Below are positions 1 to 26,232 of a DNA stretch of 26,232 nucleotides, in pieces. Each line of letters opens with the position of its first letter. The first letter of the stretch is position 1. The notes beneath the pieces are model-generated. The model did not search any database. It was not told the origin of the DNA and saw nothing but the letters and a program-made list of their open reading frames with translations. The translations under genes and the position numbers were made by a program. The DNA comes from a virus: positions 1-26,232 of IMG/VR virus record IMGVR_UViG_3300050821_002772; one strand, given 5' to 3'.

Positions 1-61
1 ATTTGCTAGATAGGGCAATTTAATCTTGAGAAAATGCGCTTTAGCCTGCTAAGCTCAACGC

Positions 62-241
62 ATGAAAACTTTATCTTTAATCCGTCGCGTCCGATATGGG
101 CGCGAATTATTTTACCCAAGCTGCCAATTTTCACATTTGCTTTGCAAGCTACTTGAACAAAAAACTTTAACGGTAGATGCTATCAGAATCTTGAGAGAGG
201 ATGGCTACGAGGTCAATATCCTGAACGGAAAGGCGATATGA
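62..241 (+). CDS. Small conserved-looking phage protein, 59 aa
   Basis: Begins with ATG at 62. An in-frame TAA at 50-52 excludes a longer start. The sequence starts MKTLSLIRRVRYGRELFYPS and continues with a KTLTVDAIRILREDGYEV stretch. This gives a basic N-terminus, an aromatic YGRELFYP patch and a helix resembling the short 'KTLT..' proteins often found in phage genomes. No catalytic motif is visible and I assign no function. No convincing Shine-Dalgarno (SD) sequence lies upstream. The stop overlaps the next start by 4 bases (ATGA at 238-241), which suggests translational coupling. A competing 40-aa ORF in another frame begins at 34, but it lacks the ATGA link. Confidence 0.55.
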   Translation: MKTLSLIRRVRYGRELFYPSCQFSHLLCKLLEQKTLTVDAIRILREDGYEVNILNGKAI

Positions 242-492
242 GTGAAAACAAAAGTTTATTACTTGGCATTGGGATTATATTTAGCGCTGCTGCTCTGCTT
301 GTTGCTGGGGTTTACGCGGAAGATCGTGTAGGATTTATCGAACACTTTGTCCATATACAATTAGATAAGGAAGTGATAGAAAAAGAAATACGCATCGCTG
401 AGAAAAAAGAAGAATATGAGCGTGAAGTCGAAAGAAGTGCAAATGAGTGGGCAAGAGAAGTTGAGAGCTTTTGGACAAGCCAGGGTCAATGA
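238..492 (+). CDS. Small membrane protein with charged coiled-coil tail
   Basis: An 84-aa protein. Residues about 6-27 form one hydrophobic segment (LLLGIGIIFSAAALLVAGVYA). Residues about 45-75 are a long charged helix rich in Glu, Lys and Arg that looks like a coiled coil. One N-terminal membrane anchor followed by a coiled coil is the layout of Rz-type inner-membrane spanins, and a candidate outer-membrane lipoprotein lies downstream at 664. That role is inference only, because many small phage membrane proteins look like this. It overlaps its neighbours on both sides by 4 bases (ATGA), so it sits inside a three-gene coupled cluster. Confidence 0.65.
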   Translation: MSENKSLLLGIGIIFSAAALLVAGVYAEDRVGFIEHFVHIQLDKEVIEKEIRIAEKKEEYEREVERSANEWAREVESFWTSQGQ

Positions 493-587
493 TCCATTGG
501 CTAATTAATATAGCCTTTCTGTCTGGAATGATCTGCCTAATCGGATGGCTAGCAATTCGCTATGACCAAAATCTTCGGAAGAAATAA
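489..587 (+). CDS. Tiny single-span membrane protein, 32 aa
   Basis: The ATG at 489 overlaps the preceding stop (ATGA). The peptide begins MIHWLINIAFLSGMICLIGW, then has a short Ala-Ile stretch and a basic tail ending NLRKK. Nearly the whole chain is one transmembrane helix with a positively charged C-terminus. Size and charge layout suit a small accessory membrane peptide, possibly holin-like or spanin-associated, but no family is recognised. Support is the tight overlap and the clean membrane-helix composition. No other start is plausible. Confidence 0.45.
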   Translation: MIHWLINIAFLSGMICLIGWLAIRYDQNLRKK

Positions 588-614
588 CCTTTTAACAAAA
601 TAAATTTTACAAAA

Positions 615-659
615 TACCTCCTAGGTGTTATTTGTCAGGTATAGGGTAAATAGGAGGTA
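615..659 (+). promoter_or_regulatory. Inverted repeat sequestering a ribosome-binding site
   Basis: TACCTCCTA at 615-623 is perfectly complementary to TAGGAGGTA at 651-659. The right arm is the SD (AGGAGG) of the lipoprotein gene starting at 664. In the folded RNA the SD would be fully paired, with a loop of 27 bases. This could be a translational switch or temperature/ribosome-responsive leader. The pairing is seen directly; regulation is inference. Confidence 0.5.
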
Positions 660-663
660 ATAT

Positions 664-906
664 ATGAAATTTGCATTTATTTTAACTTTAATGTGCGTAA
701 TCTTAGGTGGTTGTTTCCATCATAAACATCATAGAGATCATGGTGTAAAATCAAAGCCAAAGTCTCATGTCTATCTAAATCTTCAGCCTGCAACTCCGCC
801 TGTAGAAAAAGAACAAGCTCCAGTCATTCCGGAACAAGCTCCAAAACAAATTGAGCCAGATGTAAAAAAAAGCGGAGAAGGCTCATGGATGCCTTGGTTC
901 TCATAA
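664..906 (+). CDS. Probable lipoprotein; outer-membrane spanin candidate
   Basis: An 80-aa protein with a type II signal peptide: a short basic start, a hydrophobic core and a lipobox LGGC ending at Cys17. The mature part opens with a histidine cluster (HHKHHRDH, residues 19-26). It then becomes proline- and lysine-rich (PATPPVEKEQAP, PEQAPKQ) and ends GSWMPWFS. A short proline-rich lipoprotein is typical of Rz1-like o-spanins, and small membrane/coiled-coil proteins lie just upstream, so a lysis role is a reasonable guess. The start is fixed by an ideal AGGAGG 5 bases upstream, itself inside an inverted repeat (615-659). The coding assignment is fairly sure and the spanin role is tentative. 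Confidence 0.7.
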   Translation: MKFAFILTLMCVILGGCFHHKHHRDHGVKSKPKSHVYLNLQPATPPVEKEQAPVIPEQAPKQIEPDVKKSGEGSWMPWFS

Positions 907-998
907 GCAAGGGCATGTCAGACGAAGACCTTGACTTCTTCATGCAATATAATGAGGAACACAAGGGGATGGAATTCGGGGTGATTTTCAACTATTGA
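885..998 (+). CDS. Possible small protein, 37 aa
   Basis: Starts at ATG 885 inside the 3' end of the lipoprotein gene, in another frame, with GGAGAAGG a few bases upstream serving as SD. It encodes MDALVLISKGMSDEDLDFFM followed by a short acidic and aromatic tail ending FGVIFNY. A shorter start at 915 is possible. No family is recognised. Support is the SD and the position just before a hairpin at 1003-1027. It is short enough to be fortuitous. Confidence 0.35.
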   Translation: MDALVLISKGMSDEDLDFFMQYNEEHKGMEFGVIFNY

Positions 999-1002
999 AC
1001 TT

Positions 1003-1027
1003 ATGGAGGAGGGTCGTCTTCCTCCAT
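1003..1027. terminator. Hairpin between convergent genes
   Basis: ATGGAGGA at 1003-1010 pairs perfectly with TCCTCCAT at 1020-1027, and further G.U/G-C pairs close the loop around 1014-1016. It sits exactly between the rightward cluster ending at 998 and the leftward HNH gene ending at 1027. There is no clear T-run on either side, so termination would be weak or factor-dependent. Confidence 0.4.
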
Positions 1028-1464
1028 TAATCTACCATGCAATGCGGGTATTTATCAAATTCCTCTACATCAAACAAAATATTATTGTATTTTTGCAGGT
1101 TTTTCTTTTTTTCCAAATGCTGAAGATTCCATAATCTATGCTTTCCTCCACGTGATAAAGGTTTAATATGATCAACATGATGCGTTTCTGGACAATCTAA
1201 ATAAAATTTCTTTATTTCCTCGCGTTCTTGAAAACTAAGTCCATTTCTAGAATTTTCAAATCTGCTACTTCTTTCCGAATTGATCTGTTTTCTTATTTTT
1301 TTCCCTTTTTCTGTTTGCTCATATTTTTTACAATATTCTAGATGCTTTTTTTTATTTTTGATATAGTAAGCTTGTTGGCTTTTTTTATATGCATAAGGTA
1401 AATTATTTTTATAATTCTTATTTACATAAGCTACAAATTCATCTAATTCATCAAACCTATTCAT
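1027..1464 (-). CDS. HNH endonuclease, probably free-standing homing type
   Basis: A 145-aa protein. The C-terminal half carries a classical HNH fold signature: ETHHVDHIKPLSRGG (His95, His96, Asp98, His99), then KHRLWNLQHL with the middle Asn113, then KKNLQK (Asn122, Lys125). The N-terminal 75 residues are strongly basic and lysine/tyrosine-rich, probably a DNA-contacting region. HNH enzymes of this class nick or cut DNA with one metal ion. Isolated copies in phages usually act as homing endonucleases, though some assist terminase. It lies alone between the rightward small-gene cluster and the leftward adhesin operon, which fits a mobile insertion. No strong SD is seen at the ATG. Confidence 0.85.
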   Translation of the reverse strand: MNRFDELDEFVAYVNKNYKNNLPYAYKKSQQAYYIKNKKKHLEYCKKYEQTEKGKKIRKQINSERSSRFENSRNGLSFQEREEIKKFYLDCPETHHVDHIKPLSRGGKHRLWNLQHLEKKKNLQKYNNILFDVEEFDKYPHCMVD

Positions 1465-1617
1465 AAGTCTGATAATTTATATTATGATTAAAATTCCGTC
1501 AAGTAAATCTCTGATTTTAAGCAACTTAAAGTTTTTACAAGATTTTAAAATTCAGAAATGCCCTCACACATACTTCTGAGGGGGGTGAAATACTTTACAT
1601 CAAGCAAAGATTTTAGG
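1465..1617. other. Non-coding gap with one hairpin
   Basis: About 150 AT-rich bases between two leftward genes. CCCTCA (1561-1566) can pair with TGAGGG (1577-1582), giving a 6-bp stem with a 10-base loop. This may end transcription of the adhesin operon. No ORF or clear promoter was seen. Confidence 0.3.
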
Positions 1618-1803
1618 TTAAAACCGATGCTCCCAAACCTTCATCGTTATGTAAATATTTTCCTTGTTTGGGCATGGGTTGTTGTCGCAAATATGTCTTA
1701 TCGGAATTTTTGACTCATGTTCAAGAAGTGCTTGATCCATATCATGATTAGTCGCCTGGTAGCATCCTGAAAGTAACGTCGTAAACAAAATTGCCCTTAT
1801 CAT
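1618..1803 (-). CDS. Small lipoprotein at end of adhesin operon
   Basis: A 61-aa protein starting MIRAILFTTLLSGC, with a short signal peptide and a lipobox LSGC at Cys14. The mature chain is about 48 residues and contains a cysteine pair in the CDNNPCPNK region. Its start overlaps the stop of the glycine-rich adhesin gene by 4 bases (ATGA on the minus strand). It is therefore probably co-translated with the fibre genes. It could be an o-spanin, a lipoprotein that blocks superinfection by related phages, or a surface protein of unknown role. The sequence cannot decide between these. Confidence 0.6.
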   Translation of the reverse strand: MIRAILFTTLLSGCYQATNHDMDQALLEHESKIPIRHICDNNPCPNKENIYITMKVWEHRF

Positions 1804-2645
1804 GTGATGTATTCCGTGATAATAACTAGGCCAGCAGTTCCATTTCCTCCGGCAGCCCCTCCGCTTCCTTGGTAACTTGAGCCCCCGCCACCGCCCGCGC
1901 CATATCCCGATCCATTGGCACCATTAGCATCTGCTCCAGAAGAAGGAATTCCCGACTCGCCGCCTAATCCATAAAAGCTATTAGCTCCCGATCCACCTAC
2001 AGCCGGAGAGGCAGAAGAGGTTGTGAGAATATAAGCAAATGATCCGCCAGCTCCGCCCATATTTAAAAACCCGCCACTTCCAGCAGATGCCCCAGCTCCT
2101 CCGGCGGTTATAATTTGGGTAATTGAATTTGACGGCGCGCCGTTTGAAAACGCTCCTCCATTTGCTGAAATTAAAATTCCTAAGGAAGTCGTGCCCCCAG
2201 AAGTCCCGTTGTTATTTCCGGTCGCCCCTCCGGCGCCAGCCGCTCCGATTGTAACGCTTTTTGAAGCGCCAATATTTGCAGCGGTAAAAAGTCCTTTGCT
2301 ATATCCCCCTGCTCCGCCTCCGCTGGCTGCGGAATAATTCCCGCCTCCGGCAGCCGCACCACCGCCACCGCCACCGCCACCCACACATTCGACGACGCAA
2401 TAAGCCATTCCAGCGGTTGGCGTATAAGTGCCAGAAGTAGCAAAGGTTTGAACGTTTATAGCAAAAGCAGAAACTCCAGATGCTTGGAAGGTAGGGGCCA
2501 TTCCTGACCCATTGCTTGTCAAAACGTATGTAGCAGTTCCGACGCTTGTTGAAGTGATTACTCCGCTGCTATCGGCATATAAAACCCCGTCAGCATTTAA
2601 ACTTTTATCGAAAAAGTGGCCGCTTGAATTTGAACCTATCGTCAT
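1800..2645 (-). CDS. Glycine-rich tail adhesin / fibre tip
   Basis: A 281-aa protein. The first ~60 residues are a fibre-shaft-like region containing TYVLTSNGSGMAPTFQ, a module also found in the 4050-5630 protein (GYVLTANSGAPPSWQ). From about residue 65 it becomes a glycine-rich domain opening with SGTYTPTAGMAYCVVECV. That leads into runs of GGGGGG and closes with GTAGLVIITEYIT. This start-and-end pattern is typical of the glycine-rich receptor-binding domains at phage fibre tips, where polyglycine strands stack and variable loops contact the host. It follows the beta-helix gene by 6 bases and overlaps the lipoprotein gene downstream. The domain class is well supported; the receptor is unknown. 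Confidence 0.8.
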   Translation of the reverse strand: MTIGSNSSGHFFDKSLNADGVLYADSSGVITSTSVGTATYVLTSNGSGMAPTFQASGVSAFAINVQTFATSGTYTPTAGMAYCVVECVGGGGGGGGAAAGGGNYSAASGGGAGGYSKGLFTAANIGASKSVTIGAAGAGGATGNNNGTSGGTTSLGILISANGGAFSNGAPSNSITQIITAGGAGASAGSGGFLNMGGAGGSFAYILTTSSASPAVGGSGANSFYGLGGESGIPSSGADANGANGSGYGAGGGGGSSYQGSGGAAGGNGTAGLVIITEYIT

Positions 2646-2651
2646 AAATCC

Positions 2652-4037
2652 CTATATTAAAGTTGCCAATGGAGTTGCAGTAGAAACAGAAACGCCAGAA
2701 GAAGACACGAAAGACAAAAAGGCGTAATTCATCGTTCCGGTTCCTGTGATGACATTCATTGCAGATGAATTAAAAACAGAATGAGAAACTACACATTCAG
2801 CGCCAGCGCCTATTGTCAAGGCAATGTTAGTCCCATTGTTTACATAAGAATTTAATATATAATTGTTCCCGCCGGTTCCATTGATAGTTATTAATCCTCC
2901 GTCCATTGTGGAGTTAATAAACGCCCCTTCTCCCCCGCTATTAATCGTAATTGCGCCCTCTATTCCTGAATTGTCTACGCCTAAAGCGCCTGTCACAGTG
3001 CTAGCAGTTGTATCTGAAGCCTTCATATCGCAATTATGTAATCTCAATGTACCGCTAGAAATAACAAATAAAGCCGCCGTGCTTGCGCCTCCTGTTGTTG
3101 TGCATTCTTGCAATGTAATAGTAGACGAAGAACCAGAACCAATATTAATGACAGTATTGGCAACAATGTTGAAATTGCAATCGGTCAAATAAACATTAGC
3201 ATCTACTGATCCAGTAATTTGAAGAGCATAGTCGCCGTTGTCCTGAAGAGTTAAACTAGAAATGGTCGCAGTTCCATTTGTAGTCATGGAAACTTTACCA
3301 TTAATAAGGGTTTGTTGGCTAAAACCGATAAGATTAATTCCATCTACCAGGACTGGATTTTCTGTGTAACCGCCATTTTTAGGCTTGATGTAGATATTGG
3401 CTGGGTTGGTAGACGAAACGCCCGCTAAAAATGCTGCGGCTATTGCAGCGCTAATAGTACTGTATTGTGAATGAATGTCGGTTCCAACAATATATGGGGT
3501 CAAAGAATAATAGGTCGCCCCAGCGCCCGTAAGACTGACAAATCCATTAGAATCTACTGTAAAATCTGCGCTGTTAAAATGAGAAACGCCATTGTCGCCG
3601 ACGGTTGAAGAAGCCACAGCCTGAGAGCGTTGAACTTGAACTGTGTAGGTATTTGCAGCAAGGGAGTTCGTTTGAATGACATTTGCGGTTGTGCCCGCTG
3701 CGACCTGTCCGCCTGTTACTGTGATTGTACTTGAACCATCCGGAACAACAGGATTTGTTCCAGGTGGAGTAAATGCGTCGACCATTGTCTTTTCGACTGC
3801 GACACCTGTTCCTGAAATTTCTTGCCAAATCGCTGTTTTTGCTGAAGCTATGATCGAATAACCCGTAAGAATCCATTCGCTGCTATTTGCTGTGTTAAAC
3901 CAGCGTTGTTGAACGGGAAAATTTACGTCTCCCGAATTGGGATTGCGAGTTTGGAATTCAGTTACGAAGGGCGATGTCGATGAACGGCCCACTGCTAAAG
4001 CATCGAAACTCACTGGCACTGGCGCATTTGCTGACAT
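2652..4037 (-). CDS. Beta-helix tail fibre / tailspike-like protein
   Basis: A 461-aa protein. Residues ~1-75 form an N-terminal module with VQQRWFNTANSSEWILTGYS and TAIWQEIS. It matches in layout the N-terminus of the 5978-6697 protein (IGQQWVNTSANTVYVLTS, TPTWTLLE) and is probably the virion-attachment module. Residues ~165-440 are rich in Thr, Ser, Asn and Gly with regularly spaced Ile/Val strands (for example LTLQDNGDYALQITG, TINGTGGNNYILNSYV), as in right-handed parallel beta-helices of tailspikes. No enzyme active site can be identified by eye. The start is supported by AAAGGAAAAG just before ATG. It is the fourth gene of the leftward adhesin operon. Confidence 0.75.
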   Translation of the reverse strand: MSANAPVPVSFDALAVGRSSTSPFVTEFQTRNPNSGDVNFPVQQRWFNTANSSEWILTGYSIIASAKTAIWQEISGTGVAVEKTMVDAFTPPGTNPVVPDGSSTITVTGGQVAAGTTANVIQTNSLAANTYTVQVQRSQAVASSTVGDNGVSHFNSADFTVDSNGFVSLTGAGATYYSLTPYIVGTDIHSQYSTISAAIAAAFLAGVSSTNPANIYIKPKNGGYTENPVLVDGINLIGFSQQTLINGKVSMTTNGTATISSLTLQDNGDYALQITGSVDANVYLTDCNFNIVANTVINIGSGSSSTITLQECTTTGGASTAALFVISSGTLRLHNCDMKASDTTASTVTGALGVDNSGIEGAITINSGGEGAFINSTMDGGLITINGTGGNNYILNSYVNNGTNIALTIGAGAECVVSHSVFNSSAMNVITGTGTMNYAFLSFVSSSGVSVSTATPLATLI

Positions 4038-4049
4038 CTTTTCCTTTCT

Positions 4050-5630
4050 TTAGCAGACTAGATAACCACTGAAAGTAGAGTTCTTCGAACCGGCCCCTGC
4101 TCCGCCCGCTCCGCCCACTATTTCTATGTTTTTACTAGCGTTTCCAGCGACTTGAACTTGTATTTGCACTTCATCATTTGCTGAGTTTTGTATAAGAACT
4201 GAACCCGAATAACATTGGTTGCTTACGCCTGATGTTGCAGTAAATGGAGCGGAAGGGGCAAGATAATATCCATATGCACTATTTACAACGACTTGCACAT
4301 AAAAAACTGTGTTTGAGCCTGCCACGGATGGATCTAAAATAACGGTAGCATTATATTGATAAAGTCCAGCAACAGGGCATTTGTAATAATTTGAACCCGT
4401 ATTGAAATTTGATCCTTGATCGAATAATACTGTGTCAAAGGGAACAAATACATATGTGCCATCGCCTGTTACATCGCCTGTGCTAGCAGAGAGATAAGCT
4501 AAAAATGCTGGTTGTCCTGAATTATTGCTTATTCCATTAACGCCTATTTGCCCCGTAGAATTATCTACAATGACAGTGGAACCGTTAACATTTGTTCCTG
4601 TAATTCCTGCGACATAGCAAGTATTTTGCTTTCCAGGCGTGCCCCCCTGATTTCCAATACGGATTACATGAGAGTCGCCAGTAACGCCAGGATTATTAAT
4701 GCAAACATTGCTAGATTCCGCACCCGTATAATTATTGCCTGCTATATCACCTATAGCAACATTGTTTGAGCCTGTAACCAGATTAAATAAAGTAGTATTA
4801 CCTAATGAAAGATTATTTGTACCCGTAGTAATTTTATCGCCTGCTGTAAAACCTACAATTGTATTCCCTCCACCGGATGTAATTGCAGGTAATGCTCCAA
4901 ATCCTAATGCAATGTTATTGTCTGCCCCATTTGATACAGCGCTGGCGTTTCCTGCTCCTGAGCCGATAAAAGTATTGTCATTTGCATCAGTTACATTGAA
5001 TGTCATCGTTGCAGATGATCCATCAAATGAAACGGATGATCCGGCGCTAGAGGCTCCTGTGAATGTGACTGTCGATCCTGTGACTGAGCCAGTATCGCCG
5101 TCTATAGTGGTTATTCCACTGCCACCACCGCCCGCTTGCCATGAAGGAGGCGCGCCAGAATTGGCTGTAAGCACATATCCAGGAGTTCCGGAATTGGCAA
5201 GCCAAGAAGGTATCCCAGTAGTCCCAGATATTAATACCCCGTTATCTGATGCTGTTATTTGTCCAACAACGTTATTAGATGAACTATATAAGAGTTCGTT
5301 AATAGTGGTGGTTGAAGGATAAGTGGCTGTAGAATATGAAGGATCAGCGCCCGAATTATTTTGTAAAACAGCTCCAGTATTTGCAGTTGGCCCTACTTTG
5401 GTGATCGTTGCCGTGCCAGCGCCGACTAAGACCGCATGATTTGTAAGCCCCGTAAGTTCTGTTGTAAGAGTATTGGTTCCAGGGTTGCCGACTACGGTGA
5501 TTGACCCAGTTCCGACGGTATTAATATTGCCTGTACCATCTGGCCCGACCTTTCCGCCAGAATTGCCTTCTAAAGTTTGGACCGCTCCTACTGGAATCAA
5601 TCCCGTATTGCTAGCACCTGCTTGGCTCAT
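4050..5630 (-). CDS. Tail fibre with YadA-head-like repeats and C1q-like tip
   Basis: A 526-aa protein. Residues ~1-170 are low-complexity fibre shaft with modules such as AVLVGAGTATITKVG and GYVLTANSGAPPSWQ. Residues ~218-345 contain repeated NTFIGSGAGN / NIALGFGAL / NNVAIGDIAGNN units, like the left-handed coil of trimeric autotransporter (YadA-type) heads. Residues ~373-526 resemble a C1q/TNF jelly roll: AFLAYLS at the start, VPFDTVLFDQGSNF, YYKCPVAGLYQYNATV, and a final SGYLVC. Both folds are trimeric in known families, which suits a trimeric fibre with a receptor-binding C-terminal head. Its ATG directly follows the stop of the upstream 112-aa gene (TAA-ATG). Confidence 0.78.
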   Translation of the reverse strand: MSQAGASNTGLIPVGAVQTLEGNSGGKVGPDGTGNINTVGTGSITVVGNPGTNTLTTELTGLTNHAVLVGAGTATITKVGPTANTGAVLQNNSGADPSYSTATYPSTTTINELLYSSSNNVVGQITASDNGVLISGTTGIPSWLANSGTPGYVLTANSGAPPSWQAGGGGSGITTIDGDTGSVTGSTVTFTGASSAGSSVSFDGSSATMTFNVTDANDNTFIGSGAGNASAVSNGADNNIALGFGALPAITSGGGNTIVGFTAGDKITTGTNNLSLGNTTLFNLVTGSNNVAIGDIAGNNYTGAESSNVCINNPGVTGDSHVIRIGNQGGTPGKQNTCYVAGITGTNVNGSTVIVDNSTGQIGVNGISNNSGQPAFLAYLSASTGDVTGDGTYVFVPFDTVLFDQGSNFNTGSNYYKCPVAGLYQYNATVILDPSVAGSNTVFYVQVVVNSAYGYYLAPSAPFTATSGVSNQCYSGSVLIQNSANDEVQIQVQVAGNASKNIEIVGGAGGAGAGSKNSTFSGYLVC

Positions 5631-5969
5631 TTAATTCACCGGTATGTATTGGATTACTAAATAAACTAATCCTGTTCCTGCGGAACCTTTAACTAAATAT
5701 TGTCTTCCCTGTGGAGCATAAACCCCTGACGAATCAGAAGGCGGAGCATTTGTCGTATAGTCATAAAGAACAAATCCATTCGCTGGAACAAAATCCATGT
5801 CATTTATTCCATCCGTCGATATCGTCACATTTACTGTGCTGTTGTTGACAATCTTTACAATAGATGATGGATGAACAAGAGGAGCGCCCAAAGCCTGATA
5901 ACTTCCGCTGAACGTCGAAGAATCTATACTCTGCATTGGTTGATAAAGAATCTGACTAGTATAGGCCAC
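5631..5969 (-). CDS. Small virion structural protein, unknown
   Basis: A 112-aa protein starting with GTG at 5969, preceded by AAGAGG with 5-base spacing. The composition is that of a beta-rich virion protein: Ser, Thr, Val and Asn are abundant and there are few charged residues. Segments include PSSIVKIVNNSTVNVTISTDG and a C-terminal GLVYLVIQYIPVN. Short proteins of this kind between fibre genes are often fibre adaptors or small head/tail decoration proteins, but I do not recognise the family. It is tightly placed, 8 bases after the upstream fibre gene and directly abutting the next one. Confidence 0.65.
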   Translation of the reverse strand: MAYTSQILYQPMQSIDSSTFSGSYQALGAPLVHPSSIVKIVNNSTVNVTISTDGINDMDFVPANGFVLYDYTTNAPPSDSSGVYAPQGRQYLVKGSAGTGLVYLVIQYIPVN

Positions 5970-5977
5970 ATAACCTC

Positions 5978-6697
5978 TTAGTTGATGATTAAGTAATTAA
6001 CAACGCTTGTATCTGTTGATTGCGATGGGGTCACTGTGAAGCTTACACCCGCACTTTGTGCGGTTACTGCAAGCGTTGAAGCGGCGCTAACGGTCCCTAA
6101 AACTTGCGTAGTAAGCAAAATCAATGAAGATGCTGTGACTGCGCTATTAGAAACTATGGTTGTGGCAGCTCCGGCTAGTGTAAATTGTCCAGCAGAACAA
6201 GTTGCAGAGCTTGAAGCTGGGATTACGAGCTTATTCCCAACATGGCTCATTACCAAGTTTCCGTTTGTTGCGGTGATGTTACCAGTCGTAGCGGTAAATC
6301 CTGTTGCCGAAGTTACCGTTCCACCGAAAGAAGGAGAAGAAGGAACAGCAAAAGTAATTGTACTTCCTGACCCTGTTGTTGTGATTTGGTTTGCAGTGCC
6401 AGCTAGCGTAATATTGTTTGCGCTGGGGCTAATAGCGCCTCCGCTTCCACCTGTCAGGGTATTAAGCGCTCCGCCTTCGCTTTCTAATAGTGTCCAAGTT
6501 GGAGTAGTTACGCCGCCAGAAGTTGAGATTGAAGTTAGGACATAAACGGTATTAGCCGATGTATTTACCCACTGTTGACCGATATGCCATGTAGGTGAAA
6601 AGGTTGTCCCTGGATTAACTGTTGAAATGATTGATCCGAATTCTGGTTTTGACCCGAATCCTTGTGTGTATACCATTGCTGAATTTGGTGTAGACAT
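5978..6697 (-). CDS. Tail fibre with shared N-terminal module and knob domain
   Basis: A 239-aa protein and the first gene of the leftward adhesin operon. An AAGGAG SD lies 6 bases before its ATG. Residues ~1-75 (PEFGSIIST, HIGQQWVNTSANTVYVLTS, TPTWTLLESEGG) match the N-terminal layout of the 2652-4037 protein, so the two probably attach to the same virion partner. A short Gly/Ser/Thr shaft follows (SPSANNITLAGTANQITTTG). The C-terminal ~85 residues (SATCSAGQFTLAGAATTIVS to DTSVVNYLIIN) look like a small phage-fibre knob domain ending in the frequent 'DTS.VNYLI' pattern. A structural role is sure; receptor binding is inferred. Confidence 0.75.
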   Translation of the reverse strand: MSTPNSAMVYTQGFGSKPEFGSIISTVNPGTTFSPTWHIGQQWVNTSANTVYVLTSISTSGGVTTPTWTLLESEGGALNTLTGGSGGAISPSANNITLAGTANQITTTGSGSTITFAVPSSPSFGGTVTSATGFTATTGNITATNGNLVMSHVGNKLVIPASSSATCSAGQFTLAGAATTIVSNSAVTASSLILLTTQVLGTVSAASTLAVTAQSAGVSFTVTPSQSTDTSVVNYLIIN

Positions 6698-6761
6698 GAA
6701 AAACTCCTTGAGTATTTAAACCCATATCTACGACGACCCAGAATTTTTTTAAAGATAATAA

Positions 6762-7151
6762 TTAAGATTTTTTTTCGTCCTTGAGGATTGATAATACCAA
6801 CGCCATGAAAGAAAACATATCGTAATGGTTGATTGGCTCAGTCATGGCATGTTTTGGCAAGTTTTCGATGTTCTTGAGCATCATTTCAAGTTCATCGAGT
6901 TTTTCCTTTTTGGAAAGAATCGGCGGTTCTTCACGTTCTATATCTATAGTTTCAGCTCCATTGATTTTGACGATGATCTCATTGCCCTCATCGTCAACTC
7001 TTAAGAAGTTCTCCCAATGTTTGGCTGAACATTCGAGCTTATCGTTGCCCCCAGAAATGCTTATCTCTCCACATTTGCAGATCACATAATCATAGGCATG
7101 GAAACTTTCAAGAGTGTCGCCACACAACTTGCATTTAGCTCTATTCTTCAT
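6762..7151 (-). CDS. Zinc-ribbon protein, MKNRAKC paralogue C
   Basis: A 129-aa protein. The first 40 residues hold CKLCGDTLES and VICKCGEISISGG, two CxxC/CxC knuckles that could bind one zinc ion. The pattern resembles short phage proteins of the DUF7695 type, an assignment from memory. The rest is an acidic region and a C-terminal helix (KKEKLDELEMMLKNIENLPK). The start MKNRAKCKLC is nearly identical at protein and DNA level to that of the next gene upstream. It overlaps that gene by 11 bases, with GGAG as SD inside it. It is the last gene of the leftward four-gene cluster. Function unknown. Confidence 0.75.
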   Translation of the reverse strand: MKNRAKCKLCGDTLESFHAYDYVICKCGEISISGGNDKLECSAKHWENFLRVDDEGNEIIVKINGAETIDIEREEPPILSKKEKLDELEMMLKNIENLPKHAMTEPINHYDMFSFMALVLSILKDEKKS

Positions 7152-7488
7152 TTTTTGCTCCGTTTATGAAATTAATAACGCTTTCAAACGTTCCAGCTGG
7201 AAGATTATTAATGTCTAAAAAGCGCTTAAGGCGACTAAAAACTTCATGGGTATCTGGATGTTTTGATATCCAATCTTCTTTAGGAGCTGGAATTTTTAAT
7301 CCTTTAAAATGATATTCCTCATCGTCATCATTAATGAAACAAAAATTATTCATGTTTTTATACATAACTCTTTTGCAATTTGGACCTCCATCTATAGAAA
7401 GAGACCCACACGAACATGTAACGAAATCATGGCCAAATTTGCTCTCAAGAATATCATTACAAAGTTTACATTTAGCTCGGTTTTTCAT
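7141..7488 (-). CDS. Zinc-ribbon protein, MKNRAKC paralogue B
   Basis: A 115-aa protein. I chose the ATG at 7488 rather than one 10 codons upstream. This start gives the same MKNRAKCKLC beginning as its paralogue and has GGAAAG just before it. Residues 1-40 carry CKLCNDILES, DFVTCSCGSLSIDGG and a further Cys, the probable zinc site. The remainder holds DDDEEYHF and a helical tail (FSRLKRFLDINNLPAGTFES). It overlaps both neighbours. The similarity to paralogue C extends over the first ~40 residues, so this looks like a local tandem duplication. Function unknown. Confidence 0.72.
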   Translation of the reverse strand: MKNRAKCKLCNDILESKFGHDFVTCSCGSLSIDGGPNCKRVMYKNMNNFCFINDDDEEYHFKGLKIPAPKEDWISKHPDTHEVFSRLKRFLDINNLPAGTFESVINFINGAKNEE

Positions 7489-7672
7489 CAGGTCTTTCCG
7501 GTCTATTCCAGCATTCAAAATAACAATTTATCACACCATTTTCATTATCTTCTGGCTTGCAATCGCCTTTTGATTCAAGCCATATGTTGCACTCCTTACA
7601 ATATTTAGCATCCCACTTATCGGAATATGAAGAAAAGCAATTACATATTGTACATTTAGCTCTATTTTTCAT
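7472..7672 (-). CDS. Short cysteine-rich protein, MKNRAKC paralogue A
   Basis: A 66-aa protein starting MKNRAKCTICNCF, the same first seven residues as the next two genes. It has further cysteines at KYCKECNIWLESKGDC and YFECWNR. The CxxC...CxxC layout suggests a small zinc ribbon. It is shorter than the other two and diverged after the shared start. Alternatively only the 5' end was copied. An SD (GGAG) lies 8 bases upstream, inside the preceding gene, and its 3' end overlaps paralogue B by 17 bases. Function unknown. Confidence 0.65.
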   Translation of the reverse strand: MKNRAKCTICNCFSSYSDKWDAKYCKECNIWLESKGDCKPEDNENGVINCYFECWNRPERPDEKPS

Positions 7673-7952
7673 CTAAATTCTCCGAAATTTTACTGAAATA
7701 CTTGATATCTTCAACTAGTTCCATTGATGTAGCATAGTAAAACAACGGCGGTTTATTAAAATGAAAGGCTTGAAATATTACGCCATTGGAATCTTTTCCC
7801 CATATTAATTCAAAGACTTTTACGCTCTGAATCTTTTCAATGGGCATCCATTCGTTTTGAGCGGGGGGTTCTGTTTTACCAATGAGTTTCCCCAGAAACA
7901 ATCTGGCTACCAGCCAACGCTTTGTAAATGTCTGGGGTGGTAAATTATTCAT
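7662..7952 (-). CDS. Hypothetical 96-aa protein, first of leftward cluster
   Basis: Begins MNNLPPQTFTKRWLVARLFL and continues with IEKIQSVKVFELIWGKDSNG and a C-terminal ELVEDIKYFSKISENLDEK. The alternating VFELIWG / GVIFQAFHFN segments suggest a small mixed alpha/beta fold, and no family is recognised. The start lies only 22 bases from the proposed terminase start on the opposite strand, so the two genes are divergent with almost no space for promoters. An AGG at short distance is the only SD. It overlaps paralogue A downstream by 11 bases. If the terminase actually starts at 7882, the two would overlap head to head. Confidence 0.6.
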   Translation of the reverse strand: MNNLPPQTFTKRWLVARLFLGKLIGKTEPPAQNEWMPIEKIQSVKVFELIWGKDSNGVIFQAFHFNKPPLFYYATSMELVEDIKYFSKISENLDEK

Positions 7953-7974
7953 TAGTCGCCTATTTTCCCTTTAT

Positions 7975-9264
7975 ATGCAAAAAAACTTCCTTGCTCCCAG
8001 GCAATGGGAATTTATAGCCAATTCAACTAAAAAGATCAATGTAGCTCATGGGTCTGTCCGTTCAGGAAAGACGATGGGCACTCTTTTTAGATTCATGCAG
8101 GCCGTAGATTCATGCCCTGACAGCCAAATATGGATGATCGGGCATAGTTCGTCAACAATCTATCACAATGCTGTGCGCCTATTAATGGAGGCAAACACTC
8201 CGAATAATCCCCTTTCGGTCTTTCAACCGTTTTTGACTTGGCATCCTGGGAAAGCCGAACTTAAATTCCGAAATAAGACGATCTCTACAGTCGGGGCGAA
8301 AGACGAAGGGGCTATCGGGGCTATTCAGGGGAAGACGTTTTCTTTGGCCTATTGCGATGAGATTACGCTTTATCCCGAATCTATCATCGACATGATCCAT
8401 ACGCGGCTGTCTAATCCCCATTCGCAATTGTTTGCTTCATGCAACCCTTCGCATCCTACTCACAAGATCAAGCAATGGATAGACAAGGCACAAGCGGGCG
8501 ATCCCCTATATTATGAGCTGCAATTCACCTTAGATCACAATCCCTATGTAGACGAAGAATATAAACGGATGGTGCGTGAGAGCTTATCGGGTCTGTTCTA
8601 TAAGCGTAATTACCTAGGCATGTGGTGTCTTGCTGAAGGCGCTATCTTCGACTTCTTTGACAGAAAGATTCACGTCGTTAAACGCCCTCCAAGGGCTGCG
8701 GAATATTGGATTGCGGGGATTGACTACGGCGTATCAAATAACTTCGCCTGCGTCCTTATAGGGGTAAATACTGGGCATTCTACGCAACAAGGCGTATCGC
8801 GATGGGTTGAAAAAGAATACATTTGGGATTCTGGCAAGAAAGGCAGACAAAAGACAAATGCTGAATATGCCAAAGACGTTGAAGAATTCCTAGCGCCTTA
8901 CGCTGTTAGAGGGGTCTATATTGATCCTAGCGCTGCATCCTTTAAGGTAGAGCTTAGAAAGAAGGGAATAACCACTATAGACGCGGATAATGACGTTTTA
9001 AATGGCATTACGTTTATGACCTCGGAAATGGCGCAGGGCAATCTATTCGTTTGTGATGAGTGTCATGTCCTTATAGATGAGATCGAGCAATACGTATGGG
9101 ACAGGAAGAAAGCCGAGAAAGGCGAAGATGCGCCTTTAAAGCAGCGGGATCACGCGTTAGATGCGCTTAGGTATAGTGTTTTTACTCATAAAGTTACAAA
9201 ATATCAGCCTTACGCGCATAACCCAAATAAATATATGCAGGATAGGTTTAAGAGTAATTTCTGA
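7975..9264 (+). CDS. terL: Terminase large subunit (packaging ATPase/nuclease)
   Basis: A 429-aa DNA-packaging motor. The ATPase domain has an N-terminal adenine-contact region (LAPRQWEFI, residues 6-14), Walker A HGSVRSGKT (25-33), Walker B SLAYCDE with catalytic Glu129, and a coupling motif FASCNP (153-158). The C-terminal RNase H-like nuclease shows Asp250 in AGIDYG, Asp317 in YIDPSA, and Asp392/Asp396 in RDHALDALRY. The motor binds the portal and pumps DNA into the prohead, then cuts it. I chose ATG 7975 because family members usually begin 5-10 residues before the L.PRQ motif. An in-frame ATG at 7882 would run antisense over the divergent gene. No strong SD is seen at 7975. The motifs are intact. 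Confidence 0.95.
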   Translation: MQKNFLAPRQWEFIANSTKKINVAHGSVRSGKTMGTLFRFMQAVDSCPDSQIWMIGHSSSTIYHNAVRLLMEANTPNNPLSVFQPFLTWHPGKAELKFRNKTISTVGAKDEGAIGAIQGKTFSLAYCDEITLYPESIIDMIHTRLSNPHSQLFASCNPSHPTHKIKQWIDKAQAGDPLYYELQFTLDHNPYVDEEYKRMVRESLSGLFYKRNYLGMWCLAEGAIFDFFDRKIHVVKRPPRAAEYWIAGIDYGVSNNFACVLIGVNTGHSTQQGVSRWVEKEYIWDSGKKGRQKTNAEYAKDVEEFLAPYAVRGVYIDPSAASFKVELRKKGITTIDADNDVLNGITFMTSEMAQGNLFVCDECHVLIDEIEQYVWDRKKAEKGEDAPLKQRDHALDALRYSVFTHKVTKYQPYAHNPNKYMQDRFKSNF

Positions 9265-9286
9265 TACAAAGAAAAGAACTGCGTAA

Positions 9287-9535
9287 TCATAAAGCCATCT
9301 CTTTAAATAGTTTTCTTGCTATGTTTGCCTCTTCTTCATCAACTAATCTACAGTCTGTAAACTCCTCTCCTGGGAGAGGAAGATTTCCCATTACTAAAGA
9401 TACCATCATCTTTGTCTTGTCCCCGGGAAACCCCAAATAATTACAATAATTTATTATTCCAACCAAAAATTCACGTTTATCAGGACAGGATAAATATGCA
9501 TTTTTTAATTCTTGCAGTTCTTCTTTGTGCTCCAC
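9287..9535 (-). CDS. Hypothetical acidic protein, 82 aa
   Basis: Starts with GTG at 9535, with AGGA about 8 bases upstream. It reads VEHKEELQELKNAYLSCPDK then FLVGIINYCNYLGFPGD and ends NIARKLFKEMAL, suggesting a small helical acidic protein. No family is recognised. It is convergent with the terminase gene, ending 22 bases past it, and divergent from the HNH gene at 9650. A clean frame, an SD and protein-like composition support it moderately. Confidence 0.5.
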   Translation of the reverse strand: MEHKEELQELKNAYLSCPDKREFLVGIINYCNYLGFPGDKTKMMVSLVMGNLPLPGEEFTDCRLVDEEEANIARKLFKEMAL

Positions 9536-9580
9536 AAAATCGTCCTAATTGGTTCGATGTATCGATTTTTTCATGTTTTT

Positions 9581-9611
9581 TCGACATGTTTTAAGGATAT
9601 GTCGATTTTTT
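9581..9611 (+). terminator. Terminator-like hairpin before HNH gene
   Basis: TCGACAT (9581-9587) pairs perfectly with ATGTCGA (9599-9605) and is followed directly by TTTTTT. The 7-bp stem has an 11-base loop. It may end rightward transcription from the terminase gene. The motif TCGATTTTTT also occurs at about 9562, so the T-rich context is repeated. Confidence 0.45.
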
Positions 9612-9649
9612 GTTAATTTTTAATCTCTTTTCATATAAATTTAGTGCGT

Positions 9650-9922
9650 ATGAAAAATCATCAACACTATTTTGGTATGAAATTTTATAAACGTCCAGAA
9701 GGTTATTGGTCGTGCACAAATAACGCAAGAATTTACGCTCATCGCTGGGTCTGGATGATGTTCTATGGCGAGATTCCAAAGGGCATGCAGATTCATCATA
9801 TAGATCAGAACAGATCGAATAATGAGGTCACAAATTTGCAGATGCTAGATAAGTCGACTCATATGAAGTATCATTGGAGGAGAAAAAGGTATAATCCGAA
9901 TCAGTTGTATTTTTCGTTTTAA
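9650..9922 (+). CDS. Small HNH endonuclease (HNH_3-like)
   Basis: A 90-aa protein. The core is typical of small phage HNH_3 enzymes: YAHRWVWMMFYGEIP (residues 29-43), then MQIHHIDQNRSNNEVTNLQ (46-64) with the His-His-Ile-Asp metal/catalytic site and conserved Asn residues. A basic tail YHWRRKRY follows. The family cuts or nicks DNA and commonly spreads as a homing gene. I prefer ATG 9650 over an in-frame GTG at 9644. No good SD is present. A TTGTTA/TATAAA pair at 9610-9639 (18-base spacing) might serve as a promoter, but the AT-rich context makes it weak evidence. It is inserted between the terminase and portal genes. Confidence 0.85.
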   Translation: MKNHQHYFGMKFYKRPEGYWSCTNNARIYAHRWVWMMFYGEIPKGMQIHHIDQNRSNNEVTNLQMLDKSTHMKYHWRRKRYNPNQLYFSF

Positions 9923-9990
9923 TTAATATTGAATGAATTAATTTCTTAATATCGATTTTATCGTAGCATTTATAGTATCATAATTCCATT

Positions 9991-10665
9991 ATGACTATAT
10001 GCACAACATGCAATGAGCAACCAGCAAGAGGGAAACTTGGCACTTGTAAGAAGTGTTATTACAAGGAATACCATTTAAAAACATACAAAAAGAAAGACGG
10101 TTCTTGCACTATTTGTGGGTCAAAAGAAGTTACATTAAGAGGCAAATACTGTGACACATGCCGAGAACAATTAGAAAGCCAATGTTGCGATTGTGGAAAA
10201 ATTTTTAAATATGGGGCTAAATACAAACGTTGTACAACTTGTCAATATCATTATTATAAAAATCATAGGCCCGAATTATTTAAAAACTTTTATGAAAAAC
10301 TAAAAATCTCCCAAAAAGAACGAAGACGAATAAAAAAAGGATTGCCTTTAGATCATGACTTTCACAAAGGGCCAAAAGGAGAAGGATATCTCAATAAAAA
10401 GGGATATGTCAGGATGGTCTTCAAACATGCCTCTGGAAAAGGATATGTGCGAATTTACCAGCATGTTTTGGTAATGCAAAAGTATCTAGGGCGCGAATTA
10501 CATGAAAACGAATCCGTTCATCATAAGAATGGAATTCGCAATGACAATCGAATAGAAAATCTTGAGCTTTGGAATAAAGGTCAACCAGCGGGCCAACGCG
10601 TTGAAGATAAGATTAATTGGTGTATTGAGTTTTTAAGACAGTACGGATATAAGGCGGATAAGTAG
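9991..10665 (+). CDS. HNH homing endonuclease with zinc-ribbon N-terminus
   Basis: A 224-aa protein. The N-terminal ~90 residues contain repeated cysteine knuckles (C4/C7, C19/C22, C39/C42, C54/C57, C65-C68, C81/C84), enough for up to three zinc ribbons that would read DNA. A basic linker KERRRIKKGLPLDH follows. The C-terminal nuclease has YQHVLVMQKYLGRELHENE, then SVHHKNGIRNDNRIENLELW with His177/His178 and conserved Asn residues. The last helix is GQRVEDKINWCIEFLRQYGY. The 13176-13712 protein is a clear paralogue. It ends 29 bases before the portal start codon, and the portal gene is itself interrupted by a group I intron without an ORF. This enzyme might therefore drive mobility of that intron or protect the site (inference). 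Confidence 0.9.
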   Translation: MTICTTCNEQPARGKLGTCKKCYYKEYHLKTYKKKDGSCTICGSKEVTLRGKYCDTCREQLESQCCDCGKIFKYGAKYKRCTTCQYHYYKNHRPELFKNFYEKLKISQKERRRIKKGLPLDHDFHKGPKGEGYLNKKGYVRMVFKHASGKGYVRIYQHVLVMQKYLGRELHENESVHHKNGIRNDNRIENLELWNKGQPAGQRVEDKINWCIEFLRQYGYKADK

Positions 10666-10694
10666 CAAATAAATTCTATAGTTTAGGAGGCTAA

Positions 10695-10762
10695 ATGGGT
10701 TTTTACTATCCGCCCTGGAATGCAGAAATTGAGCCGAACCAAGGGAATGTAAGATCGTGGCT
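10695..10762 (+). CDS. Portal protein, exon 1 (codons 1 to 22 plus 2 bases)
   Basis: The true start of the portal gene. AGGAGG lies 5 bases before ATG 10695. The exon encodes MGFYYPPWNAEIEPNQGNVR, then Ser-Trp and the first two bases of codon 23 (CT). Unspliced, reading on meets a stop at once (CTA TAA). The last seven bases, CGTGGCT, pair with GGCCACG at 10772-10778 to form intron helix P1. The final T pairs with G as a U.G wobble, the hallmark of a group I 5' splice site. After splicing the frame continues into the long ORF from about 11066. Without the exon, the downstream ORF lacks any SD of its own. Confidence rests on the P1 helix and frame agreement. Confidence 0.85.
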
Positions 10763-11065
10763 ATAAAGTCTGGCCACGTAATTTGATTGATATGAGACAA
10801 CCTATACTCGAAGTTCCAGCCAATCGAACAATCGAGATGGAATCAATCAAACATCGATTAAAAGTGAGTCGATGTTAAACCTTGGGTAATTGGCTTGGAA
10901 GCCCGACAGGGTGACAAGGGGCAAGCGAAAGCAGCCTGAACGACTAAATCCTAGGGCACCGAATGGTGATGCGATAGTCTGAACACGACGTATAGAAAGA
11001 AAGGTCGTGAGGGAGATTCGAAGAAGTTTCCCCGCCTAGTTAAATCTAGGTCATACAAGTAACAG
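10763..11065 (+). ncRNA. Group I self-splicing intron in the portal gene
   Basis: About 300 bases with no ORF. Helices drawn by eye: P1 (10756-10762 with 10772-10778, U.G at the splice site); P2 (10782-10791 with 10842-10851, 10 bp perfect); a hairpin 10851-10857/10869-10875; P3 (CCTTGGG 10880-10886 with CCTAGGG 10950-10956, two G.U pairs); P5-like (10894-10897/10915-10918 with inner CCC-GACA-GGG); P7 (GACTA 10942-10946 with TAGTC 10975-10979); P8 (CACC-GAAT-GGTG 10957-10968); P9 (CACGAC 10984-10989 with GTCGTG 11004-11009); and P9.2 (CCTAG 11035-11039 with CTAGG 11046-11050). The conserved R-like GAACGACTAAA and S-like GATAGTC sequences are present. The 3' end is uncertain: G11065 and G11059 both preserve the reading frame. 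No convincing P10 was found. Confidence 0.92.
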
Positions 11066-13073
11066 AATGACCCTCTTTTATGCAGGCGCACAGAACTTTG
11101 TAAACCGGTATTTTAATTTTAGCCCGACAACGAGCTACAACAACTACTATTTCAACCTGATCCAGCAGCCAGTTAATATGGTGACGGGATATCAGCGTCA
11201 ACATCGGAAGAACTTTAGCTATGTTCCATCTGAAGGATCAGACGCGCAAACGACCGATCAATATACGCGCCTCATTACTCACATAGCCAATACGAATCAA
11301 ATTCATGAGCAATTCTCTCGCGCATGTGAGCAATCTGCTATCACAGGAATGGTTTTGCTTCAACCCTACTTGGATTTTACCGGAGACGATCCAGCACAGG
11401 GTGAATTAAAGCTAAAGTTATGGGAATACAACTCGTTTTTGTGCGACCCCTATGCCAGGTCATTAACCTTTGAAGACTCACAATTCATCTGGTGTCAAGA
11501 ATATATTTCAAAGCAAGAGGCCGAAGAAAGATTCCCTGGCAAGAAAACTCAAATAATGCCGATGTCTGGCACGCCTCAGCGGTATGGCAATTTCTATTTC
11601 CTTCCTGAAAACTACAACATGGCCCGCAATGATCTAATGGTGCTTAGCTATGTCTGGTATAAATGGAAGCGCAAAAAGAAACGCCTTTATTCCGAAAAAC
11701 GAAATCAATTCTTTGACTTTGCTGGCGGCGACGGTCAAATGGACGCTCTGATCCAAAACATCCCCGATCTTCAGGAAGTAACCGTAGATGTTCCTACATG
11801 GAAGCTAGCTGTTGTTCTAAATGATCAATTGATGTACCAGGGGGATAACCCACTTAAAACAGATGCTTGCCCTTTTGTCCCAGTTCTTTGGAATTACGAG
11901 CCGCATATTAACTATTACGATCTACGTGTGCGAGGCCTTATTCGTACTATGCGTGATCCTCAGTTCTTATTTAATTACAAAGTTATTCAGAACAATGACA
12001 TCGCTGCTGCGACGATTAACGCGGGGTGGAAGCGCAAAGTAGGAGCTGTCGCAAATGAAGACAATCTTAAGAAATCTGGTCAAGGCTGGGATGTCATTAT
12101 TAATGACGGCTATGAGATGACAGATGTCGATAAGATCATTCCTTCTGCCGTCCCTGAATCTGATCTTGCATTGGCTCAGCAAATGGCCGATCTGATCTAC
12201 AACACGTCTGGCATTAACCTTGAGAATTGGTCCGGACAGCAAGACAAGCAGGTATCAAGCTTAACTGTACTATTGAAACAAGCCGCTAATTTAATGGTAT
12301 TCCAGAAGTATTTCGATCAATGGGATTTATCTCTAAAAACACTTGGTAAGAGTCTTATTGACATTGTTCTAAATAATTGGAGCGCGGAAAAGGTATCCAT
12401 GCTCATTAACGAAGAGCCTAGCCCGTATTTCTATTCCAAGGTATTTGCTAAGTATGACTGCATCGTGGAAGAAAGCGATCTGACCCCAACTCAGCAAAGT
12501 CTTCAAGCACAGCAAATGATGGAAATGAACGAACGCTTTGGCAGGGAAATATTCTCCCCAAGTCAAATTATTCCAAAAATGAACATTACCGGTAAGGCAG
12601 AGGTCATTAAAATTTTACAACAACAAGAACAACAGGCACAGGCGGCGCAAGAACACGCAATGCACTTAACCCACGCTATTGAAGAAGCTAAGTTAAAAGA
12701 GTTGTATGCGAAGAGTGCGCTTGCTATTGCTAACGCGAGAGAAAGACATGGCAGGGCAGAAAGCAATATTGGTTTATTCGAAGAACGTTTAAGTATGATA
12801 GGCCGTAATAACGCAATGTCTAATAAGGCTAAAATGGAAGCTCTCGAAAAACTTGTCGACGTAACACACAGATATGGAGAACTAGAAGCTCACCTTAAAA
12901 TGAATGAGATAGACTCTATAGATACGCAAGAACAGACAAAAGAAGATATTGCAAAACAAGATGCAAAAAGAACAAGCCTTTCAAATGATTTTGTTGCCCA
13001 AATGCTTTCAGGAATGGGACAAAATCAAGAAGAAATGCAACAAGAACAAGGCGGACAAGAACAGGGAATGTAA
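11066..13073 (+). CDS. Portal protein, exon 2 (P22-like)
   Basis: Encodes the remaining ~668 residues, for a spliced total of about 691-693 aa, near the 725 aa of P22 gp1. The portal is the 12-subunit ring at the packaging vertex that binds terminase and later the tail adaptor. Visible features are: an N-terminal stretch MTLFYAGAQNFVNRYFNF with YYFNLIQQPVNMVTGYQRQ; a wing/stem region with SFLCDPYARSLTFEDSQFIW, a phrase typical of P22-type portals; a segment VRGLIRTMRDPQFLFNYKV; and a C-terminal glutamine/alanine-rich coiled coil (EQQAQAAQEHAMHL onward) like the helical barrel of P22 portals. The chain ends in a Gln/Gly-rich tail. It is the only long rightward ORF between two paralogous HNH genes. 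The exon start is 11066 or 11060 depending on the 3' splice site. Confidence 0.9.
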
Positions 13074-13086
13074 ATATACTATATTG

Positions 13087-13152
13087 AACATGTCTAGAGC
13101 GACGGCTCGAAAAGCTAATTTCCGATTGGCCTGACATGTTTTTTCAATCGGA
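13087..13152 (+). ncRNA. Interlocking stems after portal: terminator or pseudoknot
   Basis: Stem A pairs AACATGTC (13087-13094) with GACATGTT (13133-13140), followed by a T-run (13139-13144). It encloses a small hairpin GAGC-GACG-GCTC (13097-13108). Stem B pairs TCCGATTG (13121-13128) with CAATCGGA (13145-13152). The 5' arm of B lies in A's loop, and the 3' arm of A lies in B's loop. The two must therefore form a pseudoknot or exclude one another, as in a terminator/antiterminator. It sits just before an HNH gene. Confidence 0.5.
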
Positions 13153-13175
13153 TTAACTGCGGAGGTTATTATTCA

Positions 13176-13712
13176 ATGAATAAAACTATTAAAACTCACA
13201 AATCTTGTATAACATGCGGAAAGCACGATTACAGATATTCTAGAAATATGTGCATGTTGTGTTATTCTCGTGCTTATAAAAAAGAAAATCCAGAAAAGGA
13301 AGCAAAAAGAGCAGCCAAACATCATAGAAGAAGATGGGAAGAAAGAAGAATAAAAAGAGGACTTCCATTAGATCATATTATTATGAAATTATACATAATC
13401 CAAAATGGATACAAACTTCTTTGGATTCCAAACCATCCAAATTCGAAAAAACTTGGTTATATCCAAGAACATCGCCTTGTAATGAGTAATTATCTTAAAA
13501 GGCCACTTTCTAAATATGAAACAGTGCACCATAAAAATGGGGATACTTTAGATAATCGCATAGAAAATCTTGAATTATGGTCATCTCGTCACCCAAAAGG
13601 CCAAAGAGTGGAAGATAAAATTTCCTGGGCTAAAGAATTCTTGAATGAATATGGATACGATGTTATTCAAAGAATAGAAACCAATAAAGAACCAGAAGGT
13701 TCTAGGGAGTAA
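13176..13712 (+). CDS. HNH homing endonuclease, paralogue of 9991-10665
   Basis: A 178-aa protein. It has one N-terminal zinc ribbon (C11/C14 and C26/C29), where the upstream paralogue has several, then a strongly basic helix (KRAAKHHRRRWEERRIKRGL). The HNH_3-type nuclease shows YIQEHRLVMSNYLKRPLSKYE, then TVHHKNGDTLDNRIENLELW (His118/His119), and KGQRVEDKISWAKEFLNEYGY. The last ~80 residues closely follow the 9991-10665 protein, so the two share recent ancestry. An SD (GGAGG) lies about 11 bases upstream. It follows the portal stop by 100 bases of structured RNA and sits before small phage genes, as expected for a free-standing homing gene inserted at a gene boundary. Confidence 0.9.
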   Translation: MNKTIKTHKSCITCGKHDYRYSRNMCMLCYSRAYKKENPEKEAKRAAKHHRRRWEERRIKRGLPLDHIIMKLYIIQNGYKLLWIPNHPNSKKLGYIQEHRLVMSNYLKRPLSKYETVHHKNGDTLDNRIENLELWSSRHPKGQRVEDKISWAKEFLNEYGYDVIQRIETNKEPEGSRE

Positions 13713-13715
13713 ATT

Positions 13716-13931
13716 ATGGCAGGCGGCCAAAAAATTAATGATATGGGCGGATGGCCCCATACCTCAGACATGGCAATGAAGTCTAAAAACAAGCTGAAAG
13801 AATACCATTCGGCTGAAGGTGCAGGTGCAGAAAATGAGTATGAAGATACTGATGCTGCGATAAAAGGTATGCAAGATAAGAATACCTCTAAAGCTAAAGC
13901 GCACAGCACTAAATCAGGCTATAGAAACTAA
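13716..13931 (+). CDS. Hypothetical hydrophilic protein, 71 aa
   Basis: Starts MAGGQKINDMGGWPHTSDMA, followed by a charged KSKNKLKEYHSAEGAG region and an acidic ENEYEDTDAA stretch. The basic, probably disordered tail ends KAHSTKSGYRN. An AGGGAG SD lies 7 bases before the ATG, inside the end of the HNH gene. The composition (few hydrophobics, mixed charge) suggests an intrinsically disordered or small accessory head protein. It is placed between the portal and scaffold genes, but no family is recognised. The start is secure. Confidence 0.65.
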   Translation: MAGGQKINDMGGWPHTSDMAMKSKNKLKEYHSAEGAGAENEYEDTDAAIKGMQDKNTSKAKAHSTKSGYRN

Positions 13932-13932
13932 A

Positions 13933-13998
13933 CCTTTGGAAGCGCTTCGTGCTAGCATACGAGAATCAAAATTGATCCGGCGCTTCCACTTTTAAAGG
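13933..13998 (+). promoter_or_regulatory. Branched RNA leader with SD pairing
   Basis: TGGAAGCGC (13937-13945) pairs perfectly with GCGCTTCCA (13980-13988). Inside are two small hairpins: TCGT/ACGA around 13947-13962, containing the palindrome TGCTAGCA, and ATCA/TGAT around 13965-13976. This gives a three-way junction. In addition CCTTT (13933-13937) can pair with AAAGG (13994-13998), which is part of the SD of the gene at 14005. A structured, possibly regulatory, 5' leader is likely; no known class is recognised. Confidence 0.5.
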
Positions 13999-14004
13999 AG
14001 CATT

Positions 14005-14268
14005 ATGAAATCAGGTTTCAAAGACCCAATCGCAATCAAAGAAGGCAAGAAGATTAAGTCTCCTTGGAATTTTGACGCGCCCGAATACGATGAAAGATCA
14101 AGTTGCTATGTCAACGCTGGTTCTCATTACGGCGTAGGTCATAGACAGCCAGTAGGACATGAAGGCAATCCTAAAATGGATGCCCCAACGCTTCCTAGAG
14201 GCCGTGTCAATGCAATGGAAGTAGATGAAGTGCCTCACAAAAACCTAATGATAGAGCTAGAAGAATGA
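14005..14268 (+). CDS. Hypothetical protein, 87 aa
   Basis: Begins MKSGFKDPIAIKEGKKIKSP, followed by WNFDAPEYDERSSCYVNAGSHYGVGHRQPVGHEG and ends EVPHKNLMIELEE. The middle is rich in Gly, His, Pro and Tyr with little predicted helix, and looks extended or partly disordered. AAAGGAG precedes the ATG with good spacing but is partly paired in the leader structure at 13933-13998. The stop overlaps the next start by 4 bases (ATGA), so the two are probably coupled. Lying among head-assembly genes suggests a minor virion or assembly role, but the family is not recognised. Confidence 0.65.
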   Translation: MKSGFKDPIAIKEGKKIKSPWNFDAPEYDERSSCYVNAGSHYGVGHRQPVGHEGNPKMDAPTLPRGRVNAMEVDEVPHKNLMIELEE

Positions 14269-14429
14269 ATTTAGCCGTTCAAAGCACTAAATCCGCTGTT
14301 TGTCCAGAGTGTGACGAAGTATTTCGCTTTTTAGAAGCATCTGCTTGCTTGTCGCATGCTTGCCCTCATTGCAGACGAAGAATAGTCATTGAGGAGGCTG
14401 CCAATGAAGAAGAGCAAGAGCCAGCATAA
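14265..14429 (+). CDS. Small zinc-ribbon protein, 54 aa
   Basis: The ATG overlaps the preceding stop. The protein has a clean four-cysteine zinc ribbon, CPEC (residues 13-16) and CPHC (33-36) with 16 residues between them. A basic patch RRRIVI and an acidic tail (EEAANEEEQEPA) follow. Zinc ribbons of this size bind nucleic acid or act as small protein adaptors, and the partner is unknown. It overlaps the next gene (14404) in another frame, and its end carries that gene's SD (GAGGAGG). It joins several other small Cys-knuckle proteins in this phage. Confidence 0.65.
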   Translation: MNLAVQSTKSAVCPECDEVFRFLEASACLSHACPHCRRRIVIEEAANEEEQEPA

Positions 14430-14583
14430 AGAAACCCATTCAATGAATGAAAAGTTTGGGATGGGGACTTTTAATGGACGCGCTCTTCCTGCAAAGATTG
14501 GCAAGGTTCGCCAAATGTATGCTCCTGGGGAGAATCCTGCTCCTCCTGAGAAGTTAAAGCGGCCTCCGAAGACTCTTGCTTAG
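14404..14583 (+). CDS. Hypothetical basic protein, 59 aa
   Basis: I chose ATG 14404, which has GAGGAGG ideally spaced upstream, over an in-frame ATG at 14389. It encodes MKKSKSQHKETHSMNEKFGM followed by RALPAKIGKVRQMYAPGENP and a Pro/Lys tail. It is basic and probably disordered, with no recognised family. Its 3' part (14471-14583) is antisense to the end of a leftward gene, a long convergent overlap, so one of the two 3' ends may be less conserved. It is part of the coupled run starting at 14005. Confidence 0.5.
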   Translation: MKKSKSQHKETHSMNEKFGMGTFNGRALPAKIGKVRQMYAPGENPAPPEKLKRPPKTLA

Positions 14584-14875
14584 CATATTTCCTCATCGCT
14601 TCTAAAGCACGCGCGCGCTCTTTTGGGTCGTTTAATTTTTCAGAATCTTCATTCAGATGTGTAAATTCAGGAAGAATTCCTCCTTCCAATTTTCCTACTT
14701 TAAAGTCAGTTTTCGTTTTGAAATAAGGATATTCCCCCTTTGCTGGGAACGCTTTTCGATACCGCTCAGGGACTTCACCCAAATGAAATTCGATAAACCA
14801 ATAAAGTCTTTGTAGCTGTTCTTCTAAATCATCTAATTTATCTACAATCTTGTCATTAAACTGGTTTGAAGCCAT
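14471..14875 (-). CDS. Hypothetical protein with helical N-terminus, 134 aa
   Basis: Starts MASNQFNDKIVDKLDDLEEQ with an AGGGA SD 5 bases upstream. The first ~30 residues are an amphipathic helix/coiled coil. They are followed by FIEFHLGEVPERYRKAFPAKGEYPYF and TDFKVGKLEGG. The C-terminal ~50 residues are charged and Ser/Gln/Glu-rich, and they overlap the rightward gene at 14404 on the other strand. It overlaps the upstream gene by 20 bases. Lying near portal and scaffold genes suggests a small assembly or virion protein, but I do not recognise it. Confidence 0.6.
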   Translation of the reverse strand: MASNQFNDKIVDKLDDLEEQLQRLYWFIEFHLGEVPERYRKAFPAKGEYPYFKTKTDFKVGKLEGGILPEFTHLNEDSEKLNDPKERARALEAMRKYAKQESSEAALTSQEEQDSPQEHTFGEPCQSLQEERVH

Positions 14876-15380
14876 CTTTTCCCTTTACCGCTCTACTTAT
14901 TTCCTTGTAAACGCGATCCATAGCCTCTTCGGTAAGATCGTCCTCTTCTTTAGCTTCTAGCTGTTCTCGGTTGTGTTCGAATTCGTAGATACTTTGCACG
15001 ATCGTTTCGTTTTCTGTCATCTTGCCTTTTTGGTATTGCTCCCACATTTCACGAGGAGGAATGATCCAAATGACTTTGATGTTGTCTGAGCCAGGATAAG
15101 CCTTGAAAAGCATTGAATTCGTCTGAGCTTTTGGCTTTGTGAGTCTTGGCTGCCAGATGATGGTTTTTTCAGGAACTCTATCGAAAGAGAAGTATTTTCC
15201 GCTTGCATAAAGCTTAAGTTTTTCATCCAGACCAAGCGTACGAGCATGAGCAAATATGTAGAAAGCATTGTCTCCAAAAGGTCTTTGGTCGATTAAGTTT
15301 TGGCAGCAAGCGCCGATGTCGAAGTCTTGTTTCTGGAAGAATGAATAGCGGTCGTGTACGTCAGTTCTTGTTACTTTCAT
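14856..15380 (-). CDS. Conserved-looking phage protein, 174 aa
   Basis: I start at ATG 15380, giving MKVTRTDVHDRYSFFQKQDF. An in-frame ATG five codons upstream exists. The chain has well-mixed globular composition with the segments FGDNAFYIFAHARTLGLDE, PEKTIIWQPRLTKPKAQTNS and KVIWIIPPREMWEQYQKGKM, and ends in an acidic helical tail. The YIFAHARTLG and IWQPRLTKP phrases seem familiar from uncharacterised proteins next to P22-like portals, but I cannot attach a function. It overlaps both neighbours by 20 bases in a three-gene leftward cluster, so it is probably translated by coupling. Confidence 0.75.
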   Translation of the reverse strand: MKVTRTDVHDRYSFFQKQDFDIGACCQNLIDQRPFGDNAFYIFAHARTLGLDEKLKLYASGKYFSFDRVPEKTIIWQPRLTKPKAQTNSMLFKAYPGSDNIKVIWIIPPREMWEQYQKGKMTENETIVQSIYEFEHNREQLEAKEEDDLTEEAMDRVYKEISRAVKGKDGFKPV

Positions 15381-15624
15381 AAGCTGTTTTTGCATCTTCG
15401 ATTATTTTTTCTGGGAATGTTTTAATCATTTCTGAAGACGGCGTATATTTAAATACACACCATAAATAAGCGGCTTTTTTAGTGTTGTTTTCTTTTTCTA
15501 ACGAACATAGATACCTATCTCTCCACATATCTACTTCTCTTGAAGTATAAAAAATAGCCCTTTCACATTCGGAAAGAATTTTTCTCAAATCTTCTAAGTG
15601 CTGAAATGCTTCTGGCAGTTCCAC
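15361..15624 (-). CDS. Hypothetical protein, 87 aa
   Basis: Starts with GTG at 15624, preceded by AAAGAGGG with 6-base spacing. It reads VELPEAFQHLEDLRKILSEC then ERAIFYTSREVDMWRDRYLC, and ends FPEKIIEDAKTAYESNKN. It is helical and charged, with cysteines and aromatic residues typical of a small soluble phage protein. No family is recognised. It is the first gene of the leftward cluster and diverges from the scaffold-like gene at 15702, leaving 77 bases for promoters. I see no clear consensus promoter there. Confidence 0.65.
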   Translation of the reverse strand: MELPEAFQHLEDLRKILSECERAIFYTSREVDMWRDRYLCSLEKENNTKKAAYLWCVFKYTPSSEMIKTFPEKIIEDAKTAYESNKN

Positions 15625-15701
15625 CTCTTGCCCTCTTTAAATATTTGTGTTACATAACGATAAAACCAACCGCGTGTCGGCGTCAAGACAAAAGGAGTCA
15701 C

Positions 15702-16391
15702 ATGTCTGTAGATACTCAAAACAATCAACCGCAGGAACAAAAAAATGACACGATTGAGATCAATCTTGCAAAACAGCGTAAGATGTATGAGAGACAATTG
15801 GAACAAGAGCGAATCGCTAGGCAACAGGCCGAAGATAGAGCAGCTGCTGCTGAAAGAATTGCACAAGAGAAATCAAGATCTCATTCCAATGATGAAGACG
15901 ATCAAGAAGATGACGAGCCATATGTTGACCGAAGAAAGCTCAACAAAGAACTGAATAAGTTCAAAACAAACATCGAACAGACCATTGATCAAAAAGCAGA
16001 AGCAAAAGCAGCTGCGATGATCGAGAACGAGCGAAGAGAGGGATATTTGCGCGAGAATTCAGACTTCAATCAAGTCATGAATGAAGAGACGATTGAGAAG
16101 TTTGCAGCAAAGTACCCAGGATTGGCTAAAGGGATATTGCGCATGCCAGATGGCTTTGAAAGACAGAAGCTCGTTTATGAGAACATAAAAGCCCTTGGCG
16201 TTGATAAGCCTGAAACAAAGCAATCTTCGATACAAGAAAAGATCGATGCAAATAAAAGAAGCCCCTATTATCAGCCTTCAGGCGTTGGATCGGCTCCTTA
16301 TGCAAATCAAAGCGATTTCAGCCCTGCTGGTCAAAAGGCTGCACATGATAAAATGCAACAATTAAAATCAAGATTACGTCTTAACGGATAA
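15702..16391 (+). CDS. Probable scaffolding (head assembly) protein
   Basis: A 229-aa protein whose start is fixed by AAAGGAG 5 bases before ATG 15702. The N-terminus is polar (MSVDTQNNQPQEQKND). Residues ~22-58 form an Arg/Glu/Ala coiled coil, and residues ~62-73 are almost all Asp/Glu. A helical region follows (RRKLNKELNKFKTN), then a small domain with NSDFNQVMNEETIEKFAAKYPGL. A basic C-terminal helix (KAAHDKMQQLKSRLRLNG) ends the chain. Acidic coiled-coil protein with a basic C-terminal helix is the plan of phage scaffolding proteins, whose C-terminus binds the coat protein. No major capsid gene follows, which is unusual. A strong terminator comes next. Confidence 0.65.
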   Translation: MSVDTQNNQPQEQKNDTIEINLAKQRKMYERQLEQERIARQQAEDRAAAAERIAQEKSRSHSNDEDDQEDDEPYVDRRKLNKELNKFKTNIEQTIDQKAEAKAAAMIENERREGYLRENSDFNQVMNEETIEKFAAKYPGLAKGILRMPDGFERQKLVYENIKALGVDKPETKQSSIQEKIDANKRSPYYQPSGVGSAPYANQSDFSPAGQKAAHDKMQQLKSRLRLNG

Positions 16392-16401
16392 TCAAAATGA
16401 T

Positions 16402-16426
16402 AGGGGGATAAAAATCCCCCTTTTTT
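16402..16426 (+). terminator. Strong rho-independent terminator
   Basis: GGGGGAT (16403-16409) pairs with ATCCCCC (16414-16420) around a four-base A loop and is followed by TTTTTT (16421-16426). It sits 10 bases after the scaffold-like stop codon and separates that gene from the small-gene operon that follows. Confidence 0.9.
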
Positions 16427-16430
16427 CTTC

Positions 16431-16458
16431 TTGCCTTATTTCTGCGTTCAGTTATAAT
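16431..16458 (+). promoter_or_regulatory. Sigma70-like promoter
   Basis: TTGCCT (16431-16436) and a perfect TATAAT (16453-16458) with a 16-base spacer lie just after the terminator and 19 bases before the ATG at 16478. The position between a terminator and a small-gene operon supports it. The host sigma factor is inferred. Confidence 0.65.
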
Positions 16459-16477
16459 AGCAGAAAGAGGGTACAAC

Positions 16478-16663
16478 ATGAAGACAACATTAATGGTCGA
16501 GCCACCTGTAAAATGCGATCTCTGCAAATGCAGCGAATCCAAATACGACGCTAAAACAAAAATGGGATACTGGGCTTATATGTGCAAGCCATGCTATAAA
16601 TACTACGGAATCGGCACGGGATTAGGAAAAGGACAGCAATTGATTAAAGCAAAGGAGGAATAA
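16478..16663 (+). CDS. Small zinc-ribbon protein, 61 aa
   Basis: The first gene after the promoter at 16431-16458, with GAGGG about 6 bases before the ATG. It contains CDLCKC (residues 13-18) and CKPCYKYYG further on, a four-cysteine zinc site spaced by about 20 residues that include MGYWAYM. Short proteins with this arrangement are frequent in phage genomes and are thought to bind nucleic acid or host factors, but no role is established here. The following gene starts right after its stop, so they are in one operon. Confidence 0.7.
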   Translation: MKTTLMVEPPVKCDLCKCSESKYDAKTKMGYWAYMCKPCYKYYGIGTGLGKGQQLIKAKEE

Positions 16664-16664
16664 G

Positions 16665-16880
16665 ATGATTTGGGCTGAAATCATAACAGGATTAACCGTT
16701 GTAGGATTTGTTTACACGTTTTTGAGAAACTTCAAAGATGATATTACTAACCAAATTTCTAGGGTTGAAAAGCGATTAGATGACCAAGATGATAGAATAT
16801 TTTGGCTTTTGACAGGCAAACGGCTTCAGGACGCTATTTTAGAAGAAAAAATGAAAAAACAAGAAAAAAAGGCGGAATAA
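16665..16880 (+). CDS. Small membrane protein with coiled coil, 71 aa
   Basis: An SD (AGGAGG) lies within the end of the preceding gene. Residues ~3-22 are one hydrophobic helix (WAEIITGLTVVGFVYTFL). A charged amphipathic helix follows (NQISRVEKRLDDQDDRIFWL) and a lysine-rich C-terminus. This anchor-plus-coil form resembles that of the 238-492 protein. It could be a small lysis accessory or a membrane-tethering protein, and no family is recognised. It is co-transcribed with its neighbours, with gaps of one base on each side. Confidence 0.65.
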   Translation: MIWAEIITGLTVVGFVYTFLRNFKDDITNQISRVEKRLDDQDDRIFWLLTGKRLQDAILEEKMKKQEKKAE

Positions 16881-16881
16881 T

Positions 16882-17124
16882 ATGGCCGTAACGCCCCAAT
16901 GTGGATGTAAAGATGGATGTCCAAGATACACAAACTATTTTGTACCAATTAAATTGGATAAAGAATTTATAAAGACACCTATGATAACTGGAAAACCAGG
17001 ACAAATACTTTCAACCGATATTGATGAAAACGGAAAAACAATTATGGTTTGGAGAGATTTAACCGCAGAAGAAAAGAAAATACAAGAAGAAATAGAAAAA
17101 AATCAGTCTAATAATTGGGAGTAA
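16882..17124 (+). CDS. Hypothetical protein, 80 aa
   Basis: Starts MAVTPQCGCKDGCPRYTNYF. The N-terminal CGCKDGC cluster could bind metal or form disulfides. A probably beta-rich middle follows (FIKTPMITGKPGQILSTDID, KTIMVWRDLTAEE), then an acidic/lysine-rich helical end. It begins one base after the previous stop, inside the operon driven from 16431-16458. No family is recognised and no function is assigned. Confidence 0.6.
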   Translation: MAVTPQCGCKDGCPRYTNYFVPIKLDKEFIKTPMITGKPGQILSTDIDENGKTIMVWRDLTAEEKKIQEEIEKNQSNNWE

Positions 17125-17131
17125 AAATAAT

Positions 17132-17200
17132 ATGAGTTTCTTTCATGGTATATTATTTGCAGTAGTTTACTTTTTCGTTGTATGGAGTTATAGTAAATAA
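17132..17200 (+). CDS. Possible 22-aa membrane micropeptide
   Basis: ATG 17132 has GGGAG about 9 bases upstream. The peptide runs MSFFHGILFAVVYFFVVWSY and ends Ser-Lys, so it is essentially one transmembrane helix. It ends at 17200, exactly abutting the stop of the leftward 915-aa gene, and uses the full space between them. The SD, its operon position and pure membrane composition support it, but its length makes it uncertain. Confidence 0.4.
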   Translation: MSFFHGILFAVVYFFVVWSYSK

Positions 17201-19948
17201 CTACTTTTGTTGTTCTTTTGTGGCCATAATAGCCGCTTGAGCTTGCTCTATACTTGGTTTCATTTTTTGAAGAGCAGATTTGAAAGTCAAATCTTTAGTA
17301 GCTAAAACAGCTTCTTCAAAGTGTTTTAAAAATCTTACATCAGATAATAAATAACTTGTCAGTCTTAACCCTGCAATATCAGCAATCGCCGGAACTGCAA
17401 TATATGGATTTCCCATTAAAACGCCTGTAACCAATCCAGATACTCTGGCCATGTCTGCAAAAGCCGTTCCTGATTGCGAGGCGTTGAAAAATTTGCCTGC
17501 CGATTCCGCTAATCTTCCTGAATTTTTTTGCAAAAGTACGAGCTTATCAAATGCATCTTCTCCTAACAGTTCTTTTACTATAGCTTTGTTTTCAGAAGAT
17601 TTTAAAAGGCCTGAAAAAGTTCCTAATTTAGCTTGTTCAGTAATATTATTTTTTAAATTCTTGTCTATAATTTCACTTAATTTAAACCTTGCAAGTTCAC
17701 CAAAAAGTTTTTGGCCTTCAGGAGTTAAAGAAAGCACACGTTTTAATTTTCTAATCCCTTCGATTGTGTTCATTTCTTTAGCAATTTGTTCGGGAGTTTT
17801 ATTTTTTAGAGAATCATATAATTTTGATCGCAAAGATAATTCCGTTTCTTTTGCTCGCCCAGCAAGACTTTTCCCTTCGATTGGTAAACTGCGCGGCTTA
17901 ACCCCTATTTCTTCACGTCTGGCTGCGCGCGTTCCAGGATGCAATATATGTTCACGCAACGCATTTTGATAATCAGCAATGTCTCTAGAAAAACCTGGGC
18001 CTAAAATCTGCCCTAAATCTCGTATTTCACGATTTGAAACATTTGGCCTAGATATCACCCTTTGAGCATAATCACGTTTGATCTGGTTTATTAATTGCTC
18101 CCCTCTTTGGGTCATATAGAACATGTCTTCTAAAGATCGCAACTTATCTGGATTTGTGATAAAAGATTCATAAACCGCATTGAAATTTTGGTTTTTTGGT
18201 TCAAATAAAGACAAAACATTTTTATTTTCAAATGTATCTTTAAAATGAGAATAATCTGCATTTAAATTTTCAAATCGCTCTCTTAATTCTGGCGATGCGC
18301 GTTCTAAAGTCCGATCTATTGCTCTGTCGATGTCACTTACTAATTTTTTATATGAAGATTCAAAATTAGAACCGCCAAATTCCCAATTTGCTACGTCTCC
18401 TAATGTTCTTTTTGTTTTAATTAAATCACGCAAACTTATCCCAGCATATCCTCCACCTTCTGCTTCCAATTCCTTTAGAAGTGTAGTTGCAGCTTGTAAA
18501 ACTCTATGCTCTGGAGCTGATTCTCCTAATAACAACGAACCTTCATGTTCATTTATAAAAGTTTCTAATTCTTTATGTAATTCCGCTTGAGGGCCGCTAA
18601 TGTTTTTAACCTCGGCATCAAACTGAGTCCACCTTCTATCCAATTCCTCTTTGACAGGTCTTTTTACATCTTCAGCTGCTTCTCTAAGTGTACTTCCGGC
18701 CTGATAACTATTCTCGAATTCTTGAGGAGCAATTCTGTTTAATAGATTTTGTTGGTAATCGGGCCTTTCTTCTAAAGTTATTCTTCCTTGTAATGATCTT
18801 ACAGATTTCGACTGTTCTTTTGGGATGTTAAGAAAAGTTTCCTCTCTGTTTAAAAAGTCTTTGACCGCTTCTCCTGCTTGATGAGAATTTTCAAATCTTA
18901 AATCACCAGCAAGATTTGCAATCTTTTCATATTCTCGAACAATCTGATTGGATAAATCTTTTCTAAAATTATCTAGCGCAGAACCGCTAAGTCCGGATTG
19001 AATAGCTCTAGCTTGTGCCATTTTAACAATATTTGATTGTGTTAAAGTTCCTAAATCAAGTTGTATTCCCGATTTTTTTGCATCTTCTATAATTTGTTTT
19101 GCTATTTCTCTTTTCCCTTTATTCATAGTCGCAATATTAATTGCCTTAGCAATATATTTTTTTGGCTCTTTTGCGAATTTTGCTATTCCTTTTGGTGAAA
19201 ATCCTGCTATATCACCTACAATTGCTGCCGCTAAAGTTCCTCCTGGCCCAAATTTCTCGTCTTCGGCCATTTGTAGAGCCGTAGCCGCCCCAAGGCCTCT
19301 AAGCGTTTTTTCCCCAGGAATTATTGATTTAATAACGTCTTTAGGCTTTAGGCCCGATTTCACCAGTTGAATAGCGTTTTTTGGATTCTTTAAAAACCCA
19401 ACCCAATTCGCTGCTTTTTCTAAAATTCCTTCAGGATGCGTGTCAATCCCCGTAGCTTTTTGAACAAGACCTCTTATTCCAAGATCGGCGGTTCTTACAT
19501 GTTTTTCTGTTTTTTCTGGCTGTCTTATTTGATCTTTTAATTCATCGAGCAATTTCTGGTCAGATTCATCAAATACACCTGTGGACTTTTGCTCTTCAAG
19601 CCTTTCGATGTCTTGAAAAATGTTTTCTCTTAATCCAGCAAATTGAGCGCCTTCTGAAGCCAATGGAGCAACTGATATTTCATAAGGTAAAGCAGCCATT
19701 TCCGCCGCTCCCAATCCTGCTTGCATTCCAATACGACCTGCTTTTTTTATGCCGCGGCTAAAGGAAGATTTTTTTGATTCAAGGTATTTATCAATTTCTT
19801 CTGGCGAATAACCTTCTGCAAGAGCTTGTTGGTATTTTTGATCTTGATTTTTTGGAAGCCTTGATTGTGGCTGTCGTTTTGAGAGAAAATCATTTATTTC
19901 TTGATCGGTATATCCTTCTGATCTTGCGATATCATAGGGCGTACTCAT
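17201..19948 (-). CDS. Large internal virion / DNA-ejection protein (gp16-like)
   Basis: A 915-aa protein. It opens with two copies of a ~35-residue repeat (DIARSEGYTDQEINDFLSK and QQALAEGYSPEEIDKYLES). A glycine/alanine-rich hydrophobic segment follows at ~70-100 (GMQAGLGAAEMAALPYEISV). Most of the chain is long charged helices. Another hydrophobic stretch (VSGLVTGVLMGNPYIAVPAI) lies near residue 840. This is the general plan of large podovirus ejection proteins that leave the virion ahead of DNA and cross the host envelope. Position supports it: two smaller genes just upstream have the same character, echoing the gp7-gp20-gp16 block of P22. The start overlaps the upstream stop (ATGA). No lysozyme-like domain was seen. 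Confidence 0.65.
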   Translation of the reverse strand: MSTPYDIARSEGYTDQEINDFLSKRQPQSRLPKNQDQKYQQALAEGYSPEEIDKYLESKKSSFSRGIKKAGRIGMQAGLGAAEMAALPYEISVAPLASEGAQFAGLRENIFQDIERLEEQKSTGVFDESDQKLLDELKDQIRQPEKTEKHVRTADLGIRGLVQKATGIDTHPEGILEKAANWVGFLKNPKNAIQLVKSGLKPKDVIKSIIPGEKTLRGLGAATALQMAEDEKFGPGGTLAAAIVGDIAGFSPKGIAKFAKEPKKYIAKAINIATMNKGKREIAKQIIEDAKKSGIQLDLGTLTQSNIVKMAQARAIQSGLSGSALDNFRKDLSNQIVREYEKIANLAGDLRFENSHQAGEAVKDFLNREETFLNIPKEQSKSVRSLQGRITLEERPDYQQNLLNRIAPQEFENSYQAGSTLREAAEDVKRPVKEELDRRWTQFDAEVKNISGPQAELHKELETFINEHEGSLLLGESAPEHRVLQAATTLLKELEAEGGGYAGISLRDLIKTKRTLGDVANWEFGGSNFESSYKKLVSDIDRAIDRTLERASPELRERFENLNADYSHFKDTFENKNVLSLFEPKNQNFNAVYESFITNPDKLRSLEDMFYMTQRGEQLINQIKRDYAQRVISRPNVSNREIRDLGQILGPGFSRDIADYQNALREHILHPGTRAARREEIGVKPRSLPIEGKSLAGRAKETELSLRSKLYDSLKNKTPEQIAKEMNTIEGIRKLKRVLSLTPEGQKLFGELARFKLSEIIDKNLKNNITEQAKLGTFSGLLKSSENKAIVKELLGEDAFDKLVLLQKNSGRLAESAGKFFNASQSGTAFADMARVSGLVTGVLMGNPYIAVPAIADIAGLRLTSYLLSDVRFLKHFEEAVLATKDLTFKSALQKMKPSIEQAQAAIMATKEQQK

Positions 19949-20559
19949 CCGTAAATTTCCTCAAGCGATCTTCTTTTTTGTTTTTGTGGCATTTGCATTT
20001 GGCCGGATTGTTGTTGCACCAGTTGTTTTAGCCCCTCTATTTTTCCCTTTATCGTTTCTTCTGTGTCATCCGCCTGTGGAACATAATTATCATTCACAAA
20101 TTTAAATTCTTTTTCACTCATGCCTCTAGGAAACATGCTTTTAAAAAGAGGCATGATAGCTGCTTGCAAAGGTTTAAATTGACCTCTATTAAATCTAGCT
20201 TTCGAGAAAGGGTTAAACGCTCCAGATAACCCAATCCCTTCCTGGCCGACCAGTTGTTCAAGAGAATTAATTGCGTTGATTGCTCCACTCAAATCTGGTT
20301 TATGTTCTTCTTTTCTTCCTAGAGTTTTCTCTAAAAAAATCTTTTTTAGTTCCGGTGTAAGTCCAGCAACATCCTGCCCAGTAAGCTGTCTGATTGTTTC
20401 ATCTTCTTGTTGTTGGCGCGCTTGTTGTTCTTTAGCCATCATCCTTTGACCAAAAAACTTGGGTATTTCAACAGCGCCTTCGGAAGCTGCTCTAGACAAT
20501 CCAGTCATTAATTGATCTGAAAATTTAGGGTTTTTGCGTTCTTCTAATATTTGGATCAT
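19945..20559 (-). CDS. Probable internal virion / ejection protein, 204 aa
   Basis: Starts MIQILEERKNPKFSDQLMTG with AAAGGGG 5 bases upstream. It is highly helical and charged, with Gln-rich stretches (KEQQARQQQEDETIRQL and LVQQQSGQMQMPQKQK near the end). The middle has SLEQLVGQEGIGLSGAFNPF and PLFKSMFPRGMSEKEFKFVN. The composition and its place between two putative ejection proteins argue for an internal virion protein, comparable in position to gp20 of P22. No domain proves it. It follows the 215-aa gene by 9 bases and overlaps the 915-aa gene by 4. Confidence 0.6.
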   Translation of the reverse strand: MIQILEERKNPKFSDQLMTGLSRAASEGAVEIPKFFGQRMMAKEQQARQQQEDETIRQLTGQDVAGLTPELKKIFLEKTLGRKEEHKPDLSGAINAINSLEQLVGQEGIGLSGAFNPFSKARFNRGQFKPLQAAIMPLFKSMFPRGMSEKEFKFVNDNYVPQADDTEETIKGKIEGLKQLVQQQSGQMQMPQKQKRRSLEEIYG

Positions 20560-20568
20560 ATTTCCCCT

Positions 20569-21216
20569 TTAAGACCCCTGTTGTTGCACTGGTTTCCAGG
20601 AAGAGGGCAAACTAGAGATGCCTTCATAACTTCCTCCGCCGCCTTTTCCTGTAAATCCTGATGCAAATGTACTGCCTAATTGGCCACCTAAAGCGGCCCC
20701 AGCTGGTCCGCCAAATATTCCGCCTGCTACTGCCCCAGCTATAGGAAGGCCAACGCCCAGAGCTTTAGACCATCCAGATTGTTTTGGTTCTTTTTTATAT
20801 AAGAAATTTTCCTGTGGCTGATATCCCAACAGTTCGCCGCTTAGTCCTCTTAGATCATTCAATGCCTGCCTTTGAAGCTGCTGTCTCTGCATTGCTAGAT
20901 TCGAGGCAAAATCCTGCGCGCCTTGGGTAGCTTGATTCTGAAATCCACTTCCTCTGCGAGCGCCCATGCCCATACCACTGAATCTTGAAGCCTGTTCGCC
21001 CGTTTGTTCCTGAAATTGCCTTCTTGCATAATCTTCATAAGGAGCAAATCCCTTATCGCTTCCCATTGCTCTTTCGTATAGATCACCACCAGGTTGAGCA
21101 AATCCGAAAAGGCTTTTATATAGGCTCATTTGCTCTGGATCGTATTGCTGCAAACTTCCTGCTGCATAACCCTTTGGAATCTTATTACCTGCTGCGCCAG
21201 TACTTCCTGATGGCAT
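20569..21216 (-). CDS. Probable ejection protein with glycine-zipper helix
   Basis: A 215-aa protein with SD AGAGGTGAT before its ATG. The N-terminal half is polar and Gln/Arg-rich with helical segments (SNLAMQRQQLQRQALNDLRG). Residues ~152-188 form a glycine-zipper membrane helix (ALGVGLPIAGAVAGGIFGGP, AGAALGGQLGSTFASG). A Gly/Ser/Pro-rich tail follows. Glycine-zipper segments of this sort are characteristic of P22 gp7/gp20-type and other podovirus ejection proteins that insert in membranes. It is the first gene of the leftward three-gene ejection cluster and diverges from the GroES gene across a 55-base gap. Confidence 0.65.
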   Translation of the reverse strand: MPSGSTGAAGNKIPKGYAAGSLQQYDPEQMSLYKSLFGFAQPGGDLYERAMGSDKGFAPYEDYARRQFQEQTGEQASRFSGMGMGARRGSGFQNQATQGAQDFASNLAMQRQQLQRQALNDLRGLSGELLGYQPQENFLYKKEPKQSGWSKALGVGLPIAGAVAGGIFGGPAGAALGGQLGSTFASGFTGKGGGGSYEGISSLPSSWKPVQQQGS

Positions 21217-21271
21217 AAATCACCTCTTTTTTATACACTAGCATTAGAAAGATTTTTTATGTAGGGCATTA

Positions 21272-21541
21272 ATGACTAAAATCAAAGCCGTCTCTAAACG
21301 ACTAATTGTTAAACAAGTTGCAGATGACAAATCAGAAGAGAAAAAGGGCATTATCATCCCAGGAGATGACCGCAAGCCTTTTAAAGCCCAAATCATCGCA
21401 GTCGGGGTTGAGGTAGACTGCCATGTAAATGCTGGCGAATATGTGCTTTTGCCGTTTATGACTGGGACTCCTATAGAGATTGACGGCCAGAAGTTTTTGG
21501 TTATCTTCGAAGATCAGATTTTGGCTGTGATAGATAAGTGA
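21272..21541 (+). CDS. groES: GroES-like co-chaperonin
   Basis: An 89-aa protein close to the 97 aa of bacterial GroES. It begins KAVSKRLIVKQVADD, matching the usual 'PL.DRV(I/L)VK' strand. A mobile loop with GIIIPG at residues 26-31, equivalent to the GGIVLxG chaperonin-contact loop, follows. Next come FKAQIIAVG, the turn NAGEYVLLP in place of VGDxVxF, and the closing strands KFLVIFEDQILAVID. The roof-loop region is shortened. GroES caps the GroEL cage during folding; phage versions such as T4 gp31 adapt host GroEL for capsid protein folding. It lies alone with one small gene between two leftward virion operons. The SD is weak (TAGGG). Confidence 0.9.
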   Translation: MTKIKAVSKRLIVKQVADDKSEEKKGIIIPGDDRKPFKAQIIAVGVEVDCHVNAGEYVLLPFMTGTPIEIDGQKFLVIFEDQILAVIDK

Positions 21542-21753
21542 AAATAACACGAATAGATGTAGATCAAAAAAAAGTTGAATTTTTCAAGGACATGAGGAAA
21601 GACATTTTAAAGTCCTATGAATTTCATTTCAAAGAATGGGAAAACGATAGGTCTAAAATAAACAAATTGGTTGATTGCATTAATACTCTTATGGAATTCG
21701 ATAAAAAAATGTACAAAAATGGTTTTCTGCATCATATAATTAATCAAAACTGA
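21538..21753 (+). CDS. Hypothetical protein coupled to GroES, 71 aa
   Basis: Starts with GTG at 21538, overlapping the GroES stop by 4 bases (GTGA). It reads VKITRIDVDQKKVEFFKDMR, then SYEFHFKEWENDRSKINKLV, and ends MYKNGFLHHIINQN. It is a small, probably all-helical charged protein. Coupling to GroES may mean a shared role or just compact packing. The 3' end overlaps the convergent leftward fibre gene by 10 bases. No family is recognised. Confidence 0.55.
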   Translation: MKITRIDVDQKKVEFFKDMRKDILKSYEFHFKEWENDRSKINKLVDCINTLMEFDKKMYKNGFLHHIINQN

Positions 21754-22430
21754 CTCAACCACTCTAAAACAATAATTCCCGACGTTACGGCAGGTGCCGC
21801 AGCATCTACAGTGACCACAATATTCGTCGGAGTAACGTAAAAAGTGACTTGGCCCGCGATTCCTACAGAAGACGAATAGATTACGCCATACCAATTAGTC
21901 CCATCAGTATATGATCCATAGCATTTTTGAGTCATAAGAGTGATCGAGGCAAAATTGATCCCATGTGCATTTATTGCTGTTCCTCCAGAAGTATAAGCGC
22001 CGAATCCAGTTGAATTGACATTAATAGTAACAGAAGAGCCGGAAATAGCCGTTATCGTGTAAGTATTCCCATTCAATTGAGTCATCCCACCCACATTATT
22101 GATGGTAATGCTTTGTCCTACTGCAAATGTATTCCCTGGAATAGTCAAAACCGCTGGATTTGCTTGGGTAGCTCCAGTAATTGCGAAAAAAGGATAGACC
22201 TGTCTTAGCGTTTGCTGTTCGTTGGATGATCCAGAAAGGTACCATCTATCGCCCGTAACAATTGGATAGTTTACGGCGAAATTCCCTACGCTACGGGAGT
22301 TTACTTTTGTCGCAATATCTATATAAGCGATGTCAACCTGATGAGAAAGCGATTTCAGATCATCATATGGAAATTGCCATTGTGTTTTAAGATAAGGAGA
22401 AACCTGAAGGTTATTAGTTGGTTGGGTCAC
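21744..22430 (-). CDS. Tail fibre protein with inserted FCCH-like module
   Basis: A 228-aa protein with a GTG start at 22430 that overlaps the 973-aa gene's stop (GTGA). Residues ~1-75 (SHQVDIAYIDIATKVNSRSV, VNYPIVTGDRWYLSGSSNEQ) and ~155-228 (CYGSYTDGTNWYGVIYSSSV, GQVTFYVTPTNIVVTVDAAA) look like the two halves of a common phage fibre domain. Between them, residues ~78-150 (TQANPAVLTIPGNTFAVG, NNVGGMTQLNGNTYTITAIS, YTSGGTA) form a small beta module. This module is often labelled FCCH-like in phage proteins and has a relative in the 973-aa protein. It is a virion surface protein, probably a fibre or appendage; receptor contact is inferred. Confidence 0.7.
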   Translation of the reverse strand: MTQPTNNLQVSPYLKTQWQFPYDDLKSLSHQVDIAYIDIATKVNSRSVGNFAVNYPIVTGDRWYLSGSSNEQQTLRQVYPFFAITGATQANPAVLTIPGNTFAVGQSITINNVGGMTQLNGNTYTITAISGSSVTINVNSTGFGAYTSGGTAINAHGINFASITLMTQKCYGSYTDGTNWYGVIYSSSVGIAGQVTFYVTPTNIVVTVDAAAPAVTSGIIVLEWLSQF

Positions 22431-25348
22431 GCTAATTGCGGTCCTCTGTCTACGACTAAATGCATTCCTTGAAGCGTAATTTCACTTGTCGCATATGTCA
22501 AGTTTCTCATCTGCGCATCTGAAAGAGTTATCCCAATTTGCACCGAGTCTCCGATCAAGCTCGTGTTGAATCTATGCCAAATTTGGTATTGTCCTTCCGC
22601 CGTAGGCATCTGTAGATTTGAATTTGCTGGTGTTAGTCCAATATTGGTAGATTCGGGACAAGTATACATAAGCTGGCTATATACTAAAGCGCTCGTCTTA
22701 TTAAGAGGCTGAGGCGTGTTCCAAACATCATCGGGGTCTTGCGATAGGTAAACATTGACGGTAACTTGCGAATTTGCAGTGTAATCCATTAAATATTTCT
22801 GCGTTGAAAGTCTTGTCTGTCTGCCTTGGTCCCAATAGACTGGAAATTGCTTTGTTTGTAAGAGAGGCTGAGATAAACGAGTATATTTTCCAAGCCCAAT
22901 GTATGTGCTTGCAAAAACTGGAGCTGGGATATCGACCACAAATGTATTCGCATTCGCTGTAGAAACCACCTTCCCAATAATTGTGTTTATCCCATCTATT
23001 GTATTGATATCGGAGGTCGCTGTTCCTCCTGAAACATATGGAGTGAAGGCAGAAGAATCAATATCAAGTGTGATCTCAGTTCCGCTTGCTGATATTACTA
23101 ATAAATCATTTTGATTTAGCTCAGTTGTCCCAACGATTCCTGCAATATTTACAATATCCCCCGCAACAAAAGAGTTCATTGTGGTTACAATCGTGGGGAA
23201 CCCTAAAGTTACACCTGTAATTGTTGAGGAAAGAAGCCCGATAAAACCAGAAAAATAAAGATAATCTCCTGTTTGCACGCAATGATTAATCGAGGTAATT
23301 TGCATTTCTCCCGATGCGCTTGCGGTTACGGCTTGCACTGTTCCGGATATACCTTCTCCTGTTCCTTGGCCTTTGGTTAAAACATAGCCCTGCGGATTGC
23401 CTGCAACAATGCTTGGGAATTGAGGAGAGTTTGCCCCAGAATTCCAAGGCTCTCTCCAGGAATTCCACGATTCAAACCCTAATGTCAACCATGATTTTTT
23501 AATTGTAGGCCTAAATGTCCCATGAGCAGTAAAGTTTTCATATTGAACTCCCCAGGTATTATCTCGGTAATTGAATAGAAATGTTTGTTTTGGGAACTTG
23601 CAAATTGAATTATCTCCGTAAGGAGGAATATTATTTAAAGGATATGCGAAATAAACCCACTCTCTGTAGAAGTCCCTAACTGCATTAACTCTTAATGCGC
23701 CGTTATTGAGCGCTTGAATCTGGAATACTGAATCGGGAATGTCTAGGTCAATCCTTTGGCTGGATTGCTGATCGGTCATCGCAATTCCATATGCGCCAAT
23801 GTCTAATGCGCCCTTATCAAGGGTTATCGCAGAGAATGTAGAATCTGAAGGTAATTCGGAATTGATATTGTAGAACAAGAATGGTTGCAAATCGTTGCTA
23901 GTGTAAACGAATCTTGTTTTGCGCCCACTTCCTCCGAATCCGATAAGTAAAACGTCTTCGTTATTGGAAACCGTGGTTATCGGCTGTCCAGTTCCAAGAG
24001 GCAAGTTACCGCCTAATCCTGTCTGATCTTGATAATAGGCTTTAACGTTATTTGTTTCGCCTGTGGGAGTTAAATTGGCATAATAAGGCGTTCCATTCCA
24101 ACTCCAAAGAACTACATCTGATAGCTGAATTGGCACGCCACTGCTTGTCTGTATCCAAGGACTCAAGAATAATAGTCTATCTTTGAATGGCACAATTAGA
24201 AGAGCGCCTACAAGGTAGTAAAGAGCCGCTGTTTCATCATCAATCGAGACAGTAGCCGCCGTAAGCGGTGGCGCGAAATTTACCCATCCTAAACCAGTCC
24301 CAGTAGGAAGTCCTGTTGCGCTGGTTGGGTCGCCATCATACCACCTTATTCCGTCTTGACCCGCAATGCTTGAGCTGAGTAATTGAGCTATTCCGACACC
24401 TGCAACCGTTTGATTCCCAGTAAACGTAACGACATAGTTACCGTTTGCTGCATCTGTCGCTGTTGATACGGTGCCAACAAGCCCATTAATTGTGCTTCCT
24501 ACGGTGTTCCATTCATTAAACCAAAGTTTATCTCCAACTATTAATGTTGTGTAATTAGAACCAACAGATTTAAAATTGAACGTTATTAAAGCAGTACCAG
24601 AGCCGGAAGTATATGTTCCATTTACAAAGTGCAATCCTGGAACATTATTAGTTGCCCAAAGCGCTCCTTGATAATTTGTTGTCCAAAATTGTTGAAAATC
24701 TTCCCCATCCCAAACAACTGGATTGTTTGTGCCTTTATAAAAACTCACATTATAGAAACTTTGTCCGCCTGATGTTTGAATAATTTGGTAAGCATTTGTA
24801 GTATCAAAGGCCACGAGTTTTGGATATAAAGCCCTTACTGGGACTTGTCCGCTTACAGAATTGTACGCATAATCACGCAAGCCCATGACGGGATTGCCAG
24901 GAAAATAAGAAAAGGTTCCGGTGACATCGCTTGCTCCTCCACCAGAGATTGTAAAAGCTCCTGTTGCATAATTGATTGTTCCAGATCCGGCTGGCGCTCC
25001 CTGCAACGTCCCGTCCATGTGTGTATCGGTATATGTATTTGCTCCAACCACTAAACTAAGCGATCCAGGAACAATCGATGCAGAAGATCCTAAAGAATAT
25101 TGAACTATCAAATTGCCAGCTCCGGCAACTAAAGCAAATTGAGCAAGTTGCCAATTGTTTGGCGTTGCTGATATTTGTTCTTGAATCTGAAGCTGACCAA
25201 GAAAAATAGTGCCTCTTTTGCGCTTTGCTCTACCCCTCCATGAATAAAAATTATACATCGTTGGGAAAGCGTCATTATCAATAACGAATGGCAATCTACT
25301 TGTGGTTAGACCTTTTGCAAAGTTACCAATGTAGATTTGGTCGGGCAT
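22427..25348 (-). CDS. Large tail-tube / DNA-stabilisation-like protein
   Basis: A 973-aa protein. The N-terminus MPDQIYIGNFAKGLTTSRLP with AFPTMYNFYSWRGRAKRKRG recalls the opening of large podovirus tail 'stabilisation/nozzle' proteins such as P22 gp10 and T7 gp12, which are mostly beta-propeller. The region at ~85-150 (VPGSLSLVVGANTYTDTHMD, GTINYATGAFTIS) is a small inserted beta module. Residues ~400-620 contain propeller-like WSWNGTPYYANL, RKTRFVYTSNDLQPFLFYN and WGVQYENFTAHGTF strands. Residues ~680-785 hold another module (GDIVNIAGIVGTTELNQND, YVSGGTA) related to the one in the downstream fibre. The C-terminal ~150 residues are beta-rich. The gene order adaptor-fibre-this-fibre supports a tail-tube role; the exact function is inferred. 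Confidence 0.6.
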   Translation of the reverse strand: MPDQIYIGNFAKGLTTSRLPFVIDNDAFPTMYNFYSWRGRAKRKRGTIFLGQLQIQEQISATPNNWQLAQFALVAGAGNLIVQYSLGSSASIVPGSLSLVVGANTYTDTHMDGTLQGAPAGSGTINYATGAFTISGGGASDVTGTFSYFPGNPVMGLRDYAYNSVSGQVPVRALYPKLVAFDTTNAYQIIQTSGGQSFYNVSFYKGTNNPVVWDGEDFQQFWTTNYQGALWATNNVPGLHFVNGTYTSGSGTALITFNFKSVGSNYTTLIVGDKLWFNEWNTVGSTINGLVGTVSTATDAANGNYVVTFTGNQTVAGVGIAQLLSSSIAGQDGIRWYDGDPTSATGLPTGTGLGWVNFAPPLTAATVSIDDETAALYYLVGALLIVPFKDRLLFLSPWIQTSSGVPIQLSDVVLWSWNGTPYYANLTPTGETNNVKAYYQDQTGLGGNLPLGTGQPITTVSNNEDVLLIGFGGSGRKTRFVYTSNDLQPFLFYNINSELPSDSTFSAITLDKGALDIGAYGIAMTDQQSSQRIDLDIPDSVFQIQALNNGALRVNAVRDFYREWVYFAYPLNNIPPYGDNSICKFPKQTFLFNYRDNTWGVQYENFTAHGTFRPTIKKSWLTLGFESWNSWREPWNSGANSPQFPSIVAGNPQGYVLTKGQGTGEGISGTVQAVTASASGEMQITSINHCVQTGDYLYFSGFIGLLSSTITGVTLGFPTIVTTMNSFVAGDIVNIAGIVGTTELNQNDLLVISASGTEITLDIDSSAFTPYVSGGTATSDINTIDGINTIIGKVVSTANANTFVVDIPAPVFASTYIGLGKYTRLSQPLLQTKQFPVYWDQGRQTRLSTQKYLMDYTANSQVTVNVYLSQDPDDVWNTPQPLNKTSALVYSQLMYTCPESTNIGLTPANSNLQMPTAEGQYQIWHRFNTSLIGDSVQIGITLSDAQMRNLTYATSEITLQGMHLVVDRGPQLA

Positions 25349-25349
25349 T

Positions 25350-25916
25350 TTAGTTACCTATAGCGATATATGAAACTGGAACTCCACCACCCGCATTAGA
25401 CCTAAATGTAAATCCTGTGGTGGTGTAGCCATTTGTCCCGACAATATTTGGAGGAACAGAAGCACCATTAAATGTAACAACAACAGAAAAAACATTATTT
25501 GGGAAGGCGCTTGCAAAGGTGTAAGTATTTCCGTTAACAGCCGCTCCAACCTGTCCCCATTTGATAATTATGCCGCCCAGCAGAAGAACGCTCCCGTTTC
25601 CAGTGAGAACGAATTGATTTGAGCTTTGAGGAGCATTCCCTGAATAAAAGAAAAGTTCCGGCACTGTGTTTCCACCAGAACCTCCATGATTTGCAGGCGC
25701 ATCCGTGAAAAGAACAGGAGGAGATACAGGAGGAGTTGGAACATTGTTCGCATTAAAGGTAACCTGAGCATGCTGGCCGCCGCCTGCTACGTTAAACCCA
25801 ACGTGATCAACTGCGATAATCGTGCCAATAGCTGCTGCATTGCTTTGCATTGTGGAAACATCGTCCGCAGGATCATTTGGAGGATTGGGAATGTTTACGC
25901 TATATGCAATCGTCAT
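25350..25916 (-). CDS. Tail fibre with gp53-like C-terminal domain
   Basis: A 188-aa protein. I start at ATG 25916, which overlaps the upstream stop by 4 bases and has AGG nearby, rather than at a start 36 codons further up that runs over the adaptor gene. The N-terminus (NPPNDPADDVSTMQSNAAAI, then IIAVDHVGFN) is a motif often seen at the start of short podovirus fibres. The C-terminus (IIIKWGQVGAAVNGNTYTFA, FPNNVFSVVVTF, TTTGFTFRSNAGGGVPVSYI, AIGN) matches the gp53-like fibre-tip domain, with its opening 'I.QWG' strand and closing 'YIAIG' strand. It probably binds a host surface receptor. It precedes the large tail protein by one base. Confidence 0.75.
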   Translation of the reverse strand: MTIAYSVNIPNPPNDPADDVSTMQSNAAAIGTIIAVDHVGFNVAGGGQHAQVTFNANNVPTPPVSPPVLFTDAPANHGGSGGNTVPELFFYSGNAPQSSNQFVLTGNGSVLLLGGIIIKWGQVGAAVNGNTYTFASAFPNNVFSVVVTFNGASVPPNIVGTNGYTTTGFTFRSNAGGGVPVSYIAIGN

Positions 25917-26232
25917 GTTGTACCTATGCTGTTGCTTGTTCCGTATTGGCCTTGCGATTGAGAACCTTGAGAATAAATCGTAGGGGTTCTCGTCGCTGTC
26001 CATTGTCTTTGAGACCGCTTCCAAACGAGCATCTCTTGCTCTCTGAATAACGGCTCATAAAAGGCAAATTGTTCTGAATCCCCAGTATCGGAGAGAATCT
26101 TTCTTGCAGCGCCTCTGGCTATGTACTCGCACATATAGGCGAATTGAATTGCTTGCCCGCTTGTTAGAAAAGCTGCTGGCGATAGGTAAGCATCTAGCTC
26201 AACCAGATATTGAACATAAGGCGGATTGCGCA
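25913..26232 (-). CDS. Head-to-tail adaptor, partial (gp4-like), 5' end outside window
   Basis: The frame is open from the right edge of the window, so the start is missing. The visible ~105 residues begin RNPPYVQYLVELDAYLSPAA and continue with QAIQFAYMCEYIARGAARKI, GDSEQFAFYEPLFREQEMLV and WKRSQRQWTATRTPTIYSQG. The end is Gln/Ser/Gly-rich. The helical AARKIL.D.GD and FYEPLFREQE patterns with a terminal RTPTIY arm resemble P22 gp4-like adaptors, which dock onto the portal ring and start tail assembly with a long extended C-terminal arm. The stop overlaps the next gene's start (ATGA). The family call is moderately sure. Confidence 0.6.
   Translation of the reverse strand, partial: RNPPYVQYLVELDAYLSPAAFLTSGQAIQFAYMCEYIARGAARKILSDTGDSEQFAFYEPLFREQEMLVWKRSQRQWTATRTPTIYSQGSQSQGQYGTSNSIGTT

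What the first reader, a model, noticed from the sequence alone, without database searches (positions are those of the whole stretch)
10695..11080. Portal gene split near its start by an ORF-less group I intron
The sequence shows a ribosome-binding site, ATG and 22 codons (10695-10762) that stop at once unless spliced. A 7-bp P1 with a U.G pair lies exactly at the exon end. P2, P3, P7, P8 and P9 helices and R/S-like core sequences can also be drawn. The downstream portal ORF resumes in frame after G11065 or G11059, with no SD of its own. Group I introns are known in phage terminase, polymerase, nrd and lysin genes; an intron at codon 23 of a P22-type portal seems uncommon. A naive gene call would miss the true N-terminus.
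Basis: partly seen in the sequence, partly recalled or inferred. Interest (0 to 1): 0.85.

Follow-up and report, generated by a model that had tools for sequence, protein, structure and literature searches.

The report
Core-less mini-intron beside a ribozyme intron
The start of this phage's portal gene is broken by two inserts, a normal self-splicing group I intron and, 64 bases before it, a 32-base mini-intron with no catalytic core whose tail base-pairs right next to its neighbour, so one RNA enzyme probably removes both; such pairs recur in many uncultured phages and I found no natural precedent.

Summary
Intron-less homologous portals read M-FYYPPW...NVRQWLDNLYSKFQPIEQSRWNQSNIDTLFYAG. In the window, residues DNLYSKFQPIEQSRWNQSNID are encoded inside the proposed intron, in another frame. 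Layout: exon 1 10695-10762; 32-nt mini-insert 10763-10794; 64-nt exon 10795-10858; 211-nt group I intron 10859-11069; portal resumes at 11070. The ATG at 11067 is the end of the intron.

Mini-inserts of 28-55 nt recur in related phages, in portal, major-capsid and one other gene. Each has group I substrate features (U.G-topped P1, P10, terminal G) but no core. A third helix pairs the mini's tail with the exon just before the downstream full intron's P1; when that intron sits elsewhere, the tail changes to match. All 59 testable unique capsid minis have a group I intron downstream; full introns also occur without minis. P10 and the docking helix covary strongly.

Best reading: a core-less satellite mini-intron removed by the neighbour's ribozyme core. 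Splicing itself is inferred; no RNA was tested. Ribosome bypassing does not fit.

The parts
10685..10690 (+). ribosome-binding site AGGAGG of the true portal start
   Evidence: sequence
10695..10762 (+). portal exon 1, MGFYYPPWNAEIEPNQGNVRSWL (first two bases of codon 23)
   Evidence: matches the N-terminus of homologous portals
10763..10794 (+). 32-nt core-less mini-intron, ends in G, stop codon TAA read directly after codon 23
   Evidence: absent from intron-less homologues; removal restores codon CT|A and frame
10756..10762 (+). P1 5' strand of the mini (CGTGGCT), pairs with 10772-10778 (GGCCACG), U.G at the splice site
10768..10771 (+). P10 strand of the mini (GTCT), pairs with 10795-10798 (AGAC) of the next exon
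10782..10791 (+). docking-helix strand in the mini tail (TTTGATTGAT), pairs with 10842-10851 (ATCAATCAAA) directly before the main intron's P1
   Evidence: 10 bp; formed in the unconstrained MFE fold
10795..10858 (+). 64-nt exon 2, (L)DNLYSKFQPIEQSRWNQSNID
   Evidence: 21 of 21 residues DNLYSKFQPIEQSRWNQSNID identical to the homologue used as query
10852..10858 (+). P1 5' strand of the main intron (CATCGAT), pairs with 10868-10874 (GTCGATG)
10859..11069 (+). 211-nt ORF-less group I intron ('main'), ends in G; P7 strands about 10940-10946 and 10975-10980 with bulged C10941
   Evidence: homologues, fold z = -3.9, covarying P3-P8 core
11070..13073 (+). portal exon 3, from TLFYAG; P22-type portal
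   Evidence: PF16510 E=1.4e-57, PHROG 156
9991..10665 (+). free-standing HNH endonuclease gene directly upstream of the portal
   Evidence: PF13392 E=2.5e-10, PHROG 20891; role in spread not tested
13176..13712 (+). second HNH endonuclease of the same PHROG, downstream of the portal
   Evidence: PHROG 20891 E=7.8e-27; role not tested

Best explanation
The portal pre-mRNA carries a two-intron, one-ribozyme unit. The downstream 211-nt element is an ordinary group I intron. The upstream 32-nt element is a core-less satellite intron. It supplies only the substrate half of a group I intron: an internal guide that pairs with the 5' exon (P1, U.G at the splice site) and with the 3' exon (P10), plus a terminal G. 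Its tail pairs with the exon stretch immediately before the main intron's P1. This docking helix sits where P2 would be and joins the mini's P1 to the main intron's core. The core would use guanosine to cut after U10762 and then join U10762 to A10795, releasing the mini. It would then use its own P1 to remove 10859-11069. The docking helix holds the mini beside the core only while the main intron is still in the transcript, so the mini is probably removed first. Shown: anatomy, covariation, association with a downstream group I intron, matching of the tail to the main intron's position, restored reading frame. Inferred: that splicing happens, that the neighbour's core does it, and the order.
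For: Homologues fix the exon content without any RNA assumption. Removing mini plus main restores the conserved protein in the window and in 6 of 7 other first-found portal loci. Minis at four portal positions and in other genes show the U.G P1 and the terminal G. In the capsid gene, 60 of 60 unique minis end in G, and the variable third base of the following Thr codon is complementary to the mini in 60 of 60 (C-G 42, T-A 8, A-T 6, G-C 4); neither was part of the search pattern. P1, P10 and docking helix on 36 rows: 95.1% of cells paired, covariation score 0.333 against 0.103 +/- 0.010 for shuffles and at most 0.081 for slid versions. The docking helix ends 6-9 nt before the main 5' splice site in 54 of 55. 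Tails fit the exon of their own class of main intron (mean score 8.3 to 10.8) and not other classes (3.5 to 4.4). Dependency: 59 of 59 testable capsid minis have a downstream group I intron, and so do all true Leu23, Trp9 and Ser36 portal minis found by mini-only patterns; mains without minis exist (L289, L292; 40 mains with long open upstream exons). Unconstrained folding forms the mini's P1 in 68 of 70 and the docking helix in 61 of 70. The main core covaries in P3-P8, score 0.515 against 0.178.
Against: No RNA data: nothing shows that splicing occurs. RF00028 does not score the main introns. L204 has an A.C mismatch at the first P10 position and the second L046 mini needs a bulged P10. L044 and its copies L279 and L285 are one base out of frame after splicing by the rule. 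Seven capsid minis have only 5 contiguous docking pairs unless a bulge is allowed, and in L273 the best helix lies elsewhere. P1 of the capsid set was demanded by the search pattern and is not independent there. Contigs are metagenomic and related, so counts are not independent events, although mini sites and tail classes differ.
Confidence: 0.85

Rival explanations
1. The mini-insert is not spliced: the ribosome hops over it, as over the 50-nt gap of T4 gene 60, and only the downstream element is a real intron.
For: A stop codon directly after the last exon codon, a hairpin at that point and nearby HNH genes recall T4 gene 60.
Against: Bypassing needs matched take-off and landing codons; in the window these would be CUA and UGA, in the capsid minis GGU and triplets such as AAG, UUG, AUG or CCG. 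In L015, L046 and L059 only splicing restores the conserved Trp9 codon (T|GG). Bypassing does not predict the terminal G, P10, the docking helix or the downstream group I intron.
Confidence: 0.05
2. Group I chemistry removes the mini, but the core comes from elsewhere: the excised main intron, another copy or another intron of the phage acts freely in trans.
For: Mini and core are separate parts; engineered group I ribozymes can remove core-less introns in trans (PMC4094466).
Against: A core lies downstream of every testable mini, usually within about 110 nt, and the tail pairs with exon next to that particular core. Free trans action predicts neither. The window record holds a single core.
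Confidence: 0.06
3. The two inserts and the exon between them are one intron with its 5' splice site at 10762, so the middle exon is skipped.
Against: Joining T10762 to A11070 shifts the frame and drops 21 conserved residues; middle exons of 26, 27, 40, 43, 55, 64 and 86 nt would mostly shift the frame too.
Confidence: 0.03
4. The mini is a decaying or artefactual insertion and the portal gene is broken.
For: Metagenomic contigs; L044 is out of frame after splicing.
Against: Sixty distinct capsid minis with compensatory changes in P10 and docking helix, and otherwise intact conserved portal and capsid reading frames.
Confidence: 0.01

Closest known systems
Group I self-splicing introns of phages
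   Same: Main intron: U.G-topped P1, P3-P8 core with bulged P7, terminal G. Mini: P1, P10, terminal G.
   Different: The mini has no core; one core appears to serve two introns; the family is not recognised by Rfam RF00028.
Engineered trans excision-splicing ribozymes and spliceozymes (PMC4094466)
   Same: A group I core removes an intron that lacks one; short pairings to the exons (P1, P10) guide it.
   Different: Those are laboratory constructs acting on another molecule and bring their own guide; here the guide lies in the mini and the core lies downstream in the same transcript, joined by a docking helix.
Group III introns and twintrons of Euglena plastids
   Same: Introns shortened to little more than their splice signals, thought to borrow a catalyst (general knowledge; library hits were not read in detail).
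   Different: Those derive from group II introns; here the chemistry signature is group I and the putative catalyst is an identified neighbour.
T4 gene 60 ribosome-bypass element
   Same: Short insert, stop codon right after the last exon codon, hairpin, homing-endonuclease genes nearby.
   Different: No matched take-off and landing codons; terminal G, P10, docking helix and a downstream group I intron instead.
Tandem group I introns with exon skipping (phage Twort orf142; discussed in PMC10136302)
   Same: Two introns flank a short exon in a phage gene.
   Different: There both introns have cores; here one has none, and skipping would break the frame.

Membership tests
Group I intron (main element, 10859-11069) | P3-P8 catalytic core with bulged P7 and its conserved G-C pair | tested here: met
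   40 relatives: 99.3% of cells paired, covariation 0.515 against 0.178 shuffled; A-U/G-C exchange in P7 beside a bulge
Group I intron (main element, 10859-11069) | P1 with U.G at the 5' splice site and terminal G at the 3' splice site | tested here: met
   CAUCGAU/GUCGAUG; ends at G11069, the only G that keeps the frame
Group I intron (main element, 10859-11069) | score above the Rfam RF00028 cut-off (a detection model, not a biological feature) | tested here: not met
   no hit in the window or in 24 relatives' loci
Group I intron (main element, 10859-11069) | guanosine-dependent self-splicing | not testable with these tools
   needs in vitro transcription with GTP
Group I intron (mini element, 10763-10794) | P1 with U.G, P10 and terminal G | tested here: met
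   window and nearly all related minis
Group I intron (mini element, 10763-10794) | own P3-P8 catalytic core | tested here: not met
   32 nt in all, no room for a core; hence works like, but is not filed as, a group I intron
T4 gene 60-type bypass element | matching take-off and landing codons | tested here: not met
   CUA against UGA in the window; GGU against AAG, UUG, AUG, CCG in capsid minis
Twintron (intron within an intron) | one intron nested in another | tested here: not met
   coding exon 10795-10858 separates the two
Trans excision-splicing by a group I ribozyme | removal of the insert by a core that lies outside it | not testable with these tools
   inferred from association and docking helix
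P22-type portal protein (host gene) | profile match over the protein | tested here: met
   PF16510 E=1.4e-57, PHROG 156 E=1.2e-46

The most novel reading that the evidence does not exclude
A new class of natural intron: core-less satellite introns of 28-55 nt that keep only the group I substrate parts and are addressed by a docking helix to a neighbouring group I ribozyme, which removes them before removing itself. They are spread through portal, capsid and at least one other gene of a group of uncultured phages: a natural two-introns-one-ribozyme system and a living example of how catalytic cores can be lost and shared.
Probability: 0.83. Interest if true: 0.95.

Novelty: categorically new. 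Interest (0 to 1): 0.92.

Why it matters
Every natural group I intron I know of carries its own core. If these minis are spliced as inferred, one ribozyme removes two introns, which as far as I could find has been done only with engineered RNAs. It parallels what is proposed for degenerate group II introns and the origin of the spliceosome, where introns keep their splice signals and borrow the catalyst, and it makes that step testable in an RNA of about 400 nt. It also offers a minimal natural design (guide, terminal G, docking helix) for RNA excision. Finally, standard gene calling and Rfam miss both the introns and the true starts of portal and capsid genes in these phages.

Tried and rejected
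RF00028 on the window and on relatives: no hit, judged a blind spot of the model. Bypassing: rejected by codon mismatch and by the restored Trp9 codon. A first mini finder based only on P1 and frames gave many ambiguous ends and was replaced by homology-defined and structure-defined searches. Capsid minis that seemed to lack a downstream core (L205, L211, L226, L248, L265, L272) have a group I-like intron at another site or with an ORF inside; L215 ends at the contig edge. Known phage records: the capsid segment has no match, the portal only distant ones. GTDB genomes: one MAG contig carries the capsid mini. Library searches on trans excision-splicing, tandem introns and phage group I introns showed no natural case; only open-access papers were searchable. 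Six of ten matches of the Trp9 pattern were unrelated sequences. The L191 candidate was not counted: its middle exon contains a stop.

Full report
WHAT WAS CLAIMED. A portal gene split after codon 23 by one ORF-less group I intron, with the 3' splice site at G11059 or G11065.

WHAT IS THERE. The SD, ATG 10695, 22 2/3 codons to T10762, the immediate stop and the 7-bp U.G-topped P1 are real. The ORF listed from 11067 is a P22-type portal (PF16510 E=1.4e-57; PHROG 156). The decisive test was homology. Eighty related portals were fetched. Most read M-FYYPPWNNALEPNQGNVRQWLDNLYSKFQPIEQSRWNQSNIDTLFYAG without interruption. They are present in the window, at 10796-10858, in another frame. So there are two inserts: one of 32 nt (10763-10794) and one of 211 nt (10859-11069) between GAT (Asp44) and ACC (Thr45). 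Removing both gives MGFYYPPWNAEIEPNQGNVRSWLDNLYSKFQPIEQSRWNQSNIDTLFYAG.... The ATG at 11067 is the last three bases of the intron.

THE MAIN INTRON IS A GROUP I INTRON. It has its own 7-bp P1 with U.G (CAUCGAU/GUCGAUG) and ends in G. It folds better than all 200 shuffles, z = -3.9. A profile built from nine portal introns gave 207 hits in the loci then held. On 40 diverse cores P3, P4, P5, P6, P7 and P8 are paired in 99.3% of cells, with covariation 0.515 against 0.178 +/- 0.009 for shuffles and at most 0.101 for slid versions. P7 shows A-U/G-C exchange beside a bulged base, as at the guanosine site of known group I introns (general knowledge). Rfam RF00028 does not recognise these introns; I treat that as a limit of the model.

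THE MINI-INSERT IS NOT UNIQUE. Among the 80 portals, which were not selected for introns, those with a full group I intron near the start of the gene also carry a short insert a little upstream; L046 has two such pairs. (L043 starts inside the intron; its longer copy L279 shows the pair.) The short inserts are 29-55 nt and lie after Trp9, Leu23, Pro32 or Ser/Ala36. In each, without having been selected for it, the 5' exon ends in U, the exon end pairs with a guide inside the insert with U.G on top, and the insert ends in G. Splicing restores a conserved codon, for example T|GG = Trp9 in L015, L046 and L059. None has room for a core.

P10. The guide also pairs with the start of the following exon. 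The cleanest test is the major capsid gene (PHROG 1357), where the same kind of insert lies after FYG. A pattern that fixed only P1 and the two exons found 82 contigs with 60 unique inserts. All 60 end in G. The variable third base of the following Thr codon is complementary to the insert in 60 of 60: C-G 42, T-A 8, A-T 6, G-C 4.

A THIRD HELIX TIES THE MINI TO ITS NEIGHBOUR. The mini's tail pairs with the exon immediately before the main intron's P1: in the window UUUGAUUGAU with AUCAAUCAAA, 10 bp, directly 5' of CAUCGAU|. In 55 cases the median is 9 bp, the helix ends 6-9 nt before the main 5' splice site in 54, and 46 reach p<=0.05 when the tail is shuffled. On 36 capsid rows the three helices together pair in 95.1% of cells with covariation 0.333 (shuffles 0.103 +/- 0.010, slid at most 0.081). 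In capsid genes the main intron sits after NEQV, QDPV or GVSL, and the same mini site then carries different tails. Each tail class fits the exon before its own main intron (mean score 8.3 to 10.8) and not the others (3.5 to 4.4). At the window's own mini site, Leu23, relatives have main introns after Pro32 (L307, L311), Ser/Ala36 (L308, L309) and near Ser41 (L310), where I read matching tails by eye in the printed sequences. Unconstrained folding forms the mini's P1 in 68 of 70 and the docking helix in 61 of 70, and both in the window.

DEPENDENCY IS ONE-WAY. All 59 testable capsid minis have a group I intron downstream; the sixtieth contig ends exactly at the predicted splice site. The portal minis found by mini-only patterns all have one too. 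Main introns without minis are common: 40 have long open upstream exons, eight capsid loci keep the exon intact, and L289 and L292 carry an intron at the window's main site with no mini.

HOW IT PROBABLY WORKS (inference). The mini supplies P1, P10 and the terminal G. The docking helix sits where P2 would be, so that mini P1, docking helix, main P1 and P3 follow one another as P1, P2, P2.1 and P3 would in an ordinary group I intron. The main core could remove the mini first, since docking relies on exon beside a main intron that is still present, and then itself. Main and mini introns occupy the same portal site in different phages (Ser/Ala36: main in L009, mini in L029, L044, L050). This suggests that minis are introns that lost a redundant core, which is a guess. 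Three HNH genes lie around the portal and could drive spread; not tested.

RIVALS. Bypassing fails on codon matching and on Trp9. Exon skipping fails on frame. Free trans splicing does not explain the address-like tail. Decay does not explain compensatory change.

NOVELTY. Engineered group I ribozymes remove core-less introns in trans (PMC4094466). Tandem phage introns and exon skipping are known (PMC10136302). I found no natural core-less group I intron in the searchable literature, which covers open-access papers only. The chemistry would be that of known group I introns; the organisation is what is new.

LIMITS. All evidence is sequence. Splicing, the use of the neighbour's core and the order are inferred. 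Exceptions are listed under evidence against.

Noticed in passing
L019/L294, L022/L293, L041/L300, L057/L296, L295, L304 (portal codon 37; coordinates): A different kind of portal insert, 47-60 nt: a hairpin of about 14-18 bp starting at the last exon codon, no group I core nearby, no U.G P1. The codon at the gap matches the one before resumption (CGG to CGA or CGG; CTC to CTA or CTT). These look like T4 gene 60-type ribosome-bypass elements and deserve their own study.
   Followed up: partly
window 13087-13152; L015 2004-2068; L029 1821-1883: int-alpA RNA (RF02996) lies between the portal stop and an HNH gene in the window, and recurs near the portal in two relatives.
   Followed up: no
L138, L091, L153, L120, L123: Contigs with the capsid gene can carry three to six group I introns, some with ORFs inside, some separated by exons of only about 25 nt.
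   Followed up: partly
L115 10572-10649; L282 10258-10292 and 10615-10647: Mini-intron pairs in a third gene (GLEGLRVGNADALEIRIA|YYGNLICSAPG) and two minis in one capsid gene of another clade.
   Followed up: partly
L044 2767-3010 (copies L279, L285): Splicing by the rule leaves the portal one base out of frame at the main intron: an assembly indel, an unusual splice site or a dead intron.
   Followed up: no
L191 about 5150-5330, minus strand: Possible further mini in another structural gene (NPWLAMIPKNESP...FAGKYIP) with a 5-bp P10 but an imperfect P1; not resolved.
   Followed up: no
L305 (CAIPPE010000153.1): The capsid mini-intron occurs in one contig of a Methylococcaceae MAG: a hint at a host, or a viral contig binned with it.
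   Followed up: no
window 9644-9922: A third HNH-like ORF between terminase and portal (PHROG 99 E=4.8e-17), so three HNH genes surround the portal.
   Followed up: no
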